Under the pieces are notes generated by a model. That model was not told the origin of the DNA, ran no database searches, and worked only from the letters and a program-made list of their open reading frames with translations. Below are positions 1-64,000 of a DNA stretch of 64,000 nt, in pieces; within the stretch, counting starts at the first letter, position 1; every line of letters begins with the position of its first letter. The position numbers and the translations under genes were made by a program. Source of the DNA: Flavobacterium sandaracinum (GTDB lineage Bacteria > Bacteroidota > Bacteroidia > Flavobacteriales > Flavobacteriaceae); assembly GCF_004349135.1 (NCBI RefSeq), contig NZ_SMFN01000007.1:128293-192292 (forward strand), written 5' to 3'.

Positions 1-81
1 CTTGAAGAATATAAAGCAGCGGTGAAAGGAATCAATCTAACACAGTTTGCGCCATCTCATAAATTATTGGTAAGGTATTAA
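1..81 (+). CDS. C-terminal end of an unidentified protein
   Basis: An open frame enters from the left edge and reads 26 residues (starting LEEYKAAVKG, ending KLLVRY) to a TAA stop at 79-81. A strong rho-independent terminator follows at once, which supports this being a genuine gene end. The fragment is too short to assign a family. Confidence 0.6.
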   Translation, partial: LEEYKAAVKGINLTQFAPSHKLLVRY

Positions 82-101
82 CAAGTATTTGTTAATTATA
101 T

Positions 102-140
102 CAAAAAGCCTGAGTCTCCCAAAAGACTTAGGCTTTTTTT
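102..140 (+). terminator. rho-independent terminator
   Basis: A stem made of AAAAAGCCTGAGTCT and AGACTTAGGCTTTTT closes a short loop and runs into a T-tract. It ends the gene whose tail is at 1-81 and separates it from aconitase. Confidence 0.85.
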
Positions 141-225
141 ATGGGTATAGTTTCTCTATTTTTTGTACCTTGTGACTATTAAAGACTTGAATTTTTATTA
201 TACATAACAAACAATCCTATACATT

Positions 226-2493
226 ATGGCTTTTGATATTGAAATGATTAAAAAAGTGTACGACAACATGACAACTCGTGTTGATAAAGCACGCGAAATA
301 GTTGGACATCCACTTACTTTAACCGAGAAAATCTTATACAATCACCTTTGGGACGGAATGCCATCAAAAGCTTTTACACGTGGTGCTGATTATGTTGATT
401 TTGCTCCAGATAGAGTGGCTTGTCAAGATGCTACTGCTCAAATGGCGTTGTTACAATTCATGCACGCTGGTAAATCTAAAGTAGCTGTGCCTACAACGGT
501 ACATTGTGATCACTTGATCCAAGCTAAAGTGGATGCGGTGACGGATTTGGCCAGAGCAAAAACGCAGAGTAATGAAGTGTTTGAATTCCTTTCTTCGGTA
601 TCTAATAAATACGGAATTGGTTTTTGGAAACCAGGAGCAGGAATTATTCATCAAGTAGTACTTGAGAATTACGCATTCCCAGGTGGAATGATGATTGGAA
701 CCGACTCTCATACGGTAAATGCAGGTGGTTTAGGAATGGTCGCAATTGGTGTTGGTGGTGCTGATGCTGTTGATGTAATGTCAGGAATGGCTTGGGAATT
801 AAAATTCCCAAAATTAATTGGAGTAAAATTAACGGGTAAGCTTTCTGGTTGGACAGCTCCAAAAGACGTTATTCTTAAAGTAGCCGGAATTCTTACTGTA
901 AAAGGTGGAACGGGGGCAATAGTTGAATATTTTGGGGAAGGCGCAACCGCTATGTCATGTACTGGTAAAGGTACCATTTGTAATATGGGTGCCGAAATTG
1001 GCGCAACAACTTCTACATTTGGGTATGATGATTCCATGAGTCGTTATTTGCGTTCTACAGACAGAGCTGATGTTGCCGATGCTGCCGATAAAATTGCACC
1101 GTATTTAACTGGTGATGCAGAAGTATATGCTAATCCAGAATTGTATTTTGACCAAGTAATCGAAATTAATTTAGACGAATTAGAACCGCATTTGAATGGT
1201 CCCTTTACACCAGATTTAGCAACGCCTATTTCTAAAATGAAAGAGGAAGCCATCAAAAATAACTGGCCTTTGAAAATTGAAGTGGGTTTGATTGGTTCTT
1301 GTACGAACTCTTCTTACGAGGATATTGCTCGTGCCGCCTCTATTGCAAAACAAGTTACGGATAAAAACCTAAAAATTAAATCGGAATTTACCATTACTCC
1401 AGGTTCTGAATTGGTTCGATATACTATAGAACGTGATGGATTTATCGATATTTTTGATAAAATGGGAGCGACTGTATTTGCAAATGCGTGCGGACCATGT
1501 ATCGGGATGTGGGATAGAGAAGGTGCTGAAAAAGAAGAGCGCAACACAATCGTTCACTCTTTCAACCGTAACTTTTCAAAACGTGCCGATGGAAATCCAA
1601 ATACTTTGGCTTTCGTAGGTTCGCCTGAATTAGTAACCGCTTTGGCAATTGCAGGAGATTTAAGTTTCAATCCGTTGACGGATACTTTAATTAATGAAAA
1701 TGGAGAAGAAGTAAAACTAGACGATCCAACAGGAAATGAACTGCCACCAAGAGGTTTTGATGCGGAAGATCCCGGTTTTCAAGCACCAGCCGAAGACGGT
1801 TCAGGGGTTCAGGTTTCTGTTAGTGAAACTTCAGAAAGACTACAGTTATTAGCTCCGTTCTTGCCTTGGGATGGAAAAAACATCACAGGCGCTAAACTGC
1901 TTATCAAAGCTTTCGGAAAATGTACAACAGACCACATTTCTATGGCTGGACCATGGTTGCGTTTCCGTGGACATTTAGATAATATTTCTAATAATATGTT
2001 GATCGGTGCTATCAATGCATTCAACCAAAAACCAAATACAGTGAAAAATCAGTTGACTGGTACTTATGATGCAGTTCCCGCTGTAGCGCGAGCTTACAAA
2101 GCAGCTGGCGTTCCTTCAATTGTGGTGGGTGATCATAATTATGGGGAAGGATCTTCTCGTGAGCATGCCGCTATGGAACCTCGTTTCTTAGGTGTGAAAG
2201 CGGTTTTGGTAAAATCATTTGCACGTATTCACGAAACAAACCTGAAAAAACAAGGATTGCTAGGATTGACTTTTGCTAACGAAGCGGATTATGACAAAAT
2301 TCAGGAAGATGACACGATCAACTTCACTGATTTAGTTGATTTTGCTCCAGGAAAACCATTAACATTAGAATTTGTTCACGCTGATGGAACCAAAGATATC
2401 ATCTTGGCAAACCACACCTACAACGAAGGACAAATTGGTTGGTTCGTTGCTGGTTCAGCATTAAACTTGATTGCCGCGGCCGGAAAAGTATAA
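226..2493 (+). CDS. acnA: aconitate hydratase
   Basis: Interconverts citrate and isocitrate in the TCA cycle in the cytoplasm. The 755-residue protein has the mitochondrial-type aconitase layout: three N-terminal alpha/beta domains holding the [4Fe-4S] cluster, a linker, and a C-terminal swivel domain. The cluster cysteines are visible as C359 (GSCTNS) and C422/C425 (ACGPCIG); the swivel domain carries [14 protein letters not shown]. Full length for the family. It stands alone, between a terminator upstream and a terminator hairpin at 2542. The ATG at 226 begins [10 protein letters not shown], as in flavobacterial homologues. Family assignment is secure; the symbol is by analogy, since this branch is not the E. 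coli AcnA branch in the strict sense. Confidence 0.97.
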
Positions 2494-2541
2494 TTAAGAA
2501 GTATTAAGTGACCCGTTTATAGTGGTCAGTTTAAAATATAA

Positions 2542-2605
2542 AGTGTTTAGTAATTTTGTTTGCAGTTATTCTAGACTGTGACTGATTACTGAACACTTTT
2601 TTTTT
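2542..2605 (+). terminator. terminator hairpin after aconitase
   Basis: AGTGTTTAGTAA at 2542-2553 pairs with TTACTGAACACT at 2586-2597 (one G-U pair) and is followed by a run of Ts. The loop of about 32 nt is long. The 5' arm also contains a fortuitous TAATTTTG that resembles a -7 box, but the hairpin plus T-run reads better as a terminator. Confidence 0.7.
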
Positions 2606-2750
2606 AGGAGCTGTTTCCTGCTGTCTGTTTCAAGCTTTTTTGCACAATTGCTTTTTTCCAAGATAAAAAGGAGCTTCTTTTAGTCGCTCTTTTTATTCTG
2701 GAAAAATAGGCAATTCTGCTTCAAAAGGCTTTCCACTTCCATCAGGGCTA
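2606..2750 (+). repeat. structured intergenic repeat, family A copy 1
   Basis: Starts AGGAGCTGTTTCCTGCTGTC and ends CCACTTCCATCAGGGCTA; the same ends recur at 47295-47373 and, diverged, at 41095-41240. The interior forms a long nested hairpin (TTTTTTCCA..AAAAAGGAGC against GCTCTTTTTAT..GGAAAAA; GCACAATTGC against GCAATTCTGC). No coding potential. It follows the acnA terminator directly. Confidence 0.7.
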
Positions 2751-3237
2751 CCTCATGAAATTCAATTTATTAACAGATTTGCTAGTAGCGAAAAGAATGC
2801 ATATTTTTTAAAAAAGCATCAAATTGGTATTCAAAATGTGCAGAAAAATTAAAAATTTGGATGCGTTTGTGTTTAAACTACGTTAAAATCAAAAAAAAAG
2901 ATGGGTTTTTTGATATTATAGTTTAAATTAGCAATCAAGAAAAATATAATTGCACTTGAGTTTTTGATTGTTAGTTAAATCTGTTCTCTACCTAGTTATT
3001 TATTTTCTACGCAACAATAGTATACAATTGTATTGCGTTACTGTTTGAGTTGCTTTTGCAATTAAAACAAAAATCAACAAAATAATAATTGCACACTTTA
3101 TACTCTCTTACATCCAAGAGACGAGTTTTTTTTATATTTTTTATTGAAAAATAATAAATGTGCATCCTAAGCGAGATTTAATAATTATATCCCGAAATCG
3201 CTATGAAGAATACAATGGGGTAAGTAATTTGAAATAA
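2751..3237. other. AT-rich intergenic region, no gene seen
   Basis: Lies between repeat A copy 1 and the LysM/NlpC gene. I found no ORF with protein character and no tRNA. A short inverted repeat around 3008-3036 (acgcaacaat..attgtattgcgt) is the only structure noticed; the promoter of the downstream gene must be here but no clear -7 box was recognised. Confidence 0.5.
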
Positions 3238-4734
3238 ATGAATATGACTTTTAGAGTAGTAGTAACATTAGTTTTTTTAAATAGTATCGTTCTTTTTTCA
3301 CAGGAGAAAATCACAAAACACACTATAGTAAAAGGGGAAACAATATCGAGTATCGCTGAGAAATATGAAGTAAAACAAAGCGCTATTTTTAACTTAAATC
3401 CCAATGCTAAGAATCTTTTAAAACTCAATTCGGTTTTATTAATTCCTATTACTTCAACAAAAAATACAGCTCCTAAAACTAAGATTGCAATAAATAATTC
3501 CTTTAAAGAACACGAAGTTCAAACTAAAGAAACACTTTACGGAATTGCAAAACAATACGGAATTTCTGTTAAAGAATTAAACCAAGTCAACCCTACACTC
3601 GCTTCATCAGAATTAAAAATTGGTCAAAAAATAAATATTCCCGGTAACGCTACCGCATCTGAAATAGCGATGATTGCACCAACAAAACAAATGGTATCAA
3701 AAAACGGAGTAGCTACATTGACTCAATCCAATGAATCGAAATCCACAAAAGTAGATACATTTAGTTGGGAAGTTTTACCTAAAGAAACGAAATATTCCAT
3801 CACAAGAAAGTACGGAATTACAATCAAAGAATTTGATAAAGCAAATCCAGAAATAGGCGTAAAAGCACTTAGAGTTGGTCAAAAAATAAATATTCCGGCC
3901 GCTCCATTGACAGAAACCGTTTTAGCATCGCAAGAGAGTAAAGATTTACCTGTAGTTGCATCAAAAAATGGTACTTCAGTTCAAACAATAATACCAAAAT
4001 TAGAGGAAGCAGTCATTTTACAAACTAATACACATTTGTCAAATACAACAACTTCAAATGGTTCTCAAAATGAAACAACTTCAACTAATACGCCACAACA
4101 AGTTATTCGCGAAGTACTTCCAAAAGAAACTAAATATGCTATTGCAAAAGAATACGGAATTACCGTTAACGAATTAGAAAAGCAAAATCCTGAGGTTAAA
4201 AATGGTCTTCCTGTAGGTTACAAACTAAATATTTTGGCGAATACTGTTCCTGCAGAGAACGCAATTGCAAATACTGATGCTGGTAATAATTCGGATGTTC
4301 AAACTACTAAAATTGATTTTAATAATGCTGCGAAACCAACTTTCAGTCATGATTTTTTAGATCAGTTGATAGAACGTGCTTCTGAAAATATTGGATCACG
4401 GTATCGCACCGGTGGAACTACAAAATCAGGATTTGATTGCTCAGGGCTTATGTGTACTACCTTTGGCGCATTCGATATTAATTTACCAAGAACATCGCGA
4501 GAGCAATCTAGTATTGGAACTAAAATTAATACCGATGAGGCTCAAAAAGGAGACTTAATTTTCTTTAAAACCAACGGTAGAAGCCAAATTAATCACGTTG
4601 GGATGGTCGTTGAGGTTTGTGAAGATGAAATTAAATTCATTCATTCATCTGTTAGCAACGGAGTGATAATATCATCGACCAAAGAGAAATATTATCGAAA
4701 AAACTTTTCTCAAATCAATAGAGTGCTACAATAA
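3238..4734 (+). CDS. LysM repeat and NlpC/P60 peptidoglycan hydrolase
   Basis: Predicted secreted cell-wall endopeptidase. An N-terminal signal segment (residues 1-20) precedes four LysM modules at roughly 22-65, 92-135, 178-222 and 297-338, joined by Ser/Thr/Asn-rich linkers; these bind glycan strands. The C-terminal 120 residues are an NlpC/P60 domain with catalytic Cys401 (FDCSG), His453 (NHVGM) and a third polar residue His469 (IHSS), so the active site is intact. LysM 2 and 3 share near-identical ends (RVGQKINIP-like), indicating duplication. Family members cleave D-Glu-diaminopimelate stem peptides; substrate here is inferred. It stands alone, with a terminator at 4766. Confidence 0.92.
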   Translation: MNMTFRVVVTLVFLNSIVLFSQEKITKHTIVKGETISSIAEKYEVKQSAIFNLNPNAKNLLKLNSVLLIPITSTKNTAPKTKIAINNSFKEHEVQTKETLYGIAKQYGISVKELNQVNPTLASSELKIGQKINIPGNATASEIAMIAPTKQMVSKNGVATLTQSNESKSTKVDTFSWEVLPKETKYSITRKYGITIKEFDKANPEIGVKALRVGQKINIPAAPLTETVLASQESKDLPVVASKNGTSVQTIIPKLEEAVILQTNTHLSNTTTSNGSQNETTSTNTPQQVIREVLPKETKYAIAKEYGITVNELEKQNPEVKNGLPVGYKLNILANTVPAENAIANTDAGNNSDVQTTKIDFNNAAKPTFSHDFLDQLIERASENIGSRYRTGGTTKSGFDCSGLMCTTFGAFDINLPRTSREQSSIGTKINTDEAQKGDLIFFKTNGRSQINHVGMVVEVCEDEIKFIHSSVSNGVIISSTKEKYYRKNFSQINRVLQ

Positions 4735-4765
4735 TTTACTCGAAAAAATAAATATATTCATATTT

Positions 4766-4794
4766 AAAACGTTCCATAATTGGGGCGTTTTTTA
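4766..4794 (+). terminator. rho-independent terminator
   Basis: AAAACGTTCC pairs with GGGGCGTTTT (with G-U pairs) around a five-base loop and runs into Ts. It ends the LysM/NlpC gene and may also serve the convergent gene that starts its 3' end at 4801. Confidence 0.65.
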
Positions 4795-4800
4795 TGTGAT

Positions 4801-5310
4801 TTATATTTTTATTTCACCTTCAGTACCACTTACATAATTAGTTCCTGTAGCAACTGAGGCCGCCATTTTTAGAAAATTAACCATTTGGTTTCCGTCAGTA
4901 TCCCAGAAGTAGGCACTGCTCGGTTTTACTTTAATCAGGGAAACAGCAGGATCATTTTTACCTTCTTTGAACCACAAACTTACTACGGGAGACCATAGTT
5001 CCTCTATTTTATCTTGATCGGTAACTATTACTGCGTCACCATTTACAACCATGTAGCTTCCTTTTCCGGGGTGTGCAAAGAACAATTGAACAGTAGAATC
5101 TTGCTCTATTTCTTTGTTTTTATCACTATCTTTTTCGCTGAAAAACCAAATATTACCTTTGTCACATACATTGACAACTCCCATAGGTCTTGTCGTTGCT
5201 CCATCATTCGTTTTGATATTGGTACAAAAAAGACAGGTATTAATTTCTTGAATCAGACTTTTAAGTTTATCTATTCCTTCAACAGTATGTTCATTTGCTT
5301 GATCACTCAT
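4801..5310 (-). CDS. pyridoxamine 5'-phosphate oxidase-like (general stress protein 26 type)
   Basis: 169 residues with the split-barrel fold of the PNPOx-like family. The N-terminal helix (VEGIDKLKSLIQE) is followed by strands containing CLFCTNIKT, a RPMGVV segment and FFSEKDSDKNKEI, characteristic of the general stress protein 26 subgroup that binds FMN or FAD. It has no signal peptide and is probably cytosolic. The substrate is unknown; the family is best described as flavin-binding stress proteins, not true pyridoxamine phosphate oxidases. Single gene, with a possible promoter box (CAACTTTG, minus strand) at 5355-5362, one base off consensus. Confidence 0.88.
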   Translation of the reverse strand: MSDQANEHTVEGIDKLKSLIQEINTCLFCTNIKTNDGATTRPMGVVNVCDKGNIWFFSEKDSDKNKEIEQDSTVQLFFAHPGKGSYMVVNGDAVIVTDQDKIEELWSPVVSLWFKEGKNDPAVSLIKVKPSSAYFWDTDGNQMVNFLKMAASVATGTNYVSGTEGEIKI

Positions 5311-5496
5311 AATCCTACGTTTTATTTCGATTGTTAAACTCTTTAATTTCTTTTACAAAGTTGGGAAATTAAACAGTAAAAAGGATTACACAATTCAGAG
5401 TAAAAGTTTCATTTTTCACATATTGATGTTATAAGTAACTGTTATTGCGTAAATAGAACTTCTACAGGATAGAATTCAAATAGTAAGTATCTGGAT

Positions 5497-5961
5497 TTAT
5501 TTATTTTCAACGCTGTTAAATTCAATCCAATATCCATCAGGATCTTGAATGTAAATTTGTTTGATTCCATCTGCGCGAACCGTAATCTTGTCAAGTGTTC
5601 CCGGCCAGTCGGAATAGGTAATGTTGAGGTTTTGCAGCTTAGTGATTAAAGCTTCAAAATTAGTAATTTTGAATGCTAAATGAACCGCTTTGTTTATTAT
5701 AACGGGTTCTTTGATAGTTGACACAAGGTGTAATTCTTTTCCATCTCCCAGTGAAATCCATCTAATTCCTTCTTTTTTGGTAAGGTTGGTGATTTCCGAA
5801 AGCTTCAATACATTTTTATAAAAATCGACAGAACGGTCTAAATCTTTTACTGAAAGTGCTATGTGATCTAACTTCAACGTAAAAGTTTCTGGATTTTGTG
5901 CCCAAAGCGTTCGTGAACAAAGGAACGCAATCAAGACTGGAAGTAGAAGTTTTGCTTTCAT
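5497..5961 (-). CDS. secreted VOC-family (glyoxalase/bleomycin-resistance fold) protein
   Basis: 154 residues. Residues 1-21 are a signal peptide ending LWAQ, so the protein is exported, which is unusual for this mostly cytosolic superfamily. The mature part is one VOC module: LDHIALSVKDLDRSVDFYKNVL at the start and IYIQDPDGYWIEF at the end. Candidate metal ligands are the His of DHIAL, the His of KAVHLAF and the Glu of WIEF. Such proteins carry out isomerase, dioxygenase or resistance functions, and the sequence alone does not choose between them. No partner gene. Confidence 0.88.
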   Translation of the reverse strand: MKAKLLLPVLIAFLCSRTLWAQNPETFTLKLDHIALSVKDLDRSVDFYKNVLKLSEITNLTKKEGIRWISLGDGKELHLVSTIKEPVIINKAVHLAFKITNFEALITKLQNLNITYSDWPGTLDKITVRADGIKQIYIQDPDGYWIEFNSVENK

Positions 5962-6028
5962 GTTGCTGCAATTGGTTTTAGTATTGTAATCGGATTAGTA
6001 TTCCAATAGAATTATCTCAGAGGATGCA

Positions 6029-7081
6029 TTATCGCGAAAGTAGGACGTTGTTTATTGTTTCAATCCAATTCTCTTTGTTGCCACTATTAGTATCAATAGC
6101 TGTGCTATTATTATTGTATGGACTGTACATGTTTATATTTGGTCTGGAAAATAATCCAACTGTTGGTGTTAGGACCGAGCTTGCTAAATGCATAATACCA
6201 CTATCGGCACCAATAAAAAGTTCAGTATTGGCAATAACAGAACCAATTTCACGGATGTCTTTGCTGTAAAAAGTGGTTGCTTTAAATCCTATTTGTGAAA
6301 TGTTTTCAACCGGTAAAACTTCGATGATATTGTATTCTACATATTCTATTTTGAGTCTTTCATAGAATTCTTCCCACCAAGTTTCGGAATAACATTTATC
6401 AGAAGTAGCGTAAGTAAATATGCAGATTGTCTTTTTGTCATTCTTAACCAATTCTTTAACAATTTTGTGGCCTTCGGCAATTTCTGACGCACTTAATTTA
6501 AGGTCCAGTGATGAAACAGGATTGTCATTTTTTGGATACCCTAATTTGGTCAAAAAATTTCTAAATTCATACACAGGATATTTTGCAATATGCTCATAAT
6601 CGGTGTGTTTCAATTGCATCTCTTCATCGAGTTCTCCAAAAAATTTGTATTTAGCATCTGCAAATTGAGCCGATAATCGTCCCGATGAGGAGTTTTTATC
6701 CACATTGATGACAATGTCATATTTTTGCTTTTTAATTTTTATCCAAACCTTAAAATAGTCAACTAGATTTTTGAAAGGTTTTTTTGGAAGTTCAATAATG
6801 TAGTTGACGTTAGTGTAATTTTTAAAAACAATGGGAGCCAAACCTCCTTTTACAAACAAATCAATTTTACAGTCAGGAAAAGTAGTGATTACATCTTGTA
6901 CAAGTGGCGTTATCAATAACAGATTCCCGAGTCTGTGATTGGGTCTGGAAATTAAAACTCTATTGATTTCGATTTTTTGTGTCAAATCGATTATTTGATT
7001 TTTTTGTGAGTTCCCAATATTTTTAGTTAGGTTATGCGTTACAATTCTTCGGTATACATTTACTTTTTTTAAGATACTCAT
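6029..7081 (-). CDS. glycosyltransferase family 9 (heptosyltransferase-like)
   Basis: 350 residues, two Rossmann-like GT-B domains. The N-terminal domain starts with the family signature NRVLISRPNHRLGNLLLITPLVQDV (residues about 38-60, quoted in part: RLGNLLLITPL), and the C-terminal domain has ELFIGADSGIMHLASS, the sugar-nucleotide binding loop of GT9 enzymes. GT9 enzymes add heptose or related sugars to lipopolysaccharide or other surface glycans on the inner face of the membrane. It is not in an LPS gene cluster here, so the acceptor is unknown. The short N-terminal lead before residue 38 may not be conserved. Confidence 0.88.
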   Translation of the reverse strand: MSILKKVNVYRRIVTHNLTKNIGNSQKNQIIDLTQKIEINRVLISRPNHRLGNLLLITPLVQDVITTFPDCKIDLFVKGGLAPIVFKNYTNVNYIIELPKKPFKNLVDYFKVWIKIKKQKYDIVINVDKNSSSGRLSAQFADAKYKFFGELDEEMQLKHTDYEHIAKYPVYEFRNFLTKLGYPKNDNPVSSLDLKLSASEIAEGHKIVKELVKNDKKTICIFTYATSDKCYSETWWEEFYERLKIEYVEYNIIEVLPVENISQIGFKATTFYSKDIREIGSVIANTELFIGADSGIMHLASSVLTPTVGLFSRPNINMYSPYNNNSTAIDTNSGNKENWIETINNVLLSR

Positions 7082-7309
7082 GCTTTTATGATAGGATTAA
7101 GAATTGAATTTTTGTTGTTAAAAGGAATCAGTGTACTATCACAAAAATTTTTGGTAATACAAAACACTTTCTTTGCAACAGACAAATGTACACTTTAGAT
7201 AGAAATAACGTTGGTTCTTATTTGGATTATAATTTGATGTTTTCAAGTATAGAGTAATCTTTTTAAATACTATTAGTGAATTTATAGCTCCATTTTCTAC
7301 AGAATTATT

Positions 7310-8629
7310 TTATTTTTTTGTCAGTGTAAATTTTCCGCCGCCTTGTTTCAAAATCATTTGCTTTTCGTTTGGTTTGAATTCCAATTGGATTCCTGCCATT
7401 TTAAATTCGAAAGTATCCTTTTCGGTTGCTTCCAAAGGAAAAGCAGATTGACCTGTTGCCTGCGCAAAAAGTTTGGTGTCTTGTTTTGTGATTGTTATTT
7501 TCATTGGAAATCCCACATCTGAATATTCTCCTAGATACGGATCTAAATCCTCGGTTTTTATTGTAACCGTTTTAAAATTGGGAATTGTAAAGGGTTTGTT
7601 GTTGTACGCACTCAAAGCGGCAATCATGATGTCATTATTTTCATAAGTTCTCCCATTAGAGGTTAATGCAACAGCGATTTTGTCCTCTGGAAAATATGAT
7701 AATGTGGATCTGAATTCATCAATTCCTCCGGTATGACCAAAACTTTTCTTTTCATAAAATGGATACTGGAAAATCCCCATACCGTAATTATCTTGTAGTG
7801 TTGTCATTTGCTTTAGACTGCTTTCGGAGATTATTGCATTGGCGAAAAGTTTTTCTATAAACAATGTCAAATCTTGTGGATTAGATACAATTGCCCCAGC
7901 ACCCATTGGGATTGACATATCGGTTTCGGGTTCCTTTGTCCATTTTTCAGAAAAAGAATAGGAATTACTTTCGTTGTTTTGAATGTTGATTTTGCTTCCA
8001 ACGTAGGTGTTTTTTAAGCCTAATGGTTTTACAATTTTATCGTTCAAAATGGCTTTGAATGGTTTTTTATAGGTTTTTTCTAAAATGTAACTCAATAAAA
8101 CATAATTGGAATTACTGTAATCCGCTTTGCTGTTGGGTTCAAAAATACTTTTTCCTTTGGTAATAATTTCCACCATTTCTTTTTCCGTTTTTGGTTGGGT
8201 GTTGTAATTCATATATTCCGGAGCATTGGTAAAATTATAAATGCCACTCCGGTGGTTTAAGAGATTACCAACGGTTATTTTATTGGCATTTTCAATCGTT
8301 GGAAAAAAAGTTTCAATAGTTTGATTCAACGATAGTTTTTTCTCTTCAATGGCTTTAAATACTAATGCAGAAGTAAACATTTTTGAAATCGATCCCACAC
8401 GGTATTTGGATAAATTACTTGTTTTTTTATTGCTTTCTATGTCGTCCATTCCAATAGATTTCGAATAAAGTAGCGTCCCGTTTTGTGAAACGGCAATACT
8501 TCCCATGAATTTATCTTTGGCTTCCAAAATCTGAAATAAACTGTCCAGTTTGGCAACGTTCATTTTTTGAGCGTAGCTTGTTCCAACTAAGAATCCTAAA
8601 AATAAGGTAATTACGATTTTATTTTTCAT
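7310..8629 (-). CDS. serine hydrolase, beta-lactamase class C / penicillin-binding protein family
   Basis: Exported acyl-serine hydrolase of 439 residues. The start at 8629 is preferred over the upstream ATG at 8674 because it begins directly with a signal peptide (MKNKIVITLFLGFLVG..YAQ). Motifs: SISK (S80, K83) as SxxK, YSN as YxN, and FGHTG as the third box, so the catalytic residues are complete. A C-terminal lipocalin-like domain of about 100 residues (from roughly 335) follows. These enzymes act as esterases, D-amino-acid peptidases or wall-modifying carboxypeptidases; the substrate is not evident. Confidence 0.9.
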   Translation of the reverse strand: MKNKIVITLFLGFLVGTSYAQKMNVAKLDSLFQILEAKDKFMGSIAVSQNGTLLYSKSIGMDDIESNKKTSNLSKYRVGSISKMFTSALVFKAIEEKKLSLNQTIETFFPTIENANKITVGNLLNHRSGIYNFTNAPEYMNYNTQPKTEKEMVEIITKGKSIFEPNSKADYSNSNYVLLSYILEKTYKKPFKAILNDKIVKPLGLKNTYVGSKINIQNNESNSYSFSEKWTKEPETDMSIPMGAGAIVSNPQDLTLFIEKLFANAIISESSLKQMTTLQDNYGMGIFQYPFYEKKSFGHTGGIDEFRSTLSYFPEDKIAVALTSNGRTYENNDIMIAALSAYNNKPFTIPNFKTVTIKTEDLDPYLGEYSDVGFPMKITITKQDTKLFAQATGQSAFPLEATEKDTFEFKMAGIQLEFKPNEKQMILKQGGGKFTLTKK

Positions 8630-8887
8630 GAGAGTTTGATTGATGAATAGATTTAAAGCTCTAAAAATAGTCAATTATTCGTTTAGTAGATTGATTATTT
8701 GATGCGGAATGTTGGAATAGAAAGCAGCGAATTTTCATGAATTCTTGTCAAGTCAAATTTCCTCGGTATCTTGTTACGCAAAATAGAATTAATGTAAATT
8801 ACGTTTTGGACAAATAAAAAAGAGTAGCAATGTGAAAAGGTCCTGAAATATTTTGCAATCTTTGAATTCTAAAAATTTAAAAGCATT

Positions 8888-9115
8888 ATGAGCAAGACAA
8901 AACTAACAATCAATCGCAATGGTTCTATAAAAATAGAAGGCGATTTCGAAATAACAGACTGCGAAGGAAAAACATACGGTTTAGAAGGAAGAACGGCTTT
9001 GGGTCTTTGTCGTTGTGGTTTATCTGTCAATAAACCATTTTGTGATGGTTCTCACCGCAATGGTTTTGAGCATGAATCAGCAGCATTTGACTTGCCTCCG
9101 GTGAAAACGAAGTAA
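8888..9115 (+). CDS. CDGSH iron-sulfur domain protein
   Basis: 75 residues carrying one CDGSH [2Fe-2S] site: C41, C43, C52 and H56 in CRCGLSVNKPFCDGSH. This 3Cys-1His ligation gives a redox- and pH-labile cluster like that of mitoNEET. The N-terminal beta part (TINRNGSIKIEGDFEI) is typical for the small bacterial members. No transmembrane segment, so cytosolic. Function in bacteria is not settled. It is monocistronic with a strong terminator at 9143. Confidence 0.95.
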   Translation: MSKTKLTINRNGSIKIEGDFEITDCEGKTYGLEGRTALGLCRCGLSVNKPFCDGSHRNGFEHESAAFDLPPVKTK

Positions 9116-9142
9116 TATCGTTTTCTGATTCGATTAAATAAG

Positions 9143-9176
9143 AAAAGCTACATCTTTATGGTGTAGCTTTTTTTTG
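9143..9176 (+). terminator. rho-independent terminator
   Basis: AAAAGCTACATC and GGTGTAGCTTTT form a stem over a five-base loop and lead into eight Ts. It ends the CDGSH gene and, read the other way, lies just downstream of the convergent dehydrogenase gene. Confidence 0.9.
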
Positions 9177-9231
9177 TCTATTATTTTAACCAATTAAAAT
9201 CAATGGTTTATTCGCTGAATGTATCGCTATT

Positions 9232-10098
9232 CTACAATGATTTATTTTTCAAACTGCTAATAATCGCCATCACATCTTGATCGCCTAATCCTTCTTTTTC
9301 TGCTGCGGCATAACTGTCGTACAAAGGATGAATGAGTGGTGAATCGAGTCCGGCTTCTTTGGCCAGTCTTAAATCTTTAACCAAATGCTTCAACGCAAAT
9401 GCTGCCGGATACGAATCATTCAAAATGGAAGGTGTTTTGATATTCGTGATTCCGTTGCCACAAGCGCCTTGATTGATAATGTTGAGCATGTCTTCTTTGC
9501 TCACGCCGTTTTTCTCTGCAAATAAAACCGTTTCGGCGATCCCTTGAAGGTTCAATCCTAATAAGTAATTGATGGCTAACTTAGCCGAACTTGCCACGCC
9601 GGGTTCGCCTACGTGAATGGCAATTTTACCCAAAACGTCAAATATGGGTTTCGCTAATTCATAATCCTCACTAGAAGCGCCAACAAGAATAACCAAAGTT
9701 CCATCTTGTGCCGGTTTTACACTTCCAGAAACGGGAGCGTCTATAAAATGGACTTGATGTTGGTTGCAAATCGTGTTTAAATAACGTGACGTTTCCGGCG
9801 CAACCGTACTCATATTGATGATAGTTTTCCCAGATTTTGCAGCCGATAACAAACCTGCTGGTCCTTCAATTACTTCTTTTACCGCTGCGTCATTGGATAA
9901 CATCGTCAAAACGACGTCGCAGGTTTCCATAAGTTCTTGCAAACTGCTTGCTGATTTTGCTCCTGAAGCGAGTAGTGGCAATTCTTTTTCTTTGGTACGA
10001 TTGAAAACCGATACTTCAAAACCTGCTTTGAGTAGGTTCATCACCATTGGATTCCCCATGTTGCCAAGGCCTGTCCATCCTAATTTTAATGTATTCAT
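9232..10098 (-). CDS. NAD(P)-dependent beta-hydroxyacid dehydrogenase (3-hydroxyisobutyrate dehydrogenase family)
   Basis: 288 residues. N-terminal Rossmann domain with GLGNMGNPMV (residues about 11-20), the substrate signature DAPVSGSVKPAQDG near residue 120, and the helical C-terminal domain with the catalytic lysine in SSAKLAINY. Family members oxidise 3-hydroxyisobutyrate, tartronate semialdehyde or glyoxylate-type substrates; the exact one cannot be read from sequence. Isolated gene, upstream of a repeat-rich stretch. Confidence 0.9.
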   Translation of the reverse strand: MNTLKLGWTGLGNMGNPMVMNLLKAGFEVSVFNRTKEKELPLLASGAKSASSLQELMETCDVVLTMLSNDAAVKEVIEGPAGLLSAAKSGKTIINMSTVAPETSRYLNTICNQHQVHFIDAPVSGSVKPAQDGTLVILVGASSEDYELAKPIFDVLGKIAIHVGEPGVASSAKLAINYLLGLNLQGIAETVLFAEKNGVSKEDMLNIINQGACGNGITNIKTPSILNDSYPAAFALKHLVKDLRLAKEAGLDSPLIHPLYDSYAAAEKEGLGDQDVMAIISSLKNKSL

Positions 10099-10121
10099 GA
10101 TTTTTGTTATTTATATTATTT

Positions 10122-10165
10122 CATTATTGTGGACACAGTTTGTAAAACTGCGCGAACGATTGTGG
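10122..10165 (+). repeat. short palindromic repeat, family B copy 1
   Basis: Contains ACACAGTTTGTAAAACTGCG, a hairpin of the form CAGTTT-loop-AAACTG, followed by CGAACGATTG. The preceding TTTATATTATTTC is also shared with copy 2 at 10353, and the palindrome recurs at 63695. Confidence 0.7.
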
Positions 10166-10193
10166 CGTATCATCTATTTTTGTAGGGATTACA

Positions 10194-10218
10194 GTCATTG
10201 CGAGGAACGAAGCAATCG
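10194..10218 (+). repeat. short dispersed palindrome (GTCATTGCGAGG type)
   Basis: Reads GTCATTGCGAGGAACGAAGC followed by AATCG, an imperfect palindrome (ATTGC..GCAAT ends). I recognise this motif as a small intergenic repeat seen in many unrelated bacterial genomes. It sits inside the repeat cluster between the dehydrogenase and the accessory pair. Confidence 0.6.
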
Positions 10219-10279
10219 CATTTAGTTTGTTGTTTTATTTACTCCTCTTTGTTGGGTATGAATTCTTAAAGATATAGTA

Positions 10280-10345
10280 ACCGCGTTGCAAAAGCTACGA
10301 TTGTGGTCTAAATTATAATTGACACTCGTTGCAAAAGAGCGCTAG
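10280..10345 (+). repeat. degenerate tandem pair of GTTGCAAAAG units
   Basis: CGCGTTGCAAAAGCTACGAT and CTCGTTGCAAAAGAGCGCTA lie about 40 bases apart and share GTTGCAAAAG followed by a GTGG-type end. They add to the repeat cluster between 10100 and 10420. No coding potential. Confidence 0.5.
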
Positions 10346-10352
10346 TGGGGGT

Positions 10353-10408
10353 ATTTATATTATTTCCTAATTGGGCACAGTTTGCAAAACTGCTCTAACG
10401 ATTACGCG
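10353..10408 (+). repeat. short palindromic repeat, family B copy 2
   Basis: Contains GGGCACAGTTTGCAAAACTG (palindrome CAGTTT-GCA-AAACTG), then CTCTAACGATTACGCGC. It shares the TTTATATTATTTC lead with copy 1 and the palindrome with the copy near the IS110 element at the right end. Confidence 0.75.
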
Positions 10409-10439
10409 CTTATTTTTATTAGGTTTAATAATTACTCCA

Positions 10440-11006
10440 CTATTTAACTTCATTTTCTAAATCCTTTTGTATTTTTTTTAAATTTAATAGTACATTACTA
10501 TGCAGTTTTTCATAATTATCTTCCATTTTACCAAACAATTCATTTATTTCATTATCTCTTATGTTTTTCGATTGGTTTATTTTATTTATTTTTTGCAGAA
10601 TTTCAGAGTTATCGCTTACAATTTTAAAATTATTATCTTCAATCAGTTCATAAAATAAATTTATATGATGATACTCGTAATGTGGAAAATGCTTTAATTT
10701 TTGCGAACAAAACTCAACGTTTTCTTGTTGAATGTTAATTAATAGATTGTCTCCTTCGATGACATTGTCTTTATACAATTTGAATTGCAATCTTATTAAA
10801 TTAAGTAAGTTGATATACTCCAAATAAAATTCAGTTGCTTTTTTGCCAGCGTTAATTTTTTCTTTCCAATAATATGTTTTTTGTTCTCTTTTATATTTTG
10901 ATTTTTCCCATATGACATTTGCAATCCAGCCAATTGCCCCACAAAATATTGGAATTATAAAATTAAGAACTGTTTGAGAGTATTTTACACATTCAGTTGT
11001 ACACAT
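10440..11006 (-). CDS. hypothetical membrane-anchored protein
   Basis: I do not recognise a family. The 188-residue product has one transmembrane segment at about 14-31 (VLNFIIPIFCGAIGWIANVI), a basic stretch (KYKREQK) and then a long, charged, mainly helical cytoplasmic part, including a likely coiled coil near the C-terminus (EINELFGKMEDNYEKL). Its start codon abuts the stop of the upstream protease gene, so the two are cotranscribed. Very AT-rich, Asn/Lys-rich composition and a position inside a repeat-bounded islet suggest accessory DNA. Confidence 0.7.
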   Translation of the reverse strand: MCTTECVKYSQTVLNFIIPIFCGAIGWIANVIWEKSKYKREQKTYYWKEKINAGKKATEFYLEYINLLNLIRLQFKLYKDNVIEGDNLLINIQQENVEFCSQKLKHFPHYEYHHINLFYELIEDNNFKIVSDNSEILQKINKINQSKNIRDNEINELFGKMEDNYEKLHSNVLLNLKKIQKDLENEVK

Positions 11007-12065
11007 CTAGTAGCCTTTATTAGTTAAAACGGTTTTTCTTAAATCTACAATTCTTAAAACGGCATTGTTATAGATGATAGTTTTTTCGGAAAAATCTTTA
11101 ATAGGTTTTAAGGTATAACCCAAATCGAATTCATTTGGCTTAAAATATTTGCTGTTTTTTCTTTGTTCAAGGCCTTCCGCTGTGTATAAGCTAATACCTT
11201 CTCCAATTTTTAAGCCTGTATCAGGATTTGTAGAAGTATATTCGGAAATGTATTCATACTCTTTAGGAATTATTGTTTTTAAAAACTCATAATTTTCAAG
11301 CATTTTTTCTATGTTTTCAGACGTTGATTTACCAACACTAAAATCAAAATCAATTCTATATAAATAATCGTTGACTAAACTCAACCGATATGTTATATCA
11401 GCGTTTATACAATTTTGAAATTTTTTCGTCACTACCAAATAACCTTTTTCTATGTCTTTTTTTAGGTAATCTACATATTCCTTACGATTTCTTTGTTTAG
11501 CTAGAAAAGAATCGTCTGTTATTTTAAAATCTTTATTTTTCAGTACAATAATTGATATATCAAAATCACTCATACCAATCTTAAAAGGGATAATGCTTTC
11601 GAAAGAGCAATCAGAATTTGTTACTGCTCCATTGTATATTGTTAACTCGTTTCCATTTAGTTGAATTTTTCCTAATTTTTGAATTGCCGATTGACCGAGT
11701 AATAACGGCGCACTCAATTCGTGTATTACAGATGCTGTTACATCATAAAGTTTAAGTCCTTGTATTTCAATTTCGCGAAGTATTATTTTTGTATTTTCAG
11801 TAATCTGACCATTTGCTATTTGTGAATATGAAGTTCCTACTATGTCGTCTGCATTCAAATATCCATTTTTCAGCATAAAGCGTGCTTCTGACAATGAAAT
11901 TACAACATCGCTTGCTCCAGTGTCAAAAATGAATTTTAACGGAATTCCATTAACTTTACAGGGAATAGTATAAACGCCATTTCCTTCATTAGTCATATGA
12001 ACTTGTGTTTGTGCAATGTTCACACTTACGTAAAACAACATAAAAAATAGTGTAATCTTTCTCAT
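11007..12065 (-). CDS. retropepsin-like aspartic protease, exported
   Basis: 352 residues with a signal peptide (MRKITLFFMLFYVSVNIAQT). The catalytic signature is FIFDTGASDVVIS with D48-T49-G50, followed about 80 residues later by the hydrophobic flap/partner segment LLLGQSAIQKLGKIQLN, as in retroviral-type clan AA proteases that work as dimers. The remaining 200 residues have no domain I recognise. The target is unknown. It is the first gene of a two-gene operon with the membrane protein at 10440, and has a promoter block upstream (12165-12230) that recurs near 63500. Confidence 0.85.
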   Translation of the reverse strand: MRKITLFFMLFYVSVNIAQTQVHMTNEGNGVYTIPCKVNGIPLKFIFDTGASDVVISLSEARFMLKNGYLNADDIVGTSYSQIANGQITENTKIILREIEIQGLKLYDVTASVIHELSAPLLLGQSAIQKLGKIQLNGNELTIYNGAVTNSDCSFESIIPFKIGMSDFDISIIVLKNKDFKITDDSFLAKQRNRKEYVDYLKKDIEKGYLVVTKKFQNCINADITYRLSLVNDYLYRIDFDFSVGKSTSENIEKMLENYEFLKTIIPKEYEYISEYTSTNPDTGLKIGEGISLYTAEGLEQRKNSKYFKPNEFDLGYTLKPIKDFSEKTIIYNNAVLRIVDLRKTVLTNKGY

Positions 12066-12164
12066 ATTTTAAAATTTTGTTAGATGTACGAAAGTCCGCA
12101 AGGATGACCGTTATCTTGCATATAGACCAAATAAACTTTCGTGTATCCTCCCATTTACAGGTAG

Positions 12165-12230
12165 TTTGGCCAAACTTTCTTCCCTTCTATATTCTTTCAA
12201 ATATATTAAATTTTTCTTACAATTTTTATA
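12165..12230 (-). promoter_or_regulatory. shared promoter block, family F copy 1
   Basis: On the minus strand the block contains TATATTTG (12198-12205), a full match to the Bacteroidota -7 consensus, preceded by TTGTAAGAAAAATTTAA. The same arrangement (TTGTAAGAATATTTGAA then TATATTTG) is found at 63490-63560 upstream of an unrelated gene. Predicted transcript start lies about 125 bases ahead of the protease start at 12065. Confidence 0.5.
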
Positions 12231-12257
12231 CAAATGAATAAACGTTATAGTTATTGC

Positions 12258-12410
12258 GGTTTGCGTGAGGGACAGCAGCGGCATCCTTTTTCGTGTTCTC
12301 GATACTGCTGTAAAAACAGCAACTCGAACTGACGAAAAAGATACAGCGGATGGCCCGACCCAAAGTGGCGAGGAGGAACGACAAAGCTGCTGCAGGGTCA
12401 CGCCCAAAAA
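12258..12410 (-). repeat. structured intergenic repeat, family A copy 4
   Basis: On the minus strand: a GGGTCGGGC lead, then ATCCGCTGTATCTTTTTCG, a central hairpin (TTCGAGTTGCTGTTTTTAC against ACAGCAGTATCGAGAA, part of each quoted), CGAAAAAGGATGCCGCTGC and a TCCCTCACGCAA end. It shares TGTATCTTTT and AAAAGGATGCCGCTG with copy 5 (51286) and the equivalent core with copy 3 (47295). Spurious ORFs cross it; they are not genes. Confidence 0.75.
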
Positions 12411-12544
12411 AACAATCGGTTTATAATACTCAAGTTATTCTCTTCACTCTTCACTCTTCACTTTTCACTTTTTTGTATTTTATGAAATTTCCAAAAAAAG
12501 TATATCTTTAGCCAACTAAATCCAAAACCCCAAAACCAAAAAAT

Positions 12545-13951
12545 ATGGAAGACCAAAAACCAGACGATTTTAAAAGAGAATTAGGATTACTTGACGGAAC
12601 TATGCTTGTAGTGGGTTCTATGATAGGTTCCGGGATATTTATTGTGAGCTCGGACATGGTTCGGCAATTGGGTTCCGCCGGTTGGTTGATTGCGATGTGG
12701 GTGCTTACGGGCACGATTACGGTGATTGCTGCCGTGAGTTATGGCGAGTTGAGCGCGATGTTTCCTAAAGCGGGTGGTCAATATGTGTATATCAAGGAAG
12801 CGTATGGTAAACTCATAGGATTCTTATACGGTTGGAGCTTTTTTGCCGTGATACAAACGGGAACGATTGCTGCTGTAGGTGTGGCTTTTGCTAAATTTGC
12901 CGCTTATTTATATGCGCCTTTAAGTGATAAGAATATTTTATATGAAATAGGGGATTTTAAGCTCAATGCGGCGCAGTTGGTTTCTATTTTTACCATTATT
13001 TTATTGAGTTATGTGAACAGTCGAGGGGTGAAAAACTCGAAAATTCTACAAACGGTGTTAACGGTTATCAAAATTCTATCGTTGGCAGGTTTGATTATTT
13101 TTGGTTTTATGGCTGCCAAAGCAGAAGTTTGGGATGCAAACTGGACGAATGCTTGGACGTCACAAGCATTGAATGTAGAAACGGGCTCATGGTTGCCTAT
13201 CAGTGGAACCGCATTGATATCTGGAATTTCGGCAGCATTAGTAGGTTCGATGTTCTCCAGTGTGGCTTGGGAAGGCGTTACTTTTATCGCCGGAGAAATT
13301 AAAAATCCAAAGCGCAACGTGGGATTGAGTTTGTTTTTAGGAACCTTAATCGTGAGTGTAATTTATATTTTGGCAAATATTATGTACTTGGCGGTGGTGC
13401 CTTTGTATGACATTGCTACAGCCGAATCTGATCGTGTGGCTGTTGTGGCTTCGCAAAGTATCTTTGGTTCAGTGGGAACATTAATAATCGCTGTGATGAT
13501 TATGATTTCGACTTTTGCCTGCAACAACGGATTGATTATGGCGGGTGCGAGAGTGTATTATACAATGGCGCAAGACGGTGTTTTCTTCAAGAAAGCAGCT
13601 GAATTGAATCATGCCAGTGTTCCGGCTTGGTCTATTTGGGCGCAGTGTATCTGGGCTTCGGCGTTGTGTTTGACAGGGAAATATGGTGATTTATTGGATT
13701 TTGTGGTCATCATCGTTTTGATATTTTACATCCTTACTATTTTAGGAATATTTATTCTTCGTAAGAAAATGCCAGATGCTGAAAGACCGTATAAAGCGTT
13801 TGGGTATCCATTTCTACCGGCTCTTTATATTGTTGTTGCTAGTGCGATTTGCATCGCTTTACTATATACTAAAACGAGTACGAGCGGTTGGGGTGTTTTG
13901 ATTATGCTAGTTGGTATTCCGGTTTATTATTTGACAAAAGCTAAGGAATAG
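12545..13951 (+). CDS. APC-superfamily amino acid permease
   Basis: 468 residues with about 12 transmembrane helices. TM1 holds the substrate-binding motif GSMIGSGIFIVSSDM (residues about 28-42), and TM6 the matching SVAWEGVTFIAGEIKNPKRN segment, typical of the amino acid/polyamine/organocation superfamily, LAT/YfnA-like branch. It imports or exchanges amino acids across the inner membrane; the specificity is not evident. Single gene transcribed away from the accessory islet; ATG at 12545 follows an A-rich leader without Shine-Dalgarno sequence. Confidence 0.93.
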   Translation: MEDQKPDDFKRELGLLDGTMLVVGSMIGSGIFIVSSDMVRQLGSAGWLIAMWVLTGTITVIAAVSYGELSAMFPKAGGQYVYIKEAYGKLIGFLYGWSFFAVIQTGTIAAVGVAFAKFAAYLYAPLSDKNILYEIGDFKLNAAQLVSIFTIILLSYVNSRGVKNSKILQTVLTVIKILSLAGLIIFGFMAAKAEVWDANWTNAWTSQALNVETGSWLPISGTALISGISAALVGSMFSSVAWEGVTFIAGEIKNPKRNVGLSLFLGTLIVSVIYILANIMYLAVVPLYDIATAESDRVAVVASQSIFGSVGTLIIAVMIMISTFACNNGLIMAGARVYYTMAQDGVFFKKAAELNHASVPAWSIWAQCIWASALCLTGKYGDLLDFVVIIVLIFYILTILGIFILRKKMPDAERPYKAFGYPFLPALYIVVASAICIALLYTKTSTSGWGVLIMLVGIPVYYLTKAKE

Positions 13952-13989
13952 TTTTTTAAAATTAGGAGTTATGAATTATGAATGATGAA

Positions 13990-14135
13990 TTTGCGGATGT
14001 AAATCGTATTTTTAAAGGGGAATTTTTTGGAAATCAGTGAAAATCCGTTTTATCTGCGTTTTATTCGCTACAAAATAGGAAAAGTAATGCTTAAAAAAAT
14101 CCGTTTAATCCGTGTCATCTGTGGCTAAATTTAGA
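13990..14135 (+). repeat. dispersed non-coding repeat with ATCCGTTT units
   Basis: The intergenic stretch after the permease contains two related units, AAATCCGTTTTATCTGCG and AAATCCGTTTAATCCGTG followed by TCATCTGTGG. I recognise this type of text as common filler repeat in Bacteroidota genomes. No ORF of substance; the rest of 13952-14302 holds only the terminator at 14160. Confidence 0.45.
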
Positions 14136-14159
14136 GCAACAATGCCATTAAGAAAGCAA

Positions 14160-14198
14160 AAAAAAATCCGTCTCGTTGTTAAAAATGGACGGATTTTC
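14160..14198 (+). terminator. rho-independent terminator
   Basis: AAAATCCGTC pairs with GACGGATTTT over a 15-base loop. It lies downstream of the permease and about 100 bases past the end of the convergent GAPDH gene, so it may serve both strands. Confidence 0.65.
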
Positions 14199-14302
14199 TA
14201 TTAAATTCAGGTTGTATTGCGGTTGTTTTAATTCTACAAATTAATGACTAAAAACTAATAACTAAAAAAGTACAACTGCAATATGCAACCTGTAAAGGAC
14301 TG

Positions 14303-15751
14303 CTAGTAATACGTAAAACGTCTTACTTTAGCAATGTATTTTGCCAATCGGATTACTTGGTGGCTGTAACCGTATTCGTTATCGTACCAAATGTATAATA
14401 CGATATTCTTTCCATCTTTTGAAACGATCGTCGCGTTACTGTCATAAATAGCAGGTTGAGGCGTACCTACAATATCTGAAGAGACTAACTCATTATTCAT
14501 CGAGTATTTTATTTGCTCTACCAGCTCGCCTTCCAAAGCATATTTTTTCATGATAGCATTGATTTCCTGCACCGAAGTAGTTTTGGAAACTTCAAGGTTT
14601 AAGACAACCAAAGAGCCATTTGGAACTGGAACCCGAATCGCATTTGAGGTCAGTTTTCCTTCCAATGAAGGTAATGCTTTTGCAACAGCACTTCCAGCAC
14701 CAGTTTCGGTAATCACCATGTTCAAAGCGGCTGCTCTTCCACGACGGTATTTTTTGTGCATGTTGTCTACAAGATTCTGGTCGTTCGTGTACGCATGAAT
14801 TGTTTCTAAATGTCCTTTGACAACACCTAAAGTATCTTCAACCGCTTTTAAGATTGGTGTGATTGCATTTGTAGTACAAGATGCCGCTGAAAAAATATTA
14901 ATTTCATCCGGATTGTATTCGTTCTGGTTTACACCATGAACAATGTTTGGAACTCCCTTTCCAGGAGCGGTAAGCAATACTTTATCGGCTCCCTTAGAAA
15001 CCAAATGGCGGCTCAATGCCTCGTGTGTTGTAAATGCCCCCGTGTTGTCAATTACTAAAGCATTATCGATTCCAAAAAGCGTATAATCAATTTCTTCTGG
15101 AGCGTTTGCAGTAATAACATGGACAGTAGTTCCGTTGATTATCAATGCGTTATTTTCGGGGTCGGCAATTACAGAACCTTGAAAGTCTCCATGTATAGAA
15201 TCATATCGCAACAAGGAAGCTCTTTTTTCAAGCGATGTAGCGTCATTTTTATCACGTGTAACAATCGCTCGCAAGCGCAACTGACTTCCTTTTCCCGTTT
15301 TAGACATCAGCTCTCTGGCTAATAGACGACCAATACGTCCAAAACCATATAAAACAACATCTTTAGGTTGCACTTCCTCTGAGTCTTTTGCGTTTTTTAA
15401 TTTGTCAATCACAAAATACTTAGCATCTGGGTATTTGTCCTCTTCTAAACCATATTCATAGGTTAGCTTGCCAATATCTAATTTTGAAGGTAGCAAGTTC
15501 AATTCTAAAACCGCTTTTGCAATTTTAACAGAATCGAATATCGAAATGGGTTTGCCTACAAATTCAGCTGCATATTCATGCAGATTAATGATGTCACTGA
15601 CATTTCTGTCAAGGAGTTGATTTCGAAATAAAACCATTTCGATTGATTTGTCGTACCATAAATCGCTGATAATTTTAATCAGTTTTACTCCTGCGCGTCG
15701 CCTGTCAGCTTGAAAAGAAACTTCTTTTTCGTATAAAGTTGTAGTTGCCAT
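14303..15751 (-). CDS. gap: glyceraldehyde-3-phosphate dehydrogenase, long form
   Basis: Catalyses oxidative phosphorylation of glyceraldehyde 3-phosphate. The 482-residue protein is about 140 longer than classical GAPDH: residues 1-130 are a helical N-terminal extension (LFRNQLLDRNVSDIINLHEY), then the Rossmann domain begins at GFGRIG (136-141), the catalytic Cys is C292 in SAASCTTN, and the C-terminal catalytic domain ends WYDNEYGYSHQV. After the second strand the sequence is IVTRDKND, not the usual acidic NAD-binding context, so NADP use is possible. Long forms are known in several phyla; this is an intact example. A -7 box (TACTTTTG, minus strand) lies at 15799-15806. Confidence 0.95.
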   Translation of the reverse strand: MATTTLYEKEVSFQADRRRAGVKLIKIISDLWYDKSIEMVLFRNQLLDRNVSDIINLHEYAAEFVGKPISIFDSVKIAKAVLELNLLPSKLDIGKLTYEYGLEEDKYPDAKYFVIDKLKNAKDSEEVQPKDVVLYGFGRIGRLLARELMSKTGKGSQLRLRAIVTRDKNDATSLEKRASLLRYDSIHGDFQGSVIADPENNALIINGTTVHVITANAPEEIDYTLFGIDNALVIDNTGAFTTHEALSRHLVSKGADKVLLTAPGKGVPNIVHGVNQNEYNPDEINIFSAASCTTNAITPILKAVEDTLGVVKGHLETIHAYTNDQNLVDNMHKKYRRGRAAALNMVITETGAGSAVAKALPSLEGKLTSNAIRVPVPNGSLVVLNLEVSKTTSVQEINAIMKKYALEGELVEQIKYSMNNELVSSDIVGTPQPAIYDSNATIVSKDGKNIVLYIWYDNEYGYSHQVIRLAKYIAKVRRFTYY

Positions 15752-15798
15752 GTTGAAAATTTAATGAAAATAAGTGATTGTATTTTTTAAAATTTGCG

Positions 15799-15806
15799 CA
15801 AAAGTA
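15799..15806 (-). promoter_or_regulatory. -7 promoter box of gap
   Basis: TACTTTTG on the minus strand matches TAnnTTTG; the transcript would start about 40 bases before the GAPDH start codon. No convincing -33 TTTG partner. Confidence 0.5.
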
Positions 15807-15852
15807 CCGATTTCAATCGATTTCGTAACGTGTTTTGTTATTTATTTGCAAA

Positions 15853-15890
15853 TAAAAAAGCCATCTTGTTTTTTTCAAGATGGCTTTCGT
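15853..15890 (-). terminator. rho-independent terminator of the HtrA gene
   Basis: AAAGCCATCTTG and CAAGATGGCTTT form a perfect 12-bp stem over a T-rich loop, placed just after the stop of the minus-strand protease gene and before GAPDH. Confidence 0.85.
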
Positions 15891-15909
15891 TTTATCAAAA
15901 AAGGAAGCA

Positions 15910-17310
15910 TTAGAGAATCACCCGCATTACTTCTCCACTTTTAGTAATCATTTCAATACGCACGGTTTGGCTTTCTTCTTTTTTACTTAAAAGTTTAGAC
16001 ACCGTTTCTACATCTGTAGCTTTGACATTGTCAATACTCAAGATAATATTTCCTACCAACTCCTCTTTGTATTGTTTTAAACTTTCGCTGGTGATCGATT
16101 TGATTTTTACGCCATAATCAATTTTAAATTTCTTTTTATCTGCTGCTTCAATATTTTCTAATTCAATTCCTTTAAATTCGGTGCTGAAAAATTCATTTTT
16201 ACTCAAGATAACTGCAACAACTTTAGTTTTTCCGTCTCGTATAAAAGAGACCTGCACTTTGTCATTTGGTCTTTTAGTATTGATATATCCCGAGAGATCA
16301 GCAAAAGTAGCAATGTTTTGATCGTCTAATTTAATAATGATATCCCCTTTAGTAAGTCCTGATTTTTGAGCACCAGAATTTTGCGTTACTTTATTAATGT
16401 AGAATCCCTGTGTTTGCGAAATTCCTAACTCCTTAGAAGCAATTCCATTTAGTTCGCCTCCTTCAACACCCAAAATTCCACGTTGTACATTTCCAAACTC
16501 CATTAAATCTTCAATGATTTTTCGAGCAATATTCGAAGGAACTGCAAACGAATAACCTACATAAGAACCAGTCATCGAAGAAATCATCGTGTTGATTCCT
16601 ATCAGTTCGCCACGCGTATTCACTAAGGCGCCACCACTGTTCCCCGGATTTACCGCGGCATCTGTTTGTATGAATGATTGGATACCGCTGGTGTCCAAAT
16701 CTCTGGCTTTCGCCGAAACAATACCAGCAGTTACCGTGGACGTTAAATTATATGGATTTCCGACCGCCAAAACCCATTCGCCCACTTTCACCGAATCAGA
16801 ATTAGCAAAAACAGTATACGGTAATTTCTCATTCGCATCAATTTTTAATAAAGCAATATCCATTTTAGAATCGGTTCCAATGAGCTTTGCCTGATATGAT
16901 TTTTTATTATTCAAGGTAATTTCAATTTCAGAGGCACCTTTGATCACATGATTATTAGTCACAATATAACCGTCCTCAGAAATGATTACACCAGAACCTG
17001 TTCCTACTTGTTCCTGGGATTGCCCGCCTTTATACCCATAAAAATATTCTAAAATGGGATTTGTAATCGTTCTTCGAGAAACGTTTTTAACGTGGACAAC
17101 CGTATGAATAGTCTTTTCTGCAGCCTCAGTAAAATCGAGTACATCCGATGATAAACCTACTTTCTTTCCGTAAGAATTGGATGCTGTCGTTACCAAAGTA
17201 TCTTTGTCATTAGAAAAATAACCATTGGTGTCAAATAATAACTTGTAGGAACCTAGTGTTACTACTCCGCTCAACAAGGAAACTAAAAAAAGTGTTGAAA
17301 AATTTTTCAT
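15910..17310 (-). CDS. HtrA/DegP-type periplasmic serine protease
   Basis: 466 residues. A signal or anchor segment at 6-22 precedes the trypsin-like domain with the triad H121 (TNNHVI), D151 (MDIALLKI) and S225 (NPGNSGGAL), then a PDZ domain at about 280-360 (GILGVEGGELNG..) and a second, more diverged PDZ at about 375-460. This layout matches DegP/DegQ proteins, which degrade misfolded envelope proteins. It is followed by the GAPDH gene on the same strand but a terminator separates them. Divergent from dapF. Confidence 0.95.
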   Translation of the reverse strand: MKNFSTLFLVSLLSGVVTLGSYKLLFDTNGYFSNDKDTLVTTASNSYGKKVGLSSDVLDFTEAAEKTIHTVVHVKNVSRRTITNPILEYFYGYKGGQSQEQVGTGSGVIISEDGYIVTNNHVIKGASEIEITLNNKKSYQAKLIGTDSKMDIALLKIDANEKLPYTVFANSDSVKVGEWVLAVGNPYNLTSTVTAGIVSAKARDLDTSGIQSFIQTDAAVNPGNSGGALVNTRGELIGINTMISSMTGSYVGYSFAVPSNIARKIIEDLMEFGNVQRGILGVEGGELNGIASKELGISQTQGFYINKVTQNSGAQKSGLTKGDIIIKLDDQNIATFADLSGYINTKRPNDKVQVSFIRDGKTKVVAVILSKNEFFSTEFKGIELENIEAADKKKFKIDYGVKIKSITSESLKQYKEELVGNIILSIDNVKATDVETVSKLLSKKEESQTVRIEMITKSGEVMRVIL

Positions 17311-17419
17311 AATTAAATTCGTTTATTAAGATATTTACTTGTAAAAATAGAATTAAAATTGATTCCTAAAATACAGTTTAACGCTCTTTAACAATGATTA
17401 ACATTTCATTAATAGTTCG

Positions 17420-17427
17420 TACTTTTG
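17420..17427 (+). promoter_or_regulatory. -7 promoter box of dapF
   Basis: TACTTTTG fits TAnnTTTG and lies 21 bases before the dapF ATG, predicting a leader of about 15 bases. A -33 TTTG is not obvious. Confidence 0.5.
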
Positions 17428-17448
17428 TGAGACACAATTCAAATTAAA

Positions 17449-18231
17449 ATGCACTTAGAATTTTATAAATACCAAGGAACAGGAAATGATTTTGTAATGA
17501 TTGATAATCGTTCTGAGTTTTTTCCAAAAGAGAACACAAAACTAATAGCACATTTATGTGACCGACGTTTCGGGATAGGTGGCGATGGGTTGATTTTGTT
17601 AGAAAATGATTCTGAAACCGATTTTAAAATGGTCTATTACAATTCAGATGGAAACCAAAGTTCCATGTGCGGGAATGGTGGACGCTGTTTAGTGGCTTTC
17701 GCCAAAAAGCTGCAGGTAATCGAGAATAATGCTACTTTCATAGCCACAGATGGTTTGCATCATGCAACAATTGGCGATGATGGATTGGTTTCGTTACAAA
17801 TGATTGATGTTGCTGAGGTAAAGGTCAGTCCAGATCATGTGTTTCTAAATACGGGTTCGCCACACCATGTACAATTGGTTGATGATTTAGAAAAGTACAA
17901 TATCAAGGAAAATGGAGCTGCTATTCGATACGGAGATTTATACGGTAAAGCAGGAAGTAATATCAATTTTGTAAAACAAATTGACGATTCTACTTTTTCG
18001 TTACGAACGTATGAAAGAGGCGTAGAAGATGAAACACTTTCTTGTGGAACAGGTGCTACAGCAGTTGCAATTGCGATGAACGTACTAGGAAAAACAGAGG
18101 CATCTTCAATAAATTTGAATGTTGAAGGTGGGAAATTAGTAGTTTCGTTTGAAAAAAAAGAAGGGCAATTTTCCAAAGTCTTCCTGAAAGGACCGGCGGA
18201 ATTTGTATTTAAAGGGAGTATTGAGATTTAA
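17449..18231 (+). CDS. dapF: diaminopimelate epimerase
   Basis: Converts LL- to meso-diaminopimelate for lysine and peptidoglycan synthesis in the cytoplasm. 260 residues, two pseudo-symmetric halves. The two active-site cysteines are C74 (MCGNGGRC) and C199 (SCGTGA); the N-terminal signature is KYQGTGNDFVMIDN. Slightly short but complete. It is separated from the following envelope genes by a repeat element, so cotranscription is uncertain, though the neighbourhood is rich in wall genes. Confidence 0.97.
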   Translation: MHLEFYKYQGTGNDFVMIDNRSEFFPKENTKLIAHLCDRRFGIGGDGLILLENDSETDFKMVYYNSDGNQSSMCGNGGRCLVAFAKKLQVIENNATFIATDGLHHATIGDDGLVSLQMIDVAEVKVSPDHVFLNTGSPHHVQLVDDLEKYNIKENGAAIRYGDLYGKAGSNINFVKQIDDSTFSLRTYERGVEDETLSCGTGATAVAIAMNVLGKTEASSINLNVEGGKLVVSFEKKEGQFSKVFLKGPAEFVFKGSIEI

Positions 18232-18291
18232 TTTTCGAAACAATTTATAAAAATTAAAATCCTCTATACTCTAAAATAAACAGCATATAAT

Positions 18292-18450
18292 TTTAAACAT
18301 ATAAGTCAAGTAAGTTAGTCTGTCAAATAGTGGTTAAAAGGCAATGTAAGTTAAAACGTCCTTTGCAAGTCTATAAGTTCGTGCTAAAATGAACTATTGG
18401 TTTTACTTGATTTTATTCAAATTAAAAACTTATATGACTTATATGTTTTA
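18292..18450. repeat. inverted-repeat element, family E copy 1
   Basis: A 159-bp non-coding unit whose left end TTTAAACATATAAGTCAAGT (18292 on) and right end are inverted copies of each other (about 22 of 25 positions). The interior has a further weak inverted pair (AATAGT/ACTATT). A second unit with the same ends lies at 52726-52891 but with a different interior. It looks like a miniature inverted-repeat element; no ORF. Confidence 0.6.
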
Positions 18451-18500
18451 ACATTGTTGAATAAAATGCTGTTATTTGTAGCATTAAGCGTTAAAATAAA

Positions 18501-18541
18501 CTTGGTGTATCTCTGTGATGCCTTTGTGTAACTTTGTGAAA
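18501..18541 (+). promoter_or_regulatory. leader/promoter repeat, family D copy 1
   Basis: Text of the form CTTGGTGTATCTCTGTGATG then CCTTTGTGTAACTTTGTGAA ends 8 bases before the next start codon and contains TAACTTTG (18529-18536), a perfect -7 box. A related unit (CTTGGTGGTCTTTGATCCCT..CTTTGTGAAA) precedes the gene at 48807 in the same position. Confidence 0.5.
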
Positions 18542-18548
18542 CAATTAA

Positions 18549-19082
18549 ATGAAAACATTAAAAGGCGACAACATCTATATTCGTGCAATAGAGCCCAATG
18601 ATTTGGAGTTTGTGTATGCTATAGAAAACGACCAGAGCATTTGGGAAGTTAGTAATACACACACGCCTTATAGCCGGTTTTTAGTCAAACAATATTTAGA
18701 AAATGCTCATCAGGATATTTATGAAGCCAAGCAATTGCGATTGGCTATTTGTCAGGATCAGGATTTCCCCGCTTTGGGTTTGATTGATTTATTTGATTTT
18801 GATCCAAAGAACAACAGGGCAGGAGTTGGTATTGTTATCCAAGACAACGAAAACCGAAAACAAAATATTGGTTCCGAAGCTTTGGCATTATTAATTGAAT
18901 ATGCTTTTTATAATCTTAATTTACACCAATTATATGCAAATATAGGAACCGAAAATGAAGCAAGTAAAGCTCTTTTTACTAAATTTGGATTCGAAAGGAT
19001 AGGTGTAAAGAAAGACTGGACTTTTGTAAACGGAAAATACAAAGATGAAGCTATATTTCAATTGATTAATACTAAATTTTAA
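18549..19082 (+). CDS. GNAT-family N-acetyltransferase (SpeG/RimJ-like)
   Basis: 177 residues, GNAT fold. N-terminal IYIRAIEPNDLEFVYAIEND, and the acetyl-CoA loop region VGIVIQDNENRKQNIGSEAL followed by LHQLYANIGTENEASKALFTKFGFE, match the acetyltransferase_3/4 branch that includes spermidine and ribosomal-protein acetyltransferases. Substrate unknown. Its promoter seems to be supplied by the repeat at 18501-18541; mltG follows after 81 bases. Confidence 0.9.
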   Translation: MKTLKGDNIYIRAIEPNDLEFVYAIENDQSIWEVSNTHTPYSRFLVKQYLENAHQDIYEAKQLRLAICQDQDFPALGLIDLFDFDPKNNRAGVGIVIQDNENRKQNIGSEALALLIEYAFYNLNLHQLYANIGTENEASKALFTKFGFERIGVKKDWTFVNGKYKDEAIFQLINTKF

Positions 19083-19163
19083 AACGTTCAGTTATAATTC
19101 CCAATCTTTTAAACAGAAAGTACAGATTATAAACACTAACACTCCAACAAAAAAATACCACAA

Positions 19164-20204
19164 ATGAACATAAAAAAAATCATCACTATAGTTTCCGTAA
19201 TTTTAATATCACTATTAATGATATACGGATTGGTCATTTTACGTCAGATTTTTTCTTCCAACACAAAATTTTCGGAGAACGAAGTCTATGTTTATATTCC
19301 AACGGATTCAAAATATGATGATGTCAAAAAAATAATGGCACCTTATGTCGAAAACATGGAGCGATTTGATATGGTTGCCAGTAAAAGAGGCTATTCTGAT
19401 AATGTAATTCCGGGACGTTTTTTAGTGACAAAAGGAATGAACAGTTATGAATTGGTGAAAACCTTGCGACTTAATTCGGCTGTAAAGTTAGCTTTCAACA
19501 ATCAAGAACGAGTAGAAAATTTAGCGGGACGTGTAGGTTCTCAAATCGAAGCCGACAGTGTAGCGTTATTGAATTCGTTTAAAGATTCTATTTTTCTAAA
19601 AGAAAATGGATTCAACGAAGAAAACGTTTTGGCACTATTTATTCCAAATACATACGAGATTTATTGGAATACTACCGCTGAAAAGTTCCGCGATAAGATG
19701 ATCAAAGAATACCGTAATTTTTGGAATAAAGAAAGAGTTGCCAAGGCGCAAAAACAAGGGTTGACGCCAATTGAAGCAACTATTTTGGCTTCAATAGTGC
19801 ATAAAGAATCTGTTAAAAAAGATGAAAGACCTAGAATTGCAGGTGTGTATTTGAACCGTTTAAGAGCTGGAATGCCGTTGCAAGCCGACCCAACCGTAAT
19901 ATTTGCAATGAAAAAGAAATCGAATGATTTTAATCAGGTTATTAAGAGAGTTTTTTATAATGATTTGACGATGGCGCATCCTTATAATACCTATATGAAT
20001 GTTGGTCTGCCTCCTGGACCTATTGCTATGCCTGACATCACTGCGTTAGAAGCTGTTTTGGACCCTGAAAAAAACAACTTTATTTATTTCTGTGCCAGCG
20101 TAGAGCGTTTCGGATACCATGAATTTGCCGCCACTTTAGAAGAACACAATAAAAATGCCAAAAAATATTCGGATTGGATCAACAGTCAAGGAGTGAAAAG
20201 ATAA
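19164..20204 (+). CDS. mltG: endolytic murein transglycosylase
   Basis: Inner-membrane enzyme that cuts nascent glycan strands and sets their length. 346 residues: one transmembrane helix at about 5-27, a LysM-like subdomain, and the YceG/MltG catalytic domain with E215 in SIVHKES, followed by VYLNRLRAGMPLQADPTV and LPPGPIAMPD, all diagnostic. Full length for the family. The downstream gene starts inside or immediately after its 3' end, so they are cotranscribed. Confidence 0.96.
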   Translation: MNIKKIITIVSVILISLLMIYGLVILRQIFSSNTKFSENEVYVYIPTDSKYDDVKKIMAPYVENMERFDMVASKRGYSDNVIPGRFLVTKGMNSYELVKTLRLNSAVKLAFNNQERVENLAGRVGSQIEADSVALLNSFKDSIFLKENGFNEENVLALFIPNTYEIYWNTTAEKFRDKMIKEYRNFWNKERVAKAQKQGLTPIEATILASIVHKESVKKDERPRIAGVYLNRLRAGMPLQADPTVIFAMKKKSNDFNQVIKRVFYNDLTMAHPYNTYMNVGLPPGPIAMPDITALEAVLDPEKNNFIYFCASVERFGYHEFAATLEEHNKNAKKYSDWINSQGVKR

Positions 20205-21121
20205 TTTTGAAATTTAAAGTATTCCTTTTATTTTTCTTGTTTATTGGGTTCCAAGTTGGTTTCTCACAAAATCAGGAGGAAAGTTTTTTTAAACCCTCCG
20301 ATTCTTTAAATGCGAAAAGACAAAATTCCGTTATTATTTCGGAAGCAGTTTTGGCCACGGGAACTTTAATAGGCTTAAACCAACTTTGGTACGCCGAGTA
20401 TCCTAAATCTAATTTTCATTTTATAAATGACAATGCTGATTGGCTTCAGATGGATAAAGCCGGTCATGTGTTTTCGTCGTATCATTTGGGTCGGTTTGGT
20501 GCTGAAATGTTACATTGGAGTGGAGCTACTAAAAAAAATCAATTGATTTACGGTGCTGGACTCGGTTTTGCATTTTTAACCGCCGTTGAGGTTTTAGACG
20601 GATATTCCTCTGAATGGGGTGCTTCCTCTGGCGATATAATTGCTAACGCAGCTGGAACCGCTTTATACATTTCCCAAGAATTAATCTGGAAGGAACAACG
20701 CATTACCCCGAAATTCTCTTTTCATACTACGAAATATGCAAGTGAAAGACCGGAAGTATTAGGCGGTTCCTTCTCTGAGCAAATTTTAAAAGATTACAAC
20801 GGTCAAACGTATTGGCTTTCGGTCAATTTACATTCTTTTGCTAAAGGTTCTAAAATACCAAAATGGCTGAATGTTGCATTGGGATATGGAGCCGAAGGAA
20901 TGATCACTGGAAGAAACGAAAATAGAACCACTTTTTCAGCTTCAAATACACAACGGTTTAGACAATTTTATCTGAGTTTGGATGTCGATTTAACAAAAAT
21001 TAAAACTAATTCTCATTTTTTAAAGACCGTTTTTTCTGTTTTTAATACTATTAAAATTCCCGCACCAACCATCGAATTGAGGCGTTTCAACGAGGTAAAA
21101 TACCACTTCATCTATTTTTAG
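20174..21121 (+). CDS. DUF2279 (YfiM-like) envelope protein
   Basis: Member of the DUF2279 family of predicted outer-membrane or periplasmic proteins of unknown function; recognisable by WLQMDKAGHVFSSYHLGRF and EVLDGYSSEWGASSGDIIANAAGTALY. Two starts are possible: ATG at 20174, overlapping mltG by 31 bases, or TTG at 20207, which would place a compact signal peptide (KFKVFLLFFLFIGFQVGFSQ) right at the N-terminus and leave a 2-base gap to mltG. I favour the TTG on protein grounds but give the longer frame. The C-terminal part is beta-rich, as in a small barrel. Confidence 0.85.
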   Translation: MDQQSRSEKIILKFKVFLLFFLFIGFQVGFSQNQEESFFKPSDSLNAKRQNSVIISEAVLATGTLIGLNQLWYAEYPKSNFHFINDNADWLQMDKAGHVFSSYHLGRFGAEMLHWSGATKKNQLIYGAGLGFAFLTAVEVLDGYSSEWGASSGDIIANAAGTALYISQELIWKEQRITPKFSFHTTKYASERPEVLGGSFSEQILKDYNGQTYWLSVNLHSFAKGSKIPKWLNVALGYGAEGMITGRNENRTTFSASNTQRFRQFYLSLDVDLTKIKTNSHFLKTVFSVFNTIKIPAPTIELRRFNEVKYHFIYF

Positions 21122-21163
21122 AAAAGTTTAACTAACTGATTATCAGTATAATTATTTTTATTG

Positions 21164-21171
21164 TATCTTTG
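21164..21171 (+). promoter_or_regulatory. -7 promoter box
   Basis: TATCTTTG matches TAnnTTTG and is followed by GCG; the transcript would start about 40 bases before the ATG at 21218. Confidence 0.5.
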
Positions 21172-21217
21172 CGCGTAGAAATTTCATAACGGGACAGCGT
21201 TTGAAGAAAAACAATTT

Positions 21218-21859
21218 ATGATAAAGAAATGGTATTTTTATGCAAGTTTGACTGTGATTACAGTTTTTTTGAGCTCAGGTTTTAGACCTTTTAATTTGGA
21301 AACCAACCCTTGGTTTCTTATCAATGAAGAAGATGGTACACACTACTTATATCCATCTCAAGAACAAGAAGAATACACGAATTTAAACATCCCTTTTACC
21401 GGAAATTTTTTCATTGGTTTCAGAGAAGCGTTAGGCCATCGAGAATCAGAAAGCAAATACAAAAAAATTAATTCTTTAGGATATATGGGTAAATACCAAT
21501 TTGGTATTGAAACCTTAAAATCAGTGGGGATATACAATCGGTCTGCTTTTTTGAATAGCCCTGAACTGCAAGAAAAGGCGTTTTTAGCACTTTTGGCACA
21601 GAATAAATGGGAATTAAAAAAAGAAATTGAAAAATACGAGGGTACGATTTTGAATGGCATCCGTGTTACAGAATCTGGGATATTGGCAGCTGCTCACCTT
21701 GGAGGTGCGGGATCTGTAAAAAAATACTTTAGATACAAAGGCAAACGAAATTTTAGAGATGCTTATGGAAGTTCCGTACGTAGTTACATGAAAATGTTTG
21801 GAGGTTATGATACTTCGTTTATTGTTGCAGACAGCAATGCGAAAGCCAAAATCAGATAA
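21218..21859 (+). CDS. exported lytic-transglycosylase-like protein
   Basis: 213 residues with a signal anchor at 5-21. The segment HRESESKYKKINSLGYMGKY followed by QFG, with candidate catalytic Glu76, and the later SGILAAAHLGGAGSV are typical of lysozyme-fold lytic transglycosylases that cleave glycan chains; homologues in flavobacteria are often labelled LysM/peptidoglycan-binding. No LysM module is present here. It has its own promoter box and ends at a convergent terminator. Confidence 0.78.
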   Translation: MIKKWYFYASLTVITVFLSSGFRPFNLETNPWFLINEEDGTHYLYPSQEQEEYTNLNIPFTGNFFIGFREALGHRESESKYKKINSLGYMGKYQFGIETLKSVGIYNRSAFLNSPELQEKAFLALLAQNKWELKKEIEKYEGTILNGIRVTESGILAAAHLGGAGSVKKYFRYKGKRNFRDAYGSSVRSYMKMFGGYDTSFIVADSNAKAKIR

Positions 21860-21872
21860 TACATTATTGGAT

Positions 21873-21918
21873 AAAAAAAATAGGCTGTCACGCAAGGATT
21901 GACAGCCTATTTTTTTTG
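21873..21918. terminator. bidirectional terminator
   Basis: AAAATAGGCTGTC and GACAGCCTATTTT form a perfect 13-bp stem flanked by A and T runs on either side, between two convergent genes. Confidence 0.92.
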
Positions 21919-21928
21919 TATTATTAGA

Positions 21929-22447
21929 TTACTTTGCTTTAAGAATTTCTCCATTAGGGCGAACCAATAATTTAATGGTTTCCTTATCTTTTTTTATTTT
22001 TACGTTATATTGTTTTTTGATGATGTCTCCATCCTCTTGTGTGTAAACAAAACTATCATTTACTATAGACCAGCCCGGATATGTTCTGTAAATGGAGTAG
22101 ATTACTTCGCTAGGAAGGACTACATTTTTGAATTGTTCTACAACACGTACCAATTTTCCTTGTTCGTTGTAGGTAGCGGTTAACGATCCATTTTTTACCT
22201 CCATAACCACGAGATACTCTTCGTATCCTTCGGCATCTTTTCCTAAATCATAAGCGATGAATTTTTCTTCTACCATTTTGACTCTTTGGTCAGGATTATT
22301 ATCAGGGATATAAACTGAAAAATCAGTTCCTACTCTCTTAATTATCACTCCGGGTAATTCTTCTATTTTGATTTTTCCTTTATCCGTCACTTGAGCATTT
22401 ACTGCTAGTGTAACGCTTAAAAAAAGTATAATAATAAGTGCTTTCAT
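21929..22447 (-). CDS. exported PepSY-like (DUF2874-type) protein
   Basis: 172 residues with a signal peptide (MKALIIILFLSVTLAVNAQ). The second half shows the strand-helix-strand pattern of PepSY-like repeats: TATYNEQGKLVRVVEQFKNV, LPSEVIYSIYRTYPGWSIVND and YNVKIKKDKETIKLLVRPNG. Such small periplasmic proteins are common in Bacteroidota and have no proven role. Alone on its strand with a strong shared terminator. Confidence 0.72.
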   Translation of the reverse strand: MKALIIILFLSVTLAVNAQVTDKGKIKIEELPGVIIKRVGTDFSVYIPDNNPDQRVKMVEEKFIAYDLGKDAEGYEEYLVVMEVKNGSLTATYNEQGKLVRVVEQFKNVVLPSEVIYSIYRTYPGWSIVNDSFVYTQEDGDIIKKQYNVKIKKDKETIKLLVRPNGEILKAK

Positions 22448-22724
22448 AATATTTAAGTTTTTAAATTAATCAATTATTTTTGTTTTTACAATGTACTAAA
22501 AGATTCTAAGGCTTACATTTTACTTCCCCTTTTTAAATTCACTTAATTATCTAAATATCAGTATTTTAAAATATATTTTTTTTAAAAAAAATAATATTAA
22601 CATGTAAATTTAGTTTTTTAATTCAGGGTTTAGCGTTAATTTTTACTATAATTAATGTTAATAAAATCAATGAAATCAAATTTTTTTTAACAGGATTTAT
22701 AGGTTATTTAGTTTTAATTGAAAA
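22448..22724. other. very AT-rich intergenic region, no gene seen
   Basis: About 280 bases between the PepSY-like gene and the terminator of the methylmalonyl-CoA mutase operon. Long A and T runs; no ORF, tRNA or clear promoter box beyond what the minus-strand gene must use. Confidence 0.5.
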
Positions 22725-22757
22725 CAAAAAAACACCAAGCTTTCGATTGGTGTTTTT
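22725..22757 (-). terminator. terminator of the mutA-mutB transcript
   Basis: AAACACCAA and TTGGTGTTT pair over a GCTTTCGA loop with flanking A and T runs, 30 bases past the mutB stop. Confidence 0.85.
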
Positions 22758-22787
22758 AAAGTAAGATATACAGTAAGTTGCGTAAAT

Positions 22788-24926
22788 TTATTCGAAGCTA
22801 CCCATTAAAATCTCTAATATTTTTATAGCTGCTTCGCTAATTTTTGTTCCTGGTCCAAAAACGGCTACTGCGCCAGCATCGAACAAAAATTGGTAATCTT
22901 GTGCAGGAATAACACCTCCAACAACTACCATAATATCTTGTCGATCATATTTTTTAAGTTCTTCAATTACTTGGGGAACTAAAGTTTTATGCCCTGCGGC
23001 TAGAGAGGAAACACCCAGAATATGAACGTCATTTTCTACCGCTTGTTTGGCAGCTTCAGCCGGTGTTTGAAAAAGTGGGCCAATGTCAACATCAAAACCT
23101 ACATCGGCATAACCAGTAGCGACCACTTTGGCGCCACGATCGTGTCCATCTTGTCCCATTTTGGCAATCATGATTCTTGGGCGACGCCCTTCTTTTTTAG
23201 CGAATTCATTTGCCAATTGTTTTGCTTTTTCAAAACTTTTGTCGTCTTTTATTTCTTTGCTATACACACCGCTAAAGGATTTAATTTGTGCTTTGTATCT
23301 TCCAAAAACCGTTTCCAACGCATCACTAATTTCTCCTAAAGTTGTTCGGTTTCGTGCAGCTTCAACTGCGATTTCTAATAAATTCCCCTCACCAGTTTGT
23401 GCACAAAGGATTAATTTTTTCAGTGAATCCTGAACTTTTTCAGAATCTCTACTGGCTTTGATTCGATCTAATTGTTCCAGTTGTTGCTTGCGGACCATTT
23501 GGTTATCCACATCCAAAATTTGTAAAGGATCTTCTTTTTCTAATCGATATTGATTGACACCTACAATAATATCTTGGCCACTGTCTATTCTTGCTTGTTT
23601 TCTAGCCGCCGCTTCTTCAATTCTCAATTTAGGAATACCAGATTCGATAGCTTTGGTCATTCCGCCCAATTCTTCTACCTCTTCGATAAGTTTCCAAGCG
23701 TTTTCGGCGATTTCATTCGTCAAACTTTCAACATAATAACTTCCTGCCCAAGGATCGACGGTTTTGGTAATTTTAGTTTCCTCCTGTAAATAAAGCTGTG
23801 TGTTTCTGGCAATCCTTGCTGAGAAATCTGTTGGTAAAGCAATTGCTTCGTCCAAAGCATTGGTATGCAAAGATTGTGTTCCTCCAAAAGCGGCTGCGGC
23901 TGCTTCAATGCACGTTCGAGCTACATTATTAAAAGGATCTTGCTCTGTTAAACTCCAACCCGAAGTTTGACAATGCGTTCGCAACGCTAATGATTTATCG
24001 TCTTTTGGTTCAAATTGTTTGACCAGTTTCGCCCATATCATTCTTCCCGCACGCATTTTTGCAATTTCCATAAAATGGTTCATTCCAATCGCCCAGAAAA
24101 ATGATAATCGTGGAGCAAATTCATCAATTTTCATTCCTGTCGCTAATCCTGTTCTAATGTATTCCAATCCATCGGCCAGTGTGTACGCTAATTCAATATC
24201 GGCAGTGGCTCCTGCTTCTTGCATGTGGTATCCCGAAATTGAAATAGAGTTGAATTTCGGCATTTTTTTGCTGGTGAATTCAAAAATATCAGCAATGATT
24301 TTCATCGAAGGGGTTGGCGGATAAATGTACGTGTTTCGCACCATGAACTCTTTCAAAATATCATTTTGTATCGTACCGGAAAGTAACTCGGGTTTTACGC
24401 CTTGTTCTTCGGCGGCGACAATATAGAAAGCCATAATAGGTAAAACGGCGCCATTCATCGTCATGGAAACGGACATTTCATCCAGCGGAATTTGGTCGAA
24501 TAATACTTTCATATCTTCTACGGAATCAATTGCGACTCCTGCTTTTCCAACATCACCAACCACACGTTCATGATCGGAATCATAGCCACGGTGTGTAGGT
24601 AAATCAAAAGCGATTGAAAGTCCTTTTTGCCCTGCAGCTAAATTTCTTCTGTAAAAAGCATTACTTTCTTCAGCTGTCGAAAATCCTGCATATTGGCGCA
24701 CGGTCCATGGTCTTCGGACATACATTGTTGCGTAAGGTCCGCGTAAATTTGGTGCAAAACCAGCTCCAAAATCAAGATGCTTGATGTTATCAATATCTTG
24801 TTTCGAATACGTTGGTTTTAGTTCGATTCCCTCTGCGGTTAGAAATGCATCAGTAAGAGAATTTTCATGCTCCACTTTCAACGGTGTACTTTCTAATTTT
24901 ATATGTTGTAAATCTTTTCTTTTCAT
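22788..24926 (-). CDS. mutB: methylmalonyl-CoA mutase, catalytic (large) subunit
   Basis: Adenosylcobalamin-dependent interconversion of methylmalonyl-CoA and succinyl-CoA. 712 residues: the N-terminal TIM barrel ([20 protein letters not shown] near 65-85, [20 protein letters not shown]) binds CoA substrate, and the C-terminal cobalamin domain has D593-G-H595-D-R-G598, with H595 the lower cobalt ligand. Complete. The small-subunit gene lies 67 bases upstream on the same strand, giving the usual heterodimer. Links propionate, odd-chain and branched-chain degradation to the TCA cycle. Confidence 0.97.
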
Positions 24927-24993
24927 TTGTTTAGTACCAAATTACATGAATGCTGATGAATTTTCAATTTTGATTAGCCGAAATTTTTAAATG

Positions 24994-26358
24994 TTATTCA
25001 AGATCTAATCTTTCCTGTTCTATTTTTTCTGCCAAACGTTTTTCGATTATGGGCGTAATCAAAGTTTTTCTTGGTTTGACTTTTACAAAAGGAAACAACT
25101 CTAAATCATGTTTCATTTTGTCCTGTTTATTAGGATGTTTGTTTGTGCCTAATAGAATTTCTTTCCCAGAATCAAATAATTCCTGAGCTGCATCTGCACT
25201 TTCCTGAATTTTCCTTTTGATGATTCCGTCGTTAAGTTGTTTCAAGAAACCACCATTTGCTTCTATATCTTTGAACAAAGCCAATCCTTTTTCGGCTAAT
25301 TGATTGGTAAGATTTTCGATATAATAACTCCCGTCAGCCGGATTATTGACTTTGTCAAAATAACTTTCGTTTTTGAGAATCAACAATTGATTTCTGGCGA
25401 TTCGGTCGCCAAATTCATTGTCTTTGTGGTACAACGCATCATAAGGTAAATTAGCAATAGCGTCCGCTCCACCTATGATGGCACTCATACATTCGGTTGT
25501 GGTTCGCAACATGTTTACGTTATAATCGTATAATGTTTTGTTTCGTTTGGTTGGCGAAACGATGATGTTACAATCTAAGTTGTGGTTGTATTCCTTGGCA
25601 ATCAGATTAAAAAGTAAGCGCAACGCACGTAGTTTTGCAATTTCAAAAAAGTAATTTGTTCCAACGGCCACTTCAAAAACTATGGGTTGATTTATGGTTT
25701 CAATTCGATTGAAATATTCATTTGCCTGTCCTAAACTATACGCAATTTGCTGCACCATATTGGCACCTGCATTTTGATACAAAGCAGCATTGATGCTGAT
25801 TAATGACACTGATGGTGTTGCTGCCGAAAGTAAATTCAGTGTGTCAAAATTACTTTTTTCATTAGTTGTAAACCAGTTTCCATCTTTGGCTAATTGCCCA
25901 ATTGGATCCAGATTGCAAAAAATAATAGTATTATTTATCTTTGCGAAAGCGTCAATTTTTTTGACGAAATCGATTGAAATAAATCCAAGATTAAAATAAA
26001 TGGTTACTTTTTCTAATGGTAATTGCTCCAAAAGATTGGTAATATCAATTGATTCGTTTTCTATTGTAAACCGAAGGCTGTCCGCACCACGACTTAATGT
26101 GTCGAGCGCTCTCTCTATTGATTTTTGAACATCATAGACAAATATATTTTGACAAATTTTAAATTCAGACGCTTTAGTGGAAACAGGAAAAGCTTTAGTA
26201 AACTCATCTTTGTGGTAAAAGGGTTTTACCTGAATGTCTTCGGGAGAATTCCAAACTAAGGTTTCATTATAATCCGCTCCTTTGAGTTCAAACTGGATTT
26301 TTTGTTTCCATTGTTTGGAGGAAATTGGATCAAAAGCATCGAAAAGGTTTGCAGCCAT
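24994..26358 (-). CDS. mutA: methylmalonyl-CoA mutase, small subunit
   Basis: 454 residues, homologous to the mutB barrel (KQKIQFELKGADYNETLVW, NPADGSYYIENLTNQLAEKG) but it stops before the cobalamin domain and has no DxHxxG motif, so it is the non-catalytic partner. Small subunits in some lineages reach about 600 residues with a degenerate B12 domain; this one lacks that domain altogether, as is common in flavobacteria. It follows divIC by 48 bases and precedes mutB. Confidence 0.95.
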   Translation of the reverse strand: MAANLFDAFDPISSKQWKQKIQFELKGADYNETLVWNSPEDIQVKPFYHKDEFTKAFPVSTKASEFKICQNIFVYDVQKSIERALDTLSRGADSLRFTIENESIDITNLLEQLPLEKVTIYFNLGFISIDFVKKIDAFAKINNTIIFCNLDPIGQLAKDGNWFTTNEKSNFDTLNLLSAATPSVSLISINAALYQNAGANMVQQIAYSLGQANEYFNRIETINQPIVFEVAVGTNYFFEIAKLRALRLLFNLIAKEYNHNLDCNIIVSPTKRNKTLYDYNVNMLRTTTECMSAIIGGADAIANLPYDALYHKDNEFGDRIARNQLLILKNESYFDKVNNPADGSYYIENLTNQLAEKGLALFKDIEANGGFLKQLNDGIIKRKIQESADAAQELFDSGKEILLGTNKHPNKQDKMKHDLELFPFVKVKPRKTLITPIIEKRLAEKIEQERLDLE

Positions 26359-26406
26359 TTTTTGGTTGATTAAGTATGGTTTTGAATAATTAATGTTTTA
26401 ATTATT

Positions 26407-26730
26407 TTAGTTTTTTTCAATCGTGTCACCTTCGAATTCGATGATATAAATATCTTCACTATCTTTTTTCATATAGTATTTTTCGCGGGCGTATTTTTCT
26501 ATTTGTTCTGAATTTTTTAATTGCTTAATGTTCTTCTGATCTTTCTTTATTTCTTCTTTGTAATACGCCGCATTATCCTCTAAATCTTCAATTTGTTGAT
26601 CCAAAATACGATGATCAAAATACGAATAGTTGTCCAGAAAAATCATCCATGAACAAAAAAACAACAAAACCCAGACATATTTGTTACTTAGAAATTTAAA
26701 CCAAGACTTGTCTTTATACGGATTTGTCAT
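26407..26730 (-). CDS. septum formation initiator family protein (DivIC/FtsB-like)
   Basis: 107 residues: short basic cytoplasmic tail, one transmembrane helix at about 17-34 (YVWVLLFFCSWMIFLDNY), then a coiled coil (QIEDLEDNAAYYKEEIKKDQ) and the conserved C-terminal KYAREKYYMKKDSEDIYIIE. This is the FtsB/DivIC family, which joins FtsL and FtsQ in the divisome. It lies between udk and mutA, an order seen in flavobacterial genomes, so division and propionate genes probably share a transcript. Confidence 0.9.
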   Translation of the reverse strand: MTNPYKDKSWFKFLSNKYVWVLLFFCSWMIFLDNYSYFDHRILDQQIEDLEDNAAYYKEEIKKDQKNIKQLKNSEQIEKYAREKYYMKKDSEDIYIIEFEGDTIEKN

Positions 26731-26880
26731 TTTATTTTTTTTAACCCCGATTGAAGTTGAAATCCTTTTAGTAGGTGATGAGGACTAAGAAAGACTCACG
26801 TACTAATTGATTGCAATCTCATCATCAAGACGAGACGGGAAATAGCTCTTACTAATTATTACTCTAAAATTACAACTAAA

Positions 26881-27489
26881 TTATAGAATTTTCTGATTTA
26901 TTACTGCACGTACCACATCAATGGCTACAGTATTGTATTTGTCGTTTGGAATAATGATATCGGCAAACGCTTTAGTAGGTTCAATGAACTGTTCGTGCAT
27001 TGGTTTTAATGTGGTTTGATACCTATTAATAACTTCGTGCATATCGCGGCCTCGCTCTACAATATCGCGTTTCATCCGTCGGATTAATCGTTCGTCAGAA
27101 TCGGCATGAACGTATATTTTCACATCAAATAATTCTCTTAACTCCGGATTTGCAAGAATTAAAATTCCTTCTACTATCATCACTTTTCTGGGATGTGTAA
27201 AAACAGAATCATCAGTTCTATTGTGCGTTGCAAAAGAATAAACGGGTTGGTGAATGTTGTTTCCCTCTTTTAATTCTTTAAGATGTGCAACGAGTAACTC
27301 AAAATCAATAGCACGCGGATGATCAAAATTAATTAAAGCTCTTTCATCAAATGAAAGTCCGTGATTTTCTTTGTAATATGAGTCCTGAGAAATAATACCA
27401 ACTTCCGTTTGTGGTAATTCGTTCATAATCTGATGTACAACGGTTGTTTTTCCGCTTCCTGTACCACCTGCAATTCCTATAATGAGCAT
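26881..27489 (-). CDS. udk: uridine kinase
   Basis: Phosphorylates uridine and cytidine with ATP or GTP in pyrimidine salvage. 202 residues with the P-loop GGTGSGKTT at 8-16, FDHPRAIDFELL in the substrate lid and RDIVERGRDMHEVINRY near residue 145. Complete. First gene of the minus-strand run udk-divIC-mutA-mutB, though the 150-base gap to divIC leaves room for a second promoter. Confidence 0.96.
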   Translation of the reverse strand: MLIIGIAGGTGSGKTTVVHQIMNELPQTEVGIISQDSYYKENHGLSFDERALINFDHPRAIDFELLVAHLKELKEGNNIHQPVYSFATHNRTDDSVFTHPRKVMIVEGILILANPELRELFDVKIYVHADSDERLIRRMKRDIVERGRDMHEVINRYQTTLKPMHEQFIEPTKAFADIIIPNDKYNTVAIDVVRAVINQKIL

Positions 27490-27516
27490 AAATGTTTGGT
27501 TGTGTTTTTATGGATA

Positions 27517-27524
27517 CAAAAATA
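27517..27524 (-). promoter_or_regulatory. -7 promoter box of udk
   Basis: TATTTTTG on the minus strand matches TAnnTTTG, 28 bases ahead of the udk start. Confidence 0.45.
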
Positions 27525-27581
27525 GGAATTTAATCGGGAGCAGTTTTTGTTTTTTTAGGAAATATTGCTAATTTAATATAT

Positions 27582-28217
27582 GTGCTACGGGTTTTCAATA
27601 AACATTTTTTACCTTTAGTTTCTAAAATTAAAACTTTGTATTCTCAAATCAACAAAAACATAAGCCGCTACGTCTCTTTTGACCAGCAAGAATTAGAAAT
27701 CTTCAATTCTTTATTGGAGTTTAAAACCGTTCCAAAGAAAACGATGTTACTGCAAGAAGGTGATAGGTGCAACTTTGAAGCTTTTGTTGTCAAAGGCTGT
27801 GTCCGAAAATATTATATCGATGACAATGGCTTTGAAGTGATTCTTCAATTTGCTATCGAAAATGCTTGGGTAAGCGATATCTCGTTCAGTATCTACGAAG
27901 ACAAACCAAGCCGTGTTTTTATCGAAACATTGGAAGATTGTGAATTTTTTATGTTCAGTCCTGAATCAAAAGAAGAATTGTTTAGTAACGCACCTCAATT
28001 TGAACGTGCGTTCCGAATCCTAATGCAAAGGAGTCTTGCGGTTACTCAAGACCGTTTATTTAATACCATTTCTAAAACGGCAACCGAGAAATATTTAGAG
28101 TTTCTTGAACATTATCCTACACTTTCACAGCGCGTTGCCCAACATTATATTGCGTCTTATTTGGGTATTTCAGCCGAGTTTCTTAGTAAAATAAGAACTA
28201 AAATCGCTAAACTTTAA
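27582..28217 (+). CDS. Crp/Fnr-family transcriptional regulator
   Basis: Cyclic-nucleotide-binding-type regulator. The 211-residue frame starts with GTG at 27582; a TTG at 27636 would give the more usual N-terminus MYSQINKNISRYV and may be the true start. Residues about 45-150 are the beta-roll sensor domain (KTMLLQEGDRCNFEAFVVKG), and the C-terminus from about 165 is a winged helix-turn-helix (LSQRVAQHYIASYLGISAEF). The ligand is unknown; no FeS-binding Cys pattern is seen. It directly precedes pirin and YceI genes, which it may control. Confidence 0.9.
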   Translation: MLRVFNKHFLPLVSKIKTLYSQINKNISRYVSFDQQELEIFNSLLEFKTVPKKTMLLQEGDRCNFEAFVVKGCVRKYYIDDNGFEVILQFAIENAWVSDISFSIYEDKPSRVFIETLEDCEFFMFSPESKEELFSNAPQFERAFRILMQRSLAVTQDRLFNTISKTATEKYLEFLEHYPTLSQRVAQHYIASYLGISAEFLSKIRTKIAKL

Positions 28218-28245
28218 ATTCTCTTTTTTTATTTCTTGTCCTAGT

Positions 28246-28279
28246 TCAATGCATGCGCTCTTTTTTCGACGCAACTTTG
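28246..28279 (+). promoter_or_regulatory. probable promoter of the pirin gene
   Basis: A TTG at 28246-28248 and CAACTTTG at 28272-28279 are spaced by 23 bases, one base off the -7 consensus, 25 bases before the pirin start. Confidence 0.4.
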
Positions 28280-28304
28280 CACCATACTATTAAAGATCAA
28301 GACA

Positions 28305-29057
28305 ATGGAAAATACAGATAAAATTATAGACAATACAATTACGAATTCTGTTTTGCACAAAGCGAATACTCGCGGTCATGCGAATCATGGTTGGTTAGAG
28401 TCCCATCACACGTTTAGTTTTGCGAATTATCAAAATCGAGAACGAATGAATTTTGGTGTGTTGCGCGTTCTTAATGACGATAGAGTTAGCCAAGGAATGG
28501 GTTTTGGAAAACATCCACATGATAATATGGAAATTATTTCTATTCCGCTCGAAGGTGATTTAGAACACCAAGACAGTATGGGAAATACTACCGTAATCAA
28601 GGAAGGTGATATTCAAGCGATGAGCGCTGGTACCGGAATTTTTCATAGCGAATACAATAAAAACAAAGACCAATTGGTTAAATTTTTACAGATTTGGATT
28701 TATCCAAATAAAAAAAATGTAACGCCACGTTATGACCAAATTACTTTAGATTTAAACGATCGTCACAATAAACTACAGCAAATTTTATCACCAAATCCAG
28801 AAGATGACGGCGTCTGGATTCATCAAGATGCTTGGTTTCATATTGGGAAGTTTGATAACGATTTTTCTACTTCGTATGAATTAAAAAAACCGGGAAATGG
28901 AATTTATGCTTTTGTTTTAAAAGGAGATTTCACGATAGGAAATAACGCTTTAAATGAACGGGACGGATTAGGGATTTGGGATAGGAATACAATTAAAATT
29001 ACTGCTAATTCAGCTAATGCCGAAATCTTACTGATGGAAGTTCCGATGGAATTGTAA
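28305..29057 (+). CDS. pirin family protein
   Basis: 250 residues, bicupin. The N-terminal cupin keeps the metal ligands H70, H72 (GKHPHDNMEI), H114 and E116 (FHSEYN). Bacterial pirins of this type bind iron or nickel and some have quercetin 2,3-dioxygenase activity; others act as redox-responsive partners of regulators. It lies 87 bases after the Crp-type regulator and 44 before yceI, suggesting a shared stress-response unit. Confidence 0.93.
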   Translation: MENTDKIIDNTITNSVLHKANTRGHANHGWLESHHTFSFANYQNRERMNFGVLRVLNDDRVSQGMGFGKHPHDNMEIISIPLEGDLEHQDSMGNTTVIKEGDIQAMSAGTGIFHSEYNKNKDQLVKFLQIWIYPNKKNVTPRYDQITLDLNDRHNKLQQILSPNPEDDGVWIHQDAWFHIGKFDNDFSTSYELKKPGNGIYAFVLKGDFTIGNNALNERDGLGIWDRNTIKITANSANAEILLMEVPMEL

Positions 29058-29101
29058 TTTAATAAATATCTAATTAATAATAATTTAAATAAAATAATAC
29101 T

Positions 29102-29632
29102 ATGTCAACAACAAAATGGGTAATTGACCCAACACACTCAGAAATTGGTTTTAAAGTGAAACACATGATGTTCACGAATGTTTCAGGTAAATTTTCAAAA
29201 TTTGATGCGAACATCGAAGCCGAAGACAACAATTTAGAAAACGCGAAAATTGAATTCACCGGAGCAATTGATTCTGTGACAACAGGAAACGCTGATAGAG
29301 ATACGCATTTATTGAGTGCTGACTTTTTTGATGCTGCTCAGTTTCCAGAAATTAAATTTAGCGCAACTTCTTTTACCAAAATTAATGAAGGCGAATATGA
29401 ATTGATTGGCGACTTAACATTACACGGTGTTACTAAATCAGTGAAATTAGCTGCGGATTATGGAGGATTAATGAAAGATCCATGGGGAAATACCAAAATG
29501 GCGCTTGCATTAGAAGGAAAAATCAATAGAAAAGATTGGGGATTAAATTGGAATTCGGCTCTTGAAACAGGCGGTGTTTTAGTAAGTGAAGAAGTTCGTT
29601 TGAACATCGAATTGCAATTTTTGCAACAATAA
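29102..29632 (+). CDS. YceI family protein
   Basis: 176 residues with the lipocalin-like YceI fold: KWVIDPTHSEIGFKVKHMMF at the start, RDTHLLSADFFDAAQFPEI in the centre and the conserved C-terminal DWGLNWNSALETGGVLVS. YceI barrels bind polyisoprenoids or amphiphilic ligands. There is no signal peptide, so unlike the E. coli namesake it should be cytosolic. It ends at a strong terminator. Confidence 0.94.
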   Translation: MSTTKWVIDPTHSEIGFKVKHMMFTNVSGKFSKFDANIEAEDNNLENAKIEFTGAIDSVTTGNADRDTHLLSADFFDAAQFPEIKFSATSFTKINEGEYELIGDLTLHGVTKSVKLAADYGGLMKDPWGNTKMALALEGKINRKDWGLNWNSALETGGVLVSEEVRLNIELQFLQQ

Positions 29633-29645
29633 TTGTAAAGTAAAT

Positions 29646-29690
29646 AAACAGAAATCTCAAAGGATTATTTTCTTTGAGATTTCTGTTTTA
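29646..29690 (+). terminator. rho-independent terminator
   Basis: AAACAGAAATCTCAAAG pairs with CTTTGAGATTTCTGTTT, a perfect 17-bp stem, ending in Ts. It separates yceI from the small gene that starts at 29700, only 10 bases later. Confidence 0.9.
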
Positions 29691-29699
29691 AAAAATAGA

Positions 29700-30014
29700 A
29701 TGATGGAAACCATACATATTTTATACATAGGAAGACATCTTGAAATTCTAGAAACCGTCATCCGATTAATAAATGCAAACGAGAATTGGAATGGAGTAGG
29801 CGTTATGAATGATGAGGAAGCGAAGGATGTTTTTCTAAGAAAAGATTTTTCACTTGTATTGTTGGGTTCCGGAATTCAGGAAGAAAGCGAAACTGAATTG
29901 TGTGCTTTTTTCAAAAATATATATCCAAATATTAGCATTGTTCAGCATTACGGTGGAGGAAGTGGTTTGCTGAAAAGTGAAATTCTACTCGCCTTGGAAA
30001 ACAATAAAAATTAG
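29700..30014 (+). CDS. small receiver-like hypothetical protein
   Basis: 104 residues (ATG at 29700 or the next codon, 29703). The pattern IHILYIGRHLEILETVIRLI, then DFSLVLLGSGIQEES and ISIVQHYGGGSGLLKSEI resembles a degenerate response-regulator receiver domain, but the phospho-acceptor Asp position is a Gly/Ser context and the acidic pocket is missing. I cannot assign a function. Placed directly behind the yceI terminator and before a bidirectional terminator; any promoter would have to overlap the terminator hairpin or depend on read-through. Confidence 0.7.
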   Translation: MMETIHILYIGRHLEILETVIRLINANENWNGVGVMNDEEAKDVFLRKDFSLVLLGSGIQEESETELCAFFKNIYPNISIVQHYGGGSGLLKSEILLALENNKN

Positions 30015-30019
30015 TAGAA

Positions 30020-30056
30020 ACAAAAAGAGAGCCATGTGAATGACTCTCTTTTTGTT
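30020..30056. terminator. bidirectional terminator
   Basis: ACAAAAAGAGAG and CTCTCTTTTTGT form a 12-bp stem with an inner CAT/ATG pairing, between convergent genes. Confidence 0.9.
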
Positions 30057-30069
30057 ATTTTATAAACTA

Positions 30070-30951
30070 TTATTTATTCTTCTTTGCTTTGATCATCATT
30101 TCCAATTGATCCCAAAGTTCCTCTGGAATTGCTTCAAGTAAATTAAACTGTCCAGCGCCTTTCAGCCATTCACCACCATCAATTGTAATTACATCTCCGT
30201 TGATGTATGCTGAAAAATCGGAAACTAAATAAGCTGCTAAATTGGCTAATTCCTGATGATCTCCCACCCGTTTTAACGGCACTTTTTTAGCCATGTCAAA
30301 TTTTTCGGCTAAATCTCCAGGTAACAATCGGTCCCACGCACCTTTAGTAGGGAACGGTCCCGGAGCAATTGCATTCGACCGAATTCCGTATTTTGCCCAT
30401 TCTACCGCAAGACTTCGTGTCATAGCCAAAACACCCGCTTTTGCAGTAGCGCTAGGCACCACGTAAGCAGAACCTGTCCAAGCGTAAGTCGTAACAATAT
30501 TCAAAATGGTAGATGATTTTTGTTTGGTGTCAATCCAATGTTTTCCAAAAGCAAGTGTACAGTTTTTGGTTCCTTTTAAAACGATATCAATTACAGTGTC
30601 AAAAGCATTTGCAGACAATCTTTCGGTTGGTGAAATGAAATTTCCGGCAGCATTATTTAGTAAAACATCTACTTTACCAAAAGCTTTCAACACTTCTTTC
30701 AGCATATTTTCGACTTCTTCATAATGACGTACATCGCATTGAATAGGAAGGCATGTTCCGCCGGTTTCCGTTTCTAGTTCTGCAGCAGTATTTTTTAGTT
30801 TTTCTAAATCTCTGGAAGTAATGGCCACTTGCGCACCCAATTCCAAGAAATATTTAGTCATTGCTTTTCCTAAACCGCTTCCGCCTCCGGTTACGACAAT
30901 CACTTTGCCTTTTAGTGCATCGTCGCGTAACATTTTATCTGTATAACTCAT
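30070..30951 (-). CDS. SDR oxidoreductase, 2,4-dienoyl-CoA / trans-2-enoyl-CoA reductase type
   Basis: 293 residues. NAD(P)-binding motif VTGGGSGLGKAMT near residue 20 and NNAAGNF in the 95-105 region. The classic YxxxK of SDRs is replaced: the segment reads SAYVVPSATAKAGVLAMTRS, with Lys but no Tyr four residues before it, as in the dienoyl-CoA reductase (DECR) branch, which places its Tyr elsewhere. Likely helps degrade unsaturated fatty acids. Cytosolic. It follows the aminotransferase gene on the same strand. Confidence 0.9.
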   Translation of the reverse strand: MSYTDKMLRDDALKGKVIVVTGGGSGLGKAMTKYFLELGAQVAITSRDLEKLKNTAAELETETGGTCLPIQCDVRHYEEVENMLKEVLKAFGKVDVLLNNAAGNFISPTERLSANAFDTVIDIVLKGTKNCTLAFGKHWIDTKQKSSTILNIVTTYAWTGSAYVVPSATAKAGVLAMTRSLAVEWAKYGIRSNAIAPGPFPTKGAWDRLLPGDLAEKFDMAKKVPLKRVGDHQELANLAAYLVSDFSAYINGDVITIDGGEWLKGAGQFNLLEAIPEELWDQLEMMIKAKKNK

Positions 30952-31021
30952 GTTTTGATGTTTTTATAAGGTAAATATATTAAATTAAAATAGTATGCAT
31001 GCATAATAAAAACAAATACTT

Positions 31022-32149
31022 TTAAATGACGCATAATCTTCTAGCGGCTTCTTCCAGCGTAGCATTGTCTTTGGCAAAGCAAAACCGAATTAATTTTAGA
31101 TCTTTTCCATCAGCGTAAAAAGTAGAAATAGGAATTGCAGCAACGCCATGTTCTATAATAAGTCGTTTACAAAAAGCAACATCATTCTCATTTGAAATAG
31201 CTGCATACGAAACCACTTGAAAATAAGTTCCTTCACACGGCATCAGTTCAAAACGGCTGTCTTTTAATAATTGTCTAAAATAATCTCGTTTTTCCTGATA
31301 TAATTCTCCAATTGCAGCTGTAGAAACCAAGTCCAAATACGCACTAATGGCCATTTGACAAATACTATTGACGCTAAAAACTAAAAACTGATGGACTTTT
31401 TTGATTTCTTTCATTAAATAATCAGGTGCTACTAAATAACCAATTTTCCATCCCGTAACATGGAATGATTTTCCAAAAGAAGAAACCATCACACAACGAT
31501 TCAACAGTTTCTCCCGAGTATGAGCTGAAATATGTTTTTCCTCGAAAGTGATGTATTCATAGACTTCATCCGAAAGAAGTACGATATCAGGATATTTTTC
31601 GAGCAGCATTTCCAAGGCTTCAAAATCAGATTCCGTTAAAATTTTCCCCGTTGGATTGTGCGGATTGTTAATGATAATCATTTTTGTTTTTGTAGTACAC
31701 GCTTTCTCGATAATTTCCCAATTGGGGGTGTAGTCATCGTTTAGAGCCACACGAATCGGAGTTGCGTTGGACAATAATACGGGCGCTTCATAGCAATCAT
31801 AACTTGGATCTAAGATAATTACTTCATCATTGTTTTTTACCAAAGCGGTTATGGTGGTAAAAATTCCTTGTGTCGCTCCGGCGGTAACTAGTAGTTCCGT
31901 TTCAGGCTGAACTGTTCTTTGATAAGAGTTCTGAATTAATACCGCTATTTTTGATAATAACGGGGGATAGCCGGACATTGGTGTGTATTGATGCACATTT
32001 TCTTTGGCTAGTTTGGCAACAATATCTGTTAATCTTTCGTCAACAGGAAAGTTTGGAAAACCTTGTGAAAGATTGATGGCATTATGTTCAGCTGCCATTT
32101 TTGACATAACTGTAAAAATACTCGTGCTGATATTTGGTAGTTTACTCAT
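31022..32149 (-). CDS. PLP-dependent aminotransferase, methionine aminotransferase type
   Basis: 375 residues of fold-type I. I chose the ATG at 32149 (MSKLPNISTSIFTVMSKMAA) over the one 24 bases upstream because it gives the family N-terminus. Motifs: INLSQGFPNFP, NNPHNPTG, DEVYEYITFE and the PLP lysine in SSFGKSFHVTGWKIGY. It belongs to the YbdL/kynurenine aminotransferase group, whose members use methionine, glutamine or aromatic amino acids. Possibly active in methionine salvage; no other salvage gene is nearby. Confidence 0.93.
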   Translation of the reverse strand: MSKLPNISTSIFTVMSKMAAEHNAINLSQGFPNFPVDERLTDIVAKLAKENVHQYTPMSGYPPLLSKIAVLIQNSYQRTVQPETELLVTAGATQGIFTTITALVKNNDEVIILDPSYDCYEAPVLLSNATPIRVALNDDYTPNWEIIEKACTTKTKMIIINNPHNPTGKILTESDFEALEMLLEKYPDIVLLSDEVYEYITFEEKHISAHTREKLLNRCVMVSSFGKSFHVTGWKIGYLVAPDYLMKEIKKVHQFLVFSVNSICQMAISAYLDLVSTAAIGELYQEKRDYFRQLLKDSRFELMPCEGTYFQVVSYAAISNENDVAFCKRLIIEHGVAAIPISTFYADGKDLKLIRFCFAKDNATLEEAARRLCVI

Positions 32150-32226
32150 AAAAAAATGATTAATTCTAAACATAAAAATAGGTTTTTATATTTAGAATTA
32201 ATCATTAGAAGTATTGTTTTTATATT

Positions 32227-32252
32227 TATTCAACTCTTTTGAGTTGAATAAT
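32227..32252. terminator. perfect 11-bp hairpin, possible terminator
   Basis: TTATTCAACTC and GAGTTGAATAA flank a TTTT loop. It lies downstream of the minus-strand methyltransferase gene and upstream of the aminotransferase, without a proper T-run, so it may be an attenuating hairpin instead. Confidence 0.4.
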
Positions 32253-32340
32253 TTAGAAGCTTAATATCGTTTGGATGAAGTATATGTTCTGTGATTTCTG
32301 TTAATTTCATCCTTTAGGATTTTTAAAGAAAAGTTTGAAT

Positions 32341-33063
32341 TTACATTTTGTGTATGATAAAAATGGTAGGACGTTTATGCAAATCGATAGTTTCTTTTTT
32401 CCAAGCCGCAATTTTTTTTGTTTTGATGTATTCTGTAGGCAAGGTGATATCCGTGGCGATACATAAATGCGTTTCAGGATGTAAAGTTTGGACTAAATCT
32501 TCCAGTAATTTATTATTACGGTATGGTGTTTCAATAAAAATCTGAGATTGATTTTTTTCAAAAGAGACTCTTTCTAACGTTTTAAAACTGGCTTTCTTTT
32601 CGTCTTTTTCAATAGGTAAATAACCATGAAAGGTGAAACTTTGACCGTTCATTCCTGATGCCATCATTGCCAAAAGAATAGAAGAAGGACCTACCAAAGG
32701 AATAACCTGAATTCCTTTTTCATGCGCTAATTTTACAATTACAGCACCAGGATCAGCTACTCCAGGACATCCCGCTTCGCTCATTAAACCCATGTTTTGT
32801 CCTTCCAAAAGTGGTTTTATAAAGTCTAAATGTTCTTTAATTTCGGTATGTTTGTTCAACACAAAAAGCTTTAGCTCAGCTTGTTTTTTCTCTGGACTTA
32901 CTTCCTTGATGGACTTACGCGCTGTTTTGTCGTTTTCAACAATATAATAATCGATAAGATCAATACTTCTTTTTATAGTTTGTGGTAAAACATCCATCGG
33001 ATCACAATCGCCCATGGTTGTAGGTATTAAATACAATTTTCCTAAAACAGTGTTTGATTTCAT
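32341..33063 (-). CDS. SAM-dependent methyltransferase, RsmI-like tetrapyrrole methylase family
   Basis: 240 residues. The fold is recognised from GKLYLIPTTMGD, the EAGCPGVADPG loop near residue 115 and GPSSILLAMMASGMNGQSFT. It resembles RsmI, which 2'-O-methylates C1402 of 16S rRNA, but is shorter and has the divergent Bacteroidota sequence around YLPIEKDEKK, so I would not call it rsmI. Follows the phosphatase and dnaA genes on the same strand. Confidence 0.88.
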   Translation of the reverse strand: MKSNTVLGKLYLIPTTMGDCDPMDVLPQTIKRSIDLIDYYIVENDKTARKSIKEVSPEKKQAELKLFVLNKHTEIKEHLDFIKPLLEGQNMGLMSEAGCPGVADPGAVIVKLAHEKGIQVIPLVGPSSILLAMMASGMNGQSFTFHGYLPIEKDEKKASFKTLERVSFEKNQSQIFIETPYRNNKLLEDLVQTLHPETHLCIATDITLPTEYIKTKKIAAWKKETIDLHKRPTIFIIHKM

Positions 33064-33170
33064 GAGTGTTATTTATGGACCTATTATGGTGTTGATGGGA
33101 TTATTATTGTTGGCGATTGATTGCGAATTATAAGATTCTAAGTGCTAACCACAATTTTTGAACAAAAAAA

Positions 33171-33638
33171 TTATTGGTGTTTGGCTAATAGTTTTTTGGC
33201 AATTACATCGCAAACTTCATCCAACATGTTGTAAACAATTTCGAATCCATTGGGTAAACCAAAATAAGGATCAGGAACATCTACATTTTCTTTTGGAAAT
33301 AATTCATTTAAAATTAGCTCGACTTTTTCTTTGTGTTGTTCAGTTTTGGCTAAAGTTAGTACATCGCTGTAATTAGTATTGTCCATCACATAAATGTAAT
33401 CGTACGCATCAAAATCAGTAGTGCTGAATTGCCTTCCTTTTTGATGTGAAATGCTAATTTTGTTTTTTTTTGCAACAGCAATAGAGCGTTCGTCAGGTGC
33501 ATGACCAATGTGCCAAGAACCAGTTCCTGCGGAATCAACAGTGAATTTTCCCTTTGGAAGTTTTGAAGCCAATATTCCTTCAGCTAACGGAGAACGGCAG
33601 ATGTTTCCTAAGCAAACCATTAAAATTTTTACAGGCAT
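33171..33638 (-). CDS. low-molecular-weight protein-tyrosine phosphatase
   Basis: 155 residues. Catalytic P-loop VCLGNICRSP with C9 and R15, and the general acid Asp in VPDPYFG near residue 122. Hydrolyses phosphotyrosine in proteins, often linked to exopolysaccharide kinases, although none is present here. It starts 7 bases after the dnaA stop, so the pair is cotranscribed; this adjacency is common in flavobacteria. Confidence 0.95.
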   Translation of the reverse strand: MPVKILMVCLGNICRSPLAEGILASKLPKGKFTVDSAGTGSWHIGHAPDERSIAVAKKNKISISHQKGRQFSTTDFDAYDYIYVMDNTNYSDVLTLAKTEQHKEKVELILNELFPKENVDVPDPYFGLPNGFEIVYNMLDEVCDVIAKKLLAKHQ

Positions 33639-33645
33639 AATGCTT

Positions 33646-35073
33646 TTACAACGTTAATTTTTTGTTGATATCTTCTACAAATTTCTTGAATTGTTTGTCG
33701 GTGGCCACTAAATTGTCAACCGTTTTGCAAGCATGTAACACGGTAGCGTGATCACGATCTCCAATTTGAGAGCCGATATTTGCCAAAGATGCTTTTGTGA
33801 ATTTCTTTGCAAAAAACATAGCCAATTGTCTGGCTTGCACTACATGTCTTTTTCTCGTTTTTGATTGTAAGGTTTCTAAATCCAATTGGAAATAATCAGA
33901 AACAATTTTTTGAATGTAATCAATAGAAATTTCTCGCTTTACATTTTTAACGAATTTTTCAACGACACTTTTAGCAAGTTCTAAAGTAACTTCCTTTTTG
34001 TTAAAGGAGGATTGTGCAATCAATGAAATAATTGCTCCTTCTAATTCTCTAACGTTCGATTTGATATTACGGGCAACGTATTCTACAATTTCTTCTGGAA
34101 TTTCTACACCATCGCGATATAATATATTTTTCAAGATAGAAATTCTTGTTTCATAATCGGGCTGGTGTATTTCAGCAGACAATCCCCATTTGAAACGAGA
34201 TAACAAACGTTGTTCGATATCTTGCATGTCAACCGGTGCTTTATCTGAAGTTAAGATCACTTGTTTTCCATTCTGATGCAAGTAATTGAAGATGTGAAAA
34301 AACACATCTTGCGTTCCTGATTTGCCAGAAAGAAATTGTACGTCATCTATGATCAAAACATCAATTAGCTGATAGAAATGGATGAAATCATTTCTATTGT
34401 TTTTTTTAACGGAATCTATGTATTGCTGAGTAAAAATCTCTGCTGAGATATACAAAACGGTTTTTTCAGGATATTTATCTTTTATTTCCACACCAATAGC
34501 GTGTGCTAAATGTGTTTTTCCTAGACCAACTCCCCCAAAAATCAATAGCGGATTGAATGAAGTTCCACCTGGTTTATTGGCTACAGCCATACCTGCGGAT
34601 CGTGCTAATCTATTAGAATCTCCCTCTAAAAAATTATCAAAACTGTAATTAGCATTTAGTTGAGATTCAATTTTTAAATTTCTTATACCTGGAATGACAA
34701 AAGGATTTTTTAATTCGGGGTTTAAGTTTTTAAATGGAGCATCTACTTCTTGTGGTTTCATAGGAACTCTATTCGCACTTGGCAACTGTTCTGTAAACGG
34801 TTGTTTATTGCCATAAGTGTTTTCCATTCTGATTTTATAGAGTAACTTAGCGTTTTTTCCAAGTTCTTTTGTAAGGGCTACTTTTAGTAATTTCACATAG
34901 TGCTCCTCTAACCATTCATAGAAAAATTTACTAGGAACTTGAATATATAATGCGTTATCGGTAAGTTCAACTGATTTGATTGGTTCGAACCAAGTTTTGT
35001 AAGCTTGGTCTTGGATGTTGTCTTTTATAAAAGACAAACAGTTTTCCCATACTGATTGAGCAGTTTTGTTCAT
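33646..35073 (-). CDS. dnaA: chromosomal replication initiator DnaA
   Basis: 475 residues. Domain I (WENCLSFIKDNIQDQAYKTW), a variable linker, the AAA+ domain III with GGVGLGKTHLAHA and LIIDDVQFLSGK, and the DNA-binding domain IV with the signature GDRDHATVLHACKTV. Complete. It binds DnaA boxes and opens oriC. I looked for TTATCCACA clusters around the gene and found none within the window, so the origin is probably not adjacent. Confidence 0.98.
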   Translation of the reverse strand: MNKTAQSVWENCLSFIKDNIQDQAYKTWFEPIKSVELTDNALYIQVPSKFFYEWLEEHYVKLLKVALTKELGKNAKLLYKIRMENTYGNKQPFTEQLPSANRVPMKPQEVDAPFKNLNPELKNPFVIPGIRNLKIESQLNANYSFDNFLEGDSNRLARSAGMAVANKPGGTSFNPLLIFGGVGLGKTHLAHAIGVEIKDKYPEKTVLYISAEIFTQQYIDSVKKNNRNDFIHFYQLIDVLIIDDVQFLSGKSGTQDVFFHIFNYLHQNGKQVILTSDKAPVDMQDIEQRLLSRFKWGLSAEIHQPDYETRISILKNILYRDGVEIPEEIVEYVARNIKSNVRELEGAIISLIAQSSFNKKEVTLELAKSVVEKFVKNVKREISIDYIQKIVSDYFQLDLETLQSKTRKRHVVQARQLAMFFAKKFTKASLANIGSQIGDRDHATVLHACKTVDNLVATDKQFKKFVEDINKKLTL

Positions 35074-35257
35074 ATATTCTATTAAATTGTTTTTAATTGG
35101 TAATTGTTATCTTACTAAAAAAAAGGAGTTTTGTAATTATTTATCGGGGTAACAAATATGTGAACAAATTTCTGTAAAAAAAAATATATAGGGTAATAAT
35201 TTCACGAATTATTGTTGTAAGGCACTGTTTAAAATTAAAATATTTAATATAAAATTA

Positions 35258-35662
35258 ATGAAAGATCATCAAATAGAAGTTAGAGTACGCTACTCGGAAA
35301 CTGACCAAATGGGCGTTGTATATCACGGAAATTACATACCTTATTTTGAAATAGGAAGAGTGGAATGGCTTAGAAACAAAGGGATATCGTATAAAATAAT
35401 GGAAGAAAAGGGAATTGCCCTTCCTATTGTTTCTATGAATATAAATTATAAAAAATCAGCGCGTTATGATGAGTTGCTTACGGTTCACACGGTTTTCAAA
35501 AGTCAGACGTCCGTAAAGATAGAATTCGATTGCGCAATCTATAATGAAGCGAATGAGTTATTAACAACTGCCCAGTTTATTTTGGTTTTTGTGTCAATAA
35601 AAACGGGTCGCCCAATTGCTCCTCCAGATTATATTTTGGAATTGTTAAAAACTTTGGAATAA
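35258..35662 (+). CDS. acyl-CoA thioesterase, hot-dog fold (YbgC/FadM type)
   Basis: 134 residues, single hot-dog domain. VRVRYSETDQMGVVYHGNYI holds the catalytic Asp and the HGNY substrate loop typical of the 4-hydroxybenzoyl-CoA thioesterase/YbgC group. Hydrolyses acyl-CoA esters; chain preference unknown. Transcribed divergently from dnaA. Confidence 0.93.
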   Translation: MKDHQIEVRVRYSETDQMGVVYHGNYIPYFEIGRVEWLRNKGISYKIMEEKGIALPIVSMNINYKKSARYDELLTVHTVFKSQTSVKIEFDCAIYNEANELLTTAQFILVFVSIKTGRPIAPPDYILELLKTLE

Positions 35663-35691
35663 ACTGAAAAAAGTACGGTTTTAAATCAGAA

Positions 35692-36315
35692 TTAGACTCG
35701 TTTTATGTCTATTTCAAATAACGTTTGAAAAATGTCGAAGACCATTTCGGCATTTTTTTTTCGTGTTTTTACCTCAATTACCCCCATTGGAAGGGTTGAG
35801 ATTTCATTTATTTCCATTTCTTGAGAAACAATTTCTAGTTTCTTTTCCTTGATTACCCGCATCACTTTATTCATGTTTTTGTAATCAAAGGAGATTATAA
35901 AATGGACATCAATGGTTTTTTCGACAATATCGCAGGTGGCAAGTACGAGTTGTGCAGTTGTTTTGTAGGCTGTAATCAATCCTCCAACACCTAATTTTAC
36001 TCCTCCAAAAACGCGAACGACTACCAGCAATACATTTGTAATGGCAAAAGATTGAATTTGGCCATAGATGGGCATGCCAGCGCTGTTACTAGGTTCTCCA
36101 TCATCGTTTGCTCTATAAGTAAGCGCATCAGTACCCATTTGATAGGCATAACAAAAATGACCAGCATGCGGATGTTGTTTTCGTAAATGGTCTAGGATTG
36201 GTTTTAGCTGATCCTCTTCTTGCATTGGGAATGCGTAACCAAAAAACTTACTATTTTTATCTTTGTGAAGAATTCCTTCTACGGGTAATTCAATGGTGTT
36301 GTATGTATCTTTCAA
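35692..36315 (-). CDS. YigZ/IMPACT family protein
   Basis: 207 residues: the UPF0029/IMPACT N-terminal domain with DDGEPSNSAGMPI and VRVFGGVKLGVGGLITAYK, then the smaller DUF1949 C-terminal domain (VDVHFIISFDYKNMNKVMRV, approximately). Homologues are linked to translational regulation and one structure binds nucleic-acid-like surfaces, but the bacterial role is unproven. First of a minus-strand group with the HAD hydrolase and ribD upstream. Confidence 0.93.
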   Translation of the reverse strand: MKDTYNTIELPVEGILHKDKNSKFFGYAFPMQEEDQLKPILDHLRKQHPHAGHFCYAYQMGTDALTYRANDDGEPSNSAGMPIYGQIQSFAITNVLLVVVRVFGGVKLGVGGLITAYKTTAQLVLATCDIVEKTIDVHFIISFDYKNMNKVMRVIKEKKLEIVSQEMEINEISTLPMGVIEVKTRKKNAEMVFDIFQTLFEIDIKRV

Positions 36316-36370
36316 TAGGAATTAAAAAGGGAATGAATTTTTAAACTCGATTTGCTTTTGAAGCCTTTTT

Positions 36371-36973
36371 TCAAATTAATTTTTTGTCTAATAAATGGAT
36401 GACGTCTTCTTTTCCGACTTGTAAATTCCAAACTTCAAATCCTAAAGCCAGCGCAACATCAGTGTTTTCTTTTTTGTCATCTACAAATAGGGTTCTTTTG
36501 GGAGCCAATTCATGATTGTTTATCAGGTGATTAAAAGTTTCAGGATTGGGTTTTCTTGTGCCAAGTTCAAACGAAAAATATACTTTTTCAAAACATTGAT
36601 AAAAATCCCTGTAAAAAGAAATTCCGTTTGTTTGCTCAAAATTTTCAATATGGATGGCGTCGGTGTTCGACAATAGAAACAAGCGGTATTTTTGGGAAAG
36701 CATTTGTAAAAATTCTAATCGATATAAAGGAAAGTCAAGAAGGATGGCGTTCCAAGCCGTTGTAATTTGCTTGATACTAGCCGTTGGGATGTGTTTTTGA
36801 ATGCCAAGCAGAAAATCTTCACGAGATATTTTTCCAGTTTCAAACTGCAGGTTCAACTGTTCTAGATCATCATTCCACTCTGTTAAGCCTAAGTTTTTAA
36901 AAGCAGTAACAGAAGCTTGCTTGTCTAAATTGATAAAAATATCACCAAAATCAAAAATTATAGTATTAATCAT
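36371..36973 (-). CDS. HAD-superfamily hydrolase (YihX-like)
   Basis: 200 residues. Motif I is FDFGDIFINLD, with the DxG variant common in the YihX/IA group; motif II is LFLLSNTD, and motif III/IV are RKPNPE and FVDDKKENTDVA. Probable small-molecule phosphatase. Its ATG overlaps the 3' end of ribD by 8 bases, indicating translational coupling; a role in dephosphorylating the riboflavin intermediate after RibD would fit that position but is only inference. Confidence 0.92.
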   Translation of the reverse strand: MINTIIFDFGDIFINLDKQASVTAFKNLGLTEWNDDLEQLNLQFETGKISREDFLLGIQKHIPTASIKQITTAWNAILLDFPLYRLEFLQMLSQKYRLFLLSNTDAIHIENFEQTNGISFYRDFYQCFEKVYFSFELGTRKPNPETFNHLINNHELAPKRTLFVDDKKENTDVALALGFEVWNLQVGKEDVIHLLDKKLI

Positions 36974-38009
36974 AGTTTCTAGAAATTAGAAGTTCGTCAG
37001 TACCAATCAAAGATTTTTCGAACTGTTTTTTACCGAGAATAGGCGCTTTGATTCCGGAATTGAATGGGATGTTTCCAACGAATATTCGTGCTTCATCCCA
37101 TAGATTGGCGTCTATAAAAGATTGCAAAGTTTGCCTTCCGCCTTCAATAATAACGGACTGAATTTGATGTTCGTACAGCGATTGAACTACTTGCTGAACT
37201 ACGTTTTGTTCAAAATCAATTATTTCAAAGATAGTATTTTCTTTTTCAGCAGCGGTTTTAAATTTAGAAAAAAGGATAGTTTTAACTTGATTGTCAAGAA
37301 TTTGGCTATCTTCTGGAATGCGATTATTTTGGTCTAAAACTATTCGGACAGGATTATTTCCCCGCCAGTCTCGTGCGTCAAGTTTAGGATTGTCGTCAAT
37401 AACAGTTTGTGTTCCTACCAGAATTCCCTGCTCCTCAGTGCGCCATTTGTGAACTAGTTGTCTGGAAAATCCATTGGTAATCCAAACGGGTTTTTTTTCT
37501 AATTTTTCCATTGGAGCGATAAAACCATCTTTGGATTCTGCCCATTTTAAAATAAGGTACGGTCTTTTCTTGTTGTGAAAAGTAAAAAAGCGCTTGTTCA
37601 ATTCAAAACAGGCCTCTTCTAGTACGCCAACAGTTACTTGAATTCCGGCTTCGATTAGTTTTTTGATTCCCTTACCCGCCACTTTTTCGTTAGGATCTAT
37701 AGTTCCTATGACCACTTTTGGGATTTTATTAGCGATAATCAAATTGCAGCACGGTGGTGTTTTTCCAAAATGGCTGCACGGTTCTAAACTTACGTAAATG
37801 GTTGCTTTTTTCAATAAGGTCTTATCTTTTACTGAATTTATGGCATTTACTTCTGCGTGTGGTTCACCCGCTTTTCTATGCCAACCTTCACCGATTATCT
37901 TTCCATCATAAACAATTACACAACCTACCATAGGGTTTGGATATGTAGTTCCTAAACCATTTTCAGCTAATTCGATGCACCTCTTTATATATATTTCTTG
38001 TATTTTCAC
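36966..38009 (-). CDS. ribD: bifunctional riboflavin deaminase/reductase
   Basis: Performs the second and third steps of riboflavin synthesis from GTP: pyrimidine deamination, then ribosyl reduction. N-terminal deaminase has the zinc site H51-A-E53, C78 and C87 (EPCSHFGKTPPC); the C-terminal reductase begins near 150 (RPYLILKWAESKDGF). I start at GTG 38009 (MKIQEIYIKRC, 347 residues) because it matches the usual N-terminus and because a -7 box at 38014-38021 lies inside the longer ATG-initiated frame that begins at 38051. The GTG is therefore close to the predicted transcript start. Confidence 0.94.
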   Translation of the reverse strand: MKIQEIYIKRCIELAENGLGTTYPNPMVGCVIVYDGKIIGEGWHRKAGEPHAEVNAINSVKDKTLLKKATIYVSLEPCSHFGKTPPCCNLIIANKIPKVVIGTIDPNEKVAGKGIKKLIEAGIQVTVGVLEEACFELNKRFFTFHNKKRPYLILKWAESKDGFIAPMEKLEKKPVWITNGFSRQLVHKWRTEEQGILVGTQTVIDDNPKLDARDWRGNNPVRIVLDQNNRIPEDSQILDNQVKTILFSKFKTAAEKENTIFEIIDFEQNVVQQVVQSLYEHQIQSVIIEGGRQTLQSFIDANLWDEARIFVGNIPFNSGIKAPILGKKQFEKSLIGTDELLISRNYD

Positions 38010-38013
38010 AATA

Positions 38014-38021
38014 CAAAAGTA
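38014..38021 (-). promoter_or_regulatory. -7 promoter box of ribD
   Basis: TACTTTTG on the minus strand fits TAnnTTTG and ends 5 bases before the GTG start, which predicts a transcript with almost no leader. A -33 element at proper spacing is not clear. Confidence 0.4.
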
Positions 38022-38054
38022 GTAATTTTTGAGTTTATGATTTTGTTTCAAAAC

Positions 38055-38088
38055 TTTGGAGAATAATAATAAACAATTTCTATTTTTG
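38055..38088 (+). promoter_or_regulatory. promoter, -33 TTTG and -7 TATTTTTG
   Basis: TTTG at 38055-38058 and TATTTTTG at 38081-38088 are separated by 22 bases, close to the Bacteroidota consensus, and precede the acetyltransferase start at 38113. Confidence 0.6.
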
Positions 38089-38112
38089 CAGGTATAATTA
38101 GATTTTTAAAAA

Positions 38113-38601
38113 ATGGAAAATTACAGTATCAGAAAAATAAATAGAGAGGATAATCAAGAAGTTGCAGCATTGATACGAGCGGTTTTTGATGAATTGAATA
38201 TTCCAAAAGTAGGGACGGCTTATGAAGATCCTTATTTGGATTTTATGTTTGAAGAGTACAGCAAACCAAGATCTGTGTATTATGTGGTTGAAAACAACGG
38301 AAGAATTATTGGTTCTGCTGGAATTGCGCCACTAGAAAACGAAGCGGAAACTATTTGTGAGTTGCAAAAAATGTATTTTCTGCCGGAAACACGCGGTTTG
38401 GGAATTGGTGCCGAAATGATGGCGGTGTGTTTACAAAGCGCAAGGAATTTTAGTTTTGAGAGCTGCTATTTAGAAACAATGCCCTTTATGCTTGACGCAC
38501 AAAAATTATATAAAAAAGTTGGTTTTGAATATATTTCGGCCCCAATGGGTAGTACAGGACATGTGAGTTGTCCCATTTGGATGTTGAAAAATTTAGAATA
38601 A
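38113..38601 (+). CDS. GNAT-family N-acetyltransferase
   Basis: 162 residues. YSIRKINREDNQEVAALIRA at the N-terminus and the acetyl-CoA loop LPETRGLGIGAEMMAVCLQS around residue 95 with the R/QxxGxG/A pattern. Substrate unknown. It has a good promoter of its own and lies 140 bases before prmC. Confidence 0.93.
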   Translation: MENYSIRKINREDNQEVAALIRAVFDELNIPKVGTAYEDPYLDFMFEEYSKPRSVYYVVENNGRIIGSAGIAPLENEAETICELQKMYFLPETRGLGIGAEMMAVCLQSARNFSFESCYLETMPFMLDAQKLYKKVGFEYISAPMGSTGHVSCPIWMLKNLE

Positions 38602-38741
38602 TGATTATTACTTCATTCTTTTAACACTAGAGATAAAAGAGTAGAAACAGCAAGTAATCATTATTCCTTATATTTTTAAATAGCAATCCATTTTAAACTT
38701 ATTTTTTGTCTGCTATACAATTAAATTGATACTTATAAACC

Positions 38742-39614
38742 ATGAAAATTAAAGAGTACAGAGCTCATTTTATTCAAGAACTCACCCCTCTTTATGATGC
38801 TGGTGAAGCAGAGAGTTTTTTCTACTTAATCTTAGAGGAAAAACAACAACTGAAACGAATTGATTTGGCGTTGCATCCTGATTTGGTTTTTTCTGCTGCA
38901 GAAATTGCTTTATGGAACGCGATTTTAGCACCGTTAAAACAAGAAATCCCAATACAATATTTGTTAGGAAATACGAGCTTTTATGGATTGGATTTTAGTG
39001 TCAATGAACACGTTTTGATTCCAAGACCAGAAACAGAAGAGTTGGTTGATTGGATGCTATCGGATCACCGAAAAACACAACTATCTACTACTCTAAAAAT
39101 ATTGGATATCGGTACAGGAAGCGGCTGTATTGCTATTTCCTTGGCAAAAAATCTTCCAAATGCTACCGTTTTTGCTATTGATGTTTCTGAAAAGGCTTTG
39201 GCTACAGCCAAAAAAAATGCCGACAATAATGCAGTAAACGTTAATTTCATTCATCAAAATATTCTAGAAGCGGTTACATTAAGTGCAGTTGAAGGAATCA
39301 ACGAACAGTTTGATATTATAGTTTCAAATCCTCCTTATGTTCGAAATTTGGAAAAAGAAGAAATCAAGAAAAATGTTTTAGATAATGAACCACATTTGGC
39401 TCTTTTCGTAGAGGATGATGACGCGTTGATTTTCTACAAAAAAATAGCCGAATTAGCTCAAGAAAATCTCACTGAAAGCGGACTGTTGTACTTTGAGATC
39501 AATCAATATTTAGGGGTAGCAATGATTGATTTGCTGGAGCAAATGCATTTCAAAAATATCGAATTACGAAAAGATATTTATGGTAATGATAGGATGATAA
39601 AATGTACTAGATGA
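38742..39614 (+). CDS. prmC: release factor glutamine methyltransferase
   Basis: Methylates the Gln of the GGQ motif in release factors RF1 and RF2. 290 residues: N-terminal helical domain, then a Rossmann methyltransferase with the SAM loop DIGTGSGC (122-129) and the catalytic NPPY at 196-199. PRPETEELVDW near residue 95 is also characteristic. Complete. Confidence 0.96.
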   Translation: MKIKEYRAHFIQELTPLYDAGEAESFFYLILEEKQQLKRIDLALHPDLVFSAAEIALWNAILAPLKQEIPIQYLLGNTSFYGLDFSVNEHVLIPRPETEELVDWMLSDHRKTQLSTTLKILDIGTGSGCIAISLAKNLPNATVFAIDVSEKALATAKKNADNNAVNVNFIHQNILEAVTLSAVEGINEQFDIIVSNPPYVRNLEKEEIKKNVLDNEPHLALFVEDDDALIFYKKIAELAQENLTESGLLYFEINQYLGVAMIDLLEQMHFKNIELRKDIYGNDRMIKCTR

Positions 39615-39770
39615 TTTTTAGCATATAAAATTCTTCTCATTTTTAAGCTGATTCAGTCATAAAAGGATAATCCCCACGGTTATTACAGGAAAGACTTTTC
39701 AATAAGCAATTTAAATTGGCTAACTAATCCACATGTTTTTTTTCATATCATAACGGCAAGGCACGAGACT

Positions 39771-41015
39771 TTACTCGTAACGCAACGCTTCAATCGGATC
39801 GAGAACTGCAGCTTTAATAGCAGGATATAAGCCCGAAGCAATAGCTACGATGAAACTGGTGATAAAAGCGGCCATAATAGCGCCCCACGGAATTACGAAT
39901 GCAAAATCCATCGCGGTGGCAATTCCAAATCCAATCAGGATGCCAAAAATAATGCCTACCAATCCACCCATTTGACCAATCAATAACGTCTCTATAAAAA
40001 ACTGAATAGCGATGGTCGTTTTCTTGGCTCCCAAAGCTTTTCTAACTCCTATTTCTCGCGTACGCTCCGTTACGGAAACGATCATGATGTTCATCAAAGC
40101 AATAGAAGAGCCTAAAACAGTGATGATACCAATCAACCACGAGGCCAGTCCTAAGTATTTTGTGATTCCTAAAATTCGGTTAATAAGATCGTCACTGCGA
40201 ACAACACCAAAATTATTGTCTTTCACAGGGCTTAATTTGCGCACCCTTCGCATGGTGCTTGTGGCATTGTCTAAGGCTTGTTCTAGTAATTCTTTTTTAC
40301 CTACCATAACACTTACGGTATAATTTATGTTGGGCGCCGTAAATATAGAACGAGCCAACTGAATAGGAATTAAAACGCGTAAATCTTGATTGTTTCCAAA
40401 GGTGGATCCCTTTTCTTTCAACACTCCAATAACTTTAAATTTAGCACCTCGGATTGCGATTGTTTTATCAATTGGATTCACGTCTTTTAGCAATCCTTTC
40501 TCAAAATCAGATCCTACAACACATACATAAGCGTTGTTGTCGATATCAAAACTGGTAAAATTTCGTCCTGCGCTGGTTTCTAAACCAGAATTGGTCATAA
40601 AATACTCGTCCACTCCAAGAATAGAATTTTCGGGATCTGTTTTAGTCGCTTCATATTTTACTTCAGCAGCGGATGTTGCTGTAAAAGAAAGGGACGTTTC
40701 CGTAAAAGGATATGTGTATTTGTTCTTGAAAGCCACTGCTTCAGGATAGGAAATAATCGGATTTATGATTACGCGCTCGTCACCACCACGATTACGCGTC
40801 GTATTTTCATACTGTTTAATATTAAAAGTATTCGCACCCATCGATGCAAAATCAGAGGAGATGGTGTTCTCAAGTGCTGAAACAACCGTAAGAATACTAA
40901 CTAAAGCGGTGATTCCTATAGCGATAATCATCACAGTAAGAACCGTTCGTAACAATTGCGTTCTAATTGAACCTAATGCAATCCGAATATTTTCTTTGAA
41001 TAATTTTAACATCAT
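39771..41015 (-). CDS. MacB-type ABC transporter permease
   Basis: 414 residues: one N-terminal transmembrane helix (LLRTVLTVMIIAIGITALVS), a large periplasmic MacB core domain, and three C-terminal helices with ERTREIGVRKALGAKK, the FtsX/MacB coupling signature. Members export peptides or drugs, or transduce mechanical signals across the envelope. No ATPase or membrane-fusion gene accompanies it here, so its partner must be encoded elsewhere. Confidence 0.93.
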   Translation of the reverse strand: MMLKLFKENIRIALGSIRTQLLRTVLTVMIIAIGITALVSILTVVSALENTISSDFASMGANTFNIKQYENTTRNRGGDERVIINPIISYPEAVAFKNKYTYPFTETSLSFTATSAAEVKYEATKTDPENSILGVDEYFMTNSGLETSAGRNFTSFDIDNNAYVCVVGSDFEKGLLKDVNPIDKTIAIRGAKFKVIGVLKEKGSTFGNNQDLRVLIPIQLARSIFTAPNINYTVSVMVGKKELLEQALDNATSTMRRVRKLSPVKDNNFGVVRSDDLINRILGITKYLGLASWLIGIITVLGSSIALMNIMIVSVTERTREIGVRKALGAKKTTIAIQFFIETLLIGQMGGLVGIIFGILIGFGIATAMDFAFVIPWGAIMAAFITSFIVAIASGLYPAIKAAVLDPIEALRYE

Positions 41016-41094
41016 AATGGTTTGACACGAAAATACAATTTTTGTTACAAATTTTATCTAGCTAAAAACTAATTTATTGTAATCTCTTTTATTT

Positions 41095-41240
41095 GAAGCT
41101 ATTTCCCGCTTTCCGTTACCATACGACAGCAAAAAATAATTTGTTTTCAATTGCCTGAAAGGAGCTTCCTACGGTCGCTCTTTCCGGCAAGAAAACAATA
41201 TTATTTTTTTACTGTCGCATTTTCACTTCAATCCGGGCTA
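41095..41240 (+). repeat. structured intergenic repeat, family A copy 2
   Basis: Begins GAAGCTATTTCCCGCTTTCC and ends CACTTCAATCCGGGCTA. Interior: ACGACAGCAAAAAATAAT.. pairs with ..ATTATTTTTTTACTGTCG, and an inner module GGAGCTTCCTACGGTCGCTC matches the corresponding part of copy 1. Lies upstream of hisS, 130 bases before its start. Confidence 0.7.
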
Positions 41241-41370
41241 GTGGTCCTGCAATAAAATGATGCAATTTGTAAACAGAATAATTTTAAAAATAGGATATTT
41301 GCAAAGAATTAGAATTTGGAGCTTTTCAATACTTCCAAAATCTGAAAATCTAAAATCCAATACTCATACA

Positions 41371-42747
41371 ATGGCATCAAAACCGAGCATTCCAAAAGGA
41401 ACCAGAGATTTTTCACCTGCTGAGGTGGCAAAACGGCAGTATATTATACAGATTATAAAAAATAATTTCGAGAAATTTGGCTTCCAGCCCATAGAAACTC
41501 CTTCATTTGAAAATTCCGAAACCCTAATGGGGAAATACGGCGAAGAAGGCGATCGCTTGATTTTTAAAATATTGAATTCCGGCGATTATTTGGCGAAAGC
41601 CAATGCCGCACATTTGGAAAGTAAGGAGAGCACCAAGCTAACGTCGAGTATTTCGGAAAAAGCGTTGCGTTATGACTTAACGGTTCCTTTTGCACGGTAC
41701 GTGGTGCAACACCAAAACGAAATTGAATTTCCATTCAAACGCTATCAAATCCAACCGGTTTGGCGTGCAGATCGACCCCAAAAAGGACGTTTTAGAGAGT
41801 TCTTTCAATGTGATGCGGATGTTGTAGGGTCTAAATCCCTTTGGCAAGAAGTTGAATTGGTGCAGCTTTACGATGCTGTTTTTACTGATTTGGGTTTGAG
41901 TGGCGTAACCATAAAAATCAATAACCGAAAGATATTATCAGGAATAGCTGAGGTTATTGGCGCTTCTGATAAATTAATTGACTTTACAGTTGCTTTAGAT
42001 AAGCTTGACAAAATAGGAGAGGACGGTGTCAAAAAAGAAATGATGGAGAAAGGAATTGCTGCTGAAGCAATTGCAAAAGTGCAACCATTATTTAATTTCA
42101 CGGGAACCATTGCAGAGAAAATAGAAAAACTTTCTGTTTTGCTTTCTGAATCAGAGGAAGGCTTGAAAGGAGTAGAAGAATTGCGTTTTATATGTGACAA
42201 TGTCATGAAGCTTGGATTGAATAACGCTGTGTTAGACTTAGATGTAACTTTAGCCCGAGGATTAAATTATTATACAGGAGCTATTTTTGAAGTCGCTCCT
42301 CCAAAATCCGTTTCCATGGGATCCATTGGCGGTGGCGGCAGATACGACGATTTGACTGGAATTTTTGGTTTGAAAAACATGAGCGGTGTAGGGATTTCTT
42401 TTGGGTTAGACCGAATCTATTTAGTGGTTGAAGAATTGAATTTGTTTCCAGAAACGGTATCGGCAACCTCTCAAGCACTATTTATAAATTATGGAGAAAC
42501 GGAAGCTTTTTATGGGTTACAAGCCATTCAAAAATTAAGAGCGGCAGGTATAAAAGTAGAATTGTATCCCGATGCTGTCAAGGTGGCGAAGCAATTTCAG
42601 CACGCGGATAAAAGAAGAATTCCTTTTGCCGTTATCGTTGGTCCAGATGAGATGACATCCAACACATTTTTACTTAAAAATCTAATTTCGGGAGAGCAGC
42701 TTTCACTGAATTTAGAAAGTTTAAAGGAAGCTTTACTGGGTTCGTAA
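41371..42747 (+). CDS. hisS: histidyl-tRNA synthetase
   Basis: Class II aminoacyl-tRNA synthetase charging tRNA-His. The frame is open upstream, but the ATG at 41371 ([16 protein letters not shown]) gives the canonical N-terminus, 458 residues. Motif 1 IPKGTRDF, motif 2 [13 protein letters not shown], the histidine A loops [15 protein letters not shown] and motif 3 [13 protein letters not shown] are present, then the anticodon-binding domain. Ends at a strong terminator. Confidence 0.98.
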
Positions 42748-42759
42748 AGTAAAGACATA

Positions 42760-42793
42760 AAAAAAGCTTCGTTTTAGAAAACGAAGCTTTTTA
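42760..42793 (+). terminator. rho-independent terminator of hisS
   Basis: AAAAAGCTTCGTTTT pairs perfectly with AAAACGAAGCTTTTT over a two-base gap. Confidence 0.92.
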
Positions 42794-42985
42794 AATATAA
42801 AGTAATGGTGAATTAATAATTGTTGAGAATAAACTCTAGAATTTTTATTAGTGAAATAATCATCAAATAAAAATTTTAACAAAGCTAGAAAAAACAATAA
42901 TAAGATAATCTTAAAATAATCTTAAAATTTTAACTTGTTCTGTTTTATGTAGCTACAAAAAGTGAAATTATTAAAAAGATGACAA

Positions 42986-43018
42986 TTTGACATTTAAAAA
43001 GAATTGGCAGAACTTTTG
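42986..43018 (+). promoter_or_regulatory. promoter of grpE-dnaJ
   Basis: TTTG at 42986-42989 and AACTTTTG at 43011-43018 (one base off TAnnTTTG) are 21 bases apart and lie 23 bases before the grpE start. No heat-shock operator of the CIRCE type was seen. Confidence 0.55.
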
Positions 43019-43040
43019 CAATCCAAAGAAAAGAATAAAA

Positions 43041-43619
43041 ATGAACTTTAAGAATATTTTTAAAAATACGAGTAATATGACTACTGAAAATACAGAAATC
43101 GATCAAGAATTAGAGGAGGCGACATTAGAGAATAATGCCAGTGAAGAGCAAATCATTGTTGAGGAATTAAGTGTAGAAGAGCAATTGACGCAAGATTTAG
43201 CCAAAGAGAAAGATAAATATTTACGATTATTCGCTGAATTCGAAAATTACAAAAGAAGAACTACAAAAGAGCGTATTGAGTTATTCAAAACGGCCAATCA
43301 GGAAGTTTTATTAGCCATGTTGCCTGTATTGGATGATTTTGACAGAGCAATTACAGAAATAAGCAAATCCGAAGATGAACTTTTGTTAAAAGGAGTGGAG
43401 CTTATTCATGAAAAATTAAAAAACACCTTGGTAGCTAAAGGATTGGAGCAAGTTGAGGTAAACGCGGGAGATGCATTTGATGCTGATTTTGCAGAAGCCA
43501 TAACTCAAATTCCTGCTGCGTCAGACAAGATGAAAGGTAAAATTGTTGATGTTCTTGAAAAAGGATATAAACTAGGAGATAAAATCATTCGTTTTCCAAA
43601 AGTGGTAATAGGTCAGTAA
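43041..43619 (+). CDS. grpE: nucleotide exchange factor GrpE
   Basis: Releases ADP from DnaK. The ATG at 43041 gives 192 residues; the frame extends upstream only through a TTG that lies inside the promoter. An acidic N-terminal tail leads into the long dimerising helix (EKDKYLRLFAEFENYKRRTT) and the C-terminal beta-wing with GKIVDVLEKGYKLGDKIIRF. dnaJ follows after 58 bases; dnaK is not in the window. Confidence 0.97.
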   Translation: MNFKNIFKNTSNMTTENTEIDQELEEATLENNASEEQIIVEELSVEEQLTQDLAKEKDKYLRLFAEFENYKRRTTKERIELFKTANQEVLLAMLPVLDDFDRAITEISKSEDELLLKGVELIHEKLKNTLVAKGLEQVEVNAGDAFDADFAEAITQIPAASDKMKGKIVDVLEKGYKLGDKIIRFPKVVIGQ

Positions 43620-43677
43620 TGCGTAAGTATAGAGACGCAATGAATCGCGTCTGTGTTTTTTACAAGAAAAAATAAAA

Positions 43678-44790
43678 ATGAAAAAAGATTTTTACGAAAT
43701 ATTAGGCATTACAAAGAGTGCCGATGCTGCCGAAATTAAAAAAGCATATAGAAAGCAAGCTATAGCGCATCACCCTGACAAAAATCCTGGAGACAAATCG
43801 GCAGAAGAAAAATTTAAATTAGCTGCTGAAGCTTACGAAATATTAAGTGATCCACAGAAGAAAGCAAAGTACGATCAACATGGACATCAAGCTTTTGATG
43901 GTTCTGGAGGTTTTGGCGGCGGAGGTCAAGGTGGAATGAATATGGATGACATTTTCAGTCAGTTTGGTGATATTTTTGGAGGTGGTTTTGGAGGTTTTGG
44001 AGGCGGAGGCGGAGGAGTTCGTCGTGCTAAAGGAAGCAACCTGCGTATTAAAGTAAAATTGACATTGGAAGAAATTGCCAATGGTGTCGAGAAAAAAGTA
44101 AAAGTAAAACGTAAGGTTCAAGCGCCAGGCGTGACTTATAAAACGTGTTCTACTTGTAACGGTCAAGGGCAGGTAATGCGCGTGACCAATACAATTCTTG
44201 GTAGAATGCAATCGGCTTCAACCTGTCCTACTTGTGGCGGTTCTGGTCAAATTTTAGATAGAAAACCAACGGAAGCTGATTCTCAAGGAATGATTCTTGA
44301 AGATGAAACTGTTTCAATAAAAATACCTGCGGGTGTGGTTGATGGCATGCAGTTGAAAGTGTCAAACAAAGGTAATGATGCCCCAGGAAATAGTATTCCA
44401 GGAGATTTAATTGTTGCCATTGAAGAATTAGAACATGAATCGTTGAAACGTGAAGGAGAGAATTTGCACTTTGATTTGTACATTAGCTTTGCTGAAGCGG
44501 TGCTTGGAATTTCAAAAGATATTGAAGCTGTAAACGGCAAAGTGAGAATCAAACTAGAAGAGGGAATTCAATCTGGTAAAATTTTAAGATTAAAAGGGAA
44601 AGGAATTCCAAGTATCAATGGATACGGGAATGGAGATTTATTGGTTCATGTGAATGTATGGACTCCAAAAACATTGAACAAAGAACAAAAACAGTTTTTT
44701 GAAAATGCGTTGACCGATGATAATTTTATTCCTAATCCTGAGAAATCCGATAAATCATTTTTCGAGAAAGTAAAAGATATGTTTTCATAG
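43678..44790 (+). CDS. dnaJ: chaperone DnaJ, two-repeat zinc finger
   Basis: DnaK co-chaperone, 370 residues. J domain 1-70 with HPD at 32-34, a Gly/Phe-rich linker (about 75-115), a zinc region, and two beta-barrel substrate domains. The zinc region has only two CxxCxGxG units (CSTCNGQG and CPTCGGSG) and just four cysteines in the whole protein, instead of the four units of E. coli DnaJ, so it can bind one zinc ion. I recall the same reduction in other flavobacterial DnaJ proteins. Cotranscribed with grpE. Confidence 0.96.
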   Translation: MKKDFYEILGITKSADAAEIKKAYRKQAIAHHPDKNPGDKSAEEKFKLAAEAYEILSDPQKKAKYDQHGHQAFDGSGGFGGGGQGGMNMDDIFSQFGDIFGGGFGGFGGGGGGVRRAKGSNLRIKVKLTLEEIANGVEKKVKVKRKVQAPGVTYKTCSTCNGQGQVMRVTNTILGRMQSASTCPTCGGSGQILDRKPTEADSQGMILEDETVSIKIPAGVVDGMQLKVSNKGNDAPGNSIPGDLIVAIEELEHESLKREGENLHFDLYISFAEAVLGISKDIEAVNGKVRIKLEEGIQSGKILRLKGKGIPSINGYGNGDLLVHVNVWTPKTLNKEQKQFFENALTDDNFIPNPEKSDKSFFEKVKDMFS

Positions 44791-44859
44791 TAGAGACTCG
44801 ATGTATCGCTTCTTTAGATAAAATAGTAGCTGCGATTTAATCCAACTACATAAAAAAAT

Positions 44860-44894
44860 AAAACCCATTCCTGTTTACAAGAATGGGTTTTTTA
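44860..44894 (+). terminator. rho-independent terminator of grpE-dnaJ
   Basis: AAACCCATTC and GAATGGGTTT pair over a 10-base loop and end in Ts. Confidence 0.9.
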
Positions 44895-44955
44895 TGTAAC
44901 TATTCTAAGTATTTTGGTACTAATTATTTACTTTTACACCAATTAAAAATTCAGC

Positions 44956-45876
44956 ATGAGTACTATACTTGAAGTTAATAAAGTCGTAAAGCAATATGGT
45001 GATTACGTAGCGCTAAACGGTGTCTCATTGACAGTTCCAAAGGGGAGTATCTACGGACTCTTAGGTCCAAATGGAGCTGGTAAAACATCACTAATCCGAA
45101 TCATAAATCAAATTACGTTGCCAGATCGTGGTGAGATTATTTTAGATGGTGAAAAACTACAACCCAAACACGTTCAATATATAGGATATTTACCTGAAGA
45201 AAGAGGATTGTACACTACCATGAAAGTGGGTGAACAATGCTTGTATTTAGCTCAAATGAAGGGACTTTCTAAGGCTGAAGCCAAAAAACAACTGGAGTAT
45301 TGGTTCGAAAGATTAGAAATTCAAGGCTGGTGGAACAAGAAAATTCAAGAACTCTCTAAGGGGATGGCGCAGAAAATTCAGTTTGTAGTTTGTGTTTTAC
45401 ACAAGCCAAAACTACTGATTTTTGATGAGCCTTTTTCAGGTTTCGATCCTGTAAATGCCACTATTATAAAAGATGAAATCCTAGCTCTTAGAGAGGAAGG
45501 AGCCACTATCATTTTTTCTACCCACCGGATGGAAAGTGTCGAGGAATTGTGCGATCACATTGCTTTGATCCATAAATCTAATAAGTTGATAGAAGGGAAA
45601 TTAAGCGATGTCAAAAGACAATTTAAAACCAATAGCTATGAAGTGGGAATTTTATCGGATAATGTGGAGGGTTTGATGTACGATATTACCCAGAAATTCA
45701 CCGTAGCACCAGCAAATTTTAAATCGCTTAATAACGAGTTAAAATTGGAAATTCAACTTGGAACGGCTTTGCCAAACGAGTTATTACAGGTTTTGACGCA
45801 ACGCGGTCAAGTCACCCATTTTGTTGAAAAAATACCGAGTGTTAATGATATTTTTATTCAAACGGTTAGTAAATAA
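44956..45876 (+). CDS. ABC transporter ATP-binding protein (NatA-like)
   Basis: 306 residues. Walker A GPNGAGKTS (about 38-46), signature LSKGMAQKIQF, Walker B LLIFDEPFSGFDP and the H-loop STHRME. The C-terminal 80 residues are the extension seen in NatA/YhaQ-type exporters (DUF4162-like). It powers the permease encoded 71 bases downstream. The cargo is unknown; relatives are Na+ or drug exporters. Confidence 0.95.
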   Translation: MSTILEVNKVVKQYGDYVALNGVSLTVPKGSIYGLLGPNGAGKTSLIRIINQITLPDRGEIILDGEKLQPKHVQYIGYLPEERGLYTTMKVGEQCLYLAQMKGLSKAEAKKQLEYWFERLEIQGWWNKKIQELSKGMAQKIQFVVCVLHKPKLLIFDEPFSGFDPVNATIIKDEILALREEGATIIFSTHRMESVEELCDHIALIHKSNKLIEGKLSDVKRQFKTNSYEVGILSDNVEGLMYDITQKFTVAPANFKSLNNELKLEIQLGTALPNELLQVLTQRGQVTHFVEKIPSVNDIFIQTVSK

Positions 45877-45947
45877 AAACACAATTTTAGCGCTTTGATT
45901 TTTAGTTTATAAAATCATCAACCTTAAATCACCAATCAAAAATTTAA

Positions 45948-47264
45948 ATGAGTATTATTTCACTAATCATAAAAAGAGAGTTTATTGCCAAGGTGCGCAA
46001 TAAATCTTTTATCGTCATGACTTTTCTAAGTCCGTTATTATTTGTTGGACTTGCCGCATTTGTAGGCTATTTAAGTACGATGAAAGCCGATACCAAACGA
46101 ATCGCAATTCACGATGAATCCGGTTTGTTTGCGCAGGAGTTTACAGCTATAAATCAAAAGGATGGGGAATATAAATACCTCGACTTATCGGTTATTGATT
46201 TAAAATTTTTAAAGGACAGCATCACTAACGAAAATTATGAAGGGTTGCTGTACATACCAAAAGTAGAAAGCACAAAGGATTTTGAAAATAAAATTCAATT
46301 TATTTCTAATAATAGTCCGAGTATTTCCTTTATAGAAAATGTTCAAGAGGTCATTGCAGATAAATTGACCAAAACGAATTTTATCCAAGCAAAACTGGAT
46401 ACACTAGCCATTGCGAAGGCTAAGGCCAATGTAAATATTAGTCTATCAAAAGCATCTGGTGAAGAAAGTGTCAAAGGACTTAACGAAATTAAAATAGGTA
46501 TTGGTGGCGCTTTTGGCTATTTAATAATGATGTTCATTATTATTTATGGCAACATGGTGATGCGCAGTGTGATAGAAGAAAAAACCAGCAGAATTGTAGA
46601 AATTATTATTTCCTCGGTGAAACCATTTCAGCTGATGATGGGAAAAATAATAGGAACTGCATTAGCAGGACTGCTGCAATTCTTCATTTGGGCACTGATA
46701 GGACTTTCATTGATGTTTGCTGCTTCGCTATTTTTTGGCGTAGATGTGGGACCAACCGCTAAATTATCGCCAGAATTATTACAAGCCGCTCAGCAAGAAA
46801 TGACTGGAACAGCCCAAATGTATATCAAGGAGCTTTGGAATTTACCCATTGCAAGTATTTTAATTGGATTTGTAATCTATTTCATAGGCGGTTATTTTTT
46901 ATACAGCTCTTTTTATGCCGCCATTGGTGCAGCTGTAGACAATCAAACCGACTCACAACAATTCCTTTTGCCTATTATTATGCCATTAATGTTGAGTGTC
47001 TATGTAGGGTTTTTCACGGTTATTAATGATCCGCATGGTACAGTCGCAGTAGTTTTTTCAATGATTCCGCTTACATCGCCAATTGTCATGCTGATGCGAA
47101 TTCCGTTTGGCGTACCTTTGTGGCAAATTGCAATTTCAATAACCTTATTGTTTGGAACCTTCTTTTCAGTGGTGTGGTTTGCTGCAAAAATATACCGAAT
47201 AGGAATACTGATGTACGGCAAAAAACCAACTTGGGGCGAATTGTATAAATGGTTAAAATATTAA
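45948..47264 (+). CDS. ABC transporter permease (NatB-like)
   Basis: 438 residues: one N-terminal transmembrane helix after IIKREFIAKVRNKSFIVMT, an extracytoplasmic domain of about 150 residues, then five or six helices with EEKTSRIVEIIISSVKPFQLMMGKI before the second, typical of the ABC-2 NatB/YhaP family. Forms the exporter with the preceding ATPase. Starts 71 bases after it. Confidence 0.94.
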   Translation: MSIISLIIKREFIAKVRNKSFIVMTFLSPLLFVGLAAFVGYLSTMKADTKRIAIHDESGLFAQEFTAINQKDGEYKYLDLSVIDLKFLKDSITNENYEGLLYIPKVESTKDFENKIQFISNNSPSISFIENVQEVIADKLTKTNFIQAKLDTLAIAKAKANVNISLSKASGEESVKGLNEIKIGIGGAFGYLIMMFIIIYGNMVMRSVIEEKTSRIVEIIISSVKPFQLMMGKIIGTALAGLLQFFIWALIGLSLMFAASLFFGVDVGPTAKLSPELLQAAQQEMTGTAQMYIKELWNLPIASILIGFVIYFIGGYFLYSSFYAAIGAAVDNQTDSQQFLLPIIMPLMLSVYVGFFTVINDPHGTVAVVFSMIPLTSPIVMLMRIPFGVPLWQIAISITLLFGTFFSVVWFAAKIYRIGILMYGKKPTWGELYKWLKY

Positions 47265-47294
47265 AGATAAATAAAAAGAATCCTAATTAATTTT

Positions 47295-47373
47295 AGGAGC
47301 TGATTCCTGCTGTACGCTATATCTTTTCTGGACTGAAAAAGTCCAGAAAAGGATGCCGCTTCCATCAGGGCTA
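47295..47373 (+). repeat. structured intergenic repeat, family A copy 3
   Basis: AGGAGCTGATTCCTGCTGTA, then TATCTTTTCTGGACT paired perfectly with AGTCCAGAAAAGG, then ATGCCGCTTCCATCAGGGCT. The most compact copy, with outer ends like copies 1-2 and a core like copies 4-5. It ends 17 bases before the ATG of the regulator gene. Confidence 0.75.
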
Positions 47374-47390
47374 AAAAAAAAATAAAGAAT

Positions 47391-48554
47391 ATGCCGAAAA
47401 TATTAATCATAGAAGACGAAGCTGCAATCCGAAGAGTATTGACAAAAATACTTTCGGAAGAAAATGATACCTATCAAGTAGAAGAGGCTGAAGACGGTGT
47501 TGTAGGTTTTGAAAAAATAAAAAACAACGACTACGATTTGGTTTTGTGTGATATCAAAATGCCAAAAATGGACGGTGTTGAGGTGCTGGAAGCAGTAAAA
47601 AAAATCAAGCCCGAGATCCCCATGGTTATGATTTCTGGTCATGGCGACATGGAAACGGCTATTAATACTATGCGTTTGGGGGCATTTGACTACATCTCAA
47701 AACCACCGGATTTAAACCGATTATTGAATACAGTTCGTAATGCTTTAGACAAAAAGCAACTGGTAGTAGAAAACAAAATCCTAAAGAAAAAAGTCAGTAA
47801 AAACTACGAAATGATTGGCGAAAGTGAAGCGATCAATCATATTAAAATAATGATTGAAAAAGTAGCGCAAACGGAAGCCCGTGTTTTGATTACGGGACCC
47901 AATGGAACAGGAAAGGAACTCGTTGCCCATCAATTACATGAAAAAAGTGTGCGAGCTAATTTTCCTTTAATTGAAGTGAATTGTGCTGCGATTCCATCTG
48001 AATTGATAGAAAGTGAGTTGTTTGGTCACGTAAAAGGCGCCTTTACATCGGCAGTAAAAGACCGAGCAGGAAAATTTGAAGCAGCTGATAAAGGAACTAT
48101 TTTCTTAGATGAAATTGGAGATATGAGTCTTTCGGCGCAAGCCAAAGTATTGCGAGCTTTACAAGAAAGTATGATTACTAGAGTAGGAGCAGACAAAGAC
48201 ATTAAAGTAGATGTGCGTGTAGTTGCGGCTACCAATAAAGATTTGAAAGTGGAGATTGCTGAAGGGCGTTTCCGAGAAGATTTGTACCACCGTTTAGCAG
48301 TTATCTTGATAAAAGTTCCTGCTTTAAATGAAAGACGCGACGATATTCCAATGTTAATTGCGCATTTTGCCGATAAAATCGCTTTGGAGCAAGGAAATGT
48401 GGTAAAAAAGTTTTCTAAAGAAGCGATCAATTTACTTCAGGAATACGATTGGACCGGGAATATCCGAGAACTACGAAATGTCGTGGAGCGTTTAATTATC
48501 CTTGGCGGAAGCGAAATTTCCGAGAATGATGTCAAACTGTTTGCAAGCAAATAA
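47391..48554 (+). CDS. sigma-54-activator-like response regulator lacking a DNA-binding domain
   Basis: 387 residues: receiver domain 1-120 with phospho-acceptor D54, then an AAA+ domain with Walker A GPNGTGKE (169-176), Walker B GTIFLDEIGD (235-244) and arginine finger RFREDLYHRL (293-302). Two departures from NtrC: the sigma-54 contact loop is GAFTSA (216-221) instead of GAFTGA, and the protein stops at KLFASK soon after the AAA+ lid, with no Fis-type helix-turn-helix. It may act from solution or in another role. Preceded by repeat A copy 3; no kinase gene adjacent. Confidence 0.93.
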   Translation: MPKILIIEDEAAIRRVLTKILSEENDTYQVEEAEDGVVGFEKIKNNDYDLVLCDIKMPKMDGVEVLEAVKKIKPEIPMVMISGHGDMETAINTMRLGAFDYISKPPDLNRLLNTVRNALDKKQLVVENKILKKKVSKNYEMIGESEAINHIKIMIEKVAQTEARVLITGPNGTGKELVAHQLHEKSVRANFPLIEVNCAAIPSELIESELFGHVKGAFTSAVKDRAGKFEAADKGTIFLDEIGDMSLSAQAKVLRALQESMITRVGADKDIKVDVRVVAATNKDLKVEIAEGRFREDLYHRLAVILIKVPALNERRDDIPMLIAHFADKIALEQGNVVKKFSKEAINLLQEYDWTGNIRELRNVVERLIILGGSEISENDVKLFASK

Positions 48555-48580
48555 AAGTCGTTTTTTAATCTAAGTAGTAA

Positions 48581-48736
48581 ATGAAAAAATTTAAAAAGTA
48601 TCAGATCTTGCTTTTACTTCTTTTCATTTTGTTTTTAGCATTTAAAACGTATCGTTTCTTTCAAATTGATACTTGCTTGGATAGTGGAGGAAAATGGGAT
48701 TATAAAAAAAATGAGTGTAATAATTCAATCGAATAA
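48581..48736 (+). CDS. small single-pass membrane protein, 51 residues
   Basis: ATG at 48581, 26 bases after the regulator stop, reading to TAA at 48734. A basic start (MKKFKKYQ) leads into a hydrophobic helix (ILLLLLFILFLAF), then a short outside tail with CLDSGGKWDYKKNEC. The C-x5-8-GGxWDY-x4-C tail is a motif I recognise from many short exported proteins in Gram-negative bacteria, where the two Cys probably form a disulfide. Function unknown. Likely cotranscribed with the regulator. Confidence 0.75.
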   Translation: MKKFKKYQILLLLLFILFLAFKTYRFFQIDTCLDSGGKWDYKKNECNNSIE

Positions 48737-48760
48737 TATTTGATTCAGTAACTATAAGTT

Positions 48761-48800
48761 CTTGGTGGTCTTTGATCCCTTTGAAAATCTTTGTGAAATA
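48761..48800 (+). promoter_or_regulatory. leader/promoter repeat, family D copy 2
   Basis: CTTGGTGGTCTTTGATCCCT followed by TTGAAAATCTTTGTGAAATA, aligning with the unit at 18501-18541 (shared CTTGGTG, CCTTTG and CTTTGTGAAA). It contains AATCTTTG, one base off a -7 box, and ends 6 bases before the start at 48807. Confidence 0.45.
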
Positions 48801-48806
48801 AAAAAA

Positions 48807-49520
48807 ATGAAACTAAAAAAAATAAACGAAAAATTACAAGAAGCCTTAATAGAAAATGGTTTGATCGAGGCTAATACGATGCAAAAAGAAACATTTTCGA
48901 CGCTGAAAAGTGGTGCGGATTGTATTATTATTGCAGATAAAGGCAGTGGAAAATCGACAACAATTGTGCTAAATGTAATTCAACAATTAGTTCGTGAGGG
49001 TGAGGAATCGCCTCGTGCTTTAGTGATTGTAGAGGACAAAGCTAAGGTTTTGGAGATGGAAGACCTATTTGAAAAATTCGGAAAATACACGGACCTGCGA
49101 GTCTATGGAGTGCACGACAAAGGCGATATGGAATATGATAAAAATTATATTTCGACCGGAATTGATGTTTTGATTGGAACGCCCAATAAATTGAGCGATA
49201 TGTTTACCACCGCTGGATTTAATGTAAACAGACTAAAAATGCTTATTCTCGATGATGCAGATCCAATTTTGAAACTGCGTCATGAAACTAAAATCATGCG
49301 TATTTCAAATAGTATTACAAAAACGCAACGTATTATTTTCTCAGATCTGTTAACAGAACGAATAGAGATTTTGGCTGACAAAATGTTAGTAGAACCTTTT
49401 TTATTCGAAATAGAAGAAGAAGAGGATGAAGAAGAGGATGAAGATGCGGAAGAGCAAGAAACGGCTACTGAAACAGAAGAATTAGAGGGAGAAAACGATG
49501 AAGACGGTATCAAACAATAA
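48807..49520 (+). CDS. single-domain DEAD/DEAH-box-like protein with acidic tail
   Basis: 237 residues from the ATG at 48807 (MKLKKINEKLQEALIENGL); the open frame extends upstream into the leader repeat. It matches only the first RecA domain of DEAD-box RNA helicases: Q-motif-like MQKE (25-28), P-loop ADKGSGKST (43-51), GTPNKL, and LDDAD (148-152) where helicases have DEAD. The SAT motif is FSD, and the second RecA domain is absent. Residues 201-237 are almost all Glu/Asp. It probably binds ATP and perhaps RNA or a partner but cannot be a standard helicase. Confidence 0.85.
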   Translation: MKLKKINEKLQEALIENGLIEANTMQKETFSTLKSGADCIIIADKGSGKSTTIVLNVIQQLVREGEESPRALVIVEDKAKVLEMEDLFEKFGKYTDLRVYGVHDKGDMEYDKNYISTGIDVLIGTPNKLSDMFTTAGFNVNRLKMLILDDADPILKLRHETKIMRISNSITKTQRIIFSDLLTERIEILADKMLVEPFLFEIEEEEDEEEDEDAEEQETATETEELEGENDEDGIKQ

Positions 49521-49532
49521 AAAATAGAAAAA

Positions 49533-49751
49533 ATGGGATTAATGAAAGTGTTTTCGGGAAGTGAAATTCTAGCAATGGCTTTACAGCAAAAAATTGAAGA
49601 AATTGGTGTAGATGTAGTGGTGAAAAACAACATACAATCGGCTCGATTGGGAGGTTTTGGAAATTCGGATTTAGCAGTTGAATTGTTCGTTCAAGAAACG
49701 GAATTTGCCAAAGTAAATCCAGTTATAGAAGAATTCAGAATGAGTATTTAA
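49533..49751 (+). CDS. DUF2007 family protein
   Basis: 72 residues, single ferredoxin-like alpha/beta module: MKVFSGSEILAMALQQKIEE, DVVVKNNIQSARLGGFG and ELFVQETEFAKVNPVIEEF. The family is annotated as putative signal transducing and has no experimentally firm role. It begins 12 bases after the DEAD-like gene and 29 before the HAD gene, so the three form an operon. Confidence 0.88.
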   Translation: MGLMKVFSGSEILAMALQQKIEEIGVDVVVKNNIQSARLGGFGNSDLAVELFVQETEFAKVNPVIEEFRMSI

Positions 49752-49780
49752 GCTCAAATTATAATTGTAAAAAGAAGGAG

Positions 49781-50593
49781 ATGAAATATAAAATGTTGGT
49801 CCTAGACTTGGATGACACCTTGTTGACTGATGACCATAAAATTTCAAAAGAGAATGCAGCGATGTTGTTTAAGGCCCAAGAATTGGGTGTGTATGTTGTT
49901 TTGGCTTCGGGCAGACCAACATTAGCCATGACTGCTTTTGCCAAAGAATTACAATTGGATATCAATAATTCATATATGCTCTCTTTTAACGGCGCCGTAA
50001 TTACGGATTTAAAAGAAGATAAAGTGTTGTTTGAACAAACCTTGACGCAACAGCAAATTCATGAATTGTATGATTATAGTATAAAGAGTAAAACAGATAT
50101 TATTACGTATATCGATGGTAAAATAGTTAGTGAAACCGATTCAGAATATATTGATATCGAGAAAAATATCACAGGGCTGCAGCATAATAAAGTTTTAAAT
50201 TTCAAGGAAGCTGTGACTACTGCTGCGGTAAAATGTATTTTATTACAAGAACCCAGCTATCTTAAAAAAGTTGAAAAAGATTTAAAAGAGGCCATGCCAC
50301 ATTTGAGTGTTTCGATGTCAAAACCTTTTTTCCTGGAAGTGGCACAAAACGGAATTGATAAAGCAGCAAGTGTTAAATTTTTGGCTGAGAAATTAAACAT
50401 CCTTCAAAGCGAAATTATTGCGGTAGGAAATGCAGGCAATGATTTATCCATGATTGAATATGCAGGATTGGGCGTCTGGGTTGATAATGTGGATCCAGAA
50501 TTAAGAGATAAAGGAGATGTTATTGTTGCCTCCAATAATAATCATGGTGTAGCTGAGGTAGTGCGACGGTTTATCTTGAATTCGGGATTTTAG
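49781..50593 (+). CDS. Cof-type HAD-IIB phosphatase
   Basis: 270 residues. Motif I LDLDDTLLTDD, motif II LASGRPT, a C2B cap domain in the middle, motif III lysine in GIDKAASV and motif IV GNAGNDLSMIEYAG. Hydrolyses sugar phosphates or nucleotide-derived substrates such as pyridoxal phosphate or FMN; specificity unknown. Last gene of the run that begins with the DEAD-like protein. Confidence 0.94.
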   Translation: MKYKMLVLDLDDTLLTDDHKISKENAAMLFKAQELGVYVVLASGRPTLAMTAFAKELQLDINNSYMLSFNGAVITDLKEDKVLFEQTLTQQQIHELYDYSIKSKTDIITYIDGKIVSETDSEYIDIEKNITGLQHNKVLNFKEAVTTAAVKCILLQEPSYLKKVEKDLKEAMPHLSVSMSKPFFLEVAQNGIDKAASVKFLAEKLNILQSEIIAVGNAGNDLSMIEYAGLGVWVDNVDPELRDKGDVIVASNNNHGVAEVVRRFILNSGF

Positions 50594-50616
50594 GGTTGCA
50601 ATTTCAATTAAACGGT

Positions 50617-51198
50617 TTATTTGGCTTTTTTTGGTGGTTTACAGCTTTTACAAAAATCAGGTAATTCATTGATATTTTGCAACACGGCAGCATGGATTGC
50701 AGCGAGTTTCTCCTCCTCTTGACCAAGATTAGTATTCTTTGAAGCCATAGCATGATCTTCAGTATATTGTTGCTGAATGCTGTTGAATAATACTTGTAAA
50801 AAACTCACGTCAGAAAAAGTACCTTTTTTATCGTATATTTCTTTTCGTAATTTTCGCGCATACAATTCAGATAAGTCGAATTCATATCGCGCAAAATTCA
50901 GTAAATATTTCGCTGTAATACTATCGGTTGCTATAATCGAGGCGGCATCCCGTTTGAATGAGGAAATTACTTTAGCATTAAAATTTTTGGTAAACATAAA
51001 TTCGACATTGCTCATTTGGAATGCAAAATCAAGACTGGAGGCCGTATGAATGCTATTTATTTTTACAGCACCTATTTGAGTAGCATTAGATTGAAAATCG
51101 GAAAGTTGCAACTGGTATTTTCCATCCCACTCCACGTTATTTTGAGCATGTACTTGTGCCATTACGAAACCTAATGCTATTAAAACTAATTTTTTCAT
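50617..51198 (-). CDS. exported hypothetical protein
   Basis: 193 residues from the ATG at 51198, which starts a signal peptide (MKKLVLIALGFVMAQVHAQ); the longer frame to 51309 would run through a repeat and is rejected. The mature protein reads NVEWDGKYQLQLSDFQSNAT and is mixed alpha/beta with a C-terminal CKSCKPPKKAK. It resembles uncharacterised secreted Bacteroidota proteins; no catalytic motif is recognised. Confidence 0.78.
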   Translation of the reverse strand: MKKLVLIALGFVMAQVHAQNNVEWDGKYQLQLSDFQSNATQIGAVKINSIHTASSLDFAFQMSNVEFMFTKNFNAKVISSFKRDAASIIATDSITAKYLLNFARYEFDLSELYARKLRKEIYDKKGTFSDVSFLQVLFNSIQQQYTEDHAMASKNTNLGQEEEKLAAIHAAVLQNINELPDFCKSCKPPKKAK

Positions 51199-51246
51199 GA
51201 AGTGATTTTTAGTGCAAGATAATGCTAATATCCAGAAAATTATAGA

Positions 51247-51278
51247 TTTCGTTTTAAAGAATATTGTGTGTAAATTTG
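51247..51278 (+). promoter_or_regulatory. promoter of mtaB
   Basis: TTTCG at 51247-51251 and TAAATTTG at 51271-51278 (perfect -7) are spaced by 19 bases. Transcription would begin near 51285, so the family A repeat copy 5 would form the leader. Confidence 0.5.
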
Positions 51279-51285
51279 CAGCACG

Positions 51286-51378
51286 TTGCGAGAAGGATAG
51301 CAGCGGCATCCTTTTGTGTAGCGGTAGCGGAACAAAAGATACAGCGGATAGCCTGACCCGACGAAGTAAGGGACTCGC
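51286..51378 (-). repeat. structured intergenic repeat, family A copy 5
   Basis: Plus-strand text TTGCGAGAAGGATAGCAGCG..GCATCCTTTTG..CAAAAGATACAGCGGATAGC..CTGACCCGACG; same orientation and ends as copy 4. CTTTTG and CAAAAG close an inner hairpin (GTAGCGGTAGCGG). It ends 15 bases before the mtaB start. Confidence 0.75.
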
Positions 51379-51393
51379 ACAAACAAAAAGAAT

Positions 51394-52722
51394 ATGACAG
51401 AAAGAAAAAAAGTTGCTTTTTATACGCTTGGTTGCAAACTAAATTTTTCCGAAACATCGACGATTGCTCGTTCTATTGAAGACGAAGGCTTTGATCGTGT
51501 GGATTTTGAAGAAGTGGCTGATATGTACGTGATAAACACGTGTTCTGTGACTGAAAATGCGGATAAGCAATTCAAGCAGATTGTAAAAAAAGCAATGAAA
51601 TTGAATGATAAAGCATTTGTTGCGGCGGTGGGCTGTTATGCGCAATTGAAACCAGAGGAGTTGGCGGCCGTTGATGGGGTTGATTTAGTTCTTGGCGCCA
51701 CCGAAAAATTTAAACTAGCAGATTATATTAATGATTTGTCTAAAAATGACTTTGGTGAAGTGCACTCTTGTGAGATTGTTGAAGCAGATTTTTATGTGGG
51801 AAGTTACTCAATAGGGGATAGAACGCGTGCTTTTTTGAAGGTGCAAGATGGTTGTGATTATAAATGTACGTATTGCACGATTCCACTAGCAAGAGGAATT
51901 TCCAGAAGTGATGCATTAGAAAATGTATTGCAAAATGCGGCAGCTATTTCAGCGCAGGACATTAAGGAAATTGTTTTGACCGGTGTAAACATTGGCGATT
52001 ACGGAAAAGGAGAATTTGGAAATAAAAAACACGAACATACTTTTCTTGAATTAGTTCAAGCCTTGGATGCAGTTGAAGGAATCGAAAGATTGCGAATATC
52101 ATCTATTGAGCCTAATTTATTGAAAAATGAAACGATTGAATTTGTGTCAAAAAGCAGGACTTTTGTTCCTCATTTTCACATTCCGTTGCAATCCGGTAGC
52201 AATGATATTTTGAAATTAATGAAACGACGTTACCAACGTGAAATATATACAGAACGAGTAAATAAAATTCGGGAAGTTATGCCTCACGCTTGTATTGGCG
52301 TGGACGTAATTGTTGGTTTTCCCGGAGAAACGGACGAGCATTTCTTGGAGACGTATAATTTTTTAAATGAAATGGATATTTCTTATTTGCACGTTTTCAA
52401 ATATTCGGAGCGTGATAATACAGAAGCGGCCGAAATGAATGGCGTAGTTCCTGAAAATGTACGAGTGAAAAGGAGCAAAATGATGCGTGGATTGTCGGTA
52501 AAAAAACGCCGTGCATTTTATGAAAGTCAGTTAGGAAGCAATAGAACTGTTTTATTCGAAAGTGAAAATAAAGAAGGATATATTCACGGATTTACAGAGA
52601 ATTACGTAAAAGTAAAAACACCGTGGAATCCCGAATTAGTAAATACGTTGCACGAAATCAATTTAACTAAAATCGATGAAGATGGAAGTGTGCGAATGGA
52701 TTTTATTAAGGTGTTGGTTTAA
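51394..52722 (+). CDS. mtaB: tRNA t6A37 methylthiotransferase
   Basis: Radical SAM enzyme that adds a methylthio group to t6A at position 37 of tRNAs reading ANN codons. 442 residues: N-terminal MTTase domain with C14, C50 and C81 for the auxiliary [4Fe-4S] cluster, radical SAM domain with C154, C158 and C161 (CDYKCTYC), and a C-terminal TRAM-like end. TLGCKLNFSET identifies the MtaB branch as opposed to MiaB or RimO. Complete. Confidence 0.95.
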   Translation: MTERKKVAFYTLGCKLNFSETSTIARSIEDEGFDRVDFEEVADMYVINTCSVTENADKQFKQIVKKAMKLNDKAFVAAVGCYAQLKPEELAAVDGVDLVLGATEKFKLADYINDLSKNDFGEVHSCEIVEADFYVGSYSIGDRTRAFLKVQDGCDYKCTYCTIPLARGISRSDALENVLQNAAAISAQDIKEIVLTGVNIGDYGKGEFGNKKHEHTFLELVQALDAVEGIERLRISSIEPNLLKNETIEFVSKSRTFVPHFHIPLQSGSNDILKLMKRRYQREIYTERVNKIREVMPHACIGVDVIVGFPGETDEHFLETYNFLNEMDISYLHVFKYSERDNTEAAEMNGVVPENVRVKRSKMMRGLSVKKRRAFYESQLGSNRTVLFESENKEGYIHGFTENYVKVKTPWNPELVNTLHEINLTKIDEDGSVRMDFIKVLV

Positions 52723-52725
52723 TTA

Positions 52726-52891
52726 TTTAAACCTATAAGTCATTTAAGTTTTTAAATTTTTAAGGGATTTTTCATCATATAAACCATATGAGCAAAAGGC
52801 TAAAAAACCATTAATGCATTGCGTTTTATTAAGTTTTACACTTAATTTCCATAATGCATTAATGGTTACTTTTATAACTTATATGTTAAAA
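52726..52891. repeat. inverted-repeat element, family E copy 2
   Basis: Left end TTTAAACCTATAAGTCATTT matches the left end of the element at 18292 (22 of 25 positions over the full arm), and the right end is its inverted, more diverged copy. The interior carries a separate perfect hairpin at 52806-52867. It fills the gap between two convergent genes. Confidence 0.55.
52806..52867. terminator. long perfect hairpin between convergent genes
   Basis: AACCATTAATGCATT at 52806-52820 and AATGCATTAATGGTT at 52853-52867 are perfect complements (15 bp), with an inner TTAAG/CTTAA pair, flanked by an A run on the left and Ts on the right. Likely a bidirectional terminator carried by the repeat element. 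Confidence 0.55.
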
Positions 52892-52895
52892 AAAA

Positions 52896-53612
52896 TTACG
52901 GATTCGTAGACCAAATACTACTGTTTTTTATAAAAACGCGACGGTTTAATTTAAGCTGAGCGATGATTAATTCGGCCATATCTTCGGCTTGCATGACTTT
53001 ATCAGGATTTCCATCGGTTAGTTTCAATTCTTTGGCCATATCAGTGGCAACAGTGCTTGGTGTTAAAGCTGTAACTCGGATATTGTATTTACGAACTTCT
53101 TGCATCAATGATTCTGTTAATCCTAAAACCGCAAATTTTGAAGCGCTGTACGCACTGGTTAACGCATTTCCACTTAATCCTGCCGTCGAGGAAATATTGA
53201 TGATATCTCCAGTTTGTCTTTCAATCATATTTGGTAACACGGCACGTGTCGCATAATACGTTCCCATCAAGTTGACTTGGATAATACGTTCCCAAGCTTC
53301 AGGTTCTAGTTCGAGGAATTTACCAAAAGCAGCAATTCCAGCATTATTGATTAGAATGTCAATTGTTTTAAATTCAGATAAGGCTTTTTCTACTGCGGTG
53401 TTTACTGAATCAATGTTGGCAACATCAGCAATAAGGGTTAATGATTTAACGCCCAAAGCATTCACTTCTTGCGCTACTTGATCTAAATCCGATTGTGTTC
53501 GGGCAACTAGGATTACATTAACCCCTTCTTTCGCTAAAGCGATAGCAACTGCTTTACCAATTCCTTTTCCGGCTCCAGTTATCAGTGCATTTTTATTTTT
53601 TAAGTCGTTCAT
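52896..53612 (-). CDS. SDR oxidoreductase, 3-ketoacyl-ACP-reductase-like
   Basis: 238 residues, classical short-chain dehydrogenase: [12 protein letters not shown] at 13-24, NNAGIAAFG near 88, catalytic S (ISSTAG) and YSASKFA with the YxxxK pair near 155. NADPH-type context (VARTQ after the second strand). Not in a fatty-acid cluster, so the substrate is open; FabG in name only. Confidence 0.93.
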
Positions 53613-53641
53613 CTTATTTTCTTTTTGTGTGACGTGATTAG

Positions 53642-53649
53642 CAAAGTTA
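53642..53649 (-). promoter_or_regulatory. -7 promoter box of the SDR gene
   Basis: TAACTTTG on the minus strand matches TAnnTTTG, 29 bases ahead of the start codon. No -33 partner recognised. Confidence 0.45.
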
Positions 53650-53933
53650 AGTGTTTAGCTTTTTTTAAGCGGTACTAAAAGGTAAAATGGCATAGTATTA
53701 ACGTTTTTGTGGTTCTAAAAAAGAAGTTTAAGATCTTGTTATAGGTTGTGGTTACTTGGTGGCAAATAACTTCATCAACTATTAAATGGAGCCATTTGGT
53801 ATAAAGCGGTGTCGACTTTAAGTTTTGCCAATATTTAAATAAGACAAGAAAATATCATAATTATGTAACAATCAACTTTGTAAAAAAGATCATTTTTGCA
53901 AATAATTATTCCAAAAAATAATAAAATCCTCTT
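53650..53933. other. intergenic region between divergent genes
   Basis: About 280 AT-rich bases between the SDR gene and the L,D-transpeptidase. Apart from the SDR -7 box on its left edge I see no ORF, RNA gene or repeat. Confidence 0.5.
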
Positions 53934-54800
53934 ATGAAAAAAATAGCCCTTATTTTAAATATTAGTATTGGAATCTTGTTTTTTTCTTGTAAACAACAAG
54001 ATAAACTGGATACAACAAATGAAACTGTCACTGTCAAAGAGAGACACGAGCCAAAAAAAATGGCCTATCATATCGAAAGTGCTAAAGAATTTTTGTCAAA
54101 AAACAGTAATGATGCTGCGCAATTAAATATTGCATACGCCCTTAATAGAACAGATGAAGCTAATTTTAAAGAAATGGATTCTGTTGTTATTCCAGATGAT
54201 AGCAGTGGAGATATAGAATTTTACTTCCCATTTCCATTAGAGGTTTCTTCCTTGAAAGAAGTTAATAAGATTGTTTTTTTCTCGTATCCTACACAAACTT
54301 TTGCGGCCTATGAAAAAGGGCAGTTAGTTTACACTGGTCCTACTAATATGGGACGTGAAAAAGATAAAACTCCTACGGGTCTTTTTTTTACAAACTGGAA
54401 AGCAGAGCAAACCACCAGTACTTTTGATGATGAATGGGAATTACATTGGAATTTCAACATAGAAAATAAATTGGGTGTGGGATGGCATCAATATGCTTTA
54501 CCTGGATATCCCGCTTCTCATTCGTGTCTAAGACTGCAAGAAAAGGATGCGCGCAAATTGTATGATTGGGCAGAGCAATGGGAATTAGCCGATCCAGAAA
54601 CTGTAAAGGTAAAAGGAACTCCGGTAATCGTTTTTGGTGCCTATGATTTTGCCGCTTCTAAACCATGGTTGCAATTAGTTACGAATCCTAAAGTATTGGA
54701 TATTTCTGAAAGTGAAGTTGAATCGGTAACAAAGCCTTTTTTAAATACTATTCTAAAAGAACAAAAAATCAGACAGGATTTTCAGCGTTCTCAAAAATAA
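53934..54800 (+). CDS. L,D-transpeptidase lipoprotein
   Basis: 288 residues. The N-terminal signal ends FFSC with Cys19 as lipobox cysteine, so the mature protein is a lipoprotein. The YkuD domain covers about 110-250; the catalytic motif is SHSCLR with H196 and C198 (usual form SHGCIR), preceded by GYPA. Such enzymes make 3-3 peptide cross-links or attach proteins to peptidoglycan. The Gly-to-Ser change next to the nucleophile is seen in several relatives and should not abolish activity. Single gene. Confidence 0.93.
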   Translation: MKKIALILNISIGILFFSCKQQDKLDTTNETVTVKERHEPKKMAYHIESAKEFLSKNSNDAAQLNIAYALNRTDEANFKEMDSVVIPDDSSGDIEFYFPFPLEVSSLKEVNKIVFFSYPTQTFAAYEKGQLVYTGPTNMGREKDKTPTGLFFTNWKAEQTTSTFDDEWELHWNFNIENKLGVGWHQYALPGYPASHSCLRLQEKDARKLYDWAEQWELADPETVKVKGTPVIVFGAYDFAASKPWLQLVTNPKVLDISESEVESVTKPFLNTILKEQKIRQDFQRSQK

Positions 54801-55072
54801 ATACGTGGCTATTTTTGTTGGAACAAGTTGTATTACTTTGGCCAGTTTTCTTTAGCTATGTTATATTGTTTTGTTGTAATTAAATGCGAAAGAAGTGTTT
54901 TGTAGTATTCAGCTATATTTTTAAAATTATTTTGTACCGTTGCTAGCCCCTTTAATATCAAGTAAGGTTTGGAAATTTATAGAATTGTACTATAATTTAA
55001 GACGTTAAATTTGGAGCAAACTGAATTAGATCTTTAGTCTTTTTGGTCTTCCAGTTGCAGTGATGAAGTGGA

Positions 55073-55414
55073 TTATTTCGTGTTTAATAGATGCAGTATT
55101 TCCTCTGGGTTTTGTACTTCTATTATTAATTTTTTAAAATAATGGTCTTTCAATTCAACCACCACCGCATTTTTTTTGTTCATGACGTCCCAAAAATTCC
55201 TGCCTTTTTTATAAAATGTTCCGGCAGCAATTAATCCTGGGATTTCAGTTCCTGGCATTCTAAAGCCTTTCCAAAAGGTAAAATCTTCTGGTTCTTGGTG
55301 GGCTCTGATGATGCTTGTTTTTGGTACAATAATTTTGCTTTCCATTGCCCAAATTTTATGAAGCCCTATAATTTTAAAAATAAAATTATCATTTTGGACG
55401 AGTACTGATACCAT
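55073..55414 (-). CDS. hypothetical protein, PH-domain-like
   Basis: 113 residues, beta-rich. The conserved-looking core is WKGFRMPGTEIPGLIAAGTF, FWDVMNKKNAVVVELKDHYF and IIEVQNPEEILHLLN; this strand pattern ending in a helix resembles bacterial PH-like domains. I cannot assign a function. No signal peptide or membrane segment. An internal ATG (MESKIIVP) is an alternative start. Transcribed behind the DUF2805 gene but separated by a terminator. Confidence 0.72.
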   Translation of the reverse strand: MVSVLVQNDNFIFKIIGLHKIWAMESKIIVPKTSIIRAHQEPEDFTFWKGFRMPGTEIPGLIAAGTFYKKGRNFWDVMNKKNAVVVELKDHYFKKLIIEVQNPEEILHLLNTK

Positions 55415-55443
55415 ATTAATTAGATTTTGCAGAAAAGAAACAA

Positions 55444-55472
55444 AAAAACTCCTGAATTTCAGGAGTTTTGTC
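55444..55472 (-). terminator. rho-independent terminator of the DUF2805 gene
   Basis: AAACTCCTGAA and TTCAGGAGTTT form a tight hairpin, placed immediately after the minus-strand DUF2805 stop. Confidence 0.88.
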
Positions 55473-55473
55473 T

Positions 55474-55755
55474 TTAATCGAGTTTGTTTTTAATATAATA
55501 TTTACCATCCAGATCTTCATCAAAATCGTCAATTTTAACGGGTTTTGGTTTTGGTTTGTTTGCAGTTGCTTTCTTTTTCCACATTTCGAATTTTTCAGCT
55601 GGCATCTTCTTTTTCATGATCTCAAGAATTTCTTTTTCGGCCAGACCAAATTCTTTTTTGATGATTTCAAAAGGGTTTTTTTCTTCTAAAGCCATTGTAA
55701 CAAGTTTTTCTGTTTGCTCCCAGTTCAATTCTTTTCGGTTACTCTTTTTCATCAC
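55474..55755 (-). CDS. DUF2805 (TIGR03643) family protein
   Basis: 93 residues. NWEQTEKLVTMALEEKNPFE followed by IIKKEFGLAEKEILEIMKKK is a helical, homeodomain-like segment typical of this family, with a basic Lys/Pro-rich middle (KPKPKPVK) and an acidic tail. The helix-turn-helix look suggests nucleic-acid binding, but no function has been shown. Single gene. Confidence 0.9.
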   Translation of the reverse strand: MMKKSNRKELNWEQTEKLVTMALEEKNPFEIIKKEFGLAEKEILEIMKKKMPAEKFEMWKKKATANKPKPKPVKIDDFDEDLDGKYYIKNKLD

Positions 55756-55869
55756 GTGAAAATTAATTCAAATAAGTGTTAATGATTAATAAATTACAAT
55801 TTTAATTTAATACCAATATTAAGAAAAAAATATTTAGCTTTTATTAAAAGATTGTTTTTTTTATATTTT

Positions 55870-56697
55870 TTACTCGTTTTTTTTTAGGGGTTGTTTTTGA
55901 AAGGGTATTTTTAATAAATTTTTTAACGCATTGTGCTCTTCAGGATGGGGATGCGTATCGATTCCGTAAACGATTTCCTCTTTAGGGAGTTTCATAAAAG
56001 TGCCAAAAAGTCTATCCCAAATGGAGAAGATATTTCCATAATTACTATCCGTGTAAGGAAGAACATGATGGTGGTGTACTTTGTGCATGTCTGGAGAAAC
56101 AATAAAATAACTCAAGATTGTATCTACTTTTTTTGGTAGCGAGATGTTAGCATGGTTGAACTGCGTTGCTACAACAGATAGGGTTTGGTACAGGAAAACT
56201 AGCCACATGGGGGTTCCAATGATTAAAACACCTAGCGCAGTAAAGGTAAACCGTATCACACTTTCACCAGGATGATGCCTGTTTGCTGTGGTGGTGTCTA
56301 TCCATGTATCCGTATGATGAATTAAATGAAAACGCCATAGGATTTTAGTTTTATGTTCTACTAAATGCACCAAGTAGGCTCCAATTAGATCCAGTAGCAG
56401 CAGACCCGCAAGCGCATAAAGCCATACCGACATTTTAGGTAGCCATTGCAAAATGCCAAAATGGTTTGCAATGGTCCAATCAGCTGTTTTCAACAAGATG
56501 AAAGCCAAGCAAAAATTAACTACAATAGTGGTAAATGTCATAAAAATATTGATACCCGCATGATGCCATTTTTTGTAGTTGAAGTTAAAAAGGGGATATG
56601 CATTTTCTATCAGCCAGAAAAAAGTGATGCCACCCACAAGAATTAAACTTCTATGTGATGAAGGAATAGTAGAAAAATAGGCAATTATATCATTCAT
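55870..56697 (-). CDS. fatty acid hydroxylase / sterol desaturase family protein
   Basis: 275 residues with about five membrane helices. The di-iron histidine boxes are HLVEH (111-115), HLIHH (124-128) and HKVHHHH (205-211), with another His in NHANI (181), so the site is complete. Members hydroxylate or desaturate lipids; in flavobacteria they are often linked to lipid or carotenoid modification. Upstream genes alkB and DoxX-like lie close on the same strand. Confidence 0.92.
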   Translation of the reverse strand: MNDIIAYFSTIPSSHRSLILVGGITFFWLIENAYPLFNFNYKKWHHAGINIFMTFTTIVVNFCLAFILLKTADWTIANHFGILQWLPKMSVWLYALAGLLLLDLIGAYLVHLVEHKTKILWRFHLIHHTDTWIDTTTANRHHPGESVIRFTFTALGVLIIGTPMWLVFLYQTLSVVATQFNHANISLPKKVDTILSYFIVSPDMHKVHHHHVLPYTDSNYGNIFSIWDRLFGTFMKLPKEEIVYGIDTHPHPEEHNALKNLLKIPFQKQPLKKNE

Positions 56698-56742
56698 GAT
56701 TAGAATATTTATTTCAAATCTACTACATTTTTAAGATAATAT

Positions 56743-57351
56743 CTACTTGATTACCCGAAAAGTACCATTTATTCTGGAGCCGATAGTCTTTGCTGTTTTC
56801 GGAATTTGATGCTTCCAGAAATGCTGGGTGGTGCCTTTCATCAATAATAAGCTTCCGTGTTCGAGAATAATAGTTTTTTTTAACTCTTTTTCAAAATTAT
56901 GTCTCAATTGAAACGCTCGTTCTGTTCCAAAGCTCACTGATGCAATTACCGGATTTACGCCTAATTCTTTTTCGTTATCGGCGTGCCAGCCGTTGCTGTC
57001 TTTTCCATCGCGATATTGATTGAGTAATACCGTTGTAAAAGTAGTAGCCGCGACGATTTCGATTTTTGCCTTTATCTCTTGCAAAAGTAAATTCCATGGA
57101 TGCGGTTGCATAGTTATATTCGAATAAGAATACGGCTTTCCTTCATTTCCAAATAAAGCAGTCAAACGGGGTTGCGGATGTATTTTTCCATATACCCTAA
57201 TATCGTCTTGCTGCCAAGGGATTTCTGTTTCTAATTTGGCAAAAATAAGATCAGCTTGTTCTTTGTCAAAAAAGTGAGGATAATAAATAATTTCAGCATC
57301 TGGCAAGTCAAGATATACTGGTTCTGATGAAGATTCAAAGAGTGATTTCAC
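56743..57351 (-). CDS. alpha-ketoglutarate-dependent dioxygenase AlkB-like
   Basis: Fe(II)/2-oxoglutarate dioxygenase for repair of alkylated bases. 202 residues; iron ligands H123 and D125 (GWHADNE) and H181, and 2-oxoglutarate contacts R193 and R199 (GSRINGTFR). The N-terminal PRLTALFG and the NQYRDGKDSNGWHAD segment place it near the ALKBH2/3 branch. It starts 4 bases after the DoxX-like gene, so both are cotranscribed. Confidence 0.94.
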   Translation of the reverse strand: MKSLFESSSEPVYLDLPDAEIIYYPHFFDKEQADLIFAKLETEIPWQQDDIRVYGKIHPQPRLTALFGNEGKPYSYSNITMQPHPWNLLLQEIKAKIEIVAATTFTTVLLNQYRDGKDSNGWHADNEKELGVNPVIASVSFGTERAFQLRHNFEKELKKTIILEHGSLLLMKGTTQHFWKHQIPKTAKTIGSRINGTFRVIK

Positions 57352-57355
57352 GGGA

Positions 57356-57709
57356 TTAAGTATATTGGTAGGCCCAAAAAATTAATAGTAATTGTAAAGG
57401 CATTCGCAAAAGCAAAACCCATTTAGGCAAGCCCATTCTTGCTTTTTCGTCAAAATACATGTAGAGATGCGTTGGGAAAATAGCAACCAATAAGGCAATT
57501 ATCCCCCAAGCGCCATAATTTGAAACCGTTGGGATACACAATGCAATTGCTAGAATTATTTCGGCTAAACCGCTAATTTGGTTTAATAATTTTGGATTCG
57601 GGAAATAAGGAGGAATGATTTTCAGGTACAGTCTCGGGTTTCTGAAATGGTTTAATCCTGCAATAAAGTAAATAAAAGCCATCACGTACAAATGCCAAGG
57701 TAAATTCAT
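57356..57709 (-). CDS. DoxX-like membrane protein
   Basis: 117 residues from the ATG at 57709 (MNLPWHLYVMAFIYFIAGLN); the longer frame to 57793 has no family support. Four transmembrane helices and the segment HFRNPRLYLKIIPPYFPNPK are typical of the DoxX/MauE superfamily branch found in Bacteroidota. Role unknown, possibly quinone- or redox-related. Followed after 4 bases by alkB. Confidence 0.86.
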   Translation of the reverse strand: MNLPWHLYVMAFIYFIAGLNHFRNPRLYLKIIPPYFPNPKLLNQISGLAEIILAIALCIPTVSNYGAWGIIALLVAIFPTHLYMYFDEKARMGLPKWVLLLRMPLQLLLIFWAYQYT

Positions 57710-57926
57710 AATAAAGTTATTTAGTACGAATTTATAAAAATTTAAATGAATGTACTTAATTCGGATAAGTCTTTTTTTTGCCCCTGATTTCACAAATTCA
57801 TACAGACTCTTAACATATCATTTAAGGAATCGGGGCAAATCATTTTAATCACTGGCTAGTTTTATTTATGTGGTACTCTTTACAACTTGTTTTTTTAGTG
57901 TCTAATTAGTTGATTATGAGTGTAAA

Positions 57927-58823
57927 CTAAGCTTTTTTCTTAAAATTAACATTCATAATCACAATCGCTAAAATAATCAAAATGATGCCAATCCATTGGA
58001 TCAGAGTTACTTTTTCACTCAATAGAAAATACGCCATTAGTACTGATACAGGCAGTTCTAGGGCCGAAACGATGCTTCCTAAACCAATTCCTGTTAGTGG
58101 GAAACCGGCATTTAACAACAAAGGCGGAATTATAGTTCCAAACAGCGCTAGTATAAGTCCCCATTTTAGGAAAATTTCAAAATTGAATGCGCCCGTTTGT
58201 GTAGCTATGGCAAATCCAGCTACAATTACTGCGCCTCCAAGTAGCATATAAAGGCTGCGTTGTGCTGAGGAAACATGAGTAGCAACGCGATTAGCCGTAA
58301 ACATTGTTGTCGTAAAGGAGGTCGCTGCTAAAAATCCTAAAACGATGCCACGCCAGTCTAAATCTACTTTGCTTTGAATCAAATTTGTGGCAAGCGCTGT
58401 GCCAAAAAGTACGATAATGACAGCTATTATTTTTTGGTTTGACGGTCTTTTCTTTTCTAGAATCATTTCGAATAAAACGCCCATCCAAACGGTTTGCATC
58501 AATAAAACGATAGCAATCGAAACAGGAATGTATTTTACGGCCAAATAATAAAAGATACTAGTCAGCCCTAAGGAAGTTCCTGCCAGCATTAATTGAGAAA
58601 TATTTTTCTTGGATGCTTTAACTACATCACTTCCTTTTTTTACTTTTTGAAAAAGATTAATCAACAGCATTCCCGTAATTCCATAAACAAATTGAGCGAT
58701 GGTAACTTCGGGCGTGGTAAAACCTTCACCGTAGGCTATTTTTACAAAAGTGGCCAGCATTCCGTAGCTCGTAGCACCTAGACCAACTAGTAAAACTCCT
58801 TTTAATACACTATTTTTTATCAT
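57927..58823 (-). CDS. EamA/DMT-family transporter
   Basis: 298 residues with ten transmembrane helices in two EamA repeats (about 5-140 and 150-290). The second repeat holds LELPVSVLMAYFLLSEKVTL, a typical signature. Predicted exporter of amino acids or metabolites. Single gene with a -7 box at 58846. Confidence 0.93.
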   Translation of the reverse strand: MIKNSVLKGVLLVGLGATSYGMLATFVKIAYGEGFTTPEVTIAQFVYGITGMLLINLFQKVKKGSDVVKASKKNISQLMLAGTSLGLTSIFYYLAVKYIPVSIAIVLLMQTVWMGVLFEMILEKKRPSNQKIIAVIIVLFGTALATNLIQSKVDLDWRGIVLGFLAATSFTTTMFTANRVATHVSSAQRSLYMLLGGAVIVAGFAIATQTGAFNFEIFLKWGLILALFGTIIPPLLLNAGFPLTGIGLGSIVSALELPVSVLMAYFLLSEKVTLIQWIGIILIILAIVIMNVNFKKKA

Positions 58824-58845
58824 TTTTTCAATTTTAAAAAGCGGG

Positions 58846-58853
58846 CAAAGATA
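58846..58853 (-). promoter_or_regulatory. -7 promoter box of the EamA gene
   Basis: TATCTTTG on the minus strand is a perfect TAnnTTTG, 22 bases before the start codon. Confidence 0.5.
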
Positions 58854-58956
58854 GGCGAATTTATTGACGACAGATTTTTTTGGGTACTAAAATTATTCGA
58901 AAAACTGTAACAAATAATATCTTACAAGGTCTAATAGCAAAAAATAAATTAAAAAG

Positions 58957-61074
58957 ATGCGAAAATTAGGTCTAATCGCCATGATGACTTTAGCTGGTGT
59001 GTATGCTACTTCTGCCCAAAATACTCCTGAAAAAGCACCCGAAAAAACAACGGAATTAAATGAGGTCACCATTGTAAAAACAAAAAAAGCGGTTGAGCAA
59101 AAAGCTGATCGAACTATTTTTAATTTCTCAGATCAACCCAGTTTAAACTCCGGATCGGTGCTGGAAGGGATAAAAAAACTTCCGGGTTTAATAGCCTCCG
59201 ATATTGCAGGGATGATGTACCAAGGAAAACAATTGGACGTGTTCATGGACGGTAGACCACTAAATATTTCGACGAATGAGTTGAATGCTTTTTTAGAAGG
59301 AATGCCTGCAAATGCTATTGAAAAAATCGAAATTATTACACAACCTGGAGCCGAATTTCCTGCTACTTCTGGTGGTGCGATTTTGAACATTATTACCAAT
59401 AAAAACGCAAAAAATTACCTGAGCGCCACTTATACTAACAGCACGAGTTTTACGAGTTATGATGATGTGCGTTGGAGAATGAACAACAGTGTTTTGTTGA
59501 GTGCCAAGAATAAATATTTTGGATGGCAGTTGAATTTGGGACAAAATTATAGAGAGAGTGCGGTCTGGGCTTCTTTAGAAAAACAGGAAAATGGCATAAA
59601 TTCTTTGTTGTCTAAAACAGATGCAGATCGTGTAGGACGAAATAATTTTATCAAATCGGCATTGACGTTTGATATTGGTAAAGATCGTTTGCTCTTGAAT
59701 TATGATATCACTCACAATAACAATGACAGTTATACGCTTGGAAACGGACCGGGATTTAGTACTAACGATGCTTCAATGAGTTCAGGCTTGCGCCAAGATG
59801 CTGTGGTTACCTACCAGAAAAAATTTAAAGATGCGGCTAAAAAGTTAGAATTCAAGTTCAATTACAACAACAATACAAATGACTTTGAATTAAGTCCAGT
59901 AGGGAATTCAGCAGTAACTTTAGCCAATTCTTCGCATCAAAATTTATACAATGCTAAGGTTGATTTCTCGCAACCAATCAAGTTCTCTGATGAAGGAAAA
60001 GTGAGTTTGGGGGCTTTGTATGAAGAGTTACTTTTTGATGCAGCTAGCAGAGGCGTTACTAATTTAGAGTACAAAAGAATGACAGCGGCCTCGTATGTAG
60101 AATTGCAGACTAAGTTTGACAAAATTAATTTTATTGTGGGCGGTCGCGCCGAAGAGTACAACATTACAGGCAAAACGGATGTAGCTGTTTTAAATGCTTT
60201 CAAGCAATTTCGATTTTTTCCCAATGCTAGTGCGCAGTATAATTTTAGCAATTCGGTTAATTTCAACATGAATTACAACAAAAAAATTACGCTTCCAAGT
60301 ACCTCAGCATTGAACCCAAACAACACCAATTATCAAAATCCAAACGTAGATTATTCGGGTAATCCCAATTTACAACCTACCATTTTCGATAATTATGAGG
60401 TGAAATTGAGTGCTTTTGATTATGCTTTTATCAGTTATAACATCAGTTCCGCTAAGAATCAAGTGATAAATAGAGTCACGCTTGATGATGATTTGGTGAT
60501 TAACACCAATGAAAATATTCCCGAGGTTAAGATTCATAATTTTAGCGTTGGAATGCCTATTCCGTACATGTTGTTTACCAAAGGGCTGGCCGAAACTTTG
60601 AAAATGAATGTGAATCCAGATACAATGAATTTTTTATATGTTTATGCAGGCTATCAATACCACCAAATTCCAAATGTTGATACTAACGGCTTTTGGATGC
60701 TAAACTTCATGTCGCAGCTAGTATTACCAGAAAAAATAAAATTTGTTGCCAACTATAATTATATTATTCCAAAAGGGAATTATTTTTATTTCATAGCCGT
60801 TGAACCCATCAGAAACTCTTTGGATTTGACATTCTCAAGAAAGTTTCTGAAAGACCAATTGACACTTTCTATTTTTGCTGATGATGTTTTGAATACCAAT
60901 AGAAATGCATTCAATTCATTTGAAACACCTTTGCTAATTAGCAGTAAACAAGACACGAGGAAATTTGGCTTTAGCCTGAATTACAAGATTCCAACGAAAA
61001 ACAAGTTGGCTAAAGAGAATCCGAATTTATTGAATAAAGAAAAGAAGGAAGACGATGGGATTTTGAATCAGTAA
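58957..61074 (+). CDS. TonB-dependent-receptor-like outer membrane beta-barrel protein
   Basis: 705 residues with signal peptide (MRKLGLIAMMTLAGVYATSAQ). A plug domain at about 45-150 (VLEGIKKLPGLI, DVFMDGRPLNISTNELNAFL, IEKIEIITQPGAEFPATSGG) is followed by a barrel rich in alternating aromatic strands and ending KFGFSLNYKIP before a charged tail. It belongs to the outer membrane beta-barrel family without the N-terminal carboxypeptidase-like domain. No SusD partner, so a siderophore, metal or peptide receptor is as likely as a glycan one. Confidence 0.92.
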   Translation: MRKLGLIAMMTLAGVYATSAQNTPEKAPEKTTELNEVTIVKTKKAVEQKADRTIFNFSDQPSLNSGSVLEGIKKLPGLIASDIAGMMYQGKQLDVFMDGRPLNISTNELNAFLEGMPANAIEKIEIITQPGAEFPATSGGAILNIITNKNAKNYLSATYTNSTSFTSYDDVRWRMNNSVLLSAKNKYFGWQLNLGQNYRESAVWASLEKQENGINSLLSKTDADRVGRNNFIKSALTFDIGKDRLLLNYDITHNNNDSYTLGNGPGFSTNDASMSSGLRQDAVVTYQKKFKDAAKKLEFKFNYNNNTNDFELSPVGNSAVTLANSSHQNLYNAKVDFSQPIKFSDEGKVSLGALYEELLFDAASRGVTNLEYKRMTAASYVELQTKFDKINFIVGGRAEEYNITGKTDVAVLNAFKQFRFFPNASAQYNFSNSVNFNMNYNKKITLPSTSALNPNNTNYQNPNVDYSGNPNLQPTIFDNYEVKLSAFDYAFISYNISSAKNQVINRVTLDDDLVINTNENIPEVKIHNFSVGMPIPYMLFTKGLAETLKMNVNPDTMNFLYVYAGYQYHQIPNVDTNGFWMLNFMSQLVLPEKIKFVANYNYIIPKGNYFYFIAVEPIRNSLDLTFSRKFLKDQLTLSIFADDVLNTNRNAFNSFETPLLISSKQDTRKFGFSLNYKIPTKNKLAKENPNLLNKEKKEDDGILNQ

Positions 61075-61090
61075 TTTTCTAGATTGACGA

Positions 61091-61132
61091 AAAAAAAAGA
61101 GCTGTGAAATACTTTTCACAGCTCTTTTTTTA
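61091..61132. terminator. bidirectional terminator
   Basis: AAAAAAAGAGCTGTGAAA pairs with TTTCACAGCTCTTTTTTT over a TACT-type loop, between convergent genes. Confidence 0.93.
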
Positions 61133-61149
61133 TGACTTTTTTTGAAATA

Positions 61150-61542
61150 TTATTTCTGAATTAAATCGCTCAAATGCAAACGCAAGGCATTGACAGAAAT
61201 ACTGATTTCCCAAAATGACAAACCCAACGAAATTAATAGACCTAATAAACTCAGTCCAAAAAGATAAATCCCAGCGGTTTGTTGCTCCAAGAATAATAGT
61301 AGCATGGCAAAAACAGATAAAAACAGACTTAAAACGCCTGCCATTTGCATATTGCGAATGAGCGTTAAGCGCAAATTAAGATTTTTGATTTCCAATAAAA
61401 TCATGTCGTTCTCTTTTTCTTTGTAGGTTTTTCTAAGTCCTCTTACAATGGTGGCAATGGTTAAAAACCGATTGGTGTAGGCTAATAAAATTAATGAAGT
61501 AGCACCAAAAAGTAAAGCAGGAGTTTCTATTTGTAAAGTCAT
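61150..61542 (-). CDS. DUF2721 membrane protein
   Basis: 130 residues, three predicted transmembrane helices (around 8-25, 62-82 and 88-110). ALLFGATSLILLAYTNRFL near the start and the EIKNLNLRLTLIRNMQMAGV loop are typical of DUF2721. Function unknown. Confidence 0.88.
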   Translation of the reverse strand: MTLQIETPALLFGATSLILLAYTNRFLTIATIVRGLRKTYKEKENDMILLEIKNLNLRLTLIRNMQMAGVLSLFLSVFAMLLLFLEQQTAGIYLFGLSLLGLLISLGLSFWEISISVNALRLHLSDLIQK

Positions 61543-61640
61543 TTGTTATCAATTTAAAGGTCAAATTTCGATAAACTTTTGCAGATAACTGTCGGATGGA
61601 TAAAAAAAGTATCTTAATCTCTTTGGAAGCCTCTATTCAT

Positions 61641-62258
61641 TTACTGCTTAACGGTATCAGTTTTAGTTTCTAGTTCCACTATTATTTCATTTTTTCGATT
61701 GAATACTTCATAAGGCGCATTGTATCCTAGAAAATAAAAGCGGTTGGTATGCTTTATGTTTTCGGTTTTCAAGGCAGTGATTAATTCTTGCTTGAACTTG
61801 GCAATTTTTTCATCGTCAGCCCAACCGCTGAAGGATATAGCGGCAACTGTTTTTGCGGGTTCCTCCCGAAATGTAATCTCGGATTGATTGGGTTTTGGCA
61901 ATGTTTCTTTTTTAAATTTCTTAGGAACCATGAACATCATGGTCATCGAATCATCAAGAGACATGGCCACTGGTGAAGTCATCGCTATTTTTTCATTTTT
62001 TTCGTTTCCACCAAAAATATAGCCTGCCAAAATCGAAAAGCCTTTACTAGAAGACTCTTTGTATTTGTTTCCCACAAGTTGTACTGAGGTAAACAAAGTA
62101 GCTTCGTAGGTACGAATTTCAAAGCTCTCGTATTTCTTGATTAGTTTGTACGGATACGTTTCTATATTTTTTTGACTGCTCATGGCAAAAAGTTGTGTTC
62201 CAATAAAGATAACGGATCCAATTCCGAGGATGATGTATAGTGCTTTCATGATTTTCAT
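61641..62258 (-). CDS. SOUL/heme-binding family protein
   Basis: 205 residues with an N-terminal membrane anchor or signal (ALYIILGIGSVIFIGTQLFA). The SOUL domain is recognised from YKLIKKYESFEIRTYEATLF, GFSILAGYIFGGNEKNEKIA and MTSPVAMS. SOUL/HBP proteins bind heme or tetrapyrroles, though binding is not universal. A second ATG two codons in is an alternative start. Upstream on the same strand are hypothetical genes after a gap of 190 bases. Confidence 0.9.
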   Translation of the reverse strand: MKIMKALYIILGIGSVIFIGTQLFAMSSQKNIETYPYKLIKKYESFEIRTYEATLFTSVQLVGNKYKESSSKGFSILAGYIFGGNEKNEKIAMTSPVAMSLDDSMTMMFMVPKKFKKETLPKPNQSEITFREEPAKTVAAISFSGWADDEKIAKFKQELITALKTENIKHTNRFYFLGYNAPYEVFNRKNEIIVELETKTDTVKQ

Positions 62259-62448
62259 TTTAGCAGTAAGGTACGCTATAATATTGGCATCTATAAAAAA
62301 GGAGCTCTAAATTATTAAAGAGATTGCGATGCGCAATTTTAAAGCCGAAGTATTAATTCAGTTTGTGATTGTGGAAGCGAATTCGTTTTACAGAGTTTTC
62401 GAATTGGCATAAATGAAATACAGCTTGACTCAGCGCTTGGACACTTTC

Positions 62449-63078
62449 TTATTGTATTCCAAAAGGTTTTGTCGGTAATTCTTTCAACCAATCGGTGCCA
62501 TATTTTTTAGTTAGATAATCGGCTATCATCCTATTGTTTTCTGTTGCTCTTTTAAAAGACATTGGATCTATTACACAATTTTCTTTTATGAAGCCAATTC
62601 CGTATTTTTCTTTGAAATCAATAAACTCTTTAGGTATTTTGTTATCAAGTCCGTACGTTATGAAATGTAAAGTTCCTGATGCGATCTTTTTCTCCATTTG
62701 TTCATGCGTCAGATTTGTGTCTAAATTCAAGGGGAATGATGCATTTCCATTGTTCAAAGTCAAATTTGTTTTTTCTACTAATCGAATCGTTATTGTATTT
62801 TTTTTGCTTGTGATTCTTGAAGGATAATAGGTGTAGGCTGTAAAATCTTCTGTTGAAAATCGGAATTGATATTTTCCAGTGCTAGGCAATGTTATTTTGA
62901 AACTTTTAGTGTCATTTATTAGAATTCGCTCCTGAGTTTCGGTTATGAAAAACTCGCCAGAGTTTAATTCTTTACCTGTTAAATTTTCAAAAACTATTTC
63001 GGCTATTATTTCTTTTTCATTCGCTTTAGAAATTGTGAATGTCAAAGCTAAAATCAGAGTAACTACTATTTTTTTCAT
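62449..63078 (-). CDS. exported hypothetical protein
   Basis: 209 residues with a signal peptide (MKKIVVTLILALTFTISKA). No family recognised. The first 100 mature residues are beta-rich (ITETQERILINDTKSFKITL), suggesting an immunoglobulin-like or transthyretin-like sandwich; the C-terminal part is charged and ends KYGTDWLKELPTKPFGIQ. Starts 28 bases after the small membrane protein gene on the same strand. Part of the accessory end of the window near the insertion sequence. Confidence 0.72.
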   Translation of the reverse strand: MKKIVVTLILALTFTISKANEKEIIAEIVFENLTGKELNSGEFFITETQERILINDTKSFKITLPSTGKYQFRFSTEDFTAYTYYPSRITSKKNTITIRLVEKTNLTLNNGNASFPLNLDTNLTHEQMEKKIASGTLHFITYGLDNKIPKEFIDFKEKYGIGFIKENCVIDPMSFKRATENNRMIADYLTKKYGTDWLKELPTKPFGIQ

Positions 63079-63106
63079 TGTTTGTCGTTTTGTTTAACTA
63101 ATATAT

Positions 63107-63376
63107 TCATTTTCTATTTATTAGCAGCAACTGAATGCCTAACATTATTAAATTTAAAGCCAGCAAAATATGCGGTAAATATGTTGGCCAAGCTTCTGTA
63201 AAGCTTATTAAAAATAGCATATATTCTGCTAATGCGAAAGAAATAGCAATTATAAATGTTATAAACCAACTTAAAATCATTCTTCTTTTTGATGAAATCT
63301 GGATTGATTTCCACATAATCAAAATCCCAACAATCATCGGGATTATTCCATATAAGTAAAATTCTAAATTGTACAT
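63107..63376 (-). CDS. small hypothetical membrane protein
   Basis: 89 residues with three transmembrane helices (about 7-24, 32-52 and 62-84) and no other motif. Probably the first gene of a pair with 62449-63078. Its upstream region carries a promoter block shared with the protease operon at 12065. Confidence 0.7.
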   Translation of the reverse strand: MYNLEFYLYGIIPMIVGILIMWKSIQISSKRRMILSWFITFIIAISFALAEYMLFLISFTEAWPTYLPHILLALNLIMLGIQLLLINRK

Positions 63377-63692
63377 TTATTAAAAAGTATTGATGTCCTA
63401 GATTCTTGAATTTTCCGATTCTGTTGCAAATTTCTACATTTGCTAAATTTCCTTTGAAAACTACGCACCGAAAAACTGAGTAGATAAGCGAAAGTTTGTT
63501 TCGCTATATTCATTTCTCAAATATATTCAAATATTCTTACAAATTTGTATCTATTTCTGAAACGATCTTATAAAGTCAAAACGTATTATAGTCGCACCGA
63601 AAGCAATGAAAATTCTTTGTTGCGGCGGGTTGTTGTGGCTTTATACTTTATAGATGTTTTTTGTGTTATTTGTATTTTTGCTCTGTAATTTT
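63377..63692. other. intergenic region with family F promoter block
   Basis: Besides the promoter block (63490-63560) it contains a small hairpin GCGAAAGTTTGTTTCGC at 63488-63504 and T-rich text. I see no ORF or RNA gene. It leads into palindrome B copy 3 and the insertion sequence. Confidence 0.5.
63490..63560 (-). promoter_or_regulatory. shared promoter block, family F copy 2
   Basis: On the minus strand TTTGTAAGAATATTTGAA precedes TATATTTG (63518-63525), a perfect -7 box, then GAATATAG. The same order of elements occurs at 12165-12230. The predicted transcript starts about 135 bases before the small membrane protein. Confidence 0.5.
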
Positions 63693-63694
63693 TG

Positions 63695-63730
63695 CTCATT
63701 ATTGTGGGCACAGTTTGCAAAACTGCCTTT
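63695..63730 (+). repeat. short palindromic repeat, family B copy 3 (interrupted)
   Basis: CATTATTGTGGGCACAGTTT followed by GCAAAACTGC matches copies 1 and 2 up to AAAACTGC, then departs: the other copies continue with (N)2-3 AACGATT while this one reads CTTTACTTTG. The break marks a likely insertion point. Confidence 0.6.
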
Positions 63731-63762
63731 ACTTTGTATTTGACAAAAAAACATTAAATTTA

Positions 63763-63913
63763 TTCAAAGGAAAACAGAGGTGAACTATCAAATCCGCCAA
63801 GTTTGTGACTTATTTAGCGCATTAGTCCTCTGTCTTCTCCTTGAATCCCGTTGAATTGCTTCAAATAGAATGATAGACATCAAGGTCTAATAAAGGCTCT
63901 AAAGAAGTTCAAC
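63763..63913 (+). ncRNA. candidate IS110 bridge RNA
   Basis: Two successive imperfect hairpins. Hairpin 1: TTCAAAGGAAAACAGAGG (63763-63780) against CCTCTGTCTTCTCCTTGAA (63827-63845), enclosing a 46-nt internal region. Hairpin 2: GTTGAATTGCTTC (63850-63862) against GAAGTTCAAC (63904-63913), enclosing 41 nt with a small AGAC/GTCT stem. Position (5' non-coding end just before the recombinase ATG), length and two-loop form are those known for IS110-group bridge RNAs. True transcript ends are unknown. Confidence 0.45.
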
Positions 63914-63940
63914 ATTTTTGTTTATCCTAAATTCAAAGTT

Positions 63941-64000
63941 ATGAAAAACTATTTATTTTACGTAGGTATTGACATTTCAAAATCAAAATTAGATGTAGTT
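63941..64000 (+). CDS. IS110-family transposase (DEDD recombinase), N-terminal fragment
   Basis: The first 20 codons are visible before the window ends, reading YVGIDISKSKLDV after a short lead. This GIDxSK-LD pattern, with the first catalytic Asp, is the hallmark N-terminus of the RuvC-like domain of IS110 transposases. The rest of the domain and the C-terminal serine-containing domain cannot be seen. It is preceded by about 28 bases after the candidate bridge RNA. Confidence 0.85.
   Translation, partial: MKNYLFYVGIDISKSKLDVV

Follow-up and report, generated by a model that had tools for sequence, protein, structure and literature searches.

The region 63763-63913 of the window, i.e., the whole stretch of 64,000 nucleotides of Flavobacterium sandaracinum DNA analysed here, is very likely (probability of about 0.93, judged from sequence) a bridge RNA belonging to a Flavobacterium insertion sequence of the IS110 group. 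The initial annotation had proposed this identity, which is now supported by: (i) the enzyme domains of relatives; (ii) the covariation of a stem; (iii) strand-specific matching between guides and flanks, repeated in new elements. At the level of sequence, the comparison establishes the hairpins and their covariation, the ends of the element, the GC core, the unoccupied targets and the strand-specific, co-varying match of the guides. We infer transcription, recombinase binding and, as demonstrated with IS621, RNA-guided strand exchange.

The RNA would be transcribed from a promoter predicted where the right and left ends join in the circular form. The two short guides of loop 1 match the two halves of the palindromic site occupied by the element, and the two guides of loop 2 the element's own ends. 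The RNA would bind the recombinase and join the circular element and the target at the dinucleotide GC. It would act as an address label for the insertion site, relatives with other loop letters sitting in correspondingly different sites. The features of the window are the following.

63705-63726, no strand: left target half, REP-like palindrome ...GGGCACAGTTTGCAAAACT then core GC; same flank at five of six left junctions
63725-63726, + strand: core dinucleotide GC of the left junction, from unoccupied sites compared with left and right junctions
63727-63940, + strand: IS110 left non-coding end, 214 nt; six junctions identical, flanks differ
63728-63735, + strand: possible -7 box TTACTTTG, preceded, once the ends are joined, by TTG of the right end at a distance of 20 nt
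63763-63845, + strand: hairpin 1 with the target-binding loop, from pairing in sequence, RNAalifold consensus and covariation
63789-63797, + strand: left target guide CAAAUCC (63789-63795) and core GC (63796-63797); 5/7 to CAAAACT, 6/7 to CAATTCC
63814-63820, + strand: right target guide UUAGC (63814-63818) and core GC (63819-63820), antisense of GC-GCTAA
63821-63822, + strand: AU adjoining the right target guide, putative target-loop handshake guide, complementary to donor AT before the core
63850-63913, + strand: hairpin 2 with the donor-binding loop, from pairing in sequence and RNAalifold consensus
63865-63872, + strand: left donor guide AUAGAAUG, reading as the right end ATAGAATG of the element
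63891-63897, + strand: right donor guide UAAAGGC, reverse complement of GCCTTTA (core and left end)
63941-64000, + strand: first 20 codons of the IS110 recombinase (MKNYLFYVGIDISKSKLDVV), including the first of the catalytic Asp residues; truncated where the contig ends

These elements add a bridge-RNA clade from Flavobacterium and its family, i.e., a natural series of re-targeting. Their GC, AC and mixed cores are direct material on the constraints acting on the core, a question relevant to site choice by these recombinases and to their use as DNA-rearranging tools.

Two hairpins and their conservation

Two tandem hairpins had been described before the start of an IS110 recombinase, and they are present at 63763-63845 and 63850-63913, with the ATG at 63941. 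In hairpin 1, CAGAGG (63775-63780) pairs with CCTCTG (63827-63832) inside a longer imperfect stem (63763-63780/63827-63845), with 46 nt between the arms. In hairpin 2, GTTGAATTGCTT (63850-63861) pairs with AAGAAGTTCAAC (63902-63913), with 40 nt between the arms. The pairings and loop sizes first claimed hold on the sequence. The notion of large internal loops stands for the sizes but not for the architecture, each «loop» being made of two guide strands that flank a short apical stem. The latter is found at 63874-63878/63885-63889 in loop 2 (in the RNAalifold consensus) and at 63799-63802/63808-63811 in loop 1 (by reading; absent from the RNAalifold consensus).

The sequence of the window by itself is weak evidence for the hairpins, and conservation carries the case. 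Single-sequence folding of the window was rejected as proof of the hairpins because it does not give them: the structure of minimum energy is instead one long stem (z −2.0), and 6 of 200 shuffled sequences fold equally well. The RNAalifold consensus of 19 relatives contains both stems and the apical stem of loop 2. Compensated changes are seen at only 3 of 31 pairs in these 19 close relatives, since there is little variation among them at these positions. In a more diverse set of 21 sequences that includes distant relatives, 92.9% of the stem 1 cells are paired vs. 69.9% (sd 2.2) in shuffles, and sliding the alignment by one column gives 55.4% and 60.7%. Both sides have changed at 7 of the 8 pairs, with 41 such cells vs. 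14.4 in shuffles. A lack of conserved pairing in related copies, which would speak against such an RNA, is thus excluded by the pairing and covariation of stem 1 in relatives.

The covariance search across related IS110 copies that had been suggested was run, and the structure is recovered in the genomes of relatives. The model built from close relatives finds it in 29 of 398 genomes of the genus (E 1e-6) and in 15 of 397 genomes of the family (E 1e-4), the genome of the window being included in both counts. The model built from distant relatives only, i.e., with the window left out, finds it in 34 of 397 family genomes and recovers the RNA of the window at 8.1e-13. The scan of 63500-64000 against Rfam gives three matches, all far under the gathering scores of the families. 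The conserved unit is about 150 nt long. No clear 5' stem-loop is seen by reading in the 36 A/T-rich nt before hairpin 1 (63727-63762, a stretch outside the alignment models).

Four relatives (L126 in G396, L167 in G540, L174 in G654 and L179 in G501) have, by reading, two tandem target-loop-like hairpins with similar guide letters before a single donor loop. From their sequence, these may be bridge RNAs with a doubled target loop or with a decayed duplicate.

The element, its target and its guides

The window ends where contig C63 ends, base 64000 being its last base, in a draft genome of 4.03 Mb; the left end of the element starts at 63727 and runs rightwards. The genome has six copies of this left end (C63, C24, C8, C20, C39 and C16), each at a contig end or at most 25 bases from it, i.e., the pattern expected of a multi-copy element. 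All six are identical from 63727 over the 231-274 nt that each contig carries. The copies of C39 and C16 have nearly identical flanks and may be a single duplicated segment.

The left flank is the REP-like palindrome GGGCACAGTTTRCAAAACT-GC at five of the six junctions and GGAATGCAATTCC-GC, likewise a short palindrome, at the remaining one. Left junctions read ...GC-CTTTAC, right junctions ATAGAAT-GC-GCTAACG and unoccupied sites CAAAACT-GC-GCTAACG, which leads to CAAAACT-GC-GCTAACG as the target and GC as the core. Five right ends were found with the DNA of a relative: four read ATAGAAT-GC-GCTAACG and one GC-GCTAACT. All five lie 36 nt past the stop codon, too short a stretch for an RNA encoded after the gene, the alternative location that the initial annotation had set against its own proposal; the left end has 214 nt. 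The unoccupied CAAAACT-GC-GCTAAC is present at four places, and a fifth copy, with one change after the core (CAAAACT-GC-TCTAAC), is localized in the window itself at 10385-10399 (GCTCTAAC). From these junctions, the element is inserted directly 3' of GC in CAAAACT-GC-GCTAACG, and its own end is GC. There is no target duplication beyond the short core when junctions are compared with unoccupied paralogous sites, on which the comparison rests since no orthologous empty site was found.

In the window, the palindrome ends a stretch of about 100 bp (63628-63726) that recurs elsewhere in the genus (G045, G070, G007), frequently in several copies. In G097, a left-end remnant (L028, 1503-1574, minus strand) has the guide DNA CAAATCC-GC fused exactly at the core to the right target half GCTATCGGG; this single case looks, from its sequence, like an excision using the guide copy as left target. 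That excision at the guide regularly leaves solo left-end remnants was rejected: of 16 remnants, most break elsewhere and L028 alone exactly at the core.

That the loops hold target and donor guides is borne out, and the guides, first left open, are now assigned by sequence. The left target guide matches the palindrome site at 5/7 and the second site at 6/7; the earlier comparison by eye with one site failed because the match to that site is only 5/7. The short matches then noticed (AGTTTG, AAACT) were rejected as guides against the fixed-register guides. The right target guide matches at 5/5 positions at all five right ends found. The AU at 63821-63822 would be a handshake guide by analogy with IS621 (PMC11208158, in excerpt). 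The same seven guide letters occur in a genome of the genus, G393, beside CAAATCC (7/7, L205) and beside CAATTCC (6/7, L108). Our reading of these sequences is that one guide may serve a family of REP-like palindromes with differing stems. L108 and G393:C1:3468035-3468185 are one element in two copies about 3 kb apart, in opposite orientation.

The 14-nt guide has 16 sites with at most two mismatches in the genome vs. 18 for the reversed control, and the palindrome accounts for only 4 of the 16. It is thus unsupported that the guide singles out the palindrome genome-wide and, five of six copies being in the palindrome, the guide is by itself insufficient to account for where the copies sit. 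Longer recognition, a position-dependent weight of mismatches or a preference for palindromes could contribute. It is even conceivable, though unlikely, that the shape of the palindrome or a longer sequence mainly leads insertion and that the RNA guides are secondary: none of the 12 equally close guide sites outside the palindrome is seen occupied, and a short palindrome is likewise present at the one remaining occupied left site. Against this, relatives at flanks without such a palindrome (e.g., L064 and L068) still match their guides.

A somewhat less probable explanation is that the bridge RNA is genuine but that this copy family is past its prime, i.e., CAAAUCC no longer fits CAAAACT and the copies are old insertions. 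The two mismatches at the palindrome point that way, as does a sister element in F. xinjiangense that has CAAAACC, with one mismatch to the same palindrome. However, the identity of the six left ends over 231-274 nt and the assembly breaks at the copies suggest recent spread, and up to two guide mismatches are usual for IS110 targets (PMC11208160, in excerpt).

Guides, flanks and cores in relatives

Loop 1 is the only strongly variable part of the RNA across relatives. When it is compared with several insertion sites, as had been advised, it follows the flanks of each element. Over 22 distinct pairs of loop and left flank, loop 1 in sense agrees with the seven left-flank bases that precede the core of its own element at 136 of 154 positions, vs. 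102.8 (sd 4.1) after swapping of flanks, and 0 of 5000 swaps is as high. Loop 1 in antisense matches its own right flank at 115 of 154 positions (22 loop/right-flank pairs) vs. 99.1 (sd 2.6), and 0 of 5000 swaps reaches that value; the elements are related, and the swap controls do not count independent events. On the opposite strand, the left flank in antisense gives no signal (4362 of 5000 swaps equally high) and the right flank in sense a weak excess (488 of 5000). In a fixed register, the successive positions of the right guide match in 22, 18, 20, 20, 16, 5 and 9 of 22, i.e., the match stops after five positions. This first set was hand-picked from loci found in earlier genome searches.

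The test was repeated with new elements, found by covariance models and unused in setting the rule. The left match is 156 of 175 vs. 115.5 (sd 4.3) for swapped flanks (0 of 5000 as high); 25 of 28 loci gave a left end (not L121, L123 and L126). At the five fixed positions learned from the first set, the right match is 42 of 55 (11 pairs) vs. 20.3 (sd 4.2), again with 0 of 5000 swaps as high. With seven free positions, there is no signal on the right flank of the new elements (51 of 77 vs. 48.0, sd 2.0). L129, L139 and L144 were kept despite a badly set end or loop, and the loop of L122 was already in the first set.

It is thus highly improbable that the region is a structured leader regulating only translation or transcription of the recombinase, for which the position directly before the gene and the structured 5' regions regulating the IS110-family element ISPpu9 (PMC8450116, in excerpt) could be invoked, since the swapped-flank tests in two element sets exclude incidental matching and the variable part, loop 1, follows the site and not the gene. 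A regulatory role could exist in addition to that of bridge RNA.

In relatives with recombinases sharing 57-73% full-length identity with the L014 enzyme, loop 1 reads AGACTTT, AGACTTC, GACATTT, CACCCGA, CAAACGA, CAAATCC or ATCCCTA, and each variant matches the flank of its own element. The core of L052 and L057 is AC, and the letters of their target guides and right donor guide match it. In Flavobacterium and its family, 53 distinct loop 1 sequences were found by one script; the target guide has changed repeatedly and the donor loop is almost fixed. A change of guide between relatives is already described in the IS621 papers and in the seekRNA paper (PMC11187229; all in excerpt), so the natural re-targeting seen here is a further case and not a new principle.

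Distant relatives in the Flavobacteriaceae (L142, L165, L169, L171, L176, L192-L200 and others) have TT or TC as left target core and AC as right donor core. The core letters of the right target guide are those of the right (donor) core in 54 of the 54 rows with both junctions; joint changes of donor core and right guide are few (GC, AC, one TC), which leaves few independent events. This table comes from one script whose right-core motif required C as second base; L135 is not in it. Left and right cores are unlike in 21 rows (17 distinct loops), where the guide equals the donor core 21 times and the target core 0 times. Most right ends of these 21 rows are real: in 18 of them, at least 4 of the next five right-flank bases agree with the guide; the match is lower in L139, L176 and L199 (2, 2 and 3 positions, respectively). 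In L202, guide and left flank disagree. For one unlike-core target, the unoccupied sites carry TT in 19 of 21 pattern matches, CT in one and GC in one (4 of 5 genomes with a match), so that the T of the left junction is most simply that of the target. Within a single genome, one element has the left core TT in two of its copies and TC in three.

Our tentative interpretation is that equal cores may not be required for bridge-RNA recombination: target and donor cores could be unlike (e.g., target TT, donor AC), with the right target guide carrying the donor's. The 3' side of the target loop would then be fitted to the strand brought in by the exchange, and the IS621 handshake idea would reach into the core. 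In IS621, pairing with the CT core is strongly preferred (PMC11208160), the second T of the core is almost invariant and the two bases that precede the core are those involved in handshake pairing (PMC11208158), according to excerpts of these papers. Among open-access journal articles, only the two Nature papers appeared to bear on handshake and core in bridge RNAs, and no paper on a Bacteroidota IS110 bridge RNA was found; unlike cores may already be in print.

A core letter of the right donor guide that follows the target core is not claimed, the results being mixed: among the 21 unlike-core rows, 11 pair with the first core base of the target, 4 wobble and 6 do not pair. One of these 6, L202, is a mis-hit of the script and has the same letters as L163, with which L202 would count as pairing. 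L168, L170 and L201 were entered manually.

Known systems, recombinase and predicted junction promoter

The RNA type itself is known, i.e., it is the IS110-group bridge RNA; what is new here is the assignment of the guides and the added clade. As far as excerpts of PMC11208160 and PMC11208158 describe IS621, the two systems are alike in: (i) an RNA in the left end, with loop 1 for the target and loop 2 for the donor; (ii) the 5' strand of each loop reading the bottom strand and the 3' strand the top strand (PMC11208160); (iii) a core inside the guides, with loop 1 variable and loop 2 conserved; (iv) a REP-type repeat as target and AU handshake letters in the target loop; (v) a DEDD + Transposase_20 enzyme. 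On the same partial basis they differ in: (i) the core, GC in the window element (AC, TC or TT in relatives) vs. CT in IS621; (ii) possibly the 5' stem-loop, of which reading shows no clear sign before hairpin 1 in the window element; (iii) the right target guide, 5 nt plus core here vs. 4 bp including the core in the IS621 structure paper.

The seekRNA of ISEc21 (IS110 family) is likewise made from upstream of the gene, with the bottom-strand match before the top-strand match. In contrast, its host group and target are different, and it has 74 nt vs. about 150 nt for the conserved unit here, which does not imply a transcript length (PMC11187229, in excerpt). The IS1111 group has the same enzyme superfamily and an RNA-guided logic, but its RNA comes after the gene with the guide order reversed, whereas the RNA is before the gene here; natural re-direction between relatives is described for IS1111-type elements (both from excerpts of PMC11187229). 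The transposase of ISCro4 (9t56) is homologous over most of the enzyme (2.1e-23), only the enzyme sequence being compared.

The recombinase of the window element is unassembled, i.e., represented only by the 20 codons and by C-terminal pieces. Full-length relatives contain the Pfam domains DEDD_Tnp_IS110 and Transposase_20 (3 of 3 scanned). The only solved structures matched by the enzyme of a relative, homologous over its length, are the IS621 and ISCro4 transposases. D11, E64, D104, D107 and S252 are invariant in four of four relatives, and we take them to be the catalytic D, E, D, D and Ser, following the IS621 residue numbering, placed with the match to the solved transposases.

When the right and left ends are joined, they read TTG-N20-TTACTTTG (motif spacing), which is close to the Bacteroidota promoter type. 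From this sequence, a promoter would be formed across the joined ends in the circular form; IS110 circles are reported to form a promoter at their joined ends (PMC11208160, in excerpt).

The IS110 copy of contig C41 was rejected as the same element: neither the left end nor the gene of a relative, searched as DNA against the genome, retrieves C41, and the region upstream of this copy reads differently. It is a second, unrelated IS110 recombinase of the same genome (L003, G000:C41, 3394-4434, minus strand; PF01548, 85.4 bits), upstream of which a stretch of about 120 nt is, by reading, tandemly repeated.
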